Program-made: the position numbers and the translations under genes
In this document: positions 1 through 64,000 of the stretch, one piece after another
Numbering within the stretch: the first letter of the stretch is position 1
Layout of the letters: the number at the start of each line of letters is the position of its first letter
Notes under the pieces: model-generated
Told to the model about the DNA's origin: nothing
What the model saw: only the letters and a program-made list of their open reading frames with translations
Database searches by the model: none
Assembly (NCBI RefSeq): GCF_024529975.1
Contig: NZ_AP024897.1
Coordinates: 682,001 to 746,000, forward strand
Length of the DNA stretch: 64,000 bases
From: Vibrio quintilis
GTDB taxonomy: Bacteria; Pseudomonadota; Gammaproteobacteria; Enterobacterales; Vibrionaceae
Reading direction: 5' to 3'

Positions 1-485
1 TTGCACTGGGGATTGACCCGGATAGTGATGATCTTGAAAAGCTACGCTACGGGAAAGTCTGTATCCTCGCCGATGCGGACTCTGATGGGCTGCACATCGC
101 GACCCTGTTATGTGCTTTGTTCACCCGCCACTTCAGTGCGCTGGTGCGGGAAGGTCATGTGTATGTTGCTATGCCGCCGTTATACCGGATTGACTGCGGA
201 AAAGAAGTTTTCTATGCACTGGATGATCAGGAAAAAGACGGCGTTCTGGAACGTTTGAGCAAGAAAAAAGCGAAAACAAATGTTCAGCGCTTTAAAGGTT
301 TGGGTGAAATGAATCCGCTTCAGCTGCGTGAAACAACGATGGATCCGAATACCCGTCGCTTGGTTCAGCTGACGATTGATGATTCAGAGGCAACCAACGA
401 AATGATGGATATGCTGCTGGGTAAAAAGCGGGCTGATGATCGCCGCTCATGGCTACAAAACAACGGCGACCTGGCTGAGGTATAA
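1..485 (+). CDS. parE: DNA topoisomerase IV subunit B, C-terminal part (cut by window start)
   Basis: The reading frame begins at base 3 and runs to the stop at 485, giving about 160 C-terminal residues of the ATPase subunit of topoisomerase IV, which decatenates daughter chromosomes with ParC. The TOPRIM acidic motif is visible near the start ([11 protein letters not shown]), followed by the conserved [11 protein letters not shown] motif and the family-typical end DDRRSWLQ. The 5' part lies outside the window. parC follows after 5 bases, so the two subunits are almost certainly co-transcribed. Identification is by direct recognition of these motifs and by the neighbour. Confidence 0.97.
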
Positions 486-490
486 AAATT

Positions 491-2755
491 ATGGCGACAG
501 ATATCAGTTATGACGGCGTAGAACAGCTGCCGTTACGTAAGTTTACCGAAGATGCTTATCTTAATTATTCCATGTACGTCATCATGGACCGGGCATTGCC
601 ATACATCGGCGATGGGCTAAAACCGGTTCAGCGGCGGATCATTTATGCAATGTCGGAGCTGGGATTATCCGCTTCGTCAAAATACAAGAAGTCAGCCCGT
701 ACTGTCGGTGATGTTTTAGGTAAATATCACCCTCACGGTGATTCAGCCTGTTATGAAGCCATGGTACTCATGGCCCAGCCTTTCTCTTATCGTTATCCGC
801 TGGTTGATGGACAGGGAAACTGGGGGGCGCCGGATGATCCGAAATCATTCGCGGCCATGCGTTATACGGAAGCTAAATTATCAAAGTTTGCAGAATTGCT
901 TTTAGGTGAACTGGGGCAGGGAACGGTTGAATGGCAGCCAAACTTTGACGGCACCATGCGTGAACCTCAAATGTTGCCGGCCCGTTTACCTCATATTCTG
1001 TTAAATGGTGTGACCGGGATTGCCGTCGGAATGGCGACAGATATTCCGCCGCATAATGTCAGGGAAATTGCTGACGCAACCATTCACCTGATTGATCAGC
1101 CAAAGGCAGAGTTACCCGACTTAATGCAGTTTGTTCAGGGGCCGGATTATCCGACTGAAGCTGAGATTATCACGCCCCGGAATGATATTGAGAAGATTTA
1201 CCGCACCGGACGGGGCAGCATCAAAATGCGGGCGGTCTGGCATAAAGAAGGCGGTGAAATTGTGATTACATCGCTGCCACATCAGGTTTCCGGCGCTAAG
1301 TTGCTGGAGCAGATTGCGAATCTGATGCGGGCGAAGAAATTGCCGATGGTTGAAGATCTGCGGGATGAATCGGATCACGAAAACCCGACCAGAATTGTGA
1401 TCGTACCGGCGAAGAAACGTGAGAACAGCGATGTACTGATGGATCACTTGTTTGTCTCGACGGACCTTGAGAAAAGTTTCCGCGTCAATCTCAACATGAT
1501 TGGTCTGGATAAACGTCCGCAGGTCAAAGGGCTGGTGCAGATTCTTTCAGAATGGATCGAATACCGGCGTACGACAGTCAGACGCCGGTTGCAACATCGT
1601 CTGGATAATGTCCTGAAGCGGCTGCATATTCTCGAAGGTTTACTGGTTGCCTATCTGAATCTTGATGAGGTGATTGAAATCATCCGCACTGAGGATGAGC
1701 CGAAAGCAGTTCTGATGTCCCGTTTCGGAATTACCGAAATTCAGGCTGATGCGATTCTGGATACCCGTTTACGTCATCTGGCAAAACTGGAAGAGATGAA
1801 GATTCGTGGTGAACAGGATGAACTGGAAAAAGAACGTCAGAAACTGGAGCAGTTACTGGGTTCTGAAAGACGCCTGAATACCCTGCTGAAGAAAGAAATC
1901 AAAGCGGATGCAGAAAAATATGGCGATGATCGTCGTTCTCCGCTGATTGAGCGCTCTGAAGCCAAAGCGCTGACAGAGAGGGATTTAGTACCAAGTGAAC
2001 CAGTCACGGTTATTTTGTCGGATAAAGGCTGGATACGGCATGCCAAGGGGCATGACGTTGATTGTCAGGGGCTGAACTATAAATCCGGTGACAGCTATCT
2101 GGCCCATGCCTGTGGTAAAAGTAATCAACAGGCGGTCTTCTTTGGCAGTGACGGGCGTTCGTATTCACTCGAAGCTCATACCTTGCCTTCTGCACGCTCT
2201 CAGGGGGAACCGATTACCGGGCGACTGAATATTGCTCAGGGGACGACGATTCGTCAGGTCATTATGGGAGAAGAAGATCAGCTCTGGCTTGTCGGCTCTG
2301 ATGCCGGATATGGCTTTGTGTGTAAAGGAAGTGACTTACTGTCGAAAAACCGAAGTGGTAAGGCGCTGGTCAGTTTACCTGCGAATGCTGAAGTCATGAC
2401 GCCGCATACGGTCGTATCTCTTGACAGTGATGAAATCGTTGCGGTTACCAATCAGGGACGCATGCTGATTTTCCCAATTAAAGATCTGCCTCAACTGAGT
2501 AAAGGGAAAGGGAATAAAATTATCAATATTCCCGCAGCAAAAGCCAAAGAACGCGAAGAGTTCGTCTCTCACCTGATTGCTTTGCCTCAGGGTGCTTCAA
2601 TGACCATGTATGCAGGGAAACGAAAACTGGGCCTGAAACCGGAAGATCTGGATAACTTCCGTGGAGAACGTGGCCGCCGTGGTGCGCTGTTGCCAAGAGG
2701 CTTACAGCGGGTGAGCCGGATTGATGTCGAGCCGGTAAAAACTGACGCTGAATAA
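491..2755 (+). CDS. parC: DNA topoisomerase IV subunit A
   Basis: 754-residue breakage-reunion subunit of topoisomerase IV. The N-terminal winged-helix/tower region contains the quinolone-resistance region [15 protein letters not shown] with Ser85 and Glu89, both the drug-sensitive residues, and the catalytic tyrosine Tyr125 in AAMRYTEAK. The C-terminal third is the DNA-wrapping beta-pinwheel domain. Length is normal for the family (E. coli 752). It starts 5 bases after parE and is followed by a convergent terminator hairpin, so it is the last gene of its transcript. Nothing is broken or unusual. Confidence 0.98.
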
Positions 2756-2778
2756 GCCGGATAAAAAGATAATAAAAT

Positions 2779-2810
2779 GCCGTGCTTCGTGATACGTCGC
2801 ACGGCTTTCT
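2779..2810 (+). terminator. Rho-independent terminator after parC
   Basis: Perfect 7-bp stem GCCGTGC / GCACGGC with a 13-base loop, followed by a T-rich stretch, 23 bases after the parC stop. An A/T-rich stretch precedes the stem, so it may also act on transcripts from the converging DoxX-side operon. Confidence 0.8.
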
Positions 2811-2844
2811 TATCTGAGTTCAACAGTCCCGGGCATTGAAGAGG

Positions 2845-3321
2845 TCAGGTAATTCTGCGGGAAGGGAACCAGTAATCCACGGCAAATTGCCCGCCACCGC
2901 GAATCATCAGAAATAAGCTGATAGCCAGCCAGGTTGCATGGGTCGGATAAGCATCGGGATAGACAAAGATCTGAATGACCAGCGTCATTACAAATATGCC
3001 GAAAGCGGCCAGCTGAGTCATGAACCCTGCCAGTAACAAGACCGGGAGCAGATGTTCTGCGATAGTTGCCATCTGTGCTGCCAGCGTATAGTCGATGAGT
3101 GGCAGGTTATATTCATGTTCAAATAAAAATAATGTGCTGTCTTTCAATACCGGCCAGCCTAATTGTATATCCCCTTCCTTCATCAGATTCAGGGAAAAAC
3201 CTTCGACCTTTGTTTGTCCTGAAAGCCAGAAGACGGCAGCAAGCGCAAAGCGCCCGGTTAACAGAGCAACAGACTCAATCCATTGCGAACTTAGTAGCGT
3301 TCTGAATGGGTTTATCAGCAT
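2845..3321 (-). CDS. DoxX family membrane protein of the bufferin operon
   Basis: 158-residue integral membrane protein with about four hydrophobic segments and the DoxX-like opening (LLTGRFALAAVFWLSGQTKVEGF). It is the last gene of a four-gene cluster and overlaps the DUF2063 gene by 7 bases, so it is translationally coupled. DoxX-type proteins accompany many DUF692/DUF2063/DUF2282 clusters; their biochemical role there is not settled, and a redox or membrane-partner role is an inference. The family call is firm and the function uncertain. Confidence 0.85.
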   Translation of the reverse strand: MLINPFRTLLSSQWIESVALLTGRFALAAVFWLSGQTKVEGFSLNLMKEGDIQLGWPVLKDSTLFLFEHEYNLPLIDYTLAAQMATIAEHLLPVLLLAGFMTQLAAFGIFVMTLVIQIFVYPDAYPTHATWLAISLFLMIRGGGQFAVDYWFPSRRIT

Positions 3322-4082
3322 GATTTATCTCCCTGAACCTTGTGGATTTCTTTAATAACAGGCTTTTGGACGATGTTAGCGAACATATCAGATAAACCTT
3401 CTTCGTCAAGGTGAGCACATGCCTGAGCAAAGGAGTGCCCAAGCAGAAACTGAGAAAGCATGTGCCACTCTTCAGAGGAAATCAGGTAGAAATGACCATA
3501 TAAATTTTTCTTGGTCAGTAATAAGAATTCGGGTTTTTGCCAGTCAATATTTTCTAAATTTTTCTGTGAACCGGCCTGATGCGCCAGATAAATTGAACCG
3601 ACCGCATAGGTGGTTTTCCACAAAAGAATATTTTTGGTCAGTTGCCATTGGGTGAGTGTCGGATCATCAAATCCCATGATTTTTTGCTGAATTTCCCCGG
3701 GTGACAGGGTTTTATCTTCTGCGGCATGGGTTAACTGAAGCAGCTGATATTCCAGCCGGGCAAGTTCGTTCAGGTAGGGTATGCCCGCCAGTTCAGGAAA
3801 TTGGGTCACAAAATTTGCGAATTCGCCGCCATATTCACTCAGCACAGGGCTGGATGGCGGTGTATGCTGGATGTATTGATAGGCCAGCGCATCAAAACAC
3901 TGAGAGCCGACGAGCATTTTGCACACCGGAAAAACTTCGCCCAGGGCTTCAATCAGAGAACTGAACACATTATTCCGATAGATCGATAAACGGATCTTCT
4001 TCTCGCTGGAGGAGTCGGCTTTCATATAGGTCAGTATCTTATCCTGCTCAAAAAGAATCGACTGGCTAAAGTGATGTTGCAT
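3315..4082 (-). CDS. DUF2063 family partner protein (HvfC/BufC-like)
   Basis: 255 residues from an ATG at 4082; the open frame extends further upstream but only inside the preceding gene. Proteins of this family bind the DUF692 (MNIO) enzyme and help present its peptide substrate. The N-terminal half (HHFSQSILFEQDK, later LIEALGEVFPVCKMLVG) is typical of DUF2063. The start overlaps the DUF692 gene by 17 bases and the end overlaps DoxX by 7, indicating a tightly coupled operon. Family assignment is from sequence pattern plus gene context; the partner role is known for the family, not shown here. Confidence 0.88.
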   Translation of the reverse strand: MQHHFSQSILFEQDKILTYMKADSSSEKKIRLSIYRNNVFSSLIEALGEVFPVCKMLVGSQCFDALAYQYIQHTPPSSPVLSEYGGEFANFVTQFPELAGIPYLNELARLEYQLLQLTHAAEDKTLSPGEIQQKIMGFDDPTLTQWQLTKNILLWKTTYAVGSIYLAHQAGSQKNLENIDWQKPEFLLLTKKNLYGHFYLISSEEWHMLSQFLLGHSFAQACAHLDEEGLSDMFANIVQKPVIKEIHKVQGDKSC

Positions 4083-4974
4083 GGCGTCCTCCCTGTGGCT
4101 GCCGGATTGGTATATTCCTGCGAATTCCATCGGCCTGGATTGCCTGACGCTGCAGTGTTTCGAACTCGGGTAACTGCCCGTCCCACTCGATGAGTGTGGG
4201 TTTATCTCCGGATAATTCCAGCATGTACTGATACAGTTGCCAGACATCTTCAGAGACTTCACGATCGTGGGCATCGATCTTCAGCGGAACCTCTTCATTC
4301 TGATCCAGTGCATAACCGGCCAGATGGATTTGAGCAACGTCCTGAAGCGGAAAGCGACGAATATATTCATAAGGATCCTGTCTGTGGTTAAAGCAGGAAA
4401 CTTCGACATTATTCACATCCAGAAGCAGTTGGCAGCCGGTTCGCCGGGCAATCTGGCTGATAAATGTGGTTTCATCCAGCGTACTCTCAGCAAACCGGAA
4501 ATAGGTCGAAGGATTTTCGATTAATATCTGACGCTGAAGCCGTTCCTGAACCTGATCAATATGATTGCAAACCTGTTGCAGTGTTTTCTGTGTATATGGC
4601 ACCGGAAGTAAGTCATTGAAAAAATGACTAAAGTGACTTGACCAGGCCAGATGTTCTGAAAACACAATCGGGTCAATCCATTCCACCAGCTTTGCAACCC
4701 GCTCTAAATGTTCCGGATTCAGCGGTGCTTCTCCGCCGATTGATAACCCGACACCATGAACTGTCACCGGGTAATGCTCACGGATTTTTTCAAGATAATG
4801 GATTGCCGGACCGCCGGAAGATAAATAATTCTCTGCATGAATTTCAAAAAAACCAACCTGAGGCAGGTTTTCCAGAATGGTCTGAAAATAACGGGGTTTC
4901 AGACTCACCCCGGATAAAGCCGGAAAAGACGGAGGCGTTGTGCCTCCGGAACTCAATAACAAGGGTTGATTCAT
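4066..4974 (-). CDS. DUF692 / MNIO multinuclear iron peptide-modifying enzyme (HvfB/BufB-like)
   Basis: 302-residue TIM-barrel enzyme of the multinuclear non-haem iron-dependent oxidative family, which modifies cysteines of a ribosomal peptide. Expected metal ligands are visible in order: FFEIHAENY, IVFSEHLAW, LIENPSTYF, LLLDVNNVE, QIHLAGY, DAHDREV and LIEWD. It lies 9 bases downstream of the DUF2282 peptide gene, its probable substrate, and overlaps the DUF2063 partner gene. In characterised bufferin systems such a set makes oxazolone/thiooxazole-containing peptides that sequester copper; that role is inferred here by homology. Confidence 0.93.
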   Translation of the reverse strand: MNQPLLLSSGGTTPPSFPALSGVSLKPRYFQTILENLPQVGFFEIHAENYLSSGGPAIHYLEKIREHYPVTVHGVGLSIGGEAPLNPEHLERVAKLVEWIDPIVFSEHLAWSSHFSHFFNDLLPVPYTQKTLQQVCNHIDQVQERLQRQILIENPSTYFRFAESTLDETTFISQIARRTGCQLLLDVNNVEVSCFNHRQDPYEYIRRFPLQDVAQIHLAGYALDQNEEVPLKIDAHDREVSEDVWQLYQYMLELSGDKPTLIEWDGQLPEFETLQRQAIQADGIRRNIPIRQPQGGRHATSL

Positions 4975-4983
4975 ACAAAAACC

Positions 4984-5259
4984 TTAGAATGCTTTGAGCT
5001 GACCATGACCGGTTGGTGAAGTCGGAGATTTCATCTCCATACAGGTACCTTTAGGAACCAGTTTCCAGGCATTGCCCTGATAATCTGTTTTTGACGTTCC
5101 GGCACAAGATGTTCCCGGGCCTGCTGCGCAGTCATTTTGTCCTGCCAGTGCTACGCCATAACATTTTTCTTTCCCACCGGCATGAGCAGGTAAAGTTGCA
5201 GCTGAAAGAGAGACCGCCGTCGTTAAAGCAAGTGCCAGAGATGCTGTTGATTTATTCAT
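4984..5259 (-). CDS. DUF2282 bufferin-type secreted peptide precursor
   Basis: 91-residue precursor. It opens with a Sec signal peptide (basic MNKSTAS, hydrophobic core, cleavage after AHA at about residue 27), followed by a mature part with four cysteines: [22 protein letters not shown] and KGTCMEM. This pattern is diagnostic of DUF2282 proteins (BufA1/HvfA-like). The peptide is the presumed substrate of the DUF692 enzyme encoded 9 bases downstream and would buffer excess metal, probably copper, in the periplasm. It is the first gene of the operon and has an ECF-type promoter at 5300-5326. The product is well recognised; the metal specificity is inference. Confidence 0.92.
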
Positions 5260-5299
5260 GGTGTATTCCTCACTAGATTGTTTGTTTATTCCCTTATTT

Positions 5300-5326
5300 G
5301 ACGGGAGACTCTATGAAAGTATTACA
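5300..5326 (-). promoter_or_regulatory. Probable ECF sigma promoter of the bufferin operon
   Basis: Reading the minus strand, TGTAAT (5326-5321), 17 bases, then CGTC (5303-5300), with TTTCAGG directly upstream of the first element. The same two elements with identical spacing occur at 6494-6468 in front of the sigma gene. CGTC as a -10 core is characteristic of ECF promoters. Shared architecture at the only two operon starts of this cluster is the evidence. Confidence 0.7.
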
Positions 5327-5344
5327 CCTGAAATGCAACTTTTT

Positions 5345-5536
5345 TTATTTTTCTGGATTATTATTTTCTCCATTTACATAACCCTTTGAAATGTCTCTGA
5401 GATCTTTCATTTGGATACCAAAGCGACGACAACCCACACACATTGCAGTGTGAACCCGAAGTGCAATGATCTCTTTTGCGGACAATGGGCGCTCCATCTG
5501 TTCAGAAAGGAGCCGGGTTGCTTGTTTACAGTTCAT
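5345..5536 (-). CDS. Short zinc-finger anti-sigma factor
   Basis: 63 residues from an ATG at 5536, chosen because AGGAGA precedes it and because it overlaps the sigma gene stop as ATGA. The protein has the zf-HC2 anti-sigma signature: an N-terminal Cys (NCKQATRLLSEQMERPL) and His-x3-Cys-x2-Cys (VHTAMCVGC). There is no transmembrane segment, so it is a soluble anti-sigma factor. It would hold the co-encoded ECF sigma inactive until a signal, perhaps metal or oxidative stress, releases it. The signal is inferred from the adjacent bufferin operon. Confidence 0.85.
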   Translation of the reverse strand: MNCKQATRLLSEQMERPLSAKEIIALRVHTAMCVGCRRFGIQMKDLRDISKGYVNGENNNPEK

Positions 5537-6180
5537 GATGATTTCTCCTGCAGATACCAGTTGTTTTCCAGACACTCTCTGAGTCTCAGTCGTGCCCGGT
5601 ACAAAGTGACATTCAGATGGTTAACCGAAATTGTTTCATTGTGGCAAATCTCTGTTGACTCAAGTTCAAGGAATTCACGCATCATAAACAGGCGGCCGTA
5701 ACGTTCAGGGAGTGCGTTCAGACAGGTTTCAAATACCCGCCAGAAATGTTCGCTTTCAATACCGGAATCCGGCTGCTGCCATTTCACCGGCCGTTCATGT
5801 TTATGCCAGTGTCCGTTTTTATTAAACAGCTGTTCCATCAGCCCTTCTTCATTGCCACAATAGCCGTCAGAACAATGTCCTGATTCAAGCTGGCTGGCTG
5901 CTGTTGTGCGTTTTTCTTTTCTCAGCAAGTCAATTAACTTGTTTTTCAGAATGGCAAAAATCCATGTTTTTAACGCAGCCTGGCGCTCAAATTTATCGAT
6001 ATTTTGGTAGGCTGAGATGATGGCTTCCTGAACGGCATCTTCGGCCAGGTGTTCATCCTGTATCTGTAAAATGGCAAATTTCACCATTTGTTTTCTCAGG
6101 GATTCGATGAAATCCGCGTCATGGAAAATAGCTTTCCCTGATATTTCTGATGGTTGAATATTAGAATTTAGTTGTGTCAT
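5533..6180 (-). CDS. ECF-family RNA polymerase sigma factor
   Basis: 215 residues. Region 2 is clear (HLAEDAVQEAIISAYQ, AALKTWIFAILKN) and region 4 has the helix-turn-helix stretch LPERYGRLFMMREFLELES. Between them lies an unusually long linker rich in His and Cys (GHCSDGYCGNEE, NGHWHKHERP), which could bind metal. The gene overlaps the anti-sigma gene by four bases. A promoter with ECF architecture sits about 290 bases upstream and matches the one of the bufferin operon, implying autoregulation. The regulon proposal is inference. Confidence 0.92.
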   Translation of the reverse strand: MTQLNSNIQPSEISGKAIFHDADFIESLRKQMVKFAILQIQDEHLAEDAVQEAIISAYQNIDKFERQAALKTWIFAILKNKLIDLLRKEKRTTAASQLESGHCSDGYCGNEEGLMEQLFNKNGHWHKHERPVKWQQPDSGIESEHFWRVFETCLNALPERYGRLFMMREFLELESTEICHNETISVNHLNVTLYRARLRLRECLENNWYLQEKSS

Positions 6181-6467
6181 TACTCATCTCTTGAGGTATT
6201 CCCTGTATTTGATAAGTGTATACGCAAGTTACCGGAATACATGAAGTTCACATAAATTTTAACAATTGATATATCTTATGAATACAGTGCAAAAGCGATT
6301 CATTTCAATATGAATGAAGCTTTATATCCAGGCAACCTGAAGATGAATGGTTCAGCCTGCAGCTGAAAAGTACAGTTCAAGGAAAGAGAATGCTGGAATG
6401 AACCCACCTTTCAAATTCTCCTGGCACTGAAATCTTCATCTTCAGGTTGTCTGTGTATAAGTCTTAA
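6181..6467 (-). other. Long structured leader of the sigma factor gene
   Basis: No gene is visible in this 287-base stretch. If transcription starts at the ECF promoter at 6468-6494, it is a long 5' untranslated leader. A 15-bp perfect inverted repeat, CAACCTGAAGATGAA at 6333-6347 and its complement at 6426-6440, encloses about 78 bases and can extend further through TTCAG/CTGAA pairing. This would fold the leader into a long stem. Confidence 0.45.
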
Positions 6468-6494
6468 GACGAACAGGGAGGCGGAAATATTACA
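6468..6494 (-). promoter_or_regulatory. Probable autoregulated ECF promoter of the sigma/anti-sigma operon
   Basis: TGTAAT (6494-6489), 17 bases, CGTC (6471-6468) on the minus strand, preceded by TTTCAGG. The layout is identical to that of the bufferin promoter. It lies between yacG and the sigma gene and points at the latter. Confidence 0.68.
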
Positions 6495-6516
6495 CCTGAA
6501 AGAGAAATTTCAGGTG
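6493..6516 (-). terminator. Palindromic hairpin after yacG
   Basis: Perfect 9-bp dyad CACCTGAAA / TTTCAGGTG with a 6-base loop, 16 bases after the yacG stop, followed on the minus strand by a weakly T-rich TAATATTT. It may end the pil-coaE-zapD-yacG transcript. Its left arm overlaps the ECF -35 element, so it could also be part of that promoter's control. Confidence 0.45.
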
Positions 6517-6531
6517 CAGAGCAGAAAGGAT

Positions 6532-6735
6532 TTATACAGAGGTATGATCTTCGGACCAGCCATCAGCATCTGACATATCCGGCGCGCCGGGAATAGCCTT
6601 TTCTTCATTGGCCCATGTACCGAAATCAATCATCTGGCACTTCTTGCTACAAAAAGGGCGAAAGGGACTTTGTTCACTCCATTCCACAGCTTTATTACAG
6701 TGAGGACATTTAACAGTGGTGACTTTTTTACTCAT
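6532..6735 (-). CDS. yacG: DNA gyrase inhibitor / zinc-binding protein YacG
   Basis: 67-residue protein with the four zinc cysteines in CPHC near the N-terminus and CSKKC around residue 30, the family's [15 protein letters not shown] motif, and an acidic tail. In E. coli YacG binds GyrB and inhibits gyrase. It follows zapD by 17 bases, as in other gamma-proteobacteria (coaE-zapD-yacG). Length and motif are standard. Confidence 0.95.
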
Positions 6736-6752
6736 AAATTTATCTTGATCCG

Positions 6753-7493
6753 TTAACTACAAATTGCCAGTTCAAAATGAACATCCCGTGAACAGGCCTG
6801 ACTTGATTCGAATTCAATAAATTTTATCGCAAAACGGTTTTTATGTCCCGATATCATTGGATAAACGCCATATTCAAGGGGAATGTTTAACCGGAGAATA
6901 TTCGCTTCTTCGGCATCGCTCTGATAGAAGCCTTCATGTGCTGTATGCGCTTTGAAGTGCCCGGTTTCTCTGGCCAGTTTCAGCCAGATATGTAAAGCAG
7001 CTGCAAGCGGATGTAATGACTGAATCCAGGATTTTGCATCTCTTTGTTTGTCTTCAACCGGCAAGCGGAGCCAGTAATGTAATGCTGGCAGGTCAAAGCA
7101 GCATGAACCGCCGGGCAAATTGAATCGCTGGCGGATTGTTGTCAGGAACCGTTCATCTTTTAATTCGATGCCGAACCTGTCTGAATTAATCAGACTGGTA
7201 TGTATATCATCGATTTCTGTCAGCAAGGTTTGCAGAACATGCTGGTCGACGCCATCTACATCCATCCAGTTACGATAAATATTTTTCTGTTTTTCGAGGT
7301 CTTTTGCTAATTCATTGCGTAACTGGATTTGTTCGAAAATATCCAGCAGATCAAAAAGTGCGCGGAAAAATAACTGATGTTGGTATTGATTACTAAATTG
7401 GGACGCCGCATGGAGCTGTGCAAGCAAAGCCTCAACTCTCAGATAAATACGAGTTTTCTCGTTTAAAGGGTGTTCAAAGTAATGCGTGGTCAT
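6753..7493 (-). CDS. zapD: Cell division protein ZapD
   Basis: 246-residue cytoplasmic protein that cross-links FtsZ filaments at the division site. It opens with the recognisable family pattern [17 protein letters not shown] and shows the conserved [18 protein letters not shown] stretch around residues 125-143. It is encoded downstream of coaE and upstream of yacG, the usual order. The length matches E. coli ZapD (247). Confidence 0.95.
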
Positions 7494-7525
7494 TTAGCTA
7501 GCCTTTATTACCGTTATTTCTATTC

Positions 7526-8134
7526 TCACAAATTTTTACTGATAATTGCCAGATACTTTTGATGTAATTCTGTGACACGGGACAAAAGTTTATTGTTTTC
7601 TGTATCATTTTTAATCACGTCATTTGCGACAGCAAGCCGTTCAGAACGTGTTGCCTGTGATGACAAAATATTCTGAGCCTGTTGCCTGCTGACACCATCG
7701 CGTAACATCACCCGTTCGATTTGTGTTGATTCGCTGACATCTACAACCAGTATCCGCTGCGCTAAATGCTGCAGTTGATTTTCAACCAGTAGCGGAACAA
7801 CCAATAATGCATAAGCAGAGTTGACCTGATTCAGTGCCCGCTGCATTTCTTCTCTGATCATGGGGTGAAGTAATTGATCCAGCCATTGTTTCTCTTCAGG
7901 ATAAGTAAAGATGATTTCTCTGAGTTTTGCCCGGTTCAATGAACCATCATCAAGAATTATTTTCTGACCAAAGTGATCTTCGATAGCTTTCAGCCCCGGA
8001 GTACCTTGCGCCACAACCTGTCTGGCAATGATATCTGCATCGATAATATCTATTCCGAAATCGCGGGAAAATATCTCCGCAACTGTGGATTTTCCGCTGG
8101 CTATCCCGCCAGTGAGTCCCACAACAAAAGCCAT
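7526..8134 (-). CDS. coaE: Dephospho-CoA kinase
   Basis: 202 residues. It catalyses the last step of coenzyme A synthesis, phosphorylating the ribose 3'-OH of dephospho-CoA with ATP. The P-loop GLTGGIASGKSTV is at residues 6-18, the substrate/lid region is DADIIARQVV, and the conserved HPMIREEM follows. It sits one base after pilD, so it is part of the pil transcript, as in Vibrio and Pseudomonas (pilD-coaE). Confidence 0.97.
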   Translation of the reverse strand: MAFVVGLTGGIASGKSTVAEIFSRDFGIDIIDADIIARQVVAQGTPGLKAIEDHFGQKIILDDGSLNRAKLREIIFTYPEEKQWLDQLLHPMIREEMQRALNQVNSAYALLVVPLLVENQLQHLAQRILVVDVSESTQIERVMLRDGVSRQQAQNILSSQATRSERLAVANDVIKNDTENNKLLSRVTELHQKYLAIISKNL

Positions 8135-8135
8135 T

Positions 8136-9011
8136 TTATCCTCCGGTTCCGGTGAGAATGAGTGAATACCAGTTCAGAATGTCAGCACCCCAAATCAGAC
8201 ACAACCATCCGGCGATGGCTAAAGACGGACCAAAAGGAAACCCCTGGTTGATATCATCTTTTTTCATCAGTAAAAAAGTTACGCCAAACATGATGCCAAT
8301 AATTGAGGCAATAAAAATGATGATTGGCAGCATTTGCCAGCCCATCCAGGCGCCGAGTGCAGCGAAGAGCTTAAAGTCTCCGTATCCCATCCCTTCTTTT
8401 TTGGTTAATAGTTTGAATATCCAGTACACGGACCAGAGCGATAAATAACCGGCTATCGCCCCAATCACAGCTGAATCCAGGGACATCGGGGAGAGACCAG
8501 CTAAAGAAAGCAGAATTCCTCCCCACATCAGTGGCAGCGTAATGGAATCAGGCAGTAACATCGTATCTAAATCAATCATTGCAGCTGCAATGACAGCGAA
8601 AGTAAACAACAGGAGTGCTGCTGTGTATAAGGTCATTCCGGTATGAAGTGCAATCACACAACTGGCTGTGGCTGAGACCAGTTCAATCAGTGGATAGCGG
8701 GCTGAAATTTTCTCCTGACAGTACGCACATTTTCCCCGCAGAAACAGCCAGCTGATCACAGGAATATTATGCCAGGGCCGGATGGGATGATGGCAGTGAG
8801 GGCAAAATGAATGTGGCCGGCTCAGAGTTACGGGCTTATCCGTGATCGGAATTTCATATTCAGGAAATGTTTCCGCAAAGTCCTGCTTCCAGGCAAGCGT
8901 CATCATTTGAGGTAAGCGGTAGATGACAACATTGAGAAAACTGCCAATAATCAGCCCGAAGATGGTAACAAACAAAGGAAATAACCAGGGATAAAAAAAG
9001 AAAGCGTCCAT
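8136..9011 (-). CDS. pilD: Type IV prepilin peptidase / N-methyltransferase
   Basis: 291-residue inner-membrane aspartic protease (A24 family) that cleaves type IV prepilins and type II secretion pseudopilins and N-methylates the new terminus. The cytoplasmic N-terminal domain has the two zinc CxxC pairs (CPHCHHP, CAYCQEK). The catalytic aspartates are in MIDLDTMLLPD and in GMGYGDFKLFAALG. About eight hydrophobic segments are visible. It is encoded with pilB and pilC, the usual arrangement. Confidence 0.97.
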   Translation of the reverse strand: MDAFFFYPWLFPLFVTIFGLIIGSFLNVVIYRLPQMMTLAWKQDFAETFPEYEIPITDKPVTLSRPHSFCPHCHHPIRPWHNIPVISWLFLRGKCAYCQEKISARYPLIELVSATASCVIALHTGMTLYTAALLLFTFAVIAAAMIDLDTMLLPDSITLPLMWGGILLSLAGLSPMSLDSAVIGAIAGYLSLWSVYWIFKLLTKKEGMGYGDFKLFAALGAWMGWQMLPIIIFIASIIGIMFGVTFLLMKKDDINQGFPFGPSLAIAGWLCLIWGADILNWYSLILTGTGG

Positions 9012-9124
9012 TAAATGTTCTCAGTGTGATGATATTTCTGTATCAAGAGCTTCAGTCTCTTCTGTCGTGGTCAGGCTGAATCAGACCATTTTACAAAACA
9101 GTCAGTTAATTCGCCCCGAGTATA

Positions 9125-10348
9125 CTATCCCACGACGGCCATTAAGTTAAATAAAGGTAAATACATTGCGATAATCAAGCCGCCGACGATCACACCCAGA
9201 AGCAAAATAATCAGCGGTTCTGTTAATTGCCCTAAATGGTCAACCATTTGATCTATACGGCTTTCATAATGATCGGCAACCCGGCCAAGCATGTTATCCA
9301 GATTGTCAGATTCTTCCCCGACCATCACCATTTGAATCATCAGCTCAGGAAAGGACTGAGTCTGCCGGAGTGCTGTGTAAAGGGGAGTTCCGCCGGAGAC
9401 TTGCTGTATAACCCGGGCAAATGCATGTTCATAACAGATGAGGCCAGCTACATGTTGTGCGTTTTGTATACATTCCAGAACAGGAATACCACAATGGTAG
9501 CAGCTTGCAAGGGTTCGGCAACTTCGAATCAGGGCGGTTTCTGTGAATAACTTTCCAAAGACCGGTAAACCTGTTATGAATTTTTCGGCCATCAACCGGC
9601 ATATGGCAACATGCCGGCAGAGTAACCGGAGCGAGGTGATGATTAGCAGCGTTATGATTAATAACAGGCATATATGATTTTGTAACTGGTGAGACAGTGA
9701 TAAAACCAGACAGGTGAACCAGGGAAGTGAAGCATCAAACTGGCGGAACATGAGTTCGAATTTGGGAATAATTGTTGTCAGCATGAGACAGGTGAGAAGA
9801 ATCGCACTGATCATGACGATACACGGATAAATAGCAGCTTTCACCGATTTGGCCCGGATATGTTCTTTTCTTTCCTGATAACGTGCTAACTGTTCAAACG
9901 TTTTATCCAGTTGCCCTGAAGTTTCGCCGGCCCGGATCAGGCGGATATAAATGGTCTGAAAAGCGGATGTGGCACTTTCGAAGCTCTCCGCAACAGATGA
10001 ACCGTGGGTAATTTGATGATGAATGTTGCGCAGCAGAACCTGCATTGCCGGTTTTTTAGATTGGGAAGAGAGTAAGCTCAGGGCGTCAGGAATGGTTAAC
10101 CCGGCTGATAACATGGTAGCTAGTTGTCTTGTCAGGTGAGTAATATCCTGTTGAGTGATTCTGCTGCGTATTTTTTCAAGCGTATTCAGGGGCGCCGGAT
10201 ACAGATGCGTGATGATGATATGCTGCTGTCGGAGCTGGGCAAATGCTTCCTCCTGAGTGGTGGCCCAGAGGTAACCCCGGCGTTTTCCTGAGGCCGTGTT
10301 TCGGTTTATCCAGCGCCAGCGTTTGATGGCATTTATGGGGTCTGTCAT
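9125..10348 (-). CDS. pilC: Type IV pilus inner-membrane platform protein PilC
   Basis: 407 residues. It contains two copies of the GspF/T2SSF domain with long hydrophobic segments (about 170-200, 215-240 and the C-terminal LIILLLGVIVGGLIIAMYLP). The conserved RAGETSGQLD and GEESDNLDNM motifs are in the two repeats. It forms the membrane platform rotated by PilB during pilus extension. Its start overlaps the pilB stop by four bases (ATGA), indicating coupling. Confidence 0.96.
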   Translation of the reverse strand: MTDPINAIKRWRWINRNTASGKRRGYLWATTQEEAFAQLRQQHIIITHLYPAPLNTLEKIRSRITQQDITHLTRQLATMLSAGLTIPDALSLLSSQSKKPAMQVLLRNIHHQITHGSSVAESFESATSAFQTIYIRLIRAGETSGQLDKTFEQLARYQERKEHIRAKSVKAAIYPCIVMISAILLTCLMLTTIIPKFELMFRQFDASLPWFTCLVLSLSHQLQNHICLLLIITLLIITSLRLLCRHVAICRLMAEKFITGLPVFGKLFTETALIRSCRTLASCYHCGIPVLECIQNAQHVAGLICYEHAFARVIQQVSGGTPLYTALRQTQSFPELMIQMVMVGEESDNLDNMLGRVADHYESRIDQMVDHLGQLTEPLIILLLGVIVGGLIIAMYLPLFNLMAVVG

Positions 10349-12033
10349 TGATTGTCCTCATATGAACCGGGTGATTCTAAAACCCGGTAGAGTTCTTCTA
10401 CGGAAGTCAGTCCCTGCTCTACTTTACGGATGCCATCCTGCCATAATGTATTGTTTTCCTTTGGAGCAGTTTTGGATGGCATCTCATTCACGATGTAAAC
10501 ACCATTGCCGGTATGGGGATGATTCTCAGCTCCGGGAAGCAGCATCTCAAAAAGACCCATACGTCCCTGATATCCGCCAATGCAGGCATGACAGCCCTGA
10601 GGGTTTGCCTGAAATATCACTGCACCGGGATTGAGCTGGCTGGATATGGCCGGTGGCTTGGTGATTGGTTGCTTACACAGCGGACAAAGCCGCCGGACAA
10701 GCCTTTGCGCCACAATCAACCGGATGGCTGAATTCAGCAGATAGGATTCGAATCCCATTTGTTGTAGCCTGACAAATGTGGCCCTGGCTGAATTGGTATG
10801 CAGTGTTGAAAAAACCAGATGACCCGTCTGGGCAGCGCGAAGGGCAATGGTTGCTGTTTCTTTATCTCTGATTTCTCCAACCATAATAATATCCGGATCC
10901 TGGCGCAGCATTGCCCTGAGTGTCTGGCTGAAACTCAATCCGATCTTTTCATTGATTTGTACCTGATTGATCCCTGACAGGGAGATTTCAACCGGATCTT
11001 CTACTGTGGAAATATTTTTTGAGTCCGTATTGATTTCATTGAGTGCTGAATACAGGGTAATGGTCTTGCCGCTTCCGGTCGGGCCGGTAATCAGGATCAT
11101 ACCCTGCGGCTTATGAATCGACTGCCGGAACAGATGTAACTGATGGTCTGTATAACCCAGATGATCGATCTCCAGTGCCTGCGTTTTAATGTTCAGCAAA
11201 CGGATAACAATTTTTTCTCCCCACTGTGCCGGAAGGACCGAAACCCGCAAATCAATCCCGGTTTTTTTGTCTGCACTGAATTTTATCCGTCCATCCTGTG
11301 GCAGACGGCGTTCTGCAATGTTGAGATCGGCCAGTACTTTGATATGTGAAGCAAGCCTGCGGCTGATATTGTGAGGGGGGGCGTGTGTCGTCACTAATAT
11401 GCCGTTCAGCCGCATTCTGATCCGGTAGGAAAACTCATACGGTTCAAAATGAATATCTGATGCTTTTTGCTGCCACGCTTCATATAACACCTGATGTAAA
11501 TACTGACTGATCGGATTACTGTCATCCGGGGAAAGGGATGAGTCATAATGACTTTCTTCTTCGCGGATCTGTGCTTCAGGCTGATGTTGGGCGGCGTGGC
11601 TGGGTTGCTTGGGTTGCCGAAGGTCTTTTAAAGCCGATTGTAATGAATCCGCATTACACAGAACCAGTTCAATATGCAGTCCGGTCACAAACTGAAAGTC
11701 TTCCCTGAGCTGTGGTATGGATGGGTCTCCGGCAGCAAGGACGAGCCACTCTTCACTGACTTCAACCGGAAGCGCCTGATATCTGAGGGCCAGTTCTGTG
11801 ATATTGAGCTGGCGGCAAAACTCATCATAAGGATATTTTTCCAGCCGGATCTGGCGGAGATTCAACTGAGAAGAGAGGTAATCTGCCAGCGCTTCAGCGG
11901 AGATAATCCCGGAAGCCATCACCGCAGTTAAGGCGCTGACGGATTGGGCCTGAACCTGAGTTGTCAGCTCATCGGCCTGTGCCGTAGATAAAATGTCGCC
12001 GGCACAGAGTAATTGTAATAGTGGTGTCATCAT
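10345..12033 (-). CDS. pilB: Type IV pilus extension ATPase PilB
   Basis: 562-residue hexameric ATPase. The N-terminal MshEN domain is followed by the catalytic core with Walker A GPTGSGKTITLYSAL, the Asp box, Walker B (DPDIIMVGEIRD) and His box (GHLVFSTLHTNSA). A tetracysteine zinc motif follows (CPLCKQP and CHACIGG). It powers pilin polymerisation. It lies 3 bases after pilA on the minus strand. Length and motifs are normal. Confidence 0.97.
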   Translation of the reverse strand: MMTPLLQLLCAGDILSTAQADELTTQVQAQSVSALTAVMASGIISAEALADYLSSQLNLRQIRLEKYPYDEFCRQLNITELALRYQALPVEVSEEWLVLAAGDPSIPQLREDFQFVTGLHIELVLCNADSLQSALKDLRQPKQPSHAAQHQPEAQIREEESHYDSSLSPDDSNPISQYLHQVLYEAWQQKASDIHFEPYEFSYRIRMRLNGILVTTHAPPHNISRRLASHIKVLADLNIAERRLPQDGRIKFSADKKTGIDLRVSVLPAQWGEKIVIRLLNIKTQALEIDHLGYTDHQLHLFRQSIHKPQGMILITGPTGSGKTITLYSALNEINTDSKNISTVEDPVEISLSGINQVQINEKIGLSFSQTLRAMLRQDPDIIMVGEIRDKETATIALRAAQTGHLVFSTLHTNSARATFVRLQQMGFESYLLNSAIRLIVAQRLVRRLCPLCKQPITKPPAISSQLNPGAVIFQANPQGCHACIGGYQGRMGLFEMLLPGAENHPHTGNGVYIVNEMPSKTAPKENNTLWQDGIRKVEQGLTSVEELYRVLESPGSYEDNQ

Positions 12034-12036
12034 TAT

Positions 12037-12483
12037 TTACCCGGCTGTGCTGGTGCTGGCAGGACAGTTTTTCACATCTTCCAGCGCATTCTGCGTGCAT
12101 GTCCAGCTGGTTTCCTGTTTCATCCACTGAACTTTTTTACCATTCAGTGAGCTGGTGTCATTGAACTCAAAAGTCAAAATCCCCTGGCTGGTGTTTTTCG
12201 TGTCAGGTTTCAGGCTCAGGGCGCCGAGAGAGCTCATTGTGGCGGTCGCACCTAAATCACTGATATTTGTGTCTGCCGGAAAATGACCGTTTTCCTGAAT
12301 GAACAGATCAATATTGGTGGTCAGGGCACTGGCTGTGCTGATACCGACGGTTAGTTCAGATTTACGGATATAGTGCTGATAAGCGGGGATCGCGATGGCG
12401 GAGAGAATCCCGATGATCGCAACTACGATCATCAGTTCAACCAGCGTAAAACCCTGCCATGACAGCGAGCTGTATTTCTTCAT
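12037..12483 (-). CDS. pilA: Type IVa major pilin precursor
   Basis: 148-residue prepilin. It has a short basic leader ending in Gly (MKKYSSLSWQG), mature N-terminus FTLVELMIVVAIIGILSAIA with the conserved Glu5, and a C-terminal disulfide loop between Cys residues in WTCTQN and KNCPAS. It assembles into type IV pili used for adhesion and DNA uptake and is processed by PilD encoded in the same operon. Variable pilin heads make finer classification unreliable. Confidence 0.95.
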   Translation of the reverse strand: MKKYSSLSWQGFTLVELMIVVAIIGILSAIAIPAYQHYIRKSELTVGISTASALTTNIDLFIQENGHFPADTNISDLGATATMSSLGALSLKPDTKNTSQGILTFEFNDTSSLNGKKVQWMKQETSWTCTQNALEDVKNCPASTSTAG

Positions 12484-12570
12484 CGATCATTACTCTTACA
12501 AATAAGCGGGAGAGGCAATGACGATAGCGGGTATCACTGAGAAGGGAAAAGCCAGAAGCCGAATCATACG

Positions 12571-12609
12571 GAAAGAAAAACGGACTGCCATTCAACATTG
12601 ACAGTCCGT
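12571..12609 (-). terminator. Rho-independent terminator after nadC
   Basis: Stem ACGGACTG / CAGTCCGT (12580-12587 and 12602-12609) followed on the minus strand by a T-rich run. It separates nadC from the downstream pilA transcript. Confidence 0.82.
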
Positions 12610-12673
12610 ATACAGAAAATCGCGATCAGCTTAACGTTTTAGTTCGTCAGAATCATCTGAGCGAAAAGTCGTT

Positions 12674-13564
12674 TTATTCCTGAAAACGCATGGATAAATC
12701 CAGCGCCTGAATATGCTTGGTTAATGCACCGACGGAAATATAATCCACACCGGTTGAGGCAAAATCATACAGAGTGTCCAGCGTGACATTCCCCGAGACT
12801 TCTAAGGTTGCACGGCCGGCATTAATCCTGACTGCTTTCACCATCATCTCCCGGGTAAAATTATCCAGCATGACGATATCGGCACCCGCTTCGATCGCTG
12901 TTGTCATTTCATCGAGAGATTCGGTTTCAATTTCTACCGGTTTATCCGGGTTGAGCCGTTTTGCTGTTTCGATCGCACCGGCGATCCCGTGGCAGGCAAT
13001 AATGTGATTTTCTTTAATCAGGTAGGCATCAAACACACCAATCCGGTGATTATATCCGCCACCACAGGCGACTGCGTATTTCAGTGCATTTCTCAGGCCG
13101 GGAATGGTTTTACGGGTGTCCAGCAGTTTGCAGCCGGTTTCCTGTAAGCAGGCCACATAAGTTGCGGTTTGCGTTGCGCAGCCTGACAGGGTTTGAATAA
13201 AATTCATGGCATTGCGTTCGCCCGTCAGCAGCAGGCGTGCCGGGCCGGTAAGCTGACAAATGGTCTGATTCGCCTGTACCGGATCACCGTCCTGTACAAA
13301 CCATTCAATGGTTACCTGTCCGCCTAATTGACGAAAAACTTCTTCAGCCCATGCCTGTCCACAAAAGACACCATCTTCTCTGGTGATCAAAATCGCTGTA
13401 TTCTGTTGATCTGCCGGGATCAGAGACGCGGTTACGTCGCGGTCCGGGTCCAGAATGCCACCCATATCTTCCAGTAATGTTTCTCTGACTGAACGGGCAA
13501 TATCATCCGGGAGTTGTTTGCGCAGGTATTCAAGGCGCGCCTGACTGTTATGACTGTTTTTCAT
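12674..13564 (-). CDS. nadC: Nicotinate-nucleotide pyrophosphorylase (quinolinate phosphoribosyltransferase)
   Basis: 296 residues. It converts quinolinate and PRPP to nicotinate mononucleotide in de novo NAD synthesis. Conserved segments include NFIQTLSGCATQTA, LLDTRKTIPGLR, CGGGYNHRIGV and VEIETESLDEM, with MLDNFT near the C-terminus. The gene diverges from ampD, the arrangement seen in many gamma-proteobacteria. It is closed by a strong hairpin terminator. Confidence 0.97.
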   Translation of the reverse strand: MKNSHNSQARLEYLRKQLPDDIARSVRETLLEDMGGILDPDRDVTASLIPADQQNTAILITREDGVFCGQAWAEEVFRQLGGQVTIEWFVQDGDPVQANQTICQLTGPARLLLTGERNAMNFIQTLSGCATQTATYVACLQETGCKLLDTRKTIPGLRNALKYAVACGGGYNHRIGVFDAYLIKENHIIACHGIAGAIETAKRLNPDKPVEIETESLDEMTTAIEAGADIVMLDNFTREMMVKAVRINAGRATLEVSGNVTLDTLYDFASTGVDYISVGALTKHIQALDLSMRFQE

Positions 13565-13727
13565 TGCAAGAAATGACTAACTCTGGTTAAAAGAAAGTGG
13601 CATGATACGCTGACTGAGTGTGAAATTCAGCAGCTTATTTATATATTTCTGAATATAGAATGAATCGACTGATATTGCCGGGATTCTTTCCGGTAAATGA
13701 TTCACTGATCCTGTACTGAGAGTAAAA

Positions 13728-14270
13728 ATGATCGATAAAAATGGCTGGTATACGCAGGCAAAGCATATTCCTTCTCCTTTCTTTGATGCCCGTCCACCCG
13801 GTGATGCTATTTCCCTGCTGGTGATTCATTGCATCAGCCTGCCACCCGGTCAGTTTGGCGGCCCGTATATCGGGCAGTTCTTTACCGGCCGGCTGAATGC
13901 TTCTGCACATCCTTTTTTTCAGGTGATTGAAAAGATGAAGGTTTCTGCGCACTGTGTGATCACCAGAGATGGTGAGGTGCTTCAGTTTGTGTCGTTTCAG
14001 GATCGGGCATGGCATGCGGGCATTTCATCTTTTGCCGGCCGGGAGCGGTGTAATGATTATTCGATCGGTATTGAACTGGAAGGGACTGAATTTACAGCTT
14101 ATACCGAAGCGCAGTATCACTCGCTGACTTTATTAACCCGCACGCTTTTGCAGCATTTTCCCCAAATTACCAGCCAGCGTATCACCGGACATCAGTTTAT
14201 TGCGCCGATCAGAAAAACGGACCCCGGACTGAGTTTTGACTGGCAACGTTACAGACATGGTCTGAAATAA
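13728..14270 (+). CDS. ampD: 1,6-anhydro-N-acetylmuramyl-L-alanine amidase
   Basis: 180-residue cytoplasmic zinc amidase of peptidoglycan recycling, which cleaves the stem peptide from anhydromuropeptides. Zinc ligands and catalytic residues of the amidase_2 fold are visible: the first His in LLVIHCISLP, the region VSAHCVITRDGEV, SIGIELEG, and the late His/Asp in ITGHQFIAP and KTDPGLSFDW. Loss of AmpD activates ampC in species with AmpR. The start ATG is the first in frame. Confidence 0.96.
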   Translation: MIDKNGWYTQAKHIPSPFFDARPPGDAISLLVIHCISLPPGQFGGPYIGQFFTGRLNASAHPFFQVIEKMKVSAHCVITRDGEVLQFVSFQDRAWHAGISSFAGRERCNDYSIGIELEGTEFTAYTEAQYHSLTLLTRTLLQHFPQITSQRITGHQFIAPIRKTDPGLSFDWQRYRHGLK

Positions 14271-14277
14271 AGTTATT

Positions 14278-14296
14278 GATAATTATTCTCATTTAC
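14278..14296. promoter_or_regulatory. Candidate Fur box
   Basis: GATAATTATTCTCATTTAC matches the 19-bp Fur consensus at 14 of 19 positions by eye. It lies 78 bases before the tetrapyrrole-methylase start, in a short A/T-rich intergenic region. This would make that gene iron-repressed. No binding evidence is possible from sequence alone. Confidence 0.4.
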
Positions 14297-14322
14297 CTTG
14301 TCGTGCTATGTGTAATGATATA

Positions 14323-14345
14323 TCATCTCACTTATTATGAGATGA
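14323..14345 (+). other. Perfect 8-bp dyad in the methylase leader
   Basis: TCATCTCA and TGAGATGA separated by seven bases, ending 28 bases before the start codon. It could be an operator or an mRNA hairpin; it lacks a T-run, so it is not a terminator. Confidence 0.4.
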
Positions 14346-14373
14346 GGTTCTTATTTATTCAGACAAGGATATA

Positions 14374-15099
14374 ATGATGGGACAAGAAGCAGGAAAATTT
14401 TATCTGGTCAGTGCCGGAATCGGGGATACAGACAACATCACGTTGCGGGCGTATAAGCTGATTCAGCAGGCTGATATCGTGTTGGCGATGCCATTTGTCA
14501 GCAAGCTGTTTGCCGATGTGCTGGCAGGAAAAGAAGTCCACGATCCGGGACATGCTTTTTTTATTGATGCGGATTTTAATACGGCTCAGGATGGTGAAGA
14601 AGATAAGATCCGCCAGCTTATTCGTGGTGCAGTCGGTCAGGGGAAAATTGTTGTTGTGATGGATTTTGGTGATCCGACAATCTATAGTCCGCAATCCGGC
14701 TATCTAAGAGAATTTGCTGATTTAAACCCGGAAGTGGTTCCCGGTATCTCCAGTTTTAACGCAGCGAATGCGGCACTGGGGCAGGAAATTACCGGAAATT
14801 ATGATCACCCGGTTGTACTGAGTGAGGTGATGGAATACAGCGAGCGTCTGGATCAACTGGCTGCAAGCGGTGCCACGCTAATCCTGTTCAGTATGAGAAT
14901 GGATTTAGCCGATACGATCGGGCAATTGAAAAAGCATTATCCGGGAGATACGCCCGCTGTGATTGTTTGTCATGCCGGTCTCCGCGAGACTCAGTTTGTA
15001 CTGCGTGCCACACTGGATTCGATTGTTGAAGAAGCGGATAAACAGCAGCCTCTGCCATGGGATCATTTACTGTATGTCGGAGAGGGATTGCGGAGGTAA
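14374..15099 (+). CDS. Orphan SAM-dependent tetrapyrrole methylase family protein
   Basis: 241 residues with the cobalamin/sirohaem methylase fold. The N-terminal motif LVSAGIGDTDNITLRAYKLI resembles the GxGxGDxxxLTLRA signature and the central FGDPTIYSPQSGY resembles the GDPxxYS motif, followed by VVPGISSFNAAN. No other cobalamin or sirohaem gene is nearby, so the substrate cannot be assigned. AAGGA precedes the ATG. A possible Fur box and a dyad lie upstream, hinting at iron-responsive expression. Family call good, function unknown. Confidence 0.75.
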   Translation: MMGQEAGKFYLVSAGIGDTDNITLRAYKLIQQADIVLAMPFVSKLFADVLAGKEVHDPGHAFFIDADFNTAQDGEEDKIRQLIRGAVGQGKIVVVMDFGDPTIYSPQSGYLREFADLNPEVVPGISSFNAANAALGQEITGNYDHPVVLSEVMEYSERLDQLAASGATLILFSMRMDLADTIGQLKKHYPGDTPAVIVCHAGLRETQFVLRATLDSIVEEADKQQPLPWDHLLYVGEGLRR

Positions 15100-15168
15100 T
15101 CTTCCCTGTTTCCGGAACAGCAACAATCCAGATTCATGCTGCTGTCCCGGTTAGATTAATGAGTTGGA

Positions 15169-16134
15169 TTACAGAGGAAAATAACTCCAGCTGGTTTGTT
15201 CGCCATCTTCTTCCAGTTCGTAAACTGAACTCCAGGCCGGGTTTGTATCCGGATCATCGGCCAGATCAACTAAACTATCCTGAATACATTTTGCAAGATT
15301 AATCATGTTGGTATTTCTGGATTCGCGACGGAATGACTTACCAATCAGCAGTGCCCGGACACCAAAGGTGGAAACACTGGTAATTTTGCCACTATTTTTA
15401 TAACTGATTGAAGATTTCAGGTAAAACGGAGCCTTATCTTTTAATTCTGCGTAATCAATAGGTATCAGTACGTATCTTCCTGTTTCCAGAAGTTTTTGTA
15501 CGGGCTTGTATGGATGACCGCCGACAAGTAATAAAGGGATATTTGGAGCTGAACGATCTTTTTCCGGAATTTCAACAACGTTTAAATTCAGCTGCATAAA
15601 GAAACTGAGAGCTTTTGCACTAACGACGCTGCCGCCCCAGGAACCGATGGTTTGTCCTTTGAGCATGCCAATAGAAATTGCTTTTTGGGTTTTATTGTTG
15701 AATAACGATCCCAGCATGTTTTTCAAACCATTCCCTTGATCACCTTTGTATCCTTTAGGTACAAGCAGATGGACTGATTCCATGTGTAGTCCGGAGATAA
15801 TCTTCATCCGGTTGGTATTGACTTTTCTTGGCTGTGTTTTTGAAAAATACTGCAACACATCTTCCTGAACAACAGCAGCACTGAACTGTTTATTTCCCAT
15901 GCCCAGAATATTATCGACTGAGCCATCACTTGTCTGAGGCAGAAACACGGAACCCTGCGTTAAATCTTCTTCACAGTAGTTCCTGATATCTTCCGCCATT
16001 GCGTAGTAATTGCCGGATTTACTTCCCGTACCCACTTTAATTGTCTGGGGTTTTAATTTTGGCGCTGCGTGTAAATTTGTACTTAAAATAACAACAGGCA
16101 GGAAACAAGCTAACAAAATTCTTTTTGACAACAT
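15169..16134 (-). CDS. TAXI family (TRAP-type) periplasmic solute-binding protein
   Basis: 321 residues from the ATG at 16134, selected because it is followed directly by a Sec signal peptide (basic MLSKR, hydrophobic core, cleavage after LHAA). The mature protein opens TIKVGTGSKSGNYYAMAEDI, the typical TAXI start, and later shows the KAISIGMLKGQTIGSWGG segment. TAXI proteins feed TRAP transporters, but no permease gene is adjacent. It follows a 56-residue membrane protein gene by 16 bases and a coiled-coil membrane protein gene, suggesting a sensing or envelope role; this is inference. Confidence 0.8.
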   Translation of the reverse strand: MLSKRILLACFLPVVILSTNLHAAPKLKPQTIKVGTGSKSGNYYAMAEDIRNYCEEDLTQGSVFLPQTSDGSVDNILGMGNKQFSAAVVQEDVLQYFSKTQPRKVNTNRMKIISGLHMESVHLLVPKGYKGDQGNGLKNMLGSLFNNKTQKAISIGMLKGQTIGSWGGSVVSAKALSFFMQLNLNVVEIPEKDRSAPNIPLLLVGGHPYKPVQKLLETGRYVLIPIDYAELKDKAPFYLKSSISYKNSGKITSVSTFGVRALLIGKSFRRESRNTNMINLAKCIQDSLVDLADDPDTNPAWSSVYELEEDGEQTSWSYFPL

Positions 16135-16150
16135 TCTTGATATACCCTGA

Positions 16151-16321
16151 TTAATTAAATGGATTCTCTTCTGAATAAGCACCGTTCCGGTGATATTCAG
16201 CTTGTGAAGATGAACCACTGAAGAAAGATAAAACACCAGTGACTGCGACTAATATGAATAAAATGACAATGGTTCTGGTCATCCAGACCGTACTTTTTGA
16301 AATAGTCTCTTTTTCTTTCAT
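16151..16321 (-). CDS. Small single-pass membrane protein (56 aa)
   Basis: Unrecognised small gene. The ATG at 16321 is preceded by AAGGAT at good spacing, and the frame ends at TAA 16151-16153. The protein has a short polar/basic N-terminus (MKEKETISKSTVWMTRT), one hydrophobic segment at about residues 18-34, and a polar, Ser-rich then acidic C-terminus ending EENPFN. The positive-inside rule suggests an N-in, C-out topology. It lies 35 bases after the coiled-coil gene and 16 bases before the TAXI gene on the same strand, so all three probably form one operon. No family recognised. Confidence 0.65.
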   Translation of the reverse strand: MKEKETISKSTVWMTRTIVILFILVAVTGVLSFFSGSSSQAEYHRNGAYSEENPFN

Positions 16322-16356
16322 GTTCTGTTTATCCTTGAGTATTATTCCGGCAGTGT

Positions 16357-17133
16357 TTAGTCGAGATCGATGCTCATATCCCGTACATTGTTTTCAATAT
16401 CAATCAGTGCTGTGTTGAAATCTGATTCAATTTGATTGAATGCTTCCAGAGAGAGCATATCTTCCAGTTGTGTGTCCCCGGTATTTCTGAAATATTTCAT
16501 TGCTTCACTGGCCTGAGCTGCGAATGCTTCCATATCTTTATATTCTTTGACTTTTTCTTCAAAAGCCTGATTCGCTTTTGCTGCATGATCAAGATTGACT
16601 AAGACCTGATCATAAGCGGTCTGAACCCGGCTCAGAATTTCCTTTTTCCGTTCGTAGATAGGCTTTCCTGCATTTTTTTCATGAATCTGGGATTTCAATG
16701 ACTCAATAGTTGCTCCCATTTTGTTACGGGCTGTTCTGGCAATATTCAGTCGTTCTGCATTTTTGATGACCTGATTATCCAGCTGAGCGATCGCATTTTT
16801 GCGTGCTTCCTGGGTCATTTTGTTAATCAGGATATTCTGTGTTTTCTGCCGGATGAATGGGTCCATCGACTTGAGAAAACGTAATCCGAGGAATATGACT
16901 GCTGTGCTGATGATCAATGTGATTAAAGCAATGACACCACTGATGATTTGTATTGCAAATGCTCCGAGTAAAAGCACAAGTACAAAAATCATCAGGCCAA
17001 AAAGAATATTTCTGGGTGTCGCTGTTATTGGTTTTTTACTTAGTGCTTCTATTTTTTCCATTTCATTCCGGTTATGTTCCAGAATAAGAGAGAAACTACT
17101 GCTTGAAGTTTTTTCCTTGATTGCTGATTCCAT
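16357..17133 (-). CDS. Two-TM membrane protein with long coiled-coil domain, function unknown
   Basis: 258 residues from the ATG at 17133; a TTG 18 bases upstream is possible, but GAGTGAG fits the ATG as ribosome site. Residues 1-40 are polar, two hydrophobic segments follow (about 42-62 and 64-86, from NILFGLMIFVLVLL to VIFLGLRFL), then a Lys/Glu/Ala-rich, probably coiled-coil cytoplasmic region to the end. No catalytic motif is visible. It resembles in general build the PspA/TelA-like membrane-associated helical proteins but is not assignable. First gene of an operon with the small membrane protein and the TAXI protein. Confidence 0.7.
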   Translation of the reverse strand: MESAIKEKTSSSSFSLILEHNRNEMEKIEALSKKPITATPRNILFGLMIFVLVLLLGAFAIQIISGVIALITLIISTAVIFLGLRFLKSMDPFIRQKTQNILINKMTQEARKNAIAQLDNQVIKNAERLNIARTARNKMGATIESLKSQIHEKNAGKPIYERKKEILSRVQTAYDQVLVNLDHAAKANQAFEEKVKEYKDMEAFAAQASEAMKYFRNTGDTQLEDMLSLEAFNQIESDFNTALIDIENNVRDMSIDLD

Positions 17134-17258
17134 TAAAAATAACTCACTCAATAAAAAATTCGCGCAATGATATCAAACTGAACAATGTTCTGCATCATTG
17201 ATATGCATCAATAATTATGAATCTATTGATTGAGTTATTATGATGATTTCATTGGACT

Positions 17259-17338
17259 TATCTTCAGGTAGTGCGCTGTTTAAAATGTAAACATATTGAT
17301 GTAAAAGTGTACATGAATGAGTGGCAGAGCCTGAAGAT
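17259..17338. repeat. Short inverted repeat related to the one at 6333-6440
   Basis: ATCTTCAGG at 17260-17268 and its complement CCTGAAGAT at 17329-17337 enclose about 60 A/T-rich bases between the coiled-coil and EthD genes. The CTGAAGAT core is the same as in the inverted repeat upstream of the sigma factor gene. Confidence 0.35.
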
Positions 17339-17349
17339 GTCCTGCCTGA

Positions 17350-17739
17350 CTATTGACTGTCAGTCAATGCTAAAACAGTATGCTCCCCGCAATACCACAT
17401 ACAGGACTGTGACGGGTCAATAAAGCGCTGCTCATCTTCAATGATTTCCTGAAGTGCTTTGGCACCTTCCGGGGTTTTTCTGGCATCCAGATGGCTTTGC
17501 ATATCATCCCACCAAAGTTCGGCACAGCCATCAAACTCATGGCTTACTAATCCCCGTATCGTTTCAAGTTGTTGCTGTGCCTGATCATGTTTGAGCCGGG
17601 TGTTTTGCACATAGCCACGGATGCCGAGTAAGCCGGCATGTTTTCTGATCAGGGCGGCATGGTTGGTTTTCCAGTGCTTTTCGAATGCTTCCTGACTGAG
17701 TGATGGATGACGTTTGACCAGGCAAATTAATTTCAGCAT
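17350..17739 (-). CDS. EthD-domain (dimeric alpha-beta barrel) protein
   Basis: 129 residues from the ATG at 17739, preceded by AAAGGAGA. The ferredoxin-like EthD pattern is clear: MLKLICLVKRHPSLSQEAFEKHW, then NHAALIRKHAGLLGIRGYVQN, and a C-terminal repeat of the fold. EthD-type proteins are small oxygenase-associated or self-contained enzymes of uncertain chemistry. It is transcribed divergently from a MerR-type regulator and has a MerR-type promoter with a long spacer, so induction by that regulator is likely. Substrate unknown. Confidence 0.8.
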   Translation of the reverse strand: MLKLICLVKRHPSLSQEAFEKHWKTNHAALIRKHAGLLGIRGYVQNTRLKHDQAQQQLETIRGLVSHEFDGCAELWWDDMQSHLDARKTPEGAKALQEIIEDEQRFIDPSQSCMWYCGEHTVLALTDSQ

Positions 17740-17767
17740 GTTTTTCTCCTTTGTTGACCGGAGCGCC

Positions 17768-17799
17768 ATGATAAACTGTGACATTAGTGTCAGGGTCAA
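17768..17799 (-). promoter_or_regulatory. MerR-type promoter and operator
   Basis: On the minus strand: -35 TTGACC (17799-17794), a 20-base spacer, and -10 TATCAT (17773-17768), with the palindrome TGACACTAATGTCA (17792-17779) inside the spacer. An over-long spacer with a central dyad is the hallmark of promoters activated by MerR proteins through DNA distortion. It points at the EthD gene and lies just upstream of merR. Confidence 0.72.
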
Positions 17800-17810
17800 G
17801 GGGGAATGAT

Positions 17811-18164
17811 ATGAAAATCGGTCAGCTGGCAGCACAGACAGGGATTAGTATCCGCATGCTGCGTTATTACGAAGAGAAAGCATTGATATCGCCGGAGCGG
17901 CTGGAATCCGGTTACAGAGAGTACAATCAAAGCCATGTCCTGCTGATTGAAAAGATCAAAGTGCTGAACCGGGCGGGTTTAACACTTGATGAAATCCGCC
18001 CTTTGCTGGCTTGTCATCTCTCCGGGAAAAATGCTGATCAAATCTGTCCGGCGCTCAGGCAACAGGTTGAAAAGAAAATTGTTGTGATGGAAGATGAAAT
18101 CAATAATCTGAAGCAATGCCAGCAACTGTTAAGCCGTATTTTAGAACCTGAGCACGACCAGTAA
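17811..18164 (+). CDS. MerR family transcriptional regulator
   Basis: 117 residues from the ATG at 17811 (a longer frame exists, but the helix-turn-helix starts here and GGGGGA precedes it). N-terminal MerR DNA-binding domain MKIGQLAAQTGISIRMLRYYEEK, the RYYE wing, and the LRLIE-like region LIEKIKVLNRAG, followed by the dimerisation helix. The cysteines (LLACHLSG, ICPAL) do not form a recognised metal-binding pattern, so it resembles the organic-ligand/stress MerR branch. It probably controls the divergent EthD gene. Confidence 0.88.
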   Translation: MKIGQLAAQTGISIRMLRYYEEKALISPERLESGYREYNQSHVLLIEKIKVLNRAGLTLDEIRPLLACHLSGKNADQICPALRQQVEKKIVVMEDEINNLKQCQQLLSRILEPEHDQ

Positions 18165-18263
18165 TACCGGAAGGGGAATGCAGACTACTGACAAAAGCTG
18201 ACAGTACAATCAGGCAGACTTCATTTTTCAGAACAATCTCTTTCAATGTAAGGCCGGAAAATA

Positions 18264-19043
18264 ATGAAAACAACGGGTTATATCCTTCTGGATGGCGGAA
18301 AAATTTACTACGAATTATCAGGTAACAAAGACGGCAGGCCACTCCTGCTGATGCATGGCGGTTTAGGCCGCAGTGAAGAAATGAATGCGATGGTGCAGCA
18401 TTTATCGTCAACGTTCCGGTTGATTCGGGTCGATTTTCGCGGGCATGGCCGGTCTACGCCGGGTGATGTGCCTCTGACTTATGCGCAGTATCAGAAAGAT
18501 GTCGAAGCGGTGCTTGCTTATTTAGATATTGAACAGTTTGCCATTTTTGGTTTCAGCGACGGGGGCATTGTTGCTTACCGTCTGGCGGCAGCGCACCCTG
18601 AGCGGGTTGAACGTTTAATGACGCTGGGCGCCCAGTGGCGTCTGGAAAAAGATGATGTCTCGGTGGCGTTGCTGCAAAGCCTTACCGCTGAAATGTGGAT
18701 GGCGCGTTATCCGAACGATGTGGAAAGATATAAGGCGTTGAATCCGGAGCCGGATTTTGAGCGTCTGGTGTCATTGGTGAAAGTGCTGTGGCTGGACAGT
18801 TCAGCAACAGGTTATCCCGGCCGCTCCGTTGAGGATATTCGCTGCCCGACACTGATTCTCCGCGGGGAAGATGATTTTCTGTTTGCATTGAGTGAAGCTG
18901 AATTGCTGAAAACAAAAATCGCAGATTGTCATTTTGTGAGTATTCCCCTGACGGCGCATGCGTCTCATCAGGAATCTCCGGAGCTGGTCGGGGCGATGGT
19001 GAATGATTTTCTGTTGTCTGATAAAATTGAAACCACGTTTTAA
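18264..19043 (+). CDS. Alpha/beta hydrolase
   Basis: 259 residues. Oxyanion-hole motif LLLMHGGLGRSEE, nucleophile elbow GFSDGG (Ser about residue 98), a late acidic residue in ILRGEDDFL and the catalytic His in LTAHASHQE are all present, so it should be an active serine hydrolase. Substrate cannot be read from sequence. It is on the same strand as merR, 99 bases downstream, and 80 bases before an SDR gene; co-regulation is possible but unproven. Confidence 0.88.
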   Translation: MKTTGYILLDGGKIYYELSGNKDGRPLLLMHGGLGRSEEMNAMVQHLSSTFRLIRVDFRGHGRSTPGDVPLTYAQYQKDVEAVLAYLDIEQFAIFGFSDGGIVAYRLAAAHPERVERLMTLGAQWRLEKDDVSVALLQSLTAEMWMARYPNDVERYKALNPEPDFERLVSLVKVLWLDSSATGYPGRSVEDIRCPTLILRGEDDFLFALSEAELLKTKIADCHFVSIPLTAHASHQESPELVGAMVNDFLLSDKIETTF

Positions 19044-19123
19044 AAATGAGAAGATCACAACTCTTTCTCTGACACTATTTTCTTTGACATAATTTTTTTG
19101 ATAAATATCAACAGGATGACATC

Positions 19124-19900
19124 ATGCTCAATGATCTTCGCAACAAACGTGTGATTATCACCGGCTCTACCGGCGGTATTGGTCTGGCGACCGCTAAATA
19201 TCTGGCAAAGGCCGGGGCTCACGTGACTCTGACTTCTTATCGCCAGCATAGTGATATCGAAGAGACACTGGCAGAACTGAATCGTTTTGAGGGTTCTGCG
19301 ACTTTCCATCAGGTGGATTTTGCAGATGATGCAGCCTGTGAACGTTTTGTCTCTGAGTTTGCAGCGCTGCACGGCGGAATTGATGTGTTGATCAACAATG
19401 TTGGCGGACTGGTTGATCGCAAAAATACCGATGAAATCGATGCAGAGTTTTTTGATGATGTCGCGTATCTGAATATGCGCTCCGCCCAGACTATGGTGCG
19501 TCTGGCACTGCCGTATCTGAAACAGTCGGCCAGCCAGGATCACTGGTCTGCTTCCGTGATCAATGTGGGTTCAATTGCTGCGGATTCTGGTGGCGGTCCC
19601 GGTGCTTCTTTGTATGCTGCTTCAAAAGGGTGGCTGCACAGCATCAATCGTTCATGGGCGAAAACTTACGCCAAAGACAACATCCGGTTTAATGTGGTAT
19701 CGCCGGGTACGGTTGATACTGCATTTCATGCGGACAAAGATGATGCGACGAAAGCACGTATCAGCAAAGGGATTCCAATGGGGCGTTTAGGCACCGCAGA
19801 AGAAATGGCCCCGACCTTTGCTTATCTGGCTTCACATGCCATGTCTGGTTATATCACAGGCCAGGTGATCAATATTAACGGTGGTCAGTACATGGCATAA
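19124..19900 (+). CDS. Short-chain dehydrogenase/reductase
   Basis: 258-residue classical SDR. Cofactor motif TGSTGGIGLATAKYL at about residues 14-28, NNVGG in the NNAG position, catalytic Ser in INVGSIAADSG and the YxxxK pair in YAASKGW, plus the late GQVININGGQ. It should be an NAD(P)-dependent oxidoreductase of unknown substrate, possibly a 3-ketoacyl-ACP reductase-like enzyme. AGGATG precedes the ATG. Confidence 0.92.
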   Translation: MLNDLRNKRVIITGSTGGIGLATAKYLAKAGAHVTLTSYRQHSDIEETLAELNRFEGSATFHQVDFADDAACERFVSEFAALHGGIDVLINNVGGLVDRKNTDEIDAEFFDDVAYLNMRSAQTMVRLALPYLKQSASQDHWSASVINVGSIAADSGGGPGASLYAASKGWLHSINRSWAKTYAKDNIRFNVVSPGTVDTAFHADKDDATKARISKGIPMGRLGTAEEMAPTFAYLASHAMSGYITGQVININGGQYMA

Positions 19901-19905
19901 CCGTC

Positions 19906-19926
19906 TGCCGGTATCAATTACCGGCA
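19906..19926. terminator. Hairpin between convergent SDR and PhoD-like genes
   Basis: Perfect TGCCGGTA / TACCGGCA stem with a five-base loop between the two stop codons. There is no strong T-run on either strand, so termination efficiency is doubtful. Confidence 0.4.
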
Positions 19927-19940
19927 TCAAACAGGTCTGG

Positions 19941-21917
19941 TTATTCTAACTGGCGGTCTTCATCGCTTTTCAGGAACCGGACCTTTTTTCTGCCCGGCAT
20001 CAACTGGGCAATCTGCCGGGGGGCGCCATGTTCGTCGAGCTGAACCAGTCCGACTCCGGCACCATTGAGTAACCGCTCTCCTTTTTCTCTTTGTTCCGGC
20101 TTGTAGGGCGCAACCCACATACCACGTCTTTTGGTTAACAGGTTCAACGGTGACCAGGGCGCATATAACCAGCGGTTCAGGCGGTCAAACCAGCTCAGTA
20201 ATTTATCCGGAAACTCATTCCTGAAGCCGCTGCTGGTGATTTGCCAGATATCCGGGCTGCTTTTTAAGCCTTTGACTTCAATGTGATAAGCAAAAGAGTA
20301 GTGAACATCACCGGATAAGATCACGAAGTTTTTCGGCGTCTTCGGATGTTTGAACAGGTTCATCAGCGCATGGGCGGAGCCGGAGTGCGCCATCCAGTTT
20401 TCTGCGTCCACCAGCAGAGGTTTGCCAAACCAGGTAAAAACCTTTTGGGTGGCTTCAATCAGTTTGACGCCAAACACCGGAGCAGGGGAAACCAGTAATA
20501 CGCTGTCCCGGTTGATTAGCTCGCGTTGTAAATCAGTCAGGGCTTCCCAGTCCATCAGCCCGGAAGGTTTATTCAGGTTTCGCTCGGAACGCCACCGGCG
20601 GGTCCGGGTATCTAATACGACCAGTGCGGGCGTTGTTTCCCACACATAGTGCCATTGATCATAGCGAATCAGCTGGTTCAGGAAGTCATCATGAGCCGGT
20701 TCACCAAGGTGCGTGATTGCCTGATTCAGCTGGTGGATGAAGGCTGAATCAAACTGTTTTGGATTGTTACCCCAGCCCTGAAACAGGAAATAGCCCATCA
20801 GCGCATTGCCGATAATCCGTTTGGAGATCGGGTGATCATAGGCAGATTTTTCCCATCCGGCGCTGAGGTTCCAGTCATCGGTGACATCATGATCATCAAA
20901 CATCATTGCACAGGGCAGGTGGGCCATCACTCTTCTGGCCCGGATGAGATGGGTTTGAAAGCATTGAGTGTATCTGGTCTCGGTCTGATAAGTACGCTGC
21001 TGTTCCGCATCCAGCCCGTCAGGGAGAGACAGATCGATGAAGGCCCATAATTCAGGCGACCAGACCAGCAGATACATAGCAACCACTTCACTGAAGGTCA
21101 TTAAATGGTTGTGCGCGGTATCACTGGTAAAGACCGGTTTTTCGCCGCCGCCGAAGAACTGTTTTTTGACTGCTTCAGCAAGCTGAGTCTGCGGGAGTAT
21201 GGTTTCACGCTGGTAGTAGAGAGGTGCCTGATGATGCAACTTTGCAAAGTTGTCCGGATGGTCTGAGGCGATAGATTCATCCGGCAGGCCCAGTAACCGG
21301 ATTACCTGATGAATTGCATATAGTACCGGTCCGGCCACATCGTCGGCATAGATCTGGTCGCCGGACATCACAAACAGACCCGGCCATGCCTCTTTATCCG
21401 AATTTGCCAGCAGTTCATCGGCAACCGCGAGGCCGTCGCCACAATCATCTTTATCCGGCTCGGGTTCATTGTGGTGATGAGGTTTGCGACATGAGCCGTG
21501 CAGCACAGAGCTGATATGGGGCTGATAAACAAAGCCCGGTGATTGTTCGTCGTCATAACAGAGGGATTGATGCAACGCATCCAGCGCGTCAGTCTGCGGA
21601 TGCTGATGGATGAATGAGACTGAATAGTCAATCCAGTCTCCTTCTGTAAGCGGAGATTCAAACGCAACCGTGACCAGATTTACCCAAAGATGCGTGCCAA
21701 CTTTGACCTGTTGCACCTGCTGCGTCGCAGGTAAGCGGGCACCGCCGCGCTGACAGTTAATCTGAATTTGATAATCAGCGGAACAGGCCAGCCAGAAACA
21801 TGCAGACGAGGCTTCCACCTTGCGCAGAATTGGCCCGGCAATCACTGGCGGCAATGCGTTTGGTGTGTCGGTTGCTTTCCGGTCTGAAATATTGTCTGCC
21901 ATGCCTTCTGACGCCAT
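19941..21917 (-). CDS. PhoD-like metallophosphatase
   Basis: 658 residues. Metal-binding signatures of the PhoD/alkaline phosphatase D superfamily are visible: LHGSCRKPH near residue 138, FVMSGDQIYADD, MMFDDHDVTDDWN, and ILSGDVHYSFAY near the C-terminus. No Sec or Tat signal is present, so unlike secreted PhoD it is probably cytoplasmic. Such proteins hydrolyse phosphodiesters or phosphomonoesters; the substrate is not known. An alternative start at 21902 is preceded by AGAAGG but at too short a spacing. Confidence 0.85.
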   Translation of the reverse strand: MASEGMADNISDRKATDTPNALPPVIAGPILRKVEASSACFWLACSADYQIQINCQRGGARLPATQQVQQVKVGTHLWVNLVTVAFESPLTEGDWIDYSVSFIHQHPQTDALDALHQSLCYDDEQSPGFVYQPHISSVLHGSCRKPHHHNEPEPDKDDCGDGLAVADELLANSDKEAWPGLFVMSGDQIYADDVAGPVLYAIHQVIRLLGLPDESIASDHPDNFAKLHHQAPLYYQRETILPQTQLAEAVKKQFFGGGEKPVFTSDTAHNHLMTFSEVVAMYLLVWSPELWAFIDLSLPDGLDAEQQRTYQTETRYTQCFQTHLIRARRVMAHLPCAMMFDDHDVTDDWNLSAGWEKSAYDHPISKRIIGNALMGYFLFQGWGNNPKQFDSAFIHQLNQAITHLGEPAHDDFLNQLIRYDQWHYVWETTPALVVLDTRTRRWRSERNLNKPSGLMDWEALTDLQRELINRDSVLLVSPAPVFGVKLIEATQKVFTWFGKPLLVDAENWMAHSGSAHALMNLFKHPKTPKNFVILSGDVHYSFAYHIEVKGLKSSPDIWQITSSGFRNEFPDKLLSWFDRLNRWLYAPWSPLNLLTKRRGMWVAPYKPEQREKGERLLNGAGVGLVQLDEHGAPRQIAQLMPGRKKVRFLKSDEDRQLE

Positions 21918-22029
21918 GTTTATAGCCTACTGTTTGTTTTCACACATCTTTTAAGGCTAACACTGGTTTTGGCGGAGTGCCAGATTAGAGGAGCATATCC
22001 AGGGTTTGAAGGTGCGTATTGTGAGGGGC

Positions 22030-22317
22030 TCAGAACAGAATCACAGCGAGTACAAAAATAAAGATTAAGCCAGCCACAGCCGAATTTTCTATCGGGTACT
22101 GCCCGCGTTGGTCGACCAGCTCCGGGAAGTAGTAAATCAGATATGAAAACACCGGAATACCTATAAGCGCGCCGATTCTGTGGCCCGGCGGAATATCCAG
22201 CACCCATGTGGTGGTCACACAATAGGAGAGATACAACAGATTAAACAGGATATCTTTCAGGCAAAAACGGGAGCGGTAAAAGAAGGGAATGATAAGTGGT
22301 AAGAAGATGAGATCCAT
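22030..22317 (-). CDS. Small multi-pass membrane protein, unknown
   Basis: 95 residues with about three hydrophobic segments (residues 2-13 extending to 35, 45-63 and 77-95) and a GHRIGALIGIP loop. No family recognised. The start ATG at 22317 has no strong ribosome site, and the gene stands alone between the PhoD-like gene and a divergent small secreted-protein gene. Coding potential is judged from the coherent hydrophobic pattern. Confidence 0.5.
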   Translation of the reverse strand: MDLIFLPLIIPFFYRSRFCLKDILFNLLYLSYCVTTTWVLDIPPGHRIGALIGIPVFSYLIYYFPELVDQRGQYPIENSAVAGLIFIFVLAVILF

Positions 22318-22587
22318 AGAGAATGATTGCTGTTTGAACTGATTAGAAAAATATTAATATATCTGCATATTTTGGGTTGGGCAAGGGGGTGAAGCGGGAT
22401 TGAGTCTGGCTTGTTAATCTTCCTGCAAAGCCAGATAAGATCATTTGCTATCTGTTTTTCTTTTTGATCTGCTTTGTTTGTGGATGTGTGTCTATATTTA
22501 TATGTGATTGTATTGAAATCAGTGAGTTTAGTTCGTGTCGTTAGCTGTAGCCGTGCTTGCCACTTTTGCTAAGGTGAAGAGACGAAA

Positions 22588-22875
22588 ATGAAAGTATCCA
22601 TTGTATTGCTTATTCTGTTTTTATTCAGCCCGCTTACTGCTTTATCCAAGGAAGAAATGTCTGATGCTCAGGTCAGGCAGCAAATCATTCACGACTCGAT
22701 TCGTCGTTATCCGGGTAATTGCCCCTGCCCATACAGCCGCGCTTCTAATGGTCATCGATGCGGCAAACGCAGCGCATGGAGTAAACCCGGCGGATACGCT
22801 CCGGTTTGTTATCCTGAAGAGATATCTGATCAAGCGGTGGAAAAATGGAGGCGGGGGCATGGGGGGGCAATGTAA
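22588..22875 (+). CDS. Small secreted cysteine-containing protein, function unknown
   Basis: 95 residues. It has a clear Sec signal (MKVSIVLLILFLFSPLTALS), then a compact domain with the pattern GNCPCPYSRASNGHRCGKRSAW and SKPGGYAPVCYPEEIS, giving four cysteines that could form two disulfides in the periplasm. Similar small NCPCPY proteins occur widely in proteobacteria without an assigned role. The 3' end contains a run of seven G close to the stop, so the last residues could vary by slippage. It lies just left of the island. Confidence 0.7.
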   Translation: MKVSIVLLILFLFSPLTALSKEEMSDAQVRQQIIHDSIRRYPGNCPCPYSRASNGHRCGKRSAWSKPGGYAPVCYPEEISDQAVEKWRRGHGGAM

Positions 22876-22895
22876 TCTAAATGTCTTCAGGCAAC

Positions 22896-22930
22896 AAAAA
22901 AGGTTAGTAACGACTATCGCTACTAACCTT
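22896..22930 (-). terminator. Original terminator of the CAT tRNA gene, now left of the island
   Basis: AGGTTAGTA (22901-22909) and TACTAACCT (22921-22929) form a 9-bp stem; on the minus strand a T-run follows. It lies directly beyond the left copy of the tRNA 3' end, so before integration it would have ended the tRNA transcript. Confidence 0.7.
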
Positions 22931-22938
22931 TGAAATAG

Positions 22939-22984
22939 ATGGTGGGCCTTCCGGGACTCGAACCCAGGACCTGCCGATTATGAG
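22939..22984 (-). repeat. Left attachment repeat (tRNA 3' end copy)
   Basis: 46 bases identical to 37383-37428. It contains the CCA end, T arm, variable region and 3' anticodon half of the CAT tRNA but no 5' half, so it is not a functional tRNA. Beyond base 22984 the similarity stops abruptly. It is the outer att core generated by site-specific integration. Confidence 0.93.
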
Positions 22985-23114
22985 AGCGATTTTGAATGTT
23001 TTGCAATGTACAGGAAAGAACAAGAATATATAATTAACTTACTGTTATTTAATGGTTTTTATTATATACCCCGTATTTTGTTGTTCACTGTGGGTTATCA
23101 GGAACCAATTATTT

Positions 23115-23135
23115 TGCTATAAATATGCTATAAAT
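23115..23135 (+). promoter_or_regulatory. Left integrase arm-type repeats
   Basis: Two copies of TGCTATAAAT (23115-23124 and 23126-23135), 11 bases apart. The same decamer occurs three times near the right att site (37293-37328) with similar flanks. Position between att core and integrase start suggests arm binding sites for integrase or excisionase. Confidence 0.6.
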
Positions 23136-23158
23136 AAATCATTGGCTGGATCTGAGTG

Positions 23159-24397
23159 ATGGCAGTAAAGAAAAAAATTACCAATGCTTCTTTAAAACAA
23201 CTGACAGTTGCAGAGCGGAGAATCAACGATACTGAGGTGAGCGGGTTTCATGCGCTCAAGTTTGAATCCGGTAAAGTTGTCTATTACTTATACTACCGGA
23301 TTAACGGCAAGCAAGCGAATTATAAGATCGGCCCGGCCTCTGACCTGACCCCGGCACAGGCAAGAGATCTGGCAAGAGAAAAGTTAGGTGAAGTTGCGAA
23401 AGGACAAGACGTTCAGGAAAACCGCAAAGAGAAAAAACGCCAAACCGAGATTAAAAAAAGTCTGCGATTGGGTATTTTCCTTGAAAAAGAATATTTGCCT
23501 TTCCTGATTAGCCGCAATCCGAAAACCGCCCAAAGACTTTATAAGCAAATGGTCAGTACCTTTGCTGATTATCTGGATACATCCATTCCTGATATTTCAG
23601 CCTTTATGATGCAAAAGTGGGTTGCAAAACGGAAAGAAGATGGCCGGGCTTCGGCAACGATTGCCGCTTCTTTTAATGCCTTGAAAGGGGCATTATCCAG
23701 AGCCGTTGAATGGGGCTTTATCGAATCTCATGATTTAAAGAAGGTGAAAATCCCCAAAGAAGATAATACCCGGATCAGATACCTTTCTGTTGACGAAGAG
23801 AAAGCCTTGCTTCAGGCCATCACAGACAGAAATGAACTCATCCGGACTAAGCGCGATTCAGCCAATAATCACCGTCAGGTCAGAGGCCGGGATGAGATGA
23901 TGGATTTAAAGTCAGTGCGGTTTGTTGATCATATTGAGCCGATTATTTTATTGGCGATGCATTCCGGATTAAGAAAAGGGGAGTTATTTTCTCTGGAATG
24001 GAGCGACATCAATCTTGAACGCCGATATCTGACCGTAAAAGGCACCAATGCCAAATCAAAGAAAAGCCGGGTGATTCCACTCAATGAAACGGCGCTGAAT
24101 CTGCTTGAGGGCTGGCGTAGCCAAAACCCGGATAAGCGATATGTTTTCACCAATGGCTATGATGATTTACCGATCACCGATATTAAAAAAGCATGGCTGA
24201 ATCTGCTGGCGGATGCAGAGATAAAAAATTTCCGTTTTCACGATCTCCGCCACCACTTCGCCAGTAAGTTGGTAATGGCTGGCGTTGACCTCAACACCGT
24301 TCGTGAACTGTTAGGCCACTCAGATCTAAAAATGACGCTGCGTTATGCTCATTTGGCACCTGAGCATAAGGCGGCGGCTGTGGGGTTGATTGGTTAG
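23159..24397 (+). CDS. Tyrosine recombinase / island integrase
   Basis: 412 residues from the ATG at 23159 (a GTG directly before it is possible). N-terminal DUF4102-type arm-binding domain (ISGFHALKF-like opening, YYLYYRINGKQANYKIG), a central SAM-like domain, and a C-terminal catalytic domain with Arg in SGLRKGELFSLEW, Lys in TNAKSKKSR, HDLRHHFASKL, LLGHSDLKM and the nucleophile Tyr in TLRYAHL. All catalytic residues are present. It sits 170 bases inside the left att repeat, typical for tRNA-targeting islands. It would catalyse integration and excision at the 46-bp repeat. Confidence 0.95.
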   Translation: MAVKKKITNASLKQLTVAERRINDTEVSGFHALKFESGKVVYYLYYRINGKQANYKIGPASDLTPAQARDLAREKLGEVAKGQDVQENRKEKKRQTEIKKSLRLGIFLEKEYLPFLISRNPKTAQRLYKQMVSTFADYLDTSIPDISAFMMQKWVAKRKEDGRASATIAASFNALKGALSRAVEWGFIESHDLKKVKIPKEDNTRIRYLSVDEEKALLQAITDRNELIRTKRDSANNHRQVRGRDEMMDLKSVRFVDHIEPIILLAMHSGLRKGELFSLEWSDINLERRYLTVKGTNAKSKKSRVIPLNETALNLLEGWRSQNPDKRYVFTNGYDDLPITDIKKAWLNLLADAEIKNFRFHDLRHHFASKLVMAGVDLNTVRELLGHSDLKMTLRYAHLAPEHKAAAVGLIG

Positions 24398-24452
24398 GGG
24401 AACTTGTTTCTGTCGAGTAGACGACACTTGTTACCAAGTGCCGCCCCTCTAA

Positions 24453-24486
24453 GAACCGTACGTGCAACTTTCACTGCATACGGCTC
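24453..24486 (-). ncRNA. Group II intron catalytic domain V
   Basis: On the minus strand the 34-base hairpin opens GAGCCGTATG, has the GAAA tetraloop region and closes with ACGTACGGTTC, matching the highly conserved domain V. The domain VI stem follows at lower coordinates. Confidence 0.9.
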
Positions 24487-24521
24487 AAGCCTCCACTAAG
24501 GCATCATTGATACCCAGCAAC

Positions 24522-25994
24522 TTATAAAGCAGTCGAAGCAGGTTCGTTCCAAGAGTTACGAGCTAGCCTTTTGGGTTTTCTCTTCGCCAAGTATTCTTGG
24601 TATTGAGGGTCAAAAGGGGTAGCAGCACTCCTAATTTTCACGTGTCTTTCGATAGGCACTTTCGCTATTTGGAACAGATTGAAGTGACAGTCCATGTTCA
24701 TGATTTTCTGCCAACCGTGAAATTGCCATTGGCCTTTACGATTGAGAAAGTACTTATGAACAACCCAGTCTTTGGACTTGGTTGGATGACGCCTAACTGC
24801 CCAGTGCCATAGCGCTTGGAATAGTTTGTGGCCGACATACCCGAATATTTGTTTAGCAACACAGTGGCGATAGTAATTCGCCCATCCCCTGAGTTTCGGA
24901 TTTATCAACTTGATAAGATCGTTAACAGGGATGGTTGCGTGCTTTTTAATGAGTTCTCGTAGATTTCTCAAGAATAACAGCGTGTTGGATTTGCTCGGTT
25001 TGATGAGCAATTTGCCTTTGTACTTCCTGTGATTGAAGCCTAGAAAGTTAAAGCCATCATCAATATGAGTGATCTTCGTTTTCTCTTCGGAGAGGGCTAA
25101 CCCTCTTTCTGCCAAAAAGCCAGCTACCAACGGTTTGATGTCGTTCACTAGCACTTCCTTTGAAGAGCAAGTAACCACGAAATCATCCGCATAACCGATA
25201 AAGTTGGCTCTAGCCCCCTTTTTCAGGGCTGTAGATTTTATTTGTTGCTCTATTCCCGCGAGAGTCATTAGCATCAAGGTTGGAGAGATTATTCCACCTT
25301 GAGGTGTACCTTCATCGGTATCATAGAACAGACCCTTATCCACATAGCCAGACTTTAACCATTGCTCTAACATACGTTTATCTACCGTGATATTGTCCAT
25401 AAGCCATTGATGCCCGATTTTGTCGAAGCAAGCCTTAATATCTCCCTCAAGAACCCATTTCGCTGATCGCTTTAGAGCCAAACATTTGAAACACTGACTG
25501 ACGGCGTCAGCCGTGCTGCGATTTGTCCTAAACCCATAGCTATTGAGGTCGGCAAGCGTTTCGGACACTGGTTCGAATGCTAGAAGATGGAGGGCTTGTT
25601 GCGCTCTATCAATCATGCATGGAATACCCAATGGCCTGAGCTTACCGTTCTTTTTGGGAATGTAGATACGTTTAAGTGGTTTTGCAGAGTAAGCCTTGCG
25701 GCTCAGTTGATTGACTGCTTTCATACGGCGTGCATCTGTGGTCCAGGTGACACCGTCTATTCCAGGCGTTTTACTGCCTTTATTCTGAGAGACTCGCTTA
25801 ACTGCAAGAAGCTTGGCTGAGCGAGAATGAGTCAAGAGCCACTGTAAGGACTTCACCTTACCGTATTTCTTTTCTCTCGTTGCTTTTGCGATACGCATTT
25901 GAAGCTTCAATACGTGTGCTTCAATGGATTTCCAGTCGATGGACTGCCATTGAGCGCCGTCAGAAGATGCACCAATCTCTTTCGAGATCACCAT
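24522..25994 (-). CDS. ltrA: Group II intron reverse transcriptase / maturase
   Basis: 490 residues from the ATG at 25994, chosen for the strong AAGGAGG site. RT domain with LRPLGIPCMIDRAQQ, the TPQGGIISPTL motif and the active-site NFIGYADDFVV (YADD intact), followed by maturase domain X (INPKLRGWANYYRH) and a C-terminal region ending KRLARNSWNEPA. No clear HNH cysteine pairs are visible, so the En domain may be reduced or absent. It helps splicing and copies the intron RNA during retrohoming. Frame is intact, so the element may be active. Confidence 0.95.
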   Translation of the reverse strand: MVISKEIGASSDGAQWQSIDWKSIEAHVLKLQMRIAKATREKKYGKVKSLQWLLTHSRSAKLLAVKRVSQNKGSKTPGIDGVTWTTDARRMKAVNQLSRKAYSAKPLKRIYIPKKNGKLRPLGIPCMIDRAQQALHLLAFEPVSETLADLNSYGFRTNRSTADAVSQCFKCLALKRSAKWVLEGDIKACFDKIGHQWLMDNITVDKRMLEQWLKSGYVDKGLFYDTDEGTPQGGIISPTLMLMTLAGIEQQIKSTALKKGARANFIGYADDFVVTCSSKEVLVNDIKPLVAGFLAERGLALSEEKTKITHIDDGFNFLGFNHRKYKGKLLIKPSKSNTLLFLRNLRELIKKHATIPVNDLIKLINPKLRGWANYYRHCVAKQIFGYVGHKLFQALWHWAVRRHPTKSKDWVVHKYFLNRKGQWQFHGWQKIMNMDCHFNLFQIAKVPIERHVKIRSAATPFDPQYQEYLAKRKPKRLARNSWNEPASTAL

Positions 25995-26671
25995 TTGCTT
26001 TCCTCCTTGAATAAAGTTCTTCAAATTCTCTCGCAATGGGAGACCAGTCGGAAGTGGGCTCACTTTCGTGATCAGACATAAGTCTGTATCTGCATCATTA
26101 CAATGTAGCTTTCGCTTTTTCCGACCTCCTATACCTGCATCACTATCGGCCACAAAGGCTTTCCCAAAGGGAGTGATACAGGCTTACCCTGTTCCGTATG
26201 TTACGTAAAATGTCAGGTTAGATGCCCACTATAGTGCGGAGAGTGCAGTGACCACGAAAGAGTACTGTCCAACCTCTTTCCAACTCTCATTGCCTTTTGG
26301 CCACAGCGTATTAACCACTTCCGCTGCTTCATCATATAACGCACCTTGAATGGATTCACATACGTTCATCATACTGACTACCTAGCACTTACCCGAATTG
26401 TGGTTTTCAGGAGAAACGTCCTCTCACGATTCTGTTCCCACTCAGCCCAACGGCCAAGTTTCGTTACATTGTCCGAGCCGCTGCTTTATTCAGGCTCGTA
26501 GGTTCATCTGGTGATACAGACGGTTCACTCATAAAGCGGTGAACAACGCTTCATACGACTTCAGGTCGCACGGACACTTTTGAGTTAGCGATTTTTTCAA
26601 ATTAGCTTTTCACGGATTAATTCAGGTATGGAAAAATAGCATTTTGTACCATAGTCGTTTGTTAGGCTAAC

Positions 26672-27154
26672 TTACTCATCATCTGGATCAGGCAAAGATT
26701 GATAATATGTAGCGATCTTCTCAATCTCATTTTGACTAAAGTACCTGACAGTCGCCCAGTCAGTATTTTCTTCAATAAATTTCCTTGCTGGTGCGGTAAG
26801 ACTTTTACCCCCCACTAACCAGTGCTCACTTACTAGAGGATGCTTACGAATATCACCTACAAACTTTTTAGCATCATCTTTTTGAACTTTATCTTTTGGA
26901 TCTTTTGCATCAATTCGAATTTGGGTTGATTTTCCCTCTAGTTCGATTGTGGACTCTCCAGTTTCGGCTATTTCTTTCATTTTTTCACCAGTGTTTTCTG
27001 GACAGTGAAGTATTAAGTCAGCACCGAGGTCGGGAGTATTAGTTGTTGTATTTCTAGTAAAGTCGAATCTATCTTCTTTCAAAGCTATATCACATACAGC
27101 TCTAGCTGTAAGCATCTCAGCTTTTTTTCCTGTTTTTTTCTTCTTATCTGCCAT
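26672..27154 (-). CDS. PD-(D/E)xK-like nuclease (Mrr-like), putative defence module
   Basis: 160 residues, not a known named protein. A restriction-endonuclease-like core is suggested by TPDLGADLILH (Asp46) followed by TQIRIDAKD (Asp82-x-Lys84), the spacing expected for PD-(D/E)xK enzymes such as Mrr. The N-terminus is very basic (MADKKKKTGKKAE) and could bind nucleic acid. It starts three bases after the stop of the preceding gene, so the two are translated together. Inside an integrative island, a two-gene nuclease module most likely acts in defence, but this is inference. Confidence 0.55.
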   Translation of the reverse strand: MADKKKKTGKKAEMLTARAVCDIALKEDRFDFTRNTTTNTPDLGADLILHCPENTGEKMKEIAETGESTIELEGKSTQIRIDAKDPKDKVQKDDAKKFVGDIRKHPLVSEHWLVGGKSLTAPARKFIEENTDWATVRYFSQNEIEKIATYYQSLPDPDDE

Positions 27155-27157
27155 GAT

Positions 27158-27598
27158 TCACCCTCTTACCTTGATAAAGGTGAAGTTATCTTGTTTAAAT
27201 TGAGTGTTTTTTAGTTCGATTAAAGAAAATACATTGAGAAAGAGTCTTAAACTAAGGCGAGTCTCTCTACTTTGCCCATTTACTATTATTTGAGCATTTC
27301 CTTGACTGTTATCTGTCAATCCAAGCTGATGCGCTGTAGATTCAATCTCTCTAATGTATCGGTCTTCCAAAAACTCAATAATGTCATCGATCTTATCGTT
27401 TGGAATGAAACTGTATGTGGATTTTTCAGCTGAGCCGTATTCTTCTGAAATTTCCTGAGTGTCCAACCCAAAGTTTTCAATCAGCTCATCTAACAACTCT
27501 ACTGAAATACCTGAAGATTCAATCTCGTTTGAATAATCCTCACAAATTAAACCGTCATTATTTTCTATAAACTGAAGTAAAGCCAGTTCTTTTGACAT
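27158..27598 (-). CDS. Unknown acidic protein, partner of the Mrr-like nuclease
   Basis: 146 residues from the ATG at 27598, which has AGGAG six bases upstream; an ATG at 27664 preceded by GAGG would add 22 residues. The N-terminal half is acidic and helical (LLQFIENNDGLICEDYSNE, LLDELIENFGLD), and the C-terminal half contains a beta-rich stretch (NAQIIVNGQSRETRLSLRLF). No family recognised. Tight coupling with the nuclease gene suggests a sensor, specificity or antidote partner. Confidence 0.55.
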   Translation of the reverse strand: MSKELALLQFIENNDGLICEDYSNEIESSGISVELLDELIENFGLDTQEISEEYGSAEKSTYSFIPNDKIDDIIEFLEDRYIREIESTAHQLGLTDNSQGNAQIIVNGQSRETRLSLRLFLNVFSLIELKNTQFKQDNFTFIKVRG

Positions 27599-28193
27599 AT
27601 ATAACTCCTGTCTGATTTTTTTGATTGCTGAAGCTAGTTTGCCTAACATTTTATTAGTGCGCATGCGCGTTTACCTCATTAGACCAGTAAAAACGCGCAT
27701 TGTTAACTAATTGTATTGCAAAGAGATTATCACCTTTTCCTCAAATATACTATCCGGCAAAACACGCACGAAGTTAGGATAAAAATCGTCATGATTTGAA
27801 TATGACTGTATGCCTGTCCAGCTTTTAGGAATTGCTGCAACATTTGAGTTATATAGATGAAAATTTTTAGGCTAAAAAGTCTGCTTTTGACTGCTCCATA
27901 GACAACTTGTTAACTCACTTTGGGGCAAAAACGACTTTCAATAATATTGCTCCAGTACCAGTGAGGTAGATCGTATTTTATAGTCCCTTTTACACCTGTT
28001 TCTAATTGATATTGTCGCCCATGCTTATCAACTTATCGCAATCTGTTTTTATATATAGTACAAACCAGTTAAAATGCAACTCCAGAAGGACAATTTATCC
28101 ATAATCTCAGGTGGTTGTGTTGTCGATGATTCTTGATCTACATTCAATGATTCTGACAAATCTCACATAAAAGACTCCGGGCAGGTGGCATAC
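27599..28193. other. A/T-rich intergenic region with inverted repeat
   Basis: No gene is visible in this 595-base gap between the divergent nuclease module and the frameshifted gene. An inverted repeat GCGCGTTTAC (27665-27674) and GTAAAAACGCGC (27687-27698) lies just before the possible upstream start of the partner gene and could be its operator. The remainder is A/T-rich and shows no repeats or convincing promoter by eye. Confidence 0.35.
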
Positions 28194-29112
28194 ATGGCGC
28201 TAAACAAACGCCGGTTTATCCGGTTAGAAGAAATCGAAAAAAGAACATCCCTGACGAAAGAAGAAGTGCTTGATTCAATTGATGATGAAGAGCTTTATCT
28301 GTGTGCAAAGGTTGAGGTGAAGCACGCCGGGGCGTTGTTCGTTGTAAAGGAAGAGACGGTGATCGGTGCGGTGTTTGATTACCGGGGGATTTGTCCGGTT
28401 AGGCCGGGATGATTCCAGGCATTTTACCGCTTACAATAAAAAGAAAGCGGTAGAGATGTTTCAAATCCTTAACCCGGAAAAAGTATCAGGCTGGCAATCG
28501 GTGACAGAAGCTTTCGGTACGATAGAAAAATATATCGCTCCTTACATGAACCAGTTACCAGCACGGCGGGAAAAACCTTTCTGGGCCTATCCGGAAGTGA
28601 TTTATGATGTCACTGGTTTTCAAAGCATCGGCCAGATGATCACTGAAAAGTTTACGGCAGAAATGAAGGAAAAAATGGGTGATGAGCTGAAAAGGCTGAA
28701 TACCCGTTACCTGCAAAACCGAAAACTGACCATTGAACCGCATGCCTTACGGATTGACTTAAACCAGATTGCTGAACGGTTTGGTCTTGAAGTGATAAAA
28801 GATGCTGTTCCCGCTCCAGCAATACAGAATCAGCCGGAAGCCTCCGGTAAAATTGTGTTTACCAATCCGATCAAACAGATTTTGCACCGGGTGTTATTAA
28901 AACATCCAAAAGCCCGCTCTGATAAAGTGCTGGTGTTGCTGCGTAAAGATATCCATCTTGAAGCCGGGCGTGAATTTGATACCGATGCGGTGATTGATGA
29001 TATCACCAATGATGATATTACTTATTTTGGCCGGGGTGATGCGGTATTAACTATGTCTTACCGCCGTTTTCAGAACCTGCTGAGTGAAGTCAGAAACGAA
29101 GTGAAAAATTAA
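28194..29112 (+). pseudogene. Island protein gene with single-base frameshift
   Basis: The frame from ATG 28194 (AGGTGG upstream) reads 72 residues to FDYRG, then goes out of frame at a run of five G (28384-28388). Removing one G restores a continuous product of about 305 residues through GFVRLGRDDSRHFTAYNKKK to the stop at 29112. Both halves read as one protein, and the second half has no start with a ribosome site near its beginning. The product is not recognised; it begins with a helix-turn-helix-like stretch (RFIRLEEIEKRTSLTKEEV). It is either a true mutation, a slippage-prone tract, or a sequencing error. Confidence 0.72.
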
Positions 29113-29195
29113 CTTCACGGCTGGACGCACGGTTATCTGCACGTGCAGATTGCGCATGTTTTTATATCTCTCAATGAACAAACGGAGATAAAAAC

Positions 29196-29438
29196 ATGAC
29201 ACAAGCCACCATTGAAAAACGCGCCTACACAGAGCAGGAAACCGCCGCTTATATCGGCATGAGCCGTTCCTTTTTACGTCAGGCCAGAATGGAAGGGCAC
29301 CGGGGTAACCGCACGGTTGCGCCACCTTTTATTAAAATCGGGCGTGCCGTTCGCTACCTCAAAGAAGACTTAGATCAGTGGTTAAACAATCACACCAAGC
29401 TGGATCACCTGTCTCAGGAGGTGGCTTACTATGCCTGA
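29196..29438 (+). CDS. AlpA-like helix-turn-helix regulator / excisionase
   Basis: 80 residues with an AlpA/excisionase-type winged helix: YTEQETAAYIGMSRSFLRQARMEG, then APPFIKIGRAVRYLKEDLDQWL. GGAG precedes the start. In P4-like elements AlpA activates the integrase or drives excision; here it lies upstream of the replication protein gene, and its end overlaps the next gene by eight bases. It is the likely switch of the island. Confidence 0.85.
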   Translation: MTQATIEKRAYTEQETAAYIGMSRSFLRQARMEGHRGNRTVAPPFIKIGRAVRYLKEDLDQWLNNHTKLDHLSQEVAYYA

Positions 29439-29697
29439 GTTCTCTATTCCTTCTCTCACCTCAGAACAGAAAAAGTTACTGCAATGGATGCACACCGGGC
29501 GGACGTTTAAAGTCTGTTCGGACTATGGGCCGATGAAAGGCGACGTTCAACCAAAATCCCGGCTGCCTGTCCGGGTGTTTTCCGGCACGGTGGATAAGCT
29601 CTATCAGGCCGGGTTGATTACCTTCGCCCCGGTGAACTTCTTCGGTCTGCGTTGGGATGAATTTTCCCTCACCGCAAGAGGGAGAAATGCTCTATGA
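29431..29697 (+). CDS. Small unknown island protein
   Basis: 88 residues, overlapping the AlpA-like gene by eight bases and the replication gene by four, so it is clearly part of the same operon. The sequence has a winged-helix flavour (SSLTSEQKKLLQWMH-like opening, VFSGTVDKLYQAGLITF, a C-terminal FSLTARGR that resembles a wing). No family assigned. It may be a DNA-binding accessory for replication or control. Confidence 0.6.
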   Translation: MPEFSIPSLTSEQKKLLQWMHTGRTFKVCSDYGPMKGDVQPKSRLPVRVFSGTVDKLYQAGLITFAPVNFFGLRWDEFSLTARGRNAL

Positions 29698-31253
29698 ATC
29701 CGGTCAGTTTTTCACAGGTCGATTGGGATGATAAAGCCTTTGTTCAGCAAAGGCTTTGTTGCTTTCCGCCGGAAATTCAGCGTTTATTGCTGCGTGAGTA
29801 TTTCGCCAAACCGACCAAGTTTGAACGCAATACTTTTTTACGCCTCACAACAGAGCAGTTAGCCGATAAGCTGTCTGTTTCCTTTAAGCAGCTTGAGCTG
29901 AACCTCAGTGAAGATGATTTACGCGCCAAAGCCAAACATCTGGCTAAATCAGTGTTTGCCCTGCGTCGGCAATTTCTTGATGATGAATTTTCCCTTGAAC
30001 CGGTGCGTGGTTTTATTCGTCAGCAGGGCGTGATGCCGGTTGAGGGGTATTCTCTGGCCGGGGAAATGGGGCGCTATTGCGATCATAAATGGTGGTTACG
30101 AAAACTGAGAAAATCTCAGCGGCGTAATATTGAAACAGTGTTGCACCATCTGAATCAGGTCAACAAGCGAACCAGCCTGTATTGTTCGAAACTCACCTTG
30201 CAGGCCAGAATACGCCAGAAAGCCTATCAGCATGAATATCTGTCCAACACTTTTGCCGTGAATAATCTGGGACAGCGTTTTTCATTGCTGGAACTGTCAC
30301 AAAAAGGTGTCGCTGACCCGAAAATCAGAAAAGGTGAATTGATGCTTCGGGCAAGAGGTTTTGAAGAATTAGCGCAGGATTCCGGCCATGAAGCCGCCTT
30401 TCTCACCATCACCTGTCCGTCAAAGTATCACCGCAGTTATTCCAAATCCGGCGATATCAATCCCAAATGGCAGGGCTTCACCCCGTTAGACGGGCAAGCC
30501 TATCTCAATAACCTGTGGCAGTTAATCCGGGCGAAACTCAGCCGCCTGAATATCCGCTTCTATGGTTTCCGGGTGGCAGAGCCACAACATGACGGTACAC
30601 CGCACTGGCATTTATTGCTGTTTGTTGAAAAACATCTCTATCAGCCCATGGTTGAGGTGATGCGTGATTATGCGATGCGGGAAGACAGCGACGAGTCCGG
30701 CGCAGATAAACACCGCTTTACTGAAGTCAAAATCGACCCGGCCAAAGGTTCAGCCACTGGCTATATCGCGAAATACATTTCCAAGAATATCGACGGGAGT
30801 GATTTAGACACTGGCATTTATGGCGAAGACCCGCAGGAAGCCGCCGCCAGAGTCGATGCATGGGCGGCCTGTTGGGGGATTCGCCAGTTTCAGCAACTGG
30901 GCGGCTGCTCTGTGACTGTATGGCGCGAACTGAGACGCTTGAAAGACATCACAGGGCTGTCAGACAAGCCCAAAGCAATTATTGAAGCGGCTGACCAAGG
31001 CGACTGGAAAACCTTTACCGTGCAGATGGGCGGCGTGTTCTGTGAGCGTAAAGCACAGGTGTTTAAGCCTTACTATGAGCTATCCATTGATAAAGACACC
31101 GGAGCGGTGAAAACCAGCCCCTATTGTGAGAATGAACTCACCAGAGCGTTAAAAGGCGTGATTACCGCAGGGCGGGAATTGATTACCCGGATTTTTGAAT
31201 GGCGTCTTGAGGCAAAGCAAGCGGCATCTTTTTACTTGGAGTTCTGTGAATAA
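29694..31253 (+). CDS. HUH replication initiation endonuclease (phage GpA type)
   Basis: 519 residues. The HUH motif is PHWHLLLF (His304, His306), and two tyrosines four residues apart lie in TGYIAKYISKN (Tyr357, Tyr361), the arrangement of superfamily I rolling-circle Rep proteins such as P2 GpA and phiX174 A. The upstream motif AAFLTITCPSKYH is also typical. It nicks its origin and primes rolling-circle replication. Frame is complete. It starts on the ATGA overlap with the previous gene. This gives the island a replication function of its own. Confidence 0.9.
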   Translation: MNPVSFSQVDWDDKAFVQQRLCCFPPEIQRLLLREYFAKPTKFERNTFLRLTTEQLADKLSVSFKQLELNLSEDDLRAKAKHLAKSVFALRRQFLDDEFSLEPVRGFIRQQGVMPVEGYSLAGEMGRYCDHKWWLRKLRKSQRRNIETVLHHLNQVNKRTSLYCSKLTLQARIRQKAYQHEYLSNTFAVNNLGQRFSLLELSQKGVADPKIRKGELMLRARGFEELAQDSGHEAAFLTITCPSKYHRSYSKSGDINPKWQGFTPLDGQAYLNNLWQLIRAKLSRLNIRFYGFRVAEPQHDGTPHWHLLLFVEKHLYQPMVEVMRDYAMREDSDESGADKHRFTEVKIDPAKGSATGYIAKYISKNIDGSDLDTGIYGEDPQEAAARVDAWAACWGIRQFQQLGGCSVTVWRELRRLKDITGLSDKPKAIIEAADQGDWKTFTVQMGGVFCERKAQVFKPYYELSIDKDTGAVKTSPYCENELTRALKGVITAGRELITRIFEWRLEAKQAASFYLEFCE

Positions 31254-31462
31254 GTGTATTTTGAGGTAGAAATAGGTAACTCGAAAATGCCCCATTATCA
31301 TTTTTCTATGGAATAACTGATTTTTCGTCAAAGGCGAATTCGGATTAGTTCTGGTTAAGATGACGCAAAATCCATATATATCAGAGTTAATGTTTGGGGG
31401 TTCTTCAGCTCAAAAATTAACTGACTCGACAAAGTGATCTTTTATTGATATTGAATTCTCGG

Positions 31463-34400
31463 CTACCACTCAAACCTCTCATTGCTCTCTGAATCACGTT
31501 CTCCTTCTCTTTTGTATTCACTAGCAATGTATACTTCCCATTGAGCTTTTTTAGCAACCCCCAATTTTGATATATCTTCGTTAGTTGAATCTATTAATGG
31601 TTGAAATAAAGGTAAACGAGACTCAAGTATCTTCGCTCTTGAACCAGACCACCCATTTGGGCTGAAACTCGTGAGATATTCATCTAGAACTTTAACTGGT
31701 TCGGGGCATATGTTTAATAGTTCTATAGCTAGTGGAGTCCATTCAATTAATTTTTCTTTTGATTGATATGGCGTAATTATAGATGCGAGCAGATGGTAAC
31801 TATCTTTGCCATTACTTTTACACCAATCTAGCGTACTCTTGTTATCAATTTTAGAGAATGGGCTTACTTTCTTATCAAGCCTACCTTTTATTACATTTCT
31901 TATCTGAGGTTCTATTTCTTTATTTTTACCTATAAATACTTTAAGGGCTAAAATAGGATGTAATTGAATAATGGTGGACATAAATTCTGGGAAATCATAT
32001 CTGCCGATAATATGAGTCAAAATTTTCGCTTTAATTGCTTCTAGAACAGTTAAAGCATACTCTTCATTTGTACCAGCAGAAAAGCAGACATTGGCAATTT
32101 GGGTTAAACTATAATCGCTGCCACCGGAAGGCTCTTTTTCTTCTGAGTAATTGAATGATGCTAAAAGTGATGCTGATTTCTCTTTAAGCAAATCTGAAAC
32201 AACATAGTGTTGGTTTTGCTTTAGCCCATGAAAGCGCATTGATAGTATTTTTATGGCAACTGCTTGGCCGTCTTTTTGTTTCCAAATTAAATCTAACATT
32301 TCACATAGCTGATCGTCGGCTATTGGTTCGTGACTGCGACCATATGCTAAGTTTTTATACATCCAAACTGGAGATGTGTTTTCTTTTAATACTTTAAGTA
32401 TTCGAGCAATTGCATCTTGGTCGATAACGTAACTCAGTTGGACTAATATAAAGTATTTCTTGAGTTCAGGGTGTTTCATGAATTCATCTAAGAAAGTATT
32501 GGTGAGGTTGATATTAACTTTCGAGAGGTGCTTAATTTGACCACATAAGAAGTTAATGTTTCGTTCTGTCTCAGGAATTTTTTCTAATGTAGAAATAGTC
32601 AAAGCTAATAACTCTTCGTTATTATGCGTTCCTTCTGCACAGCCTTCTCCAAATTCAAATAAGTTAGAGCTAGAACCACTGTATGATAGAAGTTCAGTCA
32701 ACATAGATTGAAGTAACTCACTATCAGTATTTGCTACTTTAACCCCCAAATCTATAGAGTACTGCTGTCCTTTTTTATAACCATGCTCAATTAAAACACC
32801 ATCCTCATCGTATTCTTCTAAATCATGAAATTTCCATTTATCAGCCAATACATACATGTTTATATCGTCTAATAAGGACTTAGGTGATAATTGGTTTGCG
32901 ATTGATTGCAACCTCTGTATTTCCGTTTCTGTGGAAGTTTTGCAATCCCATTTTAAAATATCATGAATGGCAGAAAAGCCATCAGCCCACATTCCTAAAG
33001 TACTTATATTTATACAAGTACTTTCAATTAAATTTCTTAAGTTATTTTGTTGCCACAAGCTACGTAGGTTTTTGCTTAGTAATTTTTTGGCTCGCTCTGA
33101 GTGAGGAGTTTTATTAGTAATAAATTCAGATGTATATTCAATGAACAACTGATACCAGTCTGCAACATCTTGGTTGGTTTTTGGTCTATAACCAAAGTCT
33201 CTTGGGTTTGCACCAAAATCAAAGGCATGGCTTGAGGAAAAGTGCCAAGCTTCTAGAGATGAGTCTAAAAGTTCAAAAGCTAGTTCTACACTATGCTCGG
33301 TTGCGGTAGAAATTAAATTCTTTATAACATCTAAACGCTGCTCCTTGGTTGCATGAGTTCCAGATAAATAAAGTTGAAACAATGACTTTAAAATATCTTT
33401 GATAGAGTTGTAATTTTCAGCTTTATCTTCTGATAGAGTGAATTGGCATAACAATTTTGCACATATATCAAAATATTGTTCATCATAAGCAATAGACCTG
33501 ATAAGCCTTGTTATTTCTGTAAATTGCTTATTTTTTCTTGTACAAAATTCAGGCTGTTTAGCTAAGGTTTCAATGTGAAATAAAACTTCTTTAGCTGAAA
33601 TAGGAGCTATATTAGTGAGCAATATCCAAGCAAGTTCACTTTTTCCTTCGGCGTATAGTTTATGTAACAATCCATTTTCATTTAACCAATCATTAACGAT
33701 GATTTTGGCTTCTTCACATTTTGGTAAGTAGCCTAATCTCCTTGAAAAGGATTTTAGTAACCGTTCATCTGTTGATTCCTTAAAGTTATCAGAAATAACA
33801 ACTGTACTTATATTTTCTAACGCATACTTTGCTAACCTATTCGCAATTGGGTGCGGTAAAACAGCCATCCATTTACTTCGTTGCTGAACTAAATTTCGAC
33901 GCTTTAGCTCTTTAGCTGATTCATAAATATCTTTTGATGGAATTTTTGATAGGTTACTGAGAAAAGTAATATCATCACTATAAATCTTCTCACTGTTAAT
34001 TTGGAATGAATAAACTAGTGAAAGGTATTGAGCGGCTGTTTCAAGTGACTTTTCACTAGCATGACGTTGGTAAAATAGCCTTTTAAATAGTTCTTCATCC
34101 CTTAAACTTGAGATGTTTTCGTTTTTACCTATTGTTTCAGCCAAAGCCAAAGCTATTTTTGAGTTACCACATGAAAATTCACTAATTGTTCTAGAGTTTT
34201 GCTGACCTAGATGCTGATATCTAGCGTTAAGTATTTTTTCTATAAGCTCGATTGAAGATGGTTCTAAAGAGAATACTTCAGTTTGCTCAGGTTGGTCTTC
34301 TCTTAAATCATATTCTACAGTCAGTAAATTGGTGTTGCTGTTTTCAGTGCTGCATAAGGTTGTAAGAGATCTATGTAGGTCAGGCGGGCAGTTATCTATT

Positions 34401-35620
34401 ATTAAAATTGCTTTCCGACCTTCGCCAGCGATTTTTTCAGCCAAAGCTTGAGGTGTTGGTTTTGGAGAGTTTGCCATATCAGTATAAAATACAGCCTTGT
34501 GGGGCAAAGGGTTTTCACCAATGCGCTCATCAAATAAGGCTTGCACGAACCTAGTTTTTCCAACACCAGATAAACCAATAAGTCTAATAGACGCTTTTCT
34601 TTCTAATAACTTATTTCTAATAAGGTTTAAGCCGTCTAAACCTTTAAGTCCTCCATTATTGCTTGAAGATGAATCAAGCAATCTAACCTGTTCATCAACG
34701 AAATATTCACCGGATGTTCCATGGGGGCAATGTGCCCAGTTATTATATCCTTCCCATGAGTTTGTATCGTTATAAAACCTAGAGCTTATCCATAGCTCAT
34801 GAAATTCTCTTTTTTTTTGAGATAAAAAGCCTTTTATGTGCTTGTAAATCTCGTCATTTTTATCATTTGGCTTGCATATATTTTCATGACTAACTGAAAT
34901 AGGGATAGCTCTAACACCTGTTATTCCTGGATCGGCACTGTCAGGTTTAACAACGGTGACAATACCGTACATTTTTTCAGTTTCTGTTAGAACAAGATGT
35001 CTTATTTCTTTGCGCTGACACCAATCTCGATACCAAGTATTCAGCTCTCTTAAGTTAGGGTCATTTCTGCTTAAAGATGCAGCAACAATAGAAGGTTGTT
35101 GAAATGTAAGACACCTCAACAGGCCTTTGGCTAAAATATTATGGCCATGATTCGCAATATCTGCGCCAAGGTGAGGTGTTCCTAAAAAGGCTACGCCAGA
35201 AACTCTGCCCAAAAATTGTTGTACTTCGACTCTATTAGTTTGATCATTAGCTATTCTAAGTATCTGCTTTGTGATTAACCCTCCAAGACTATGGCAAACA
35301 AATATTATTTCTCCTTCGGATAATTCGGGGACTTTTAATATGTGCTCAAATATATTTACAGCGAGATCTGGTATGCCCATTCCTGAGCTATCAAATTTAA
35401 GCTTGGGAGCGTCATACTCCACTGTCCATATATTTAGGTCACAATTATCTTCAGCTAACCAAATTGGCCAAGCTTCATCTTTAGAGCCTTTTTTAAGCCA
35501 GGTGCCATTTGCGTCTCCTCCTAATCCATGTAGAAAAATGACATGAATATCTTTTATCTCATCAGAATCTGACTTAAGTACTATTTTAGCCACTGTTTTT
35601 CTCTTCAATTCATTGTTCAA
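31463..35620 (-). CDS. STAND ATPase with N-terminal serine hydrolase domain, putative anti-phage protein
   Basis: About 1385 residues. Residues 1-265: alpha/beta hydrolase with oxyanion motif HVIFLHGLGGDANGTW (His31), nucleophile VCHSLGG (Ser111) and a possible catalytic His245 in VSHENIC. Residues about 320-640: NTPase of the STAND/NB-ARC class with Walker A IGLSGVGKTRF (349-356) and Walker B AILIIDNC (404-411). Residues about 650-1385: helical, repeat-like region, the expected sensor. This effector-ATPase-sensor order is that of bacterial Avs/NLR-like defence proteins. The start is uncertain (TTG 35620, TTG 35608 or GTG 35593). The gene is visibly more A/T-rich than the core genes, a sign of transfer. 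Confidence 0.8.
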   Translation of the reverse strand: MNNELKRKTVAKIVLKSDSDEIKDIHVIFLHGLGGDANGTWLKKGSKDEAWPIWLAEDNCDLNIWTVEYDAPKLKFDSSGMGIPDLAVNIFEHILKVPELSEGEIIFVCHSLGGLITKQILRIANDQTNRVEVQQFLGRVSGVAFLGTPHLGADIANHGHNILAKGLLRCLTFQQPSIVAASLSRNDPNLRELNTWYRDWCQRKEIRHLVLTETEKMYGIVTVVKPDSADPGITGVRAIPISVSHENICKPNDKNDEIYKHIKGFLSQKKREFHELWISSRFYNDTNSWEGYNNWAHCPHGTSGEYFVDEQVRLLDSSSSNNGGLKGLDGLNLIRNKLLERKASIRLIGLSGVGKTRFVQALFDERIGENPLPHKAVFYTDMANSPKPTPQALAEKIAGEGRKAILIIDNCPPDLHRSLTTLCSTENSNTNLLTVEYDLREDQPEQTEVFSLEPSSIELIEKILNARYQHLGQQNSRTISEFSCGNSKIALALAETIGKNENISSLRDEELFKRLFYQRHASEKSLETAAQYLSLVYSFQINSEKIYSDDITFLSNLSKIPSKDIYESAKELKRRNLVQQRSKWMAVLPHPIANRLAKYALENISTVVISDNFKESTDERLLKSFSRRLGYLPKCEEAKIIVNDWLNENGLLHKLYAEGKSELAWILLTNIAPISAKEVLFHIETLAKQPEFCTRKNKQFTEITRLIRSIAYDEQYFDICAKLLCQFTLSEDKAENYNSIKDILKSLFQLYLSGTHATKEQRLDVIKNLISTATEHSVELAFELLDSSLEAWHFSSSHAFDFGANPRDFGYRPKTNQDVADWYQLFIEYTSEFITNKTPHSERAKKLLSKNLRSLWQQNNLRNLIESTCINISTLGMWADGFSAIHDILKWDCKTSTETEIQRLQSIANQLSPKSLLDDINMYVLADKWKFHDLEEYDEDGVLIEHGYKKGQQYSIDLGVKVANTDSELLQSMLTELLSYSGSSSNLFEFGEGCAEGTHNNEELLALTISTLEKIPETERNINFLCGQIKHLSKVNINLTNTFLDEFMKHPELKKYFILVQLSYVIDQDAIARILKVLKENTSPVWMYKNLAYGRSHEPIADDQLCEMLDLIWKQKDGQAVAIKILSMRFHGLKQNQHYVVSDLLKEKSASLLASFNYSEEKEPSGGSDYSLTQIANVCFSAGTNEEYALTVLEAIKAKILTHIIGRYDFPEFMSTIIQLHPILALKVFIGKNKEIEPQIRNVIKGRLDKKVSPFSKIDNKSTLDWCKSNGKDSYHLLASIITPYQSKEKLIEWTPLAIELLNICPEPVKVLDEYLTSFSPNGWSGSRAKILESRLPLFQPLIDSTNEDISKLGVAKKAQWEVYIASEYKREGERDSESNERFEW

Positions 35621-35759
35621 TATTTACAGGCTTAAAACGCCAGCCCTCACCGACTTTAAAGCCTAGGAGTTTACGTTCGCTAGCTAATCGGTAAGCCGTT
35701 TTTTCATTGAGTTTTAAATAGATCGCCAACTCTTGAATAGTGAATATATCGTCAGCCAT
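35610..35759 (-). CDS. Small helix-turn-helix protein coupled to the STAND gene
   Basis: 49 residues. ATG at 35759 with AGGGGG eight bases upstream. The sequence MADDIFTIQELAIYLKLNEK, TAYRLASERK and GEGWRFKPVNIEQ is a typical excisionase/MerR-like (HTH_17) single-domain DNA-binding protein. Its stop overlaps the possible starts of the STAND gene, so the two are translationally linked. It could be an autoregulator of the defence gene or a recombination directionality factor; the linkage favours the first. Confidence 0.75.
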   Translation of the reverse strand: MADDIFTIQELAIYLKLNEKTAYRLASERKLLGFKVGEGWRFKPVNIEQ

Positions 35760-36110
35760 TCACAATGCCCCCTAAACTTAGTCTAATTCTAACATATGAA
35801 TTAATTGAGGAATTAGAAAGGTAAGAAAAATTAGCAGACCACCCACCGAAAGAAAAAACGATCAAACTCTAACCAACTTGCATTCACAATACTTTGCCTA
35901 ATGCAAATGCAAGCAATTACCAAGAGTCATGAAAATGATTTTTGTCCAGATCCTATTTACAAAGCAAACAGACTCCCAACACATCACCCCATATACAACA
36001 ATTGACACTTAACATCATCAAAGATATCCTAGCCACTCACCAGTAACATGAGGTGACGGGTTTGGTACCCCGCGTTTACGGTTTTCACACGGCATATAAA
36101 TGCCAGCTTT
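35760..36110. other. Gene-free A/T-rich stretch upstream of the structured RNA
   Basis: No coding frame with a ribosome site is seen. The left part should hold the promoter of the small HTH/STAND operon on the minus strand. Around 36050-36080 the sequence becomes G/C-richer and includes GGTTTGGTACC, whose GGTACC palindrome recurs in the structured RNA at 36271-36276. Confidence 0.35.
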
Positions 36111-36183
36111 TTGCTGGATTTTTTATATGTGTTTTCGCACATCTTGATTTTTATTTGTCTACTATTTAGACAGGTTGAACGAA

Positions 36184-36300
36184 TTATGGTGGGCTGGACA
36201 ATGGGCGCATTTGCGCGCCGCGTCCGTGTGAGCGGTAGTACCAACCTTGTTCAGTTCACCACCCATTCTTGGTACCTCTGGGTGGTGATTCCCATTTTAT
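36184..36300 (+). ncRNA. Structured RNA, candidate C4-type antisense RNA
   Basis: Two stems are clear: an outer GGAC/GTCC (36196-36199, 36222-36225) enclosing GGCGC/GCGCC (36204-36208, 36215-36219), and a perfect 8-bp CACCACCC/GGGTGGTG (36257-36264, 36280-36287). The text ACCAACCTTGTTCAGTTCAC between them and the loop TTGGTACC resemble the C4 antisense RNA motif of phage P1/P7 and P4-like prophages, which blocks expression of an early gene and gives immunity. It ends about 20 bases before the start of the next small gene. Resemblance is from memory, so the class is tentative; the structure is seen directly. Confidence 0.5.
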
Positions 36301-36319
36301 TTTTCACACGGAGGCACTT

Positions 36320-36520
36320 ATGCCTGCAACAATTGCTTACGACCCAAGCCTTTCACAGAGAGCCCGTGAATATCTGATTCAGATTGAGGATTATCTGCGT
36401 AAGATGAATCCCTCAGATCATGATTTTCACGAGGTGCTGCTTTATATGAATAAGTTAATCACGATTCAGGACTCAATCGGTAAAGTAGTCACTTCTGAGA
36501 AGGTCAGTATCAAACAATAA
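36320..36520 (+). CDS. Small unknown island protein downstream of the structured RNA
   Basis: 66 residues from the ATG at 36320, which has GGAGG six bases upstream; the frame extends further but only through the RNA element. The protein is polar and helical (MPATIAYDPSLSQRAREYL, QIEDYLRKMNPSDHDFHEV). No family recognised. It is immediately followed by a strong terminator, so the RNA element plus this gene form a self-contained unit. If the RNA is C4-like, this could be its regulated target. Confidence 0.65.
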   Translation: MPATIAYDPSLSQRAREYLIQIEDYLRKMNPSDHDFHEVLLYMNKLITIQDSIGKVVTSEKVSIKQ

Positions 36521-36547
36521 GATATTGTTCGAAACTAAGTTAAGTCA

Positions 36548-36574
36548 GAGCCACTTAGTTTCGTGGCTCTTTTT
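36548..36574 (+). terminator. Rho-independent terminator
   Basis: GAGCCAC / GTGGCTC stem with an eight-base loop and five T directly after, 27 bases past the stop of the 66-residue gene. Confidence 0.9.
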
Positions 36575-36581
36575 GTAGACG

Positions 36582-36988
36582 GGCCATATCCGCAATCCCG
36601 ATTCCCAATGATTGACCATCCAACGGTTCAGATAAGCAATCCGGTAGTCAATCAAGTGGTATCGCCAGCCCAAAAACAAGCCATATCAAATGCAATATTG
36701 ATAGTCCCGATTCTTAATCATTTACAATCCAAGCCGTTCAGATAAGCAATCCGGTAGTCAATCAAATGGTATCGGAACCCCAAAACCAAGCCATATTAAG
36801 TGCAATATTGATAAATCCCGATTCCCAATTATTTACAATCCAAGCCGTTCAGATATGGAATTCGATAGTCAATTAAGTGGTATCGAAACCCAAAACCAAG
36901 CCATATTAAGCGCAATATTGATAATCCCGATTCCTAATCATTCACAATCCAAGCCACTTAGATATGGAATCCGGATATGTAATCAAAC
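36582..36988. repeat. Tandem repeat, about 3.5 copies of a 110-bp unit
   Basis: Units beginning CCCGATTC start at 36597, 36706, 36817 and 36926, i.e. periods of 109, 111 and 109 bases, the last copy being partial. Shared segments include ATCCAAGCCGTTCAGATA, AATCCGGTAGTCAATCAA, GTGGTATCG and AAGCCATAT..GCAATATTGATA. Periods that are not all multiples of three argue against coding. Copies differ by scattered substitutions. The block could be a replication origin with long iterons or a structural satellite of the island. Confidence 0.85.
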
Positions 36989-37292
36989 CATCTCGCTGCT
37001 ACATATTTGCTACACAGAAGTGCTTTCATGGAACCCATCTTCAATGAGCTTATCTGTTTCGGTGGTTTGGATTCATACCGGTATGGGAAATAAGCTGATT
37101 ATCCGGGTGTATCTGGTGGAGCAAACATACAAGGGCATGGATGCCCTTGTCTAAGCGCACAAGGAGGTCTTGAGCGGTTTGCGGAACCAGATATATCCGG
37201 ATTAGCAAATGAGCCAGTTTAATGAATACAGGTTTTTTGTCATTGAATCGCGGGATAGCGCAGGGGAGTTTTTCAGTATTCTGGCGGGCTGT
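36989..37292. other. Gene-free stretch near the right island end
   Basis: Between the tandem repeats and the right arm repeats no gene with a credible start is visible. The stretch is ordinary in composition and shows no further copies of the repeats. It may be decayed coding DNA. Confidence 0.35.
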
Positions 37293-37328
37293 TGCTATAA
37301 ATAATTTTGCTATAAATCTGCTATAAAT
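37293..37328 (+). promoter_or_regulatory. Right integrase arm-type repeats
   Basis: Three copies of TGCTATAAAT (37293, 37308 and 37319), the last two spaced 11 bases like the pair at the left end. Same orientation as on the left. Likely binding sites for integrase or its directionality factor. Confidence 0.6.
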
Positions 37329-37340
37329 AAAAAACCAAAG

Positions 37341-37375
37341 AAAAAGGGGTTAGGTAAAAAATTACCTAACCCCTT
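37341..37375 (-). terminator. Island-borne terminator of the reconstituted tRNA gene
   Basis: Perfect 14-bp stem AAGGGGTTAGGTAA (37344-37357) with its complement (37362-37375) and a four-base loop; on the minus strand T residues follow. It replaces the original terminator left at 22896-22930. Confidence 0.88.
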
Positions 37376-37382
37376 GAAATAT

Positions 37383-37428
37383 ATGGTGGGCCTTCCGGGA
37401 CTCGAACCCAGGACCTGCCGATTATGAG
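37383..37428 (-). repeat. Right attachment repeat inside the tRNA gene
   Basis: 46 bases identical to 22939-22984, forming the 3' half of the intact tRNA gene from the CCA end through the anticodon. The island therefore spans 22939-37428 and, counting one repeat, measures about 14.44 kb. Confidence 0.93.
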
Positions 37429-37460
37429 TCGGATGCTCTAACCAACTGAGCTAAAGGCCC
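37384..37460 (-). tRNA. tRNA with CAT anticodon (Ile2 or elongator Met)
   Basis: 77 bases including an encoded CCA. Acceptor stem GGGCCTT/AAGGCCC, D arm GCTCAGTTGGTTAGAGC, anticodon loop CTCATAA, T arm CTGGG TTCGAGT CCCGG. A CAT anticodon fits elongator Met or, after lysidine modification, isoleucine ATA. The base pair at the top of the anticodon stem (T27 with C43) is mismatched. It is the insertion target of the island, which restores the gene. Confidence 0.92.
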
Positions 37461-37475
37461 CCACTGAGGGGCATG

Positions 37476-37504
37476 ATTATATGGGATTGACCAGGTGCTG
37501 TCCA
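37476..37504 (-). promoter_or_regulatory. Sigma-70 promoter of the tRNA gene
   Basis: TGGACA (37504-37499), exactly 17 bases, TATAAT (37481-37476), then a G/C-rich discriminator before the tRNA 5' end at 37460. This is a near-consensus stable-RNA promoter. Confidence 0.8.
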
Positions 37505-37624
37505 CCCTCTATTGACGTTAAATCTGCTTGTATTTTATTCACTTAAATCCATTTTTCAGGAATTTGATTTGTTTTGATGGTTTTATGCCCAATCTCAGGT
37601 GTGACAAGCGCTGCCTGAGGTTTA

Positions 37625-38419
37625 TCAGCTGCCGGATTCTGCGCTTTTGGTGTATTGGCTGATGATGGTTTTCAGCACCGGGATTAGCTGTGCGGCTTTC
37701 TCTTCACGCCAGTTGAATGGTGGTGTTTCTTCCATATAGTTACATTGTGCCAGTTCGAGCTGAATTGCGTGCCAGCCCTGCTCCGGACGGCCATACGCGC
37801 GGGTGATGTAACCGCCTTTAAACCGGCCATTGAGCACCCAGCTGAAGGTGTCTTGATTCTGACAAACGGCTTCCACGGCCTTTTGTAGTGCCGGTGCACA
37901 GCTTTGCTCCTGATTGGTGCCGATATTCAGGTCCGGTAGCTGGCCATCGAATAAACGGGGAATATTGGATGCGATAGAGTGGGCATCAAACAACAGGGCG
38001 TAGCCGAATTTTTCTTTTATGTGGGTCAGTGTATCCTGAATTTTCATGTGATAAGGCTGCCAGATATTAGTCAGGTAAGCGGCTCTGTCATCATTGGATG
38101 GCGCGTTGCCTGCGCTGAATATCGGGGTGCCATCAAACAGCGTCTGAGGAAATAACCCTGTGGTGGCCGTTGTATACAGCGGTTGATCATCTGCCGGACG
38201 GTTGAGATCAATCACAAAACGGGAATAATTTGCAATCAACACATGTGCACCGGTCTGGCGGGCGAACTCATAAAGCTTTGGTACATGCCAGTCGGTATCA
38301 GGGAGAGATTTTGCAGTTTCAGACAGCCCGGCTTCAACTGCCGGTGTTAAGTGTATACCGGCATGAGGGATGCTGATAAGCAGCGGGCTGGTTCCCGGAT
38401 AGTATTGAAATGCTTCCAT
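37625..38419 (-). CDS. hutG: N-formylglutamate deformylase
   Basis: 264-residue zinc hydrolase that splits N-formylglutamate into formate and glutamate, the last step of the five-enzyme histidine pathway. Family motifs: LISIPHAGIHLTP, YSRFVIDLNRPADDQPLY, LLFDAHSIAS and GGYITRAYGRPEQGWHAIQLE. It diverges from hutF across a short region containing a HutC palindrome. The presence of hutF next to it supports this activity rather than formiminoglutamase. Confidence 0.94.
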   Translation of the reverse strand: MEAFQYYPGTSPLLISIPHAGIHLTPAVEAGLSETAKSLPDTDWHVPKLYEFARQTGAHVLIANYSRFVIDLNRPADDQPLYTTATTGLFPQTLFDGTPIFSAGNAPSNDDRAAYLTNIWQPYHMKIQDTLTHIKEKFGYALLFDAHSIASNIPRLFDGQLPDLNIGTNQEQSCAPALQKAVEAVCQNQDTFSWVLNGRFKGGYITRAYGRPEQGWHAIQLELAQCNYMEETPPFNWREEKAAQLIPVLKTIISQYTKSAESGS

Positions 38420-38475
38420 ACTTTATTTCCTCTGTGAGTTCAGGTTTACGCTGGTTGAATGTTGTAGTATATATA

Positions 38476-38485
38476 TGTATATACA
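38476..38485. promoter_or_regulatory. HutC operator between hutG and hutF
   Basis: Perfect palindrome TGTATATACA, the known half-palindromic core of HutC/GntR operators. The same sequence occurs at 45281-45290 before hutI. It would repress both divergent genes in the absence of urocanate. Confidence 0.75.
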
Positions 38486-38507
38486 ATCTATCAGGGAAGA
38501 GTCAATA

Positions 38508-39875
38508 ATGAAACGTTTTTTATGCACACACGCTTTGCTGAGTGATGGCTGGCAGTCTGATGTCTTGATTGAGGTTGATGCTCAGGGTGTGATTGCATCG
38601 GTGCAATATGGGGTTCGTGATGTGCCGGAGAAGACGGAACGGTTGTCCGGTTTGGTGCTGCCTTCAATGGTTAACCTGCATTCTCATGCTTTCCAGCGGG
38701 CAATGGCTGGTCTGGCAGAAGTAGCGGGTGACCCGCAGGACAGTTTCTGGACCTGGCGTGAACAGATGTATCATCTGGTGAGCCACCTCTCTCCTGAACA
38801 GGTTGGCGTGATTGCAGCCTATTTGTATATCGATATGCTGAAAGGCGGTTATACGCAGGTCGCGGAATTCAATTATCTGCATCATGATAAAGACGGTAAA
38901 GCTTATCAGCAGGATGAGATGGCAATTCATCTGATCAATGCGGCCGGGGATGCCGGTATCGGGCAAACGTTATTGCCGGTTTTATATCGTTACAGTGGCT
39001 TTGGCGGACAGGCGGCACAGCCGCTGCAACAACGCTTTATTCAGGATACAGAGGCTTATCTGTCCCGGTTTGCTGAGCTGCAACAGCATATTTCAGGGAA
39101 AGCACTGCATCATGCCGGGATTTGCTTCCACTCACTGCGGGCGGTCAGCCCGGCTCAGATTGAGCAGGTTTTGTCTCATACACCGACTGATTTACCGGTT
39201 CATATTCATATTGCTGAGCAGATGAAAGAAGTGAATGATTGCATTAGCTGGAGCGGGCAGCGTCCTGTGGAATGGTTGTATGATCATGCGGCGGTCGATT
39301 TCCGCTGGTGCCTGGTGCATGCGACACATCTCACTGAGCAGGAAGTGGCTTCGGTTGCTGCCAGTCAGGCCGTTGTGGGAATTTGTACCACGACAGAGGC
39401 GAACCTTGGTGACGGGATTTTTCCCGCAGTTGATTACATGCAGCAGGGTGGCCGCTGGGGTGTCGGGTCAGACAGCCATGTGTCTGTGAGTGCAATGGAA
39501 GAGCTGCGTTGGCTGGAATATGGGCAAAGGTTGCGGGATCAGCGCCGTAACCGGCTGGTAGATCCTGCAACCGGATCGGTTGGCGATATGCTTTGGCAAC
39601 AGGCGGCTGCTGGTGGCTCACAGGCTTGTGGTGTGAAACTGGGAACACTGGCCGTTGGGCAACGGGCGGACTGGCTGGTGGTGGAGCAGAATGAATGGCT
39701 GGAGAATCTGCCGTCATCTTTATGGCTGAACCGCTGGCTGTTTAGTGGTCACAGCCAGATGATCCGGGATGTGTATGTTGCGGGAAAACAGGTCATCGAA
39801 CAGGGACATCATCCGCTTGAGTCAACGATCTGCCAGCAATTTTCTCAGGTAATGAAAGCGTTAAAAATTGCCTAA
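38508..39875 (+). CDS. hutF: Formimidoylglutamate deiminase
   Basis: 455 residues from the ATG at 38508; a longer frame exists, but its start lies on the operator. Amidohydrolase fold with metal ligands in NLHSHAFQRAM, a conserved FCF-like CFHSLRAVSP, HIHIAEQ, CLVHATHLT and VGSDSHVSV. It converts N-formimino-glutamate to N-formylglutamate and ammonia. Together with hutG it gives the Pseudomonas-type five-step pathway. It converges on hutC with a 15-base overlap of the 3' ends. Confidence 0.95.
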   Translation: MKRFLCTHALLSDGWQSDVLIEVDAQGVIASVQYGVRDVPEKTERLSGLVLPSMVNLHSHAFQRAMAGLAEVAGDPQDSFWTWREQMYHLVSHLSPEQVGVIAAYLYIDMLKGGYTQVAEFNYLHHDKDGKAYQQDEMAIHLINAAGDAGIGQTLLPVLYRYSGFGGQAAQPLQQRFIQDTEAYLSRFAELQQHISGKALHHAGICFHSLRAVSPAQIEQVLSHTPTDLPVHIHIAEQMKEVNDCISWSGQRPVEWLYDHAAVDFRWCLVHATHLTEQEVASVAASQAVVGICTTTEANLGDGIFPAVDYMQQGGRWGVGSDSHVSVSAMEELRWLEYGQRLRDQRRNRLVDPATGSVGDMLWQQAAAGGSQACGVKLGTLAVGQRADWLVVEQNEWLENLPSSLWLNRWLFSGHSQMIRDVYVAGKQVIEQGHHPLESTICQQFSQVMKALKIA

Positions 39876-40604
39876 CAACTTATAACGGGAACCCGGGTAA
39901 AGCAGTTTCGCGTAAGTGACTACCTGTTTGTCACTCCAGGTCTGGCGGCGAATCAGCAGGCAAGGCTCGTAGTCGTCTATATCGAGATAATTCCTTTGCC
40001 GCGGGTCTGCCATCACGGCTTCAACAATATGTTCACCGGAAGTGAGTGGCGCAATATTCATCAGATAGGTGTATGGCGTCTGATTCTGGTAGTCCTGCTG
40101 AAGGTAATCCGGCGCCATTGCCGGGTTAACCCAGCGTTCTTCGAGTTGTACCGGGACATCGTTTTCGTAATGAATGATGTGAGAGTAGTACAGTTCATGA
40201 CCGGTTTTCAGATTAAAAATAGCCGCCTGTTCCGGATCGGCTTTTACACTCGATAAGTTGATGATTTTACTGGTGTGGTTATGGCCGCGCTGGGTGATTT
40301 CTTCTGCGATATTATGCACTTCCAGCATCGGGGTTGCGCCTTTCTGTTTGGCAACAAACGTACCGACACCCTGCATCCGGAACAGATAGCCTTCTGTAGT
40401 GAGTTCCCGGAGTGCCCGGTTAATCGTCATCCTGCTGGCACCTAAGGCTTTAACCAGTTCACTTTCTGAAGGCACCCGATCATTTTCCTGCCATTGCCCG
40501 GCAGAAATCTGCGCAATAATGGCTTGTTTCACCCGTTGATAAATTGGTGCCGGCGTGTCAGGAAGTGCTTCCGAGAGCCTTGAAGCAGCAGATTGTTCAA
40601 CCAT
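39861..40604 (-). CDS. hutC: Histidine utilisation repressor HutC (GntR family)
   Basis: 247 residues. N-terminal GntR winged helix (PIYQRVKQAIIAQI, RVPSESELVKALGASRMTINRALREL) and a C-terminal UTRA ligand-binding domain (ELYYSHIIHYENDVPVQLEERWVN). HutC represses hut genes until urocanate binds. It follows hutH at the end of the hutI-hutU-hutH set, so it is likely autoregulated within that operon. Its target palindromes are at 38476 and 45275. Confidence 0.95.
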   Translation of the reverse strand: MVEQSAASRLSEALPDTPAPIYQRVKQAIIAQISAGQWQENDRVPSESELVKALGASRMTINRALRELTTEGYLFRMQGVGTFVAKQKGATPMLEVHNIAEEITQRGHNHTSKIINLSSVKADPEQAAIFNLKTGHELYYSHIIHYENDVPVQLEERWVNPAMAPDYLQQDYQNQTPYTYLMNIAPLTSGEHIVEAVMADPRQRNYLDIDDYEPCLLIRRQTWSDKQVVTYAKLLYPGSRYKLLGNF

Positions 40605-40666
40605 CCCTTTGATCCTGTGAATTATTAATCAGTGAATTGTGAGTTTGCGAATTTTCAGAGCCAGAT

Positions 40667-40732
40667 AATCCCGGCCAGTGTAGCCGGGATTACGTATGAA
40701 GTATATATGCCGGTCCGGAACTTTCTCCGGAC
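40667..40732 (-). other. Two hairpins between hutH and hutC
   Basis: AATCCCGGC/GCCGGGATT (40667-40691) and GTCCGGA/TCCGGAC (40713-40732) are perfect stems without T-runs. They may stabilise the upstream mRNA or lower hutC expression relative to hutH. Confidence 0.5.
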
Positions 40733-40733
40733 C

Positions 40734-42266
40734 TCACAGACTGGGCAGCAGGCTCTCAGGCATGAGACAATGATGTTTGGCAGAGGCCAACAAGTCATCG
40801 GCTGCAGCAATATCCGGTGCAAAGTAGCGATCTTTATCATAGAAGGGGACTTTCGCCCGCAACATGGCTTTTGCCTGCTCAAGCTTGTCGGATGTTTTCA
40901 GGGGAACTCTGAAATCCAGCCCCTGAGCCGCAGCAAGGTATTCAACGGCCAGAATACCACGGGTATTCTCCGCCATATCCTTGAGACGACGCGCTGCAAA
41001 CGTTGCCATGGAGACATGATCTTCCTGATTGGCAGAGGTTGGCAGACTGTCAACGGAGCCTGGATGAGCCAGGGTTTTGTTCTCACTGGCAAGGGCTGCC
41101 GATGTGACCTGAGCAATCATAAAGCCGGAGTTAACCCCGCCATTATCAACCAGAAACGGCGGTAGTTTGCTCAGCGCACTGTCGATCAGAAGCGCCATCC
41201 GTCTTTCAGATAAGCTGCCAATTTCAGCAATCGCTAATGCCAGGTTATCTGCCGCCATTGCGACCGGTTCTGCGTGGAAGTTACCGCCGGAGATGATGTC
41301 GTCTTCTTCAGCAAAGACCAGCGGGTTGTCTGACACCGCGTTACTTTCTGTCAGCAGTGTATCTGCTGAATTCCGGATCTGTTGCAGGCAGGCACCCATA
41401 ACCTGTGGTTGACAGCGCAATGAATATGGATCCTGCACTTTTTCACAGTTGATATGAGACTGGCTGATATCACTGTCGTCACCCAGCAGGTGGCGATATG
41501 CGGCGGCGGCATCAATCTGAGTCTGATGGCCGCGAACCTGATGGATTTTCGGATCAAACGGACGGCGGCTGCCTAGCGCCGCTTCAACGGACATCGCACC
41601 ACACACGGTGGCAGAAGCGAACAGATCTTCAGCGTAGAACAAGCCTTCCAGCGCCAGTGCTGTGGAAGCCTGCGTGCCGTTCAGCAGTGCCAGCCCTTCT
41701 TTTGGTGCCAGTGTCACAGGAGATAAGCCGGCGATCGCCAGCGCCTGTTTACCGGAAATGACTTCATCCTGATGACGTGCCTGACCTTCACCAAGCAAAA
41801 CGGTACTCATGTGTGCCAGTGGTGCGAGATCGCCGGAAGCACCGACAGAACCTTTTTGCGGAATACAAGGATAGATTTCATGGTTCAGCAGCGTGATTAA
41901 GGCTTCAATGACTTCGAGTCTGATACCTGAGAAACCACGGGCCAGACTGTTAATTTTCAGTACCATGATCAGACGAACGGTTTCATCCTGCATAAATTTG
42001 CCAATCCCGGCGGCATGCGACAACACGATACTACACTGAAGTGTTTCCAGATCTTCCGGCGCGATTTTTGTGTTCGCAAGCAGACCAAACCCCGTGTTGA
42101 TGCCATAGACTGTTCGTTCTTCAGCAATGATTTTTTCAACAACCTGCGTGCTGGCATTGATGGCCTGATGTGCATCTTCAGCCAGTTTAACTTTTAAACC
42201 AGAGCGACTGACAAGACGAAGTTCCTTTAAAGTCATCCGGCCGGGGTTAATCGTAAGTACATCCAT
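40734..42266 (-). CDS. hutH: Histidine ammonia-lyase
   Basis: 510 residues. It deaminates histidine to urocanate using the MIO prosthetic group formed autocatalytically from the Ala-Ser-Gly in [15 protein letters not shown] (about residues 140-154). Other conserved parts are VYGINTGFG, the LLNGTQAST stretch and [14 protein letters not shown]. First enzyme of the pathway; 11 bases after hutU. Confidence 0.98.
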
Positions 42267-42277
42267 GAAATTTTTCC

Positions 42278-43975
42278 TTATCTTAGTTTTGCCAGTTCTG
42301 CATTCAGCATCGGTAGATCAAGTTTTTGCTCAGCGGCACATTGTTTTGCAATGTCGTAGCCGGCATCCGCATGACGCATCACGCCGGTTGCAGGGTCGTT
42401 GTGCAGAACCCGGTTAAGTCGTTCGCTGGCGTCATCACTTCCGTCACAGCAAATCACCATACCTGAATGTTGGGAGAATCCCATGCCGACGCCCCCACCG
42501 TGGTGAAGTGACACCCAGGTCGCTCCGCCAGCAGTATTCAGCAGCGCGTTGAGTAATGGCCAGTCTGAAACAGCATCAGATCCGTCAAGCATGCTTTCTG
42601 TTTCGCGGTTCGGGCTGGCCACTGAACCTGAGTCCAGATGGTCACGGCCAATCACAACGGGGGCTTTTAATTCACCATTTTTTACCATTTCATTGAACGC
42701 AAGGCCAAGGCGTTTACGATCTTTCAGGCCAACCCAGCAGATACGTGACGGCAGCCCCTGAAAATGAATTCGCTCGCGGGCCATGTCCAGCCAGTTATGC
42801 AGGTGCGGATCATCCGGGATCAGTTCTTTGACTTTTTGATCGGTTTTATAAATGTCTTCCGGATCACCTGACAGTGCTGCCCAGCGGAAAGGTCCGATAC
42901 CTTCACAGAAAAGTGGACGAATATAAGCCGGGACAAATCCGGGGAAGTCGAAGGCATTTTGTACCCCTTCTTCAAAAGCCATTTGACGGATGTTATTGCC
43001 GTAGTCCAGAGTGGCGGCACCACGTTCCTGAAGGCTAAGCATCGCCTGAACATGAACAGCCATTGACGCTTTGGCAGCTTTGACGACCTGTTCTTCGTCG
43101 GTTTGACGCATTTCAGCCGCTTTTTCCATGCTCCAGCCAAGAGGCAGGTAGCCGTTCAGTGGGTCATGGGCAGAAGTCTGGTCGGTGACAACATCCGGGG
43201 TGATGTTGCGTTTCACCAGTTCAGGGAAGATATCCGCTGCATTGCCCAGCAGGCCGACAGAGATTGGCTGATCAGTTTCCTGAATCATTGCCAGTGCTTC
43301 ATCCAGTGAGGTTGCCTTTTTATCCACATAGCCGGTTCTCAGGCGGTAATCGATCCGGGATTCGTCACACTCGACCGCCAGCATTGAGAAACCAGCCATC
43401 GTCGCAGCCAGTGTTTGCGCACCACCCATGCCGCCAAGGCCGCCGGTCAGAATCCAGCGACCTTTGGTTTGTCCTTCAAAATGTTTCTTTGCTACGGCAA
43501 CAAATGTTTCATAAGTCCCCTGAACGATGCCCTGAGAACCGATATAAATCCATGAACCGGCCGTCATCTGGCCGTACATCATCAGACCTTCTTTATCCAG
43601 CTCGTTGAAGTGTTCCCAGTTGGCCCAGTGTGGGACCAGGTTTGAATTCGCAATCAGTACCCGTGGTGCATTTTTGTGAGTCTGAAAAACACCTACTGGT
43701 TTACCGGACTGAACCAGCAAGGTCTGGTCTTCTTCCAGACGGGTTAATACTTCTACAATTTTATCAAAGCATTCCCAATTACGGGCTGCACGGCCAATAC
43801 CGCCGTATACAACCAGTGCATGCGGATGTTCTGCGACATCAGGATCAAGATTGTTCATTAACATTCGCAGCGGGGCTTCGGTCAGCCATGATTTAGCTGT
43901 TAGCTCCGTGCCGTGCGGGGCACGGATCGTTCTTGAAGTGTCGAGGCGGGTTCCCGCTTTAGGTGTTTGTGACAT
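42278..43975 (-). CDS. hutU: Urocanate hydratase
   Basis: 565-residue NAD-containing urocanase converting urocanate to imidazolonepropionate. Signatures include [13 protein letters not shown] near the N-terminus, [10 protein letters not shown] for NAD binding and the [13 protein letters not shown] and [16 protein letters not shown] segments. Between hutI and hutH with 15- and 11-base gaps, so all three share a transcript. Length is family-typical (about 555-565). Confidence 0.98.
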
Positions 43976-43990
43976 GTGAACTCCTTGTTT

Positions 43991-45250
43991 TTATTTTCCA
44001 TCACCTGAGGTGGTGCTGATTGATGATAATGACGGTGAGGCATTTCCAGCGGAGAAGTTTCCACTGACTATCCGGCCGGCAACCCTCGGAATGCCGGTTT
44101 CATAGCTGAGATTTGCCGGATGAGAAATGTTCCATAAAGTCAGATCTGCATCCATTCCGGAGATAATCCGGCCTTTGGTGTCCTGCAGACCTAAGGCTTT
44201 TGCTGCATGGCAGGTGACGCCGCGAAGGGCTTCTTCCGGAGTCAGGCCGAACTGCGTACAGGCCATATTCATCATTAGTGTCAGATCACTGAATGGGGAT
44301 GTGCCCGGATTGCAGTCGGTCGCGATTGCCATCGGTACCTGGTATTTTCTGAGTAACTCAACGGGGGGCTGTTGCGTCTCTTTCAGAAAGTAGAAGGCGC
44401 CGGGTAAGAGTGTGGCAACCGTGCCGGATTCTGATAAAGCCTGAACGCCGGTTTTATCAAGATATTCAATATGATCGGCTGACAGGCCCTGATATTGTGC
44501 TGTCAGTGCGGTTCCGCCAAGGTTGGATAATTGTTCTGTGTGGCCTTTGACTGCCAGATGGTGTCGTTGAGCACACTGATAGACTTTTTCCGTCTGATTC
44601 AGATTGAAACCAATTGACTCACAGAATACGTCAACAGCAGACGCTAGTTGCTGTTCTGCAACGGCCGGAATGATTTCATCACAGATATAATCAATATAGG
44701 CATCCGCTTTGTTTTTGTACTCAGGCGGGATTGCATGCGCTGCCAGTAAGGTGGTTTCGATATTGATTTGACGATGGTCTGCTAATTTTTTCGCAGCGCT
44801 GAGCATTTTCAGCTCATCGCTCAGTGTCAGTCCGTAGCCGGATTTGATTTCAGCGGTGGTCACGCCACTCTGAATTAATCCATCTAAACGGGGAAGTGCC
44901 AGCACAACCAGCTCTTCTTCAGATGCGTGACGGGTTGATGTCACCGTGGAAAGAATCCCGCCACCTTGTTGGGCGATTTCCTGATAACTTGCCCCTTTCT
45001 GACGCATTTCAAACTCGTGACTGCGATTACCGGCATAAATCAGATGCGTATGACAGTCAATCAACCCCGGTGTGATTAACATTTCAGCACAGTTGATCTC
45101 TTGTATACCGGCAGTGATTGCGAAAGGCTGGTCTGAAATCGTATCAATTTTTCCATCTTTGATGCCAATATACACAGGTTCGCTGACTTGATAGCCCGCA
45201 TCTCCGGGCTGCATCGTGACTATTTTTGCATGAGAGAGGATCAGATCCAT
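43991..45250 (-). CDS. hutI: Imidazolonepropionase
   Basis: 419-residue metal-dependent amidohydrolase converting imidazolone-5-propionate to formiminoglutamate. Metal ligands in LIDCHTHLIYAGNR, LAAHAIPPE, AVKGHTEQL and IATDCNPGTSP. It is the first gene of hutI-hutU-hutH(-hutC) and has a HutC operator 25 bases upstream of its start. Confidence 0.97.
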   Translation of the reverse strand: MDLILSHAKIVTMQPGDAGYQVSEPVYIGIKDGKIDTISDQPFAITAGIQEINCAEMLITPGLIDCHTHLIYAGNRSHEFEMRQKGASYQEIAQQGGGILSTVTSTRHASEEELVVLALPRLDGLIQSGVTTAEIKSGYGLTLSDELKMLSAAKKLADHRQINIETTLLAAHAIPPEYKNKADAYIDYICDEIIPAVAEQQLASAVDVFCESIGFNLNQTEKVYQCAQRHHLAVKGHTEQLSNLGGTALTAQYQGLSADHIEYLDKTGVQALSESGTVATLLPGAFYFLKETQQPPVELLRKYQVPMAIATDCNPGTSPFSDLTLMMNMACTQFGLTPEEALRGVTCHAAKALGLQDTKGRIISGMDADLTLWNISHPANLSYETGIPRVAGRIVSGNFSAGNASPSLSSISTTSGDGK

Positions 45251-45274
45251 TATCGACTCAAATTTGATGTTAAA

Positions 45275-45290
45275 TATACATGTATATACA
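45275..45290. promoter_or_regulatory. HutC operator before hutI
   Basis: Contains TATACATGTATA (45275-45286) overlapping TGTATATACA (45281-45290), the same decamer as at 38476. It lies just upstream of the hutI start. Confidence 0.75.
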
Positions 45291-45337
45291 AATAAGCCAA
45301 AACGAAGTTTTTGACAAGTCTTTTGTGATCAGAAGGC

Positions 45338-45365
45338 AAAAAAAAGGTGAGCTTAATGCTCACCT
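45338..45365 (-). terminator. Rho-independent terminator after rpoD
   Basis: AGGTGAGC / GCTCACCT stem (45345-45352, 45358-45365) with a five-base loop and a long T-run on the minus strand. It ends the macromolecular synthesis operon before the hut genes. Confidence 0.92.
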
Positions 45366-45392
45366 TTTGAAACAGAAAACAGAGATGATTGA

Positions 45393-47303
45393 TTATTCAT
45401 CCAGGAAACTACGCAGGGTTTCAGAGCGGCTTGGATGACGTAATTTGCGTAACGCTTTCGCTTCAATCTGACGAATACGTTCACGGGTAACGTCAAACTG
45501 TTTGCCGACTTCTTCCAGCGTGTGGTCCGTGTTCATATCGATACCAAAACGCATCCGCAGCACTTTTGCTTCACGCGGTGTCAAACCTGCAAGTACATCG
45601 CGGGTCGCGACTTTCAGGCTGGTTGATGTGGCAGAATCTATCGGAAGATCCAGCGTGGTATCTTCGATGAAATCACCCAGATGCGAATCTTCGTCATCAC
45701 CAATTGGTGTTTCCATTGAGATTGGCTCTTTCGCAATCTTGAGCACTTTACGGATTTTGTCTTCCGGCATCATCATTCGTTCTGCCAGCTCTTCCGGAAG
45801 TGGCTCCCGGCCCATTTCCTGAAGCATTTGACGGGAAATCCGGTTCAGTTTGTTGATCGTTTCAATCATATGTACAGGGATACGGATTGTCCGTGCCTGA
45901 TCCGCAATTGAGCGGGTGATTGCCTGACGAATCCACCATGTTGCATAAGTTGAGAACTTATAACCACGACGGTATTCGAACTTATCAACAGCCTTCATCA
46001 GACCGATGTTACCTTCCTGAATCAGATCCAGGAATTGCAATCCACGGTTGGTATATTTTTTCGCAATGGAAATAACCAGACGTAAGTTTGCTTCAACCAT
46101 TTCTTTTTTCGCACGGCGGGCTTTTGCTTCACCGATAGACATTCTGCGGCTGATATCTTTGATGCGGTTTACAGTCAGTGAAGTTTCTTTTTCGATCGCT
46201 CTCAGTTTCTGAATCGAACGACGAATGTCTTCTTCACTGTTACGGATTTTATCCACATAAGGTTTATCTGAAGCCAGTGCTTCATCAAGCCATGCTTCAT
46301 TGGATTCGTTACCGGTAAACAGAGAGATGAAGGTTTTCTTCGGCATTTTTCCGTATTCAACCACGTGCTTCATGATTAACCGTTCCTGTGTACGGACACG
46401 ATCCATTGAGCCACGCAGCGTATCAACCAGATGATCAAACTGTTTTGGTGTCAGACGGAATTCACGGAAGACGTCGAGAACCAGTTCAGAGGCATCAGAA
46501 GCTTTTTGGTTGGCATCACCAAACTCGTTGACAGCCAGTTGGTAGTCCTGAAACTTGTTACGAAGCTCACTGAATTTTTCAAGAGCCAGCTCCGGATCGA
46601 TACCAGATTCATCCTCTTCTTCTTCATCATCAGATGATTCGCCTTCGCGCTCTTCATCTTCTTCATCTTCATCTTTGTCATCATCACTGCTTTTGGCACT
46701 GGCATCGATGGGAATGTCTTCATCATCGAGGTCTGCACCAGTCAGTTCTGAGCCGATATGTGTTGCTGTAGGTGCCGCTGTTTCATCTGCGTCCGGATCG
46801 ACAAATCCGGTAATCAGATCCGTCAGGCGAAGTTCTTCAGCCTGAACTTTGTCAAATTGCTCCAGGATGTATGGAATGGTTCCCGGATATTCTGCTACAG
46901 CGCTTTGAACCTGGTTGATACCTTCTTCAATGCGCTTTGCAATATCAATTTCCCCTTCACGGGTAAGAAGCTCAACAGTACCCATTTCCCGCATATACAT
47001 ACGGACAGGGTCTGTTGTACGACCGATTTCATTTTCAACACTTGATAAAGCCGCTGCGGCTGCTTCTGCGACATCTTCATCAGTGATATTAGCGTCGTCA
47101 TTCAGAGCGAGATCATCGGCATCCGGTGCTGTTTCTACCACCTTGATACCCATGTCATTAATCATCTGAATAATGTCTTCTACCTGCTCCGAATCAACGA
47201 TTTCTGCAGGTAGGTGGTCATTAACTTCAGCGTAGGTCAGATAACCTTGTTCTTTGCCTTTAAGAACAAGTTGTTTAAGCTGTGACTGCGGATTTTGATC
47301 CAT
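45393..47303 (-). CDS. rpoD: Primary RNA polymerase sigma factor (sigma-70)
   Basis: 636 residues. Region 1.1 at the N-terminus ([26 protein letters not shown]), region 1.2 [11 protein letters not shown], an acidic non-conserved insert around residues 205-235, region 2 with [22 protein letters not shown], the -10 reader [15 protein letters not shown], and region 4 ending in the helix-turn-helix [18 protein letters not shown]. It is somewhat longer than E. coli RpoD (613), the difference lying in the acidic insert. Last gene of the rpsU-yqeY-dnaG-rpoD operon. Confidence 0.99.
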
Positions 47304-47401
47304 AAACGGTATCCAACTTCATTTCTGGTGACGGAATTAGTATGCGAAATGCAAACCATGTATTATAACAAATTAATCATTTACTGGCTAATAAAATAGG
47401 G

Positions 47402-49171
47402 TTACGCTTTTAAATCTAGCATCAATGCCAGCAGCTCCCTCTTCTCATCGGCTGATAAACCGACGCTTCTTTCTTTTGCCTGCAGATTTTCAATTTGTTT
47501 TTCAACACACTGGGTAATTATTTTATCCAGTGAGTCTAAAAAAATTTCTTCTTGATTGTCTTCAACGAGAGGAATATCCCAGCTGGCAAGGCGCGAAAAC
47601 ATCGCTTCGTTTTGACTGCCCCGCCAATCTTCGAGTAACTGGCCTGTTGTTATATGAGGATAATTTCGGCATTTTTCAAGTACCTCCACTAATAAACTTA
47701 GTCCCGGAACGTCTAGTGTTTCTATGCTTGAAAGATCTGGTACTCTTTGAGCATAGTCGGGATTCTGCAGAAGCAAAGCAATAACTTCTCTCATTGGTGT
47801 TCGCTTCATTTCTTTTGGTGGCCTGAATTGCTGCTTTTGTTCCCCTGAAGATTGTTTATTCAGGTGACTTTGAACGGCTGTACTGCTCAGTCCTGTTCGC
47901 AGAGAGAGTTCTTCCCACAAATATAATTTTAATGCATTGTCCCGGACTGAATTAATCAGCGGTTCAGCCATGTGTACCACCCGGAAACGTCCTTCCCGGC
48001 TGCTGTTATCTACAATTCGCTCCATCAGACCATGAAAAAGAAAATCAGAAAATGGTGTCGCTTGCTGTAACTGCTGTTCAAACGCAGTGGTTCCATGTTG
48101 GCGAATATAAGAATCCGGATCTTCCTGATCTGGCAAAAACATGAATTTAAGCGTTTTGTTCCCATTCAAATAGGGAAGGGCATTTTCCAGTGCTCTCCAT
48201 GCGGCTTGTCTGCCGGCATTATCTCCATCGTAACAACAAATAACGACGTTGGTTTGTCTGAACAGGATCTGCAGATGTTCACCAGTGGTTGATGTTCCCA
48301 GTGATGCGACGGAGTAATCGATGCCATACTGGGCCAGCGCCACAACATCCATATATCCTTCTGCCACCAGAATTTGCGGTGGTTCACGGTGACTTTGTAA
48401 AACCTCATATAAGCCGTAAAGTTCTTTGCCTTTATGAAATACAGGTGTTTCAGGTGAGTTCAGATACTTCGGTGTGCCGTCGCCAATCACCCGTCCGCCA
48501 AAGCCGATAACCCGTCCCCGCCGGTCTCTGATTGGAAACATCACCCGGCCCCGAAAGCGGTCATACCGCCGGCCATTGTCGTTTTCAATCAGCATCCCGG
48601 TTTCTGTCAGCATTTTTTCCCTATCTTGTGACTGCGCAAAATGCTTTCTGACCAGATCCCATTCATCGGCAATATAGCCGATACCGAATTTTTGGATGAC
48701 TTCTTTGGAGAGTCCCCGGTCTTTTAAATAATCGATTGCGACTTTGCCGGAGCTTTTCTTTAGTTGCTGATAATAAAAAACTGCAATCTGTTCGAGTAAT
48801 TCATACAGGCTGCGTTTTTGTTTTTGATTGGCTTGCGGACGTTGTTGCTGTCCCGGAGACATTGACGTTTGTTCTCTCGGAACATCTAATCCCATTGAAG
48901 AGGCGAGTTCTTCTATCGCTTCAACAAACTCAAGTCGTTCATACTCCATCATAAAATCGATGGCATTACCGTGAGCACCACAGCCAAAGCAATGATAGAA
49001 CTGTTTTTCCTGACTTACGCTGAATGAGGGGGTTTTTTCATTGTGGAAAGGACAGCAGGCTGTGTAATTTTTTCCCTTTTTCTTTAGTTTGACGCGCGCA
49101 TCAATCACGTCGACTATGTCCAGTCGTGCGAGAAGGTCGTTGATAAAGTTGCGGGGAATCAATCCAGCCAT
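47402..49171 (-). CDS. dnaG: DNA primase
   Basis: 589 residues. N-terminal zinc-binding domain (CPFHNEKTPSF, YHCFGCGAHG), TOPRIM catalytic core with LVAEGYMDVVAL and the acidic CYDGDNAGRQAA, and a C-terminal helicase-binding domain. It synthesises RNA primers at the replication fork. Lies between a hairpin terminator and rpoD, as in E. coli. Confidence 0.99.
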   Translation of the reverse strand: MAGLIPRNFINDLLARLDIVDVIDARVKLKKKGKNYTACCPFHNEKTPSFSVSQEKQFYHCFGCGAHGNAIDFMMEYERLEFVEAIEELASSMGLDVPREQTSMSPGQQQRPQANQKQKRSLYELLEQIAVFYYQQLKKSSGKVAIDYLKDRGLSKEVIQKFGIGYIADEWDLVRKHFAQSQDREKMLTETGMLIENDNGRRYDRFRGRVMFPIRDRRGRVIGFGGRVIGDGTPKYLNSPETPVFHKGKELYGLYEVLQSHREPPQILVAEGYMDVVALAQYGIDYSVASLGTSTTGEHLQILFRQTNVVICCYDGDNAGRQAAWRALENALPYLNGNKTLKFMFLPDQEDPDSYIRQHGTTAFEQQLQQATPFSDFLFHGLMERIVDNSSREGRFRVVHMAEPLINSVRDNALKLYLWEELSLRTGLSSTAVQSHLNKQSSGEQKQQFRPPKEMKRTPMREVIALLLQNPDYAQRVPDLSSIETLDVPGLSLLVEVLEKCRNYPHITTGQLLEDWRGSQNEAMFSRLASWDIPLVEDNQEEIFLDSLDKIITQCVEKQIENLQAKERSVGLSADEKRELLALMLDLKA

Positions 49172-49202
49172 AGAACCTGGTTAGTTTATATGTCTATACA
49201 AA

Positions 49203-49232
49203 AAGCCGTGTATTCTAAGAATAACACGGCTT
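49203..49232 (-). terminator. Internal terminator between yqeY and dnaG
   Basis: AAGCCGTGT / ACACGGCTT stem with a 12-base loop followed by TTTTTG on the minus strand. It corresponds in position to the T1 partial terminator of the E. coli rpsU-dnaG-rpoD operon, which keeps primase levels low relative to S21. Confidence 0.85.
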
Positions 49233-49251
49233 GAAATCGCAGGAGAGTGGG

Positions 49252-49695
49252 TTAAGCCAATTGACTCTTAACGAGACCGCTGACTTTACCCATGTCTGCA
49301 CGACCCTGAATCTGTGGTTTCAGGACTGCCATCACTTTACCCATATCCTGCATGCCTGAAGCACCGGATTCAGTAATTGCGTTACTGACAAGCTGAGCCA
49401 CTTCGTCATCAGTCAGAGGCTGAGGCATAAACTCTTTGAGAACGGTAATCTCATTGTTCTCTGCATCTGCTAAATCCTGACGACCGGCTGATTCATACTG
49501 CGCGGCAGAATCGCGACGTTGTTTAACCATTTTTGTCAGAACAACAACGATGTCTTCATCACTCAGTGTGATATGTTCATCGACTTCCCGTTGTTTAATT
49601 GCTGACAGGGCTAAACGAATTGTGCCAAGGCGCGGTTTGTCCTTGGCTTTCATCGCGAGTTTTTGCTCTTCTTTGAGTTGATCAATCAGAGCCAT
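49252..49695 (-). CDS. yqeY: GatB/YqeY domain protein
   Basis: 147 residues. Family pattern ALIDQLKEEQKLAMKAKDK followed by IRLALSAIKQREVDE and, in the C-terminal GatB/YqeY domain, MQDMGKVMAVLKPQIQGRADMG. The domain resembles the tRNA-binding tail of GatB; the cellular role is not established. Inserted between rpsU and dnaG, as in many gamma-proteobacteria outside the enterics. Confidence 0.93.
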   Translation of the reverse strand: MALIDQLKEEQKLAMKAKDKPRLGTIRLALSAIKQREVDEHITLSDEDIVVVLTKMVKQRRDSAAQYESAGRQDLADAENNEITVLKEFMPQPLTDDEVAQLVSNAITESGASGMQDMGKVMAVLKPQIQGRADMGKVSGLVKSQLA

Positions 49696-49721
49696 AACTC
49701 ATTCCTTCTTATAAGGAGTGA

Positions 49722-49937
49722 TTAGTACAAGCGAACGCGACGTGCGTTTTCACGAGCCAGCTTCTTAGCGTGACGCTTCTGAGCTGCTGCTTTAGCACGT
49801 TTGCGAACGGTTGTTGGTTTTTCATAGTGCTCACGACGACGCACTTCAGAAAGAATACCTGCTTTTTCGCAAGAGCGCTTAAAACGACGCAGAGCTACGT
49901 CAAATGGTTCGTTTTCACGTACTTTAACTACTGGCAT
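49722..49937 (-). CDS. rpsU: 30S ribosomal protein S21
   Basis: 71 residues from the ATG at 49937 (GAGGTGAAAGG upstream); the longer open frame is leader. Highly conserved sequence [39 protein letters not shown]. First gene of the macromolecular synthesis operon. Confidence 0.99.
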
Positions 49938-50030
49938 ATGCCTTTCACCTCGGGGGTTATTCGTTAAGGCTGGTGCTTCATTGACCGGAGTATCCCGGTT
50001 ATTTACCAGCGCGATCAAAAATGGTGCGGA

Positions 50031-50060
50031 ATTTTAATCTGAATGAAGTGACTTTGTAAA
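50031..50060 (-). promoter_or_regulatory. Possible rpsU operon promoter
   Basis: TTTACA (50060-50055), 18 bases, TAAAAT (50036-50031) on the minus strand, about 95 bases before the rpsU start, in the region divergent from tsaD. Confidence 0.5.
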
Positions 50061-50162
50061 GTACTTTATGGGTGAAAGGATGAACAAAATTTGTTTGTCC
50101 GGACAAGGCAAGGTAACATGGCGCCACTTTTGATGTCGGGATAATGAAGCGTTCAATTAATT

Positions 50163-51182
50163 ATGCGTGTATTAGGTATAGAAACTTCCTGCGACGAGAC
50201 GGGTGTAGCAATTTATGATGATGAACAAGGGTTGCTTGCGCATCAGTTATATAGCCAGATAAAACTTCATGCTGATTATGGCGGGGTTGTGCCAGAACTG
50301 GCATCACGCGATCACGTAAAAAAGACGATTCCGCTCATTCAAAAGGCGATGTCTGATGCGAACTGTCGTCCGGAAGATATTGATGGTGTGGCTTATACGG
50401 CTGGTCCCGGACTTGTCGGAGCGCTGCTTGTCGGAGCGACTATCGGGAGAAGCCTGGCTTATGCCTGGGGCGTACCGGCAGTGCCTGTCCATCATATGGA
50501 AGGGCATCTTCTGGCTCCGATGCTTGAAGAGACACCGCCTGCGTTTCCGTTTATTGCGGTGCTTGTTTCGGGCGGTCATACCATGATGGTTGAAGTACAC
50601 AAAATTGGTGACTACCGGATTTTAGGTGAATCAATTGATGATGCTGCCGGAGAGGCTTTTGATAAAACAGCAAAACTGATGGGGCTGGATTATCCCGGTG
50701 GCCCTTTGCTGGCAAAACTGGCTGAAAAAGGGACACCCGGACGCTTTCGCTTTCCCAGGCCGATGACAGATCGTCCGGGGCTCGATATGAGCTTTTCCGG
50801 GTTGAAGACATTTGCTGCCAATACAATTGCAGCTAATGGTAATGATGAGCAGACTCAGGCTGATATTGCTTATGCTTTTCAGGAAGCTGTTTGTGACACT
50901 TTGGTGATTAAGTGTAAGCGAGCCTTGCAGCAAAGCGGCTTGAAGAGAATTGTCATTGCGGGTGGGGTGAGTGCGAACCAAAGATTAAGGCATGATTTGG
51001 CAGAACTTGCCCGAAAAGTCGGCGGTGATGTGTACTATCCCCGGACAGAGTTTTGTACTGATAATGGTGCGATGATTGCCTATGCGGGAATGCAACGACT
51101 TAAGAATAAAGAGTTTTCAGATCTGAGTGTACAGGCAACACCACGCTGGCCGATTGATCAGTTAAACCCGGTTGATGGGTAA
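50163..51182 (+). CDS. tsaD: tRNA N6-threonylcarbamoyladenosine synthase TsaD
   Basis: 339 residues of the ASKHA fold. Metal-binding [10 protein letters not shown] and the opening [20 protein letters not shown] are diagnostic, with [11 protein letters not shown] and [12 protein letters not shown] later. With TsaB and TsaE it transfers threonylcarbamoyl to A37 of ANN-decoding tRNAs. Divergent from rpsU, as in E. coli. Confidence 0.99.
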
Positions 51183-51205
51183 CATATAAAGAAAAGCTAT
51201 TCAGT

Positions 51206-51238
51206 AGAGCTGTCTGTTTCAGGATAGCTCTTTTTTTT
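51206..51238 (+). terminator. tsaD terminator lying over the plsY 3' end
   Basis: AGAGCTGTC (51206-51214) and GATAGCTCT (51223-51231) form a 9-bp stem with one G-T pair, followed by seven further T. The plsY stop codon (51219-51221) lies in the loop, so the terminator shares its bases with the last plsY codons. Confidence 0.85.
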
Positions 51239-51818
51239 CGCCGACTTTTGGCTCTGTGCCACTGAATAAGCGCTTTATATTGTGTTGGTGACGAAAAATG
51301 ATCAGGCAACAGAGCATGGCTACCGGTAATGTATACTGCGGCTTAAACCACCATGTATACATCGGGGCCAGTAAAGCTGCTGTTAAAGCCGCTAAAGATG
51401 AATATCTGAAAAGCGCGATGGTAACCAGCCAGGTTCCCATAATGCATCCGGTCAAATCTAATCCGATGGGGGCGATTGCTCCTATCGCGGTTGCCACGCC
51501 TTTTCCCCCCTGAAAATGAAAGAATATCGGGTAAATATGTCCGAGACAGGCTGAAATTGCGATGACTCCCAGATAAAAAGGTTCGATACCGAGAAAGTAG
51601 CTTCCCCAGACAGGAATGGTGCCTTTTAGCATGTCACAAAGTAAGACAATACAGGCTGCCTTCTTCCCGCCAATCCTTAAAACATTTGTCGCTCCGGGGT
51701 TATTGGAGCCGGAGTTTCTGGGATCCGAAATTTTGAATATCCTGCATACAAGTACCGCACTCGATATTGAGCCCAGTAAATAAGCTACCATAATAATAAG
51801 AAGCGTTATCGGGGTCAT
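51219..51818 (-). CDS. plsY: Glycerol-3-phosphate acyltransferase PlsY
   Basis: 199-residue integral membrane enzyme transferring the acyl group from acyl-phosphate to glycerol-3-phosphate, the first step of phospholipid synthesis. Conserved loops are [32 protein letters not shown] and [15 protein letters not shown]. About five membrane segments. Its last codons (KKELS) overlap the tsaD terminator. Convergent with tsaD and divergent from folB. Confidence 0.97.
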
Positions 51819-52011
51819 ATGTCCTTTGGGTCAGTCAATTTAAGATGGATGATACCGCGAGCCCTTAGAGCGGGGGCGGCTATTATGAGAAATTTATATT
51901 AATTTCACATTTTAAAACAGATTAAGTATATGATATCTGACCTTGTAACACATGGTACGATGTTTTGTGCCATTTATATATCCAATATGTCAAAAAGGTA
52001 GTCAGAAAATA

Positions 52012-52365
52012 ATGGATAAAGTGTTTATCGAGCAGCTGGAAGTTGTGACAACTATTGGTGTTTACGACTGGGAGCAAAGTATTAAGCAGAAACTGATTTT
52101 CGATATTGAGATGGGCCACGATAATATGGTTGCGGGACTAAGCGATAACGTAAAAGATACGTTAGATTATGCCCAAATCAGTGAGTCGGTTATCGATTAT
52201 GTTGAACGGGGTAAATTCCAGTTGGTAGAGCGGGTTGCTGAAGAAGTTGCAGCCTTAATTATGTCTCGCTTTGCTGTGCCCTGGATTCGGATCCGTCTCG
52301 CGAAACCCGGCGCTGTTCCGGCGGCGAAGAGTGTGGGTGTTGTAATTGAGAGAGGGCATCAATGA
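52012..52365 (+). CDS. folB: Dihydroneopterin aldolase
   Basis: 117 residues from the ATG at 52012; upstream in-frame codons lie in the promoter region. Family pattern MDKVFIEQLEVVTTIGVYDWEQ, LDYAQISESV, LVERVAEEVAALI and RIRLAKPGAVP. It cleaves dihydroneopterin to the folate precursor 6-hydroxymethyl-dihydropterin. Overlaps folK by four bases; the products act consecutively. Confidence 0.96.
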   Translation: MDKVFIEQLEVVTTIGVYDWEQSIKQKLIFDIEMGHDNMVAGLSDNVKDTLDYAQISESVIDYVERGKFQLVERVAEEVAALIMSRFAVPWIRIRLAKPGAVPAAKSVGVVIERGHQ

Positions 52366-52856
52366 CCTCTGTTTATGTCAGCATTGGATCTAATGTAGAT
52401 AAACATAAACATATTGAAGTCGCTGTTGATGAGCTGTCCGGTCTCGGACAGTTTATGAGGCAATCAACGATTTACGAATCTCCTTCTCTTGGTTTTCACG
52501 GTGCATCGTTTTTTAATCTTATTGTAGAAATCCATACATCATTAACATTAGAAGTATTCGCTAAAGTTCTCAGGAATATTGAGATTCGTTGGGGAAGAGC
52601 TGTTGATGCTCAAAAGTATCAGGACCGGACATTAGATCTGGATATTATACTTTTTGGCGATACGATTCGGGACACTTCTCCCCAGCTTCCCAGAAAAGAT
52701 ATATATCATTATCCATTTGTTATTCAGCCTCTTTATGAGTTATCTCCGGATCTCATCATTCCGGGAGACGGGCGCACGGTCAGAGATATCTGGCTTCAGG
52801 CTGAACAACTGGATGTATTAAGGGCGGTTCGTCCCTGGTTTTCAGTGAGTGAGTAA
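52362..52856 (+). CDS. folK: Hydroxymethyl-dihydropterin pyrophosphokinase
   Basis: 164 residues. HPPK signatures VYVSIGSNVDKHKHIE, the FFNLIVEIHTSL stretch and the catalytic RWGRAVDAQKYQDRTLDLDIILFG. It pyrophosphorylates 6-hydroxymethyl-dihydropterin for dihydropteroate synthase. Coupled to folB through ATGA. The tail DVLRAVRPWF is slightly longer than E. coli FolK. Confidence 0.95.
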   Translation: MTSVYVSIGSNVDKHKHIEVAVDELSGLGQFMRQSTIYESPSLGFHGASFFNLIVEIHTSLTLEVFAKVLRNIEIRWGRAVDAQKYQDRTLDLDIILFGDTIRDTSPQLPRKDIYHYPFVIQPLYELSPDLIIPGDGRTVRDIWLQAEQLDVLRAVRPWFSVSE

Positions 52857-52862
52857 TATTTG

Positions 52863-53663
52863 ATGAGCTATACAGAGTCGTTCTGGCTGGCCCTGATTCA
52901 GGGACTGACAGAGTTTTTGCCTATTTCCAGTTCTGCCCATTTAATTCTGCCGTCTGCGTTACTCGGCTGGGCTGATCAAGGGCTTGTTTTTGACGTTTCA
53001 GTTCATCTCGGCACATTAGCTGCCGTTGTGATTTATTTCCGTCATGAAGTCAGACAGCTATTATCTGCTTTTTTCCGATCGATATCGCAAGGTGAACGTA
53101 GTAAAGAAGCGAAGCTGGCCTGGATGATTGTGATTGCCACAATTCCTGCCTGTTTCTTCGGTTTTTTTATGAAAGATTTTGTTGAGTTGTATCTGAGAAG
53201 TACGCTGGTGATCGCAACAACCACACTGGTTTTTGGGATTTTGCTCTGGATTGTCGACAGATATGCGAGACTACAGAAAAATGAGTATCAGATGACCTGG
53301 AAGAAGTCGCTGTTTATCGGTTTGGCTCAGGCACTGGCGATCATTCCGGGTACGTCGCGTTCAGGGGCAACCATTACGGCAGCACTGTATCTAGGATTTT
53401 CCAGAGAGGCGGCCGCACGCTTTTCTTTTCTGATGTCGATTCCGGTAATTGCGCTTGCTGCCGGATATCTGGGCTGGGGTGTCTTCACCGGAAACCATGA
53501 GATTCACTTTGAATTTTTGATCACTGGCTTGCTGGTTTCTTTCGTTAGTGCCTATTTTTGTATTCATTTTTTTCTGAAATTAATTTCCCGGATGGGTATG
53601 ACTCCTTTCGTGATATACAGAATGCTGTTGGGATGTTTGTTGATGGCGCATGTATTTTTATGA
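52863..53663 (+). CDS. uppP: Undecaprenyl-diphosphatase
   Basis: 266 residues from the ATG at 52863 (a TTG directly before it is in frame). BacA-type membrane phosphatase with [16 protein letters not shown] near the N-terminus and the [20 protein letters not shown] motif, and about eight hydrophobic segments. It recycles undecaprenyl diphosphate for cell-wall synthesis and contributes to bacitracin tolerance. Follows folK closely. Confidence 0.97.
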
Positions 53664-53766
53664 TAATCCGTTGTAACCGGAATTCATGGTAATATCTTCC
53701 GGGTGAGATCCGTGATTCCGTGTTCTCTGGGGTATCGTGACAATTTCTGAGTTTGGTGAGCGTGTC

Positions 53767-54048
53767 GTGCGAATTTTTTCTTTAACATTAATTATCTTAT
53801 TAGCCCTGTTGCAATATACATTATGGTCAGGAAAAAACGGAATCTTCGATTTGCAGGAGGTTTCCGGTGAAATCCAGACGCAGGAATCGGTGAACCAGCG
53901 TCTTCAGGTCAGAAATAAGCAAATGTATGCTGAGATCAATGATTTACGTCAGGGGCTGGATGCGATTGAAGAGCGTGCAAGGCATGAGCTGGGCATGATT
54001 AAAGAAGGTGAAACGTTTTACCGTATTGTCAATGAGGATACTCAGTAA
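53767..54048 (+). CDS. ftsB: Cell division protein FtsB
   Basis: 93 residues from the GTG at 53767, preceded by GGTGAG; a GTG at 53737 would add ten residues. One N-terminal membrane segment ([19 protein letters not shown]) is followed by [11 protein letters not shown] and a periplasmic coiled coil with leucine heptads, ending [18 protein letters not shown], the family signature. FtsB joins FtsL and FtsQ in the divisome. Its stop abuts ispD. Confidence 0.93.
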
Positions 54049-54756
54049 ATGATAGCAGGACCTGTTCCGGTGATTATTCCTGCGGCAGGAGCCGGGCGCA
54101 GAATGAAAGCAGATATTCCGAAGCAATATCTGGAAGTATCCGGGAAAACAATTCTCGAGCATACGATTAATAAGCTGTTATCCCACCCGGCGACAGGGCA
54201 AATTATTGTCGCTGTCAGTGATGAAGATCCATACTTTGAACAATTGACTGTTGCGCAGCACCCCGATGTCAGACGGGTTTCCGGTGGAAAAGAGCGTTCT
54301 GATACGGTTTTGAATGCTTTAAGTGATCTTCTGGAAAGGCAGTCTGTTGACTGGGTTATGGTTCATGATGCCGCCCGTCCCTGTATTCGTCATGAGGATA
54401 TCAGCCGGTTAGTTGATGAACTGTCAGATGAAGAGTGTGGCGGAATTCTTGCTGTCCCGGTAAGAGATACAATGAAACGTTCCGATCAGACTGCTCATAT
54501 AAAACACACGGTAGAACGCGCTATGTTATGGCATGCGCTGACTCCGCAGTTATTTCAGGCCTCAGTGCTACATCAGGCACTGATTGAGGCAAAAGCAAGC
54601 GGTATTGCTGTCACCGATGAATCGTCTGCACTGGAGTGGAAAGGCTATCATCCCAGATTAATTACCGGACATGCAGATAATATAAAAATTACTCAGCCAG
54701 AAGATCTGGCGTTAGCGACATTTTATTTGAGTCGTAATAAGGAAGAGACATGCTAA
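54049..54756 (+). CDS. ispD: 2-C-methyl-D-erythritol 4-phosphate cytidylyltransferase
   Basis: 235 residues. Nucleotide-binding [24 protein letters not shown] at the N-terminus, VHDAARPCI and TDESSALE. It makes CDP-methylerythritol in the MEP isoprenoid pathway. Starts immediately after ftsB and overlaps ispF by seven bases. Confidence 0.98.
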
Positions 54757-55229
54757 GAATTGGCCATGGTTTTGATGTCCATAGATTTGGAAGTGATGCC
54801 CCTTTGGTTATCGGTGGTGTTGTTATACCTTATGAGTCTGGCTTTATTGCTCATTCTGATGGTGATGTTGCTTTGCATGCTTTAAGTGATGCATTGCTTG
54901 GTGCAATCGGTGCCGGAGATATCGGACGTCATTTTCCTGATACAGATGAGACCTGGAAAGATATTGATAGCCGTATTTTGTTGAGAAATGTCTGGCAGCA
55001 AGTGAAAGCAGTCGGCTATCAGCTCGGTAATGCCGATATTACAATTATTGCACAGGCGCCGAAGATGGCACCTTATATCGAAATGATGCAGAAAGTGATT
55101 GCTGAAGATCTGGAGACGGATATCAGCCGCATAAATGTTAAAGCGACAACGACCGAAAAGTTGGGATTTACCGGAAGAAAAGAAGGCATCGCGTGTGAAG
55201 CTGTTGTCTTGTTGTGTCAAAATTCCTGA
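54750..55229 (+). CDS. ispF: 2-C-methyl-D-erythritol 2,4-cyclodiphosphate synthase
   Basis: 159 residues. Zinc-site [10 protein letters not shown], the [19 protein letters not shown] stretch, [10 protein letters not shown] and the nucleotide-binding [18 protein letters not shown]. Fifth MEP pathway enzyme; adjacent to ispD as usual. Confidence 0.98.
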
Positions 55230-55252
55230 TGTCTATTTGCAGAGGCGTATTC

Positions 55253-56302
55253 ATGTCAAATGATATTTTGGCTGACTTAGCTTATTTATATGGTCAGCCA
55301 CAGGCAAAAGCCAAATTTAAAGAGAAACCTGAGCATTTTATCGTTACTGAAGATTTAGGCTTTTCTCCCGACGGGCATGGAGAGCATGTTTTTGTGCGTA
55401 TTCGGAAAACGGGAGAGAACACTCGTTTTGTCGCTAATGAACTGGCAAAAGCGTGTGGTGTTAAATCGAAAGATGTAAGCTGGGCTGGTCTGAAAGACCG
55501 TCATGCTGTGACAGAACAATGGTTGAGTATTTATTTACCCAAAGTGGATAAGCCAGATTTTTCGGCTTTTCTTGCCCGCTATCCGCAGGTTGAAATACTT
55601 GAAGTAACCCGCCACCGGAAAAAATTAAGGCCTGGAGAATTAAAAGGAAATCATTTTCAGGTGACGCTCACATCGGTTTCTGATGTTGATGATATTTTGC
55701 ACCGGCTGGAATTAATTCAGATTCATGGTGTGCCAAATTATTTTGGTACTCAGCGCTTTGGACAGGATGGAAATAATGTCCATGAAGCCAGACGCTGGGG
55801 GCGGGATAATGTACGTACCCGTAGTCAGTCTCAACGCAGTTTGTACTTATCGGCAGCCCGTTCATGGATTTTTAACCATATTGTATCTGAGAGAATTCAT
55901 CAGGAACTGTTCAGCCAGTTGATTTGTGGCGATATCGCTTTAGTGCATGGTGAATCAGTCTTGGTGACACCTGATAATTTGTCTGAGTTAAATCACCAGC
56001 TGTCAGGTGACCTTGCAGGCATTTCTGCGGCTTTAGCCGGTGATAATGATTTACCAACTAAAGACAGGGTTTTATCTTTAGAGCAGGCCTGTTTGGATGC
56101 GGAGCCCGACTTAATGAAGTTAATCCGCGGTAATCGTATGCGGCATGATCGGCGGAATATATCTCTAAAGCCTAAGCAATTGAATTGGAAGGTGAAAGAG
56201 AATGAGGTTATATTAGATTTTTCACTGGATTCAGGTTGCTTTGCGACCTCGATTTTAAGAGAACTAATTGAATCTATCTCTGTGGAGAGAGTTTTTGAAT
56301 GA
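55253..56302 (+). CDS. truD: tRNA pseudouridine(13) synthase
   Basis: 349 residues from the ATG at 55253, preceded by AGAGG; the frame opens 39 bases earlier inside the ispF end. Catalytic motif [14 protein letters not shown] with the nucleophilic Asp, and later [14 protein letters not shown] and [14 protein letters not shown]. It modifies U13 of tRNA-Glu. Overlaps surE by four bases. Confidence 0.97.
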
Positions 56303-57039
56303 AAATCTTGTTGAGTAATGATGATGGTGTGTATGCCACGGGAATCCGCATTCTGGCAGATGCATTGAGAGACATTGCGGAAATTATTATTGTTGCGCCA
56401 GATCGTAATCGCTCGGGAGCATCCAACTCTTTAACCTTAGAGCATCCTTTACGTGTTAATGAGATAGCACCAAACACATACTCGGTTCAGGGAACACCGA
56501 CGGATTGTGTACATTTCGCTCTGAATGAACTACTCAGGGACAACTTACCTGAGTTAGTTTTGAGTGGTATTAACCATGGTGCGAATTTAGGTGATGATGT
56601 GTTGTACTCGGGGACTGTTGCTGCTGCGATGGAAGGGCACTTTTTAGGTGTACAATCAATTGCTTTTTCCCTGGTGGGCGAAACACATTTTAATACAGCG
56701 GCACAAATTGCACGTGAGTTGGTATTGCAACATATTCAATCGCCTGTTCCAACGAATCGATTATTAAATGTAAATATTCCTGACATCCCTTATGAGCATA
56801 TTGCCGGGACTTTGGTGACACGGTTAGGTGCCCGCCATCATGCAGAAACGATGATCAGACAGAAAGATCCAAGAGGCCACGATATATATTGGTTAGGGCC
56901 ACCGGGAAAAGAACAGGATGCCGGAGAAGGAACAGATTTTTATACTGTTGATCATGGCTATGTTTCTTTGACTCCTTTGCAGGTTGACTTGACTGCTCAC
57001 GAGTCAATAATTCGTATGACTGATTGGTTAAAAGGGTAG
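56299..57039 (+). CDS. surE: 5'/3'-nucleotidase SurE
   Basis: 246 residues. N-terminal metal-binding [44 protein letters not shown] and [26 protein letters not shown] are all conserved. Stationary-phase nucleotidase; in the standard surE-pcm-nlpD-rpoS order. Confidence 0.98.
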
Positions 57040-57044
57040 GTGCC

Positions 57045-57671
57045 ATGTCAAATCCACTCGCTGATAAGTTGGTTCATTTTCTTGTCAGAAGCGGTATTGA
57101 TGACAAACGTATATTGGAAGTAATACGTGAATTGCCAAGAGAGTACTTTGTCTCTCAGGCTATGATTCATCAGGCTTATGATAATAATGCTCTGCCGATA
57201 GGACTGGGGCAAACCATTTCTCAGCCTTACATTGTTGCTAAAATGACGCAATTGTTAAATTTGTCGTCTGGTAGTCGTGTGCTTGAAGTTGGAACTGGTT
57301 CTGGATATCAAACAGCAGTTCTGGCAAAGTTAGTTGATCATGTGTTTTCTATTGAAAGGATTAAATCCCTGCAATGGGATGCTAAACGTCGTCTGAGAAA
57401 GCTGGATATTTATAATGTTTCGATGAAGCATGGCGATGGGTGGCAAGGTTGGGAGGCAAAGAGCCCTTTTGACGCGATTATTGTGACAGCCGCCGCTGCT
57501 TCTGTTCCTCAGGCCTTGCTGGAACAGCTGGCTGAAAATGGATGCCTGGTGATACCTGTTGGAGATAATGAGCAGACATTGTTGAAGATTACACGAAGAG
57601 GGGAATCGTTTCATTCGGAAGAGATTGAAATGGTCCGGTTTGTTCCTCTTGTTGCAGGTGATTTAGCATAA
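57045..57671 (+). CDS. pcm: Protein-L-isoaspartate O-methyltransferase
   Basis: 208 residues from the ATG at 57045 (GGGTAGG upstream). SAM-binding [15 protein letters not shown] and the [15 protein letters not shown] substrate loop. It repairs isoaspartyl damage in aged proteins. Encoded five bases after surE and upstream of nlpD. Confidence 0.97.
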
Positions 57672-57681
57672 ATGATTGATT

Positions 57682-58809
57682 ATGAGTAATGAAGTCAGGT
57701 GTTTACTTATCATTCTCTTCTCTGTTTATATAGCAGGGTGTTCCTCGCCGTTTCCTGCGCCTGTTTCAGGATTGGAGCGGGATTATGATAGTGTCTCCCG
57801 GGGAAGTTATCGGGGAAGTTATTATAAGGTCAGAGAAGGAGACACGCTGTACTTTATTTCTTATGTTACTGATAAAGATGTTAATGAAATTATTCGTTAC
57901 AATCATTTGTCTCCGCCTTATACAATATATCCAGGTCAGGAATTGTTATTATGGCGTCCTGTATATACGCCACCAGTCCGCGGTAAAAAAAGTTCTAATT
58001 CATCTCAGGTTTCCCATTCAGTTATTTCATCAGCAGCTACAGTTGCCGCGGTTGCTAAAGCTTCTTCCCCTTCACCGGCAAATATAATTCCGAAAATCAG
58101 AATTAAAAAGAAAGTTGTACCGAAAAAAAGCAGTATTGTTACAAAACATGTAGTTAAGAAGCCTGTGAAAACTACTTCTGCTTCTTCTCAATCCAAAACA
58201 AAATTAGTAACTAAAAGTAAAGGTGGGACACCGGTCAAAAAAAATGGAAACAAGGTAACTAATGTCTCACTTAAAAATTCTAAATATGCGCAAAATGCTA
58301 ACAAAATAAGAAATAAACATACGAAAGTTTCAAAAAAGCCAGCAAAAAGTGTTGAACGATCTCAGGCAAAAAGGTATGGTGAGCCTGAAGGTAAAAAAAA
58401 TGTTAACAAATCTATAATAAAGTCAAAATCTGGTTATACAAAGATACGCAAATGGATTTGGCCAACGAAAGGGAGGGTTATCCGCAGGTTTTCAATTGGT
58501 GATCAGGGAAATAAAGGGATTGATATTGCCGGAAGGCGGGGTCAACCTGTCGTATCTTCCGCTCCCGGAACAGTTGTTTATTCCGGAAATGCACTCAGAG
58601 GGTACGGTAACCTTGTAATTATTAAACACAATGACAAGTATCTAAGCGCTTACGCGCACAATGATCGGTTGCTAGTGAGAGAAGGACAAAATGTTAAGGC
58701 TGGCCAGAAGATAGCGACAATGGGCAGTTCCGGAACAAATAAGGTTCGTTTACATTTTGAGATTCGCTATCAGGGTAAGCCAGTAAATCCAAAACGCTAC
58801 TTGCCGTAA
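57682..58809 (+). CDS. nlpD: Murein hydrolase activator lipoprotein NlpD
   Basis: 375 residues from the ATG at 57682. Lipobox VYIAGCSS gives a lipidated Cys. A LysM domain follows (YYKVREGDTLYFISYVTDKD), then a long Lys/Ser/Thr/Val-rich basic linker (about residues 105-250), and a C-terminal M23-like domain (GNKGIDIAGRRGQPVVS, RGYGNLVIIKHN, LHFEIRYQGKPVNP) lacking the full set of catalytic zinc ligands, as in activators of AmiC. The linker is longer than in E. coli. The rpoS promoter normally lies within this gene. Confidence 0.95.
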   Translation: MSNEVRCLLIILFSVYIAGCSSPFPAPVSGLERDYDSVSRGSYRGSYYKVREGDTLYFISYVTDKDVNEIIRYNHLSPPYTIYPGQELLLWRPVYTPPVRGKKSSNSSQVSHSVISSAATVAAVAKASSPSPANIIPKIRIKKKVVPKKSSIVTKHVVKKPVKTTSASSQSKTKLVTKSKGGTPVKKNGNKVTNVSLKNSKYAQNANKIRNKHTKVSKKPAKSVERSQAKRYGEPEGKKNVNKSIIKSKSGYTKIRKWIWPTKGRVIRRFSIGDQGNKGIDIAGRRGQPVVSSAPGTVVYSGNALRGYGNLVIIKHNDKYLSAYAHNDRLLVREGQNVKAGQKIATMGSSGTNKVRLHFEIRYQGKPVNPKRYLP

Positions 58810-58883
58810 CGATAAATTGACAATCGTCATTATAGTGACATTAAAAGTAGTAGTGTCTTGCTAACTCGCCGGGGGGAGGCATC

Positions 58884-59885
58884 ATGAGTAAAAGCAATTC
58901 AGTAACTAAAGTCGATCAATTTGATTATGATTCAGACTCTTTTGAGCTCAGTACAATGGAAACCGGGTTCAACAGCAGTTCTGGTTCTGGCGACGCATCA
59001 ACAACAGAGTCCCGGGAGGAGTATGAAGTCACATCTAAAAGTTTAGATGCAACTCAGCTTTATCTCGGTGAGATCGGTTTTTCACCTCTATTAACTGCAG
59101 AAGAAGAAATTCTTTATGCCAGACGTGCATTACGTGGCGATGAAGCTGCCCGCAAGCGGATGATTGAAAGTAATCTGCGTTTGGTTGTTAAGATTTCCCG
59201 TCGGTATAGTAACCGCGGACTAGCGCTGCTTGACTTAATTGAAGAGGGAAACCTGGGATTAATCCGTGCTGTAGAAAAATTTGATCCTGAAAGAGGGTTT
59301 CGTTTTTCAACCTACGCAACATGGTGGATCCGACAAACTATTGAACGGGCCCTGATGAATCAGACCCGAACCATCCGCTTACCTATCCATGTTGTGAAAG
59401 AGCTCAATATTTATTTACGGACAGCCCGTGAATTATCGCAGAAATTAGATCATGAGCCGACCGCAGAGGATATAGCATTTGAGCTTGATAAACCGGTCGA
59501 TGATGTAAGTAAAATGCTTCGCCTGAATGAACGTATTAGTTCAGTTGACACACCAATTGGTGGTGATGGTGATAAAGCATTACTGGATATTATTCCTGAT
59601 GCAAAACATTATGATCCGGAATACTCAACTGAAGATGATGATATTAAATCTTCTTTGCTACATTGGTTGGATGAGTTGAATCCGAAGCAAAAAGAAGTAC
59701 TGGCCAGACGTTTTGGCTTACTTGGATATGAACCATCGACACTTGAAGAAGTAGGTAGAGAAATTAATTTAACCCGTGAGCGTGTACGCCAGATACAGGT
59801 TGAAGGCCTGAGGCGACTGCGCGAAATACTTCTGAAACAGGGATTAAGTATGGAATCTCTTTTCGATGTTGAAAATGAAGATTAA
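58884..59885 (+). CDS. rpoS: Stationary-phase sigma factor RpoS
   Basis: 333 residues. [21 protein letters not shown] (region 1.2), [37 protein letters not shown] (region 2, quoted in part), [20 protein letters not shown], and region 4 [28 protein letters not shown] precedes the ATG. It directs general stress gene expression. Downstream of nlpD and followed by a strong terminator. Confidence 0.99.
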
Positions 59886-59901
59886 TTTTTTATTTGTTTG
59901 A

Positions 59902-59934
59902 AAAAACCCCGCAGAATTTTCTGCGGGGTTTTTG
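59902..59934 (+). terminator. Rho-independent terminator after rpoS
   Basis: AAAACCCCGCAG / CTGCGGGGTTTT, a 12-bp perfect stem with a six-base loop and trailing T, 17 bases after the stop. Confidence 0.95.
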
Positions 59935-59989
59935 TTTGGGTATATTATGCCGATGGCAAATCAATGCTTCGAGTGTAAAGGATAGATAA

Positions 59990-60379
59990 TTGACACAAAA
60001 TAATTTATTGACGTATGTTCAAACTTTGAAAGGCAAACATAGCAAAATTAAAGTTGTTGATTGCCTGGTTCAGGAAGAATCTCTTGATGAAAATGGGACA
60101 ACAGTTACCCGATATTGTGCTGATTACCAATTTTCTGATGGTGTGATTCTTCGTTATGAGACTGAACAAGACGAGATAGAGCAGGATGACTATGTTTGTC
60201 AGGAATGCTGGATTTCATATAAAGTGATGTACTCCCCTGAAGGATTAAATATTCGCCCAGGATATAAATCTTTTATCAATCAATGTCAGGAAGATTTTTG
60301 GATAAAAATCAATCAGGTACAAAGTAACGAAGATATGCGTACAGACTATTTGTCACGCCACTTCCATTCAGAAGTTTGA
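59990..60379 (+). CDS. Conserved protein of unknown function between rpoS and mutS
   Basis: 129 residues. The only in-frame start is TTG at 59990, with AAGGA eight bases upstream. The protein is acidic with a central QECWISYKVMYSPEG segment and no signal or membrane segment. No family with known role recognised. It stands alone after the rpoS terminator and converges with mutS. Confidence 0.7.
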   Translation: MTQNNLLTYVQTLKGKHSKIKVVDCLVQEESLDENGTTVTRYCADYQFSDGVILRYETEQDEIEQDDYVCQECWISYKVMYSPEGLNIRPGYKSFINQCQEDFWIKINQVQSNEDMRTDYLSRHFHSEV

Positions 60380-60421
60380 TATTCCGGATAATTGAAAGTG
60401 GCGATTTATTCAAAGCGGTTA

Positions 60422-63004
60422 TTATAAATGTTGTTTGAGCTGATAAAGTAAAGCTAATGCTTCTTTTGGAGAGAGCTCATCCGGATCTGTACCGGCGATA
60501 ATTTTTTCAACTTCAGATGGCTCTGGTATCAGATCCAGCTGATTGGCCGGATCAATTCTGAGCGGTTTAGAAGTATCAGAATTCGTTGTTTGTTCAAGTT
60601 GATTTAATTTGGATCTTGCTCTTTTTACCACAGCTTTTGGAACCCCAGCCAGCCCGGCAACGGCAAGTCCGTAAGATTTACTGGCAGCGCCTTCCTGTAC
60701 AGCATGCATAAATGCAATACTGTCCCCATGCTCTACCGCATCGAGGTGGACATTGGCCAAATGTGGAAGCACATTAGGTAGTTCCGTCAGTTCAAAATAG
60801 TGTGTGGCAAAAAGAGTTAATGCAGATATTTCTTTTGCCAGCCACTCTGCACTTGCCCATGCGAGAGACAGCCCGTCGTAAGTGCTGGTTCCCCGCCCAA
60901 TTTCGTCCATCAGCACCAGACTGTTTGCTGTGGCATTATGCAGAATATTTGCCGTTTCAGTCATTTCAACCATAAAGGTAGAACGACCAGATGCAAGATC
61001 ATCTGAGGCTCCAATTCGGGTAAAAATACGATCAACCGGCCCAATGACAGCCGATTCAGCAGGGACATAACTACCGATATGAGCCAGCAAAACAATGAGG
61101 GCTGTCTGACGCATATACGTTGACTTACCTCCCATATTAGGACCGGTAATGATCAACATTTTTCGTTGTGGATGAAGTTCGATGGGGTTTGCAATAAACG
61201 GTTCCTGCATCACCTGTTCGACTACCGGATGTCGGCCACCAAGAATATGGATACCTGAATCACCGGATAATTCAGGCCGGCAGTAGTCCAGAGTTTCAGC
61301 CCGTTCAGCTAAATTTTGCAGCACATCAAGTTGAGATATTGCCGCAGAAAGCTGTAAAAGTGTTTCCAGATGCGGAAGCAATTGGTCAAATAAACGTTCC
61401 CACAGCTGTTTTTCCAGAGCCAGAGCTTTGGACTTTGAATTGAGGACTTTATCTTCATGCTCTTTGAGCTCTGGGATGATATAGCGCTCAGCATTTTTCA
61501 GTGTTTGTCTGCGGATATAATGAGTGGGAACAAGATGGCTTTGACCACGGCTGACCTGGATATAAAATCCATGGACATTGTTGTATCCCACTTTCAGAGT
61601 GTCAATATCATGACGTTCTCTTTCCTGTTGTTCCAGCTCTTCTAAATATGCGGTCGCACCGTTAGCCAGATCCCGCCACTTATCGAGTTCCTCATCATAT
61701 CCGGGAGCGATGACACCACCGTCCCTAATAACCACCGGTGGATTTTCGACGATAGCTGATTCAAGAAGCCGGGCAATCTCATCCAGAGGCTGACACTCCT
61801 GTGCCAGTTTCTTTAGATAAGGGTGGCTGACATTCTGAATTAATTCCTGTAGTTCAGGTAATTGATACATCGCATGACGTAATCTGGCCAGGTCTCTGGG
61901 GCGTGCGGAACGAATTGCAAGCCGTGCTAATATACGTTCAATATCACCAATCTGTTTCAAGACCGGGGATAGATCAGAAAACAATCCTGAATCTTTTATT
62001 TCACGAATTGCATCAAGCCGGTTGTTTAATGTCTCAGCTTCACGCATCGGCTGATGAATCCAGCGCTTCAGCATCCGGCTTCCCATCGGTGTTGCGGAAT
62101 AATCAAGAATATCAGCCAGCGTATTATCTGTTCCACCAGATAAATTCTGCGTAAGTTCCAGGTTTTTGCGTGTAGATGCATCCATCATCACGGATTGATC
62201 TTGTCGATCGATGGTTAGTGAGCGAATATGGGGTAAGGCTGTACGTTGTGTATCTTTGACGTACTGGATCAGACAGCCTGCTGCACATAATCCGGTTTCT
62301 GCCTGTTCGACACCAAACCCGACCAGATCTTTTGTTCCGAACTGCTGGTTTAACTGCTGTTTGGCTGTATTCAGTTCAAATTCCCAAACCGGGCGTCTTC
62401 GGTTTCCTTTTCGATTCTCCAGTAAAACCGTGGATTGAAAATCTTCAGGATAAAGCAATTCCTTAGGCGTTGTACGTTGAAGCTCAGCTGACATTGCTTC
62501 CTCTGTGTCCAGCTCACTGAGTTGAAAACGACCTGAAGTGATATCTAAAGTCGCATAGCCAAAGCTTTGTCCGGATTGATAAATTGCAGCAATCAGGTTA
62601 TCGGTTCTTTCCGGTAAAAGTGCTTCATCAGTCACGGTTCCCGGGGTGACAATTCTGACTATTTGTCGCTCAACCGGACCTTTGCTGGTTGCCGGGTCGC
62701 CGATCTGTTCACAGATAGCAACTGATTCACCCATTTGAACCAGTTTGGCGAGATAACCTTCAACAGCATGAAAAGGAACGCCGGCCATTGGAATGGGTTC
62801 GCCTGCTGAACTGCCTCTTTTTGTCAGAGATATATCCAGTAATTGTGAGGCATGTTTGGCATCATCATAGAAAAGTTCGTAGAAATCTCCCATGCGGTAG
62901 AATAGCAATATATCTGGATTCTCTGATTTTAGTCTCAGATATTGTTGCATCATCGGAGTGTGCTTTGTCTCATTTTGACTGCTTTTATTGGTGCTTTTTG
63001 CCAT
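60422..63004 (-). CDS. mutS: DNA mismatch repair protein MutS
   Basis: 860 residues. Mismatch-recognition domain with [28 protein letters not shown] (the Phe-x-Glu is in GDFYELF, quoted in part), connector, clamp and lever domains, ATPase with Walker [15 protein letters not shown], Walker [16 protein letters not shown] and FATHYFEL, and a C-terminal tetramerisation tail. Length is typical (E. coli 853). No sign of inactivation. Confidence 0.99.
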
Positions 63005-63335
63005 TTTATCTATTAAAACCGGTGAGTTATGCTTGGAGTCTCATTTAGTTTCGCTGCATCTTATTCATTTATTATTGCCAGAGCTGGAAAAAGTATCCGC
63101 CTTTTCCGAAGCGGCTTTATATCATGAGCTGATAAGCTGTCTGGTGAAACTAAACTATCAGGAACAATTTCAGATACGAAGAGTAACAAACCTTTAAGTA
63201 ATAGAGCAATGGGGTGCTTACTTTTGGAAAGCACAAAAAGACCGACGCCAAAAGTAATCAAAATAGGGTTGTTTCACAGAGAAAGGGTGATGTAAAAACC
63301 GGGTCTGAGCCAGGAACATCTCTGTCTGACTTGGA
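63005..63335. other. Intergenic region between mutS and flagellin
   Basis: 331 bases. It should contain the mutS promoter (minus strand, right of 63004). Short open frames on both strands have no credible start with ribosome site and no recognisable product. No repeat or strong terminator was found, only a weak hairpin CCGGGTC...GCCAGG at about 63300-63316 just after the flagellin stop. Confidence 0.35.
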
Positions 63336-64000
63336 TTATCCCAGCAAGTTTAAGGCTGAATTTGGAGCTTGTTTTGCCTGTGCTAAGACGGAAGTGGATA
63401 CCTGCTGTAAAATCTGGGACCTGGTCATGTTCGTTGCATCTTTTGCAAAATCAGTGTCTTTGATCTGACTTTTTGATGCATGCACATTTTCATTAATATT
63501 ATCTAAGTTGTTAATTGCATGACTTAAACGATTTTGAAATGCACCAAGCCCGGCCCGTTGGGAATCTACGTATTGTAATGCCGTATCGACCATAGCAATA
63601 CCACGCTGTGCACCGCCGACAGTTGTAACATCGAGATCGTCGATGGATTCCCATGTTTGATAAAACGGGCTCAGTTCATCTATCAGATCTCCTTGAACTT
63701 CAATCGCATTACCTATCAGATCAATACTTGCCATGAATATTTGAAGATGTCCTGATTCATCCACTGATGCTTTGATTAAATTTTGCTGCCCGTTAATTCT
63801 GGTTGCGATTTCTTCTATATCATCTCCTCCTTTTAGTTCGAAGATGATTTGCTGGTTGTTCTCAGAGGTATTTTTATCCGTTAGATTGACCGTCATTGAT
63901 GAGTCTTTTGATAACACCCAGTCGGAATTTTTGCCTTCTTTCGTCGTTAAAAAAGTTGTTCCGCCTGTGATTAAATTATCTGAACGCATATCTTTCAGAG
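63336..64000 (-). CDS. Flagellin, C-terminal part (cut by window end)
   Basis: About 221 C-terminal residues; the frame stays open to base 64000, so the gene begins outside the window. The flagellin C-terminal helix domain is plain: GIAMVDTALQYVDSQRAGLGAFQNRL, INNLDNINENVHASKSQIKDTDFA and the end MTRSQILQQVSTSVLAQAKQ...LNLLG (quoted in part). The central segment (D2-like) has DDIEEIATRINGQ as in Vibrio polar flagellins. Which paralogue it is cannot be told. Confidence 0.95.
   Translation of the reverse strand, partial: LKDMRSDNLITGGTTFLTTKEGKNSDWVLSKDSSMTVNLTDKNTSENNQQIIFELKGGDDIEEIATRINGQQNLIKASVDESGHLQIFMASIDLIGNAIEVQGDLIDELSPFYQTWESIDDLDVTTVGGAQRGIAMVDTALQYVDSQRAGLGAFQNRLSHAINNLDNINENVHASKSQIKDTDFAKDATNMTRSQILQQVSTSVLAQAKQAPNSALNLLG

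Follow-up and report, generated by a model that had tools for sequence, protein, structure and literature searches.

A serine esterase fused to a PD-Lambda-4-like STAND chassis in a mobile element of Vibrio quintilis

The defence system PD-Lambda-4 is defined in PADLOC by an A plus a B gene, and Vassallo et al. 2022 reportedly tested A together with B. The available part of PMC10952713 lists the system as from Vassallo et al. 2022, and the term 'PD-lambda-4' is absent from the main text of PMC9519451 in the part available. The protein analysed here has the STAND and C-terminal chassis in common with PD-Lambda-4, but a serine esterase replaces the N-terminal ~165 positions of A, and B is absent from the genome. 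Avs/AVAST and bNACHT systems are alike in their tripartite effector-STAND-sensor order and mobile context; to our knowledge, an esterase effector is not known from their characterised members.

Domain architecture and proposed mechanism

The window is the whole analysed stretch of 64,000 nucleotides from contig NZ_AP024897.1 of Vibrio quintilis, a host described as a marine bacterium. Its minus strand carries a reading frame at 31463-35620, open for 1385 aa from a TTG at 35620. Given the N-termini of homologues (MAKI/MSEI...) and a GAAGAG stretch before the GTG at 35590, which is common to five relatives (L001-L005), the real start is probably this GTG, giving 1375 aa. Residues are counted from the GTG, such that Ser111 in the 1385-aa numbering of an earlier sequence-only reading is Ser101 here.

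31463..35590, minus strand: gene for the esterase-STAND-solenoid protein (1375 aa, counted from the likely GTG)
34805..35590, minus strand: effector, DUF676-type serine esterase (residues 1-262)
35288-35290 (Ser101), 34931-34933 (Asp220) and 34886-34888 (His235), minus strand: candidate catalytic triad
33599..34765, minus strand: STAND module (residues ~276-664), with a nucleotide-binding domain and helical and winged-helix parts
34553..34576, minus strand: Walker A, GLSGVGKT (residues 339-346)
34388..34408, minus strand: Walker B with the unusual D399-N400-C401
31466..33598, minus strand: alpha-solenoid (HEAT-like), probable sensor (residues ~665-1375)

The motifs from which the sequence-only reading had deduced an alpha/beta hydrolase, a P-loop ATPase and a helical C-terminus were located at 31 (HGLGG), 109 (CHSLGG), 349 (GLSGVGKT) and 406 (LIIDN) in its own numbering, and its proposed effector-STAND-sensor order is borne out by sequence and fold. 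The occurrence of esterase, STAND module and solenoid in one protein is confirmed. The score against DUF676, the match to PD-Lambda-4_A and the 1678 homologues found at E≤1e-3 (8000 candidates scored) indicate that these features are not due to chance.

The fold of residues ~276-664 resembles that of Apaf-1, NB-ARC and NLRC4 proteins, with a nucleotide-binding domain followed by helical and winged-helix domains. On VIA-align Z scores alone these STAND matches ranked level with AAA+ proteins, among them Cdc6 (13.1) and RFC (12.8), and no chain titled Avs or bNACHT was present among the 50 matches listed, which cover residues ~276-622 and the solenoid hardly at all. A profile of the chassis gave five matches to PDB sequences, all at E≥0.24, two of them to the plant NLR Roq1. 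Over 54 aligned chassis sequences, Walker A was identical in all 54, as were D, N and C of Walker B individually. Walker B usually ends in an acidic pair; ATP turnover is uncertain because the motif ends here in DNC. We infer an NLR-like, STAND-type NTPase, for which nucleotide-dependent oligomerisation is a prediction. The C-terminus is an alpha-solenoid in the predicted model (mean pLDDT 88.0) and the most variable part of the protein; in the searches made, no unrelated metabolic family matched it, and it is probably the sensor.

We consider it fairly probable that the protein is a one-component NLR-like receptor that senses infection, oligomerises, activates a phospholipase or other esterase, and arrests or kills the cell. 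The solenoid would bind something that signals infection, most probably a protein of a phage or other invader, upon which the STAND ATPase would exchange nucleotide and oligomerise. Oligomerisation may cluster or unblock the PlaB-like esterase, which could then cleave phospholipids of the membrane or some other ester that the cell needs, and growth would halt or the cell would die ahead of phage release, as in abortive infection. We know of no phage phenotype for any esterase-type member, and the defence role suggested for the chassis derives from PD-Lambda-4, an A plus B system whose B component is missing in this genome.

The lipase/esterase effector anticipated by the sequence-only reading agrees with both profile and fold. 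Pfam DUF676 (PF05057) matches the protein with 24.7 bits, above the curated cut-off of 20.3, and H21, G22, Ser101, Asp220 and His235 are each kept in 79 of 79 esterase copies. Asp217 (77/79) and Asp220 (79/79) are both candidates for the catalytic Asp. Residues 1-262 adopt an alpha/beta-hydrolase fold whose best fold match is the phospholipase PlaB (20% identity); the two top matches, clear of the rest, are both of this phospholipase, and lipases come next. Based on fold similarity at this identity, phospholipid is the predicted substrate. The enzyme might instead spare membranes and de-esterify a protein, an RNA-linked ester or a small molecule (acyl or other), leading to dormancy. The fold says little about substrate: there were 338 PDB matches at E≤0.001, and among the 50 listed are carboxylesterases, thioesterases and dehalogenases. 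A profile of the esterase gave a single 35-residue match to PDB sequences, an 'alpha/beta fold hydrolase' (E 0.0032). We nevertheless regard a non-membrane ester as rather unlikely, given the rank of the phospholipase and lipases in the fold search and a possible likeness, by description, to fungal sesB-like domains, which are predicted lipases, and to human SERAC1, a phospholipid esterase with the same domain as sesB (PMC4986451, in the part available).

Effector exchange on a PD-Lambda-4 chassis

PADLOC PD-Lambda-4_A (PDLC03991) matches residues 275-1384 in the 1385-aa numbering with an E value of 2.8e-234, over positions 168-1283 of its 1283, i.e. the whole STAND and C-terminal chassis. This defence-system profile strengthens the candidacy for defence put forward in the sequence-only reading. 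The kinship with Avs that it suggested found no support: PADLOC contains Avs models, no family named Avs/AVAST or bNACHT is among the five PADLOC families found at E≤0.1, and PADLOC pointed to PD-Lambda-4_A in its place. As judged by profile match, PD-Lambda-4 and not Avs is the closest system known. The earlier interpretation is partly supported. The own N-terminus of PD-Lambda-4_A (positions 1-167) is unmatched, residues 1-262 being esterase instead. In four other esterase-type proteins the match begins at profile positions 162-169; in P0093, P0101 and P0119 it sets in at position 3. PD-Lambda-4_B (PDLC03992) had no match in the V. quintilis genome, with a positive E. coli control, and was present in just one of 10 genomes of nuclease-like relatives.

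The esterase was missing from the match in 67 of the 80 kept genome loci, leaving 13 esterase-type loci; where these 67 are intact, their N-terminus is nuclease-like. Open reading frames were recovered at 90 of 95 chassis loci; P0124 was left out of the chassis set, its chassis piece being too short. Classified by regular expression, 280 chassis sequences from two overlapping source sets comprised 162 nuclease-like, 87 esterase and 31 unclassified N-termini. Inspection by eye showed that most of the last have no N-terminus or were called from a late start. The alternative N-terminus bears an invariant D-x-G-x-D ... Q-x-K pattern (23/23) that would fit PD-(D/E)XK. For P0093, the name 'type IV Mrr' is given by one source. 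We dropped this name, and use the term 'nuclease-like', because the 23 alternative N-termini matched no nuclease family in Pfam at E≤0.1 and had no PDB relative by sequence at E≤1.

Four esterase-type proteins (P0076, P0081, P0097 and P0111) share only 32-34% identity with the window protein over the chassis, while Paenibacillus-type nuclease-like members reach ~40%, and we therefore suspected multiple captures of the esterase. Three of the four are named from Enterobacterales. At least two independent captures by the chassis are, however, not supported by a 72-row chassis tree, in which one effector change suffices and the esterase and nuclease-like rows form two sides of a single branch (SH-aLRT 98). 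This tree came from a quick search with no bootstrap and with long-branch and composition warnings, and its midpoint root does not give the direction of the swap. In a tree of the esterase domain (79 copies), a branch with a support of only 75 has all rows of this chassis on one side; chassis groups were set there by length and P-loop pattern and not by domain scans. The same esterase also occurs on other sensor chassis, read as NB-ARC-TPR and nSTAND-HEAT receptors together with P-loop-free proteins of TPR and PIN-TPR-GreABC type. A search of 50,697 phage records gave no match; 15 relatives on viral contigs match only from query residue 201 or later and none shows the esterase. Of these 15, 14 gave a reading frame, with a nuclease-like N-terminus visible in 13.

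Mobile element and genomic context

The sequence-only reading had placed the gene on a mobile island, and the locus indeed lies in a 14.5-kb element at a tRNA-Met, with direct repeats, integrase and replication gene.

22927..37428, no strand: whole mobile element, 14.5 kb, bounded by 58-bp direct repeats
22927-22984 and 37371-37428: direct repeats (58 bp, 97%), attR/attL in tRNA-Met
23156..24397, plus strand: tyrosine integrase by the distal repeat (PF00589, E 2.5e-33; phrog_1)
24408..26576, minus strand: group II intron, with a reverse transcriptase/maturase at 24522-26153
29196..29438, plus strand: AlpA/excisionase-like HTH (PF12728; phrog_66)
29694..31253, plus strand: P2 gpA-type replication initiator, rep (PF05840, E 4.9e-84; phrog_91)
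35610..35759, minus strand: HTH_17 (excisionase/MerR-like) ORF, 49 aa (PF12728, 33.2 bits, cut-off 27)
36182..36266, plus strand: C4 antisense RNA (RF01695, 61.6 bits, cut-off 45), P1/P4-type
37384..37460, minus strand: tRNA-Met (CAT), integration site

The receptor gene and the small HTH gene are cargo between rep and the C4 RNA. A T6SS Hcp-type gene occupies this slot in a sister element of the same genome, whose C4 RNA and repeat are alike at 78% without identity and whose copy of the group II intron is 100% identical over 2169 bp. Across the genus, 38 of 196 genomes, its own included, have relatives of rep (E≤1e-60). Relatives of the receptor are patchily distributed, some of them in Tn7-like transposons or on plasmids. 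The same machine might serve an integrating element family in excluding competing plasmids, satellites or related phages, and not general cell defence, a reading in line with its place as cargo, the different cargo of the sister element and the plasmid and Tn7-like locations. The chassis is found across many phyla and contexts, as seen from record titles and N-termini, which is wider than expected of one element's private exclusion gene, and we judge such exclusion improbable.

Conservation in non-mobile contexts was also considered: relatives are often mobile, but not always, as no mobile genes were recognised by eye within 7 kb of four esterase-type loci (L002, L008, L009 and L015). Integrases occur in all 11 searched genomes of esterase-type loci (without L003 and L006), and their presence in every genome means that this count says nothing about proximity.

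The 49-aa HTH ORF directly upstream is a probable regulator. STAND proteins include transcription and metabolic regulators such as MalT, and a regulator of this kind, with its esterase acting in normal metabolism, would accord with an HTH gene directly upstream in six of 13 esterase-type genome loci (tblastn), overlapping the gene start in two relatives. We hold this to be very improbable: the HTH ORF is short or unrecognised in other relatives, the protein has no DNA-binding family among its Pfam matches at E≤0.1, and the patchy distribution, the nuclease-like N-terminus that takes the esterase's place on this chassis and the PD-Lambda-4_A match also argue against it. The window ORF is shorter than the 59-aa ORF of two relatives.

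Comparison with other effectors and receptors

PADLOC 'DUF626_VIII', which we take to label the retron type VIII effector, matches the esterase domain at E 4.4e-21, as well as five of five scanned esterase proteins from other chassis. In contrast to the retron, the sensor here is a STAND protein, and the nearby reverse transcriptase is a group II intron maturase; no retron reverse transcriptase was found in the element. In CARD-NLR systems the phospholipase effector is a protein of its own that a death-fold domain recruits, whereas the effector here is fused to the receptor. Both combine an NLR-type protein with a lipid-cleaving effector (PMC13236601, in the part available). Our literature search, by titles and abstract openings and with subscription papers and preprints largely outside its reach, found no report of a bacterial esterase-STAND protein, nor any paper joining DUF676 with phage and defense systems.

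A chassis tied to phage defence exists in two natural versions, nuclease-like or esterase, and one esterase occurs on several receptors. These are ready-made pairs in which the target of the sensor can be separated from the way in which the cell is halted, and the esterase version offers a bacterial model for lipase-type NLRs. We tentatively suggest, with more doubt than conviction, that bacterial immunity makes general use of a PlaB-like phospholipase as a death effector, one that is freely exchanged among receptors and is the counterpart, possibly the ancestor, of the fungal SesB lipase. If true, NLRs would have cleaved membrane lipids for as long as they have existed.

In the available part of PMC4986451, lipase-type NLRs are described as common in fungi, and effectors as exchanged between receptors with near-identical NOD domains. 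Fungal SesB-NACHT/NB-ARC-repeat NLRs likewise carry a predicted lipase/esterase as the N-terminal effector of a STAND receptor. They differ in being fungal and in their ANK, WD or TPR sensors, and the likeness to the protein described here lies in domain order and effector exchange.

The receptor gene and its chassis

The open reading frame at 31463..35620, proposed in the sequence-only reading, proved real: it lies on the minus strand and encodes 1385 aa counted from TTG, with the motifs HGLGG, CHSLGG, GLSGVGKT and LIIDN at residues 31, 109, 349 and 406 of that numbering. Because close homologues begin with MAKI... and the bases preceding GTG 35590 are common to the window and relatives, the receptor probably starts at this GTG and comprises 1375 aa; residues are counted from it below except where TTG is named. 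An HTH_17 ORF of 49 aa ends 19 nt ahead of the receptor start, and an HTH ORF is found directly upstream of the receptor gene in six relatives (tblastn). In two of the six it is 59 aa long and extends 13 nt past the receptor start, an overlap that suggests translational coupling. Given that the ORF has 39 aa in two other relatives, and that its frame was not recognised by pattern in two further ones, the HTH gene is probably a dispensable regulator.

The PADLOC profile PD-Lambda-4_A matches residues 275-1384 (numbered from TTG; E 2.8e-234), beginning at profile position 168. The match begins at positions 162-169 in four further esterase-type proteins and at position 3 in three of the relatives of ~1270 aa. 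A search of genome contigs found 290 relatives, 80 of which were kept. The esterase region falls inside the match in 13 of these 80 loci, all 13 with gammaproteobacterial titles; in the remaining 67 the match starts at query residue 188-310, and the intact N-termini are a different domain. A D-x-G-x-D ... Q-x-K pattern is invariant in all 23 aligned alternative N-termini, and the domain is probably PD-(D/E)XK, a fold that the Pfam scan does not recognise there. One effector change suffices on the chassis tree (72 rows: 26 esterase, 46 nuclease-like; SH-aLRT 98). The second gene of PD-Lambda-4 (PD-Lambda-4_B) was not found in the V. quintilis genome and is present in only one of ten genomes of nuclease-like relatives. 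For these reasons the receptor is a variant on the PD-Lambda-4_A chassis and is not classed as a PD-Lambda-4 system.

Five nuclease-like relatives (L063, L076, L092, P0213 and P0218) carry an additional N-terminal stretch. That of P0213 is LexA_DNA_bind by Pfam (59.2 bits), a possible built-in sensor of damage or expression.

The esterase on other chassis

Residues 1-262 alone retrieved 353 proteins. Among the 120 listed, 67 are on the receptor's chassis and 53 elsewhere, as called by the GLSGVGKT pattern and shared identifiers. Off-chassis proteins of ~1500 aa join the esterase to HTH_upst_double_PIN and PIN-TPR-GreABC, without a P-loop motif, in both members scanned (P0140, P0150). A group of ~770-940 aa also lacks the P-loop motif, with TPR in many; further kinds are NB-ARC/AAA_16-TPR proteins and one nSTAND-LRV/HEAT protein. 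The esterase tree (79 rows) requires at least eight changes of chassis label, with many weak inner branches (28 of 76 starred). Since one chassis bears two effectors and the esterase occurs on several chassis, effector and chassis are each modular.

The element at tRNA-Met and the settings of relatives

The receptor's element spans 14.5 kb and is bounded by 58-bp direct repeats (97%), a duplication of the tRNA-Met 3' part. A second, sister element lies next to fis and dusB in the same genome (L135 3000-15600; C1 near 309-321.6 kb). Features of the window element are:

Integrase gene, adjoining the distal repeat
rep gene, P2 gpA-type
HTH gene, AlpA-like
C4 antisense RNA, within the element
24408-26576, group II intron, 2169 bp, 100% identical to the sister-element copy

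The intron identity points to recent movement. The two elements are also similar in the AlpA/rep stretch (91% over 2094 bp) and the C4/repeat stretch (78%), and their integrase genes show no nucleotide match. In place of the window's HTH and receptor genes, the sister element bears an Hcp-DUF3289 T6SS-type gene and a gene of 99 aa; this comparison shows the receptor to be cargo that occupies a slot of the element.

A search with the joined flanks gave a match in every one of 148 genomes from the genus, as they share the tRNA, so only the extent of alignment is informative. The alignment crosses the junction unbroken in several genomes, for example G089 (query 267-479, 82%) and G034 (263-483, 79%), with left-flank support of only 34-38 bases, while the best match in V. 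quintilis itself is two separate halves. Of 196 genomes from the genus, V. quintilis included, 38 hold relatives of rep at E<=1e-60.

Rep-family elements adjoin the same tRNA-Met in two congeners (G132 C1 2812500; G153 C1 2787381), and the G132 stretch (L136) also encodes a Vps62/Toxin_10-domain protein, along with further genes of no known family. Four tandem copies of ~110-bp period (36583-36974; 60-91% alike by repeat finder) lie between the C4 RNA and attL, the repeat copy at tRNA-Met, and the sister element holds similar repeats. Two adjoining small genes at 26672-27664 (minus strand) encode 160 aa, with a weak Mrr_cat match below cut-off (E 0.0032), and 168 aa, with no family above cut-off; together they may form another small module, of a defence or toxin-antitoxin-like kind.

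Receptor matches of any kind occur in 9 of the 196 genomes, V. quintilis included. The receptor is full-length in one frame in V. quintilis and two others, and in two pieces with stops in a fourth (L102/L108); the remaining matches are one distant long match (21% identity) in one genome and short pieces in four. Two esterase-type loci (L003, L021) are positioned between Tn7-like genes and gcv genes, the latter read by eye. The Tn7-like genes of L003 were assigned by Pfam (TniQ/TnsD, TniB, TnsA-like) and those of L021 by 22-34% similarity to them. With L001, these make three esterase-type receptors from different genera near the gcvPHT operon (also read by eye), a common landing place. Plasmids of Vibrio halioticoli, Lelliottia and Enterobacter carry other relatives; no mobile genes were recognised by eye within 7 kb of L002, L008, L009 and L015.

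Proposed mechanism and known NLR effectors

What the evidence favours most is an NLR-like receptor made of a single protein and giving abortive infection: the solenoid would sense infection and the STAND module would switch on a phospholipase/esterase effector, whose activity would abort the infection. The effector-STAND-sensor architecture is nearly certain, our confidence being slightly reduced because STAND fold matches tied with AAA+ proteins. The N-terminus is very probably an active hydrolase, and a predicted role in defence against invaders, in the broad sense, is just as well favoured. Phospholipid is, by a modest preference, the predicted substrate.

In fungal NLRs, sesB-like lipase domains are among the commonest N-terminal effectors (PMC4986451). 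For bacteria, a survey of death-like domains had already linked hydrolysis of membrane lipids to alpha/beta-hydrolases (PMC8195603), and PMC13236601 cites CARD-NLR systems whose effectors are phospholipases. Given these precedents, a lipase or esterase effector on an NLR is a known concept and not new. No description of an esterase fused to the PD-Lambda-4_A chassis was found in the literature searched, which covered few subscription papers and preprints. In fungi, sesB-like domains replace other effectors on nearly identical NOD domains, according to PMC4986451, and the fungal NLRs described there thus resemble the bacterial esterase and chassis set in the modularity of effector and chassis.
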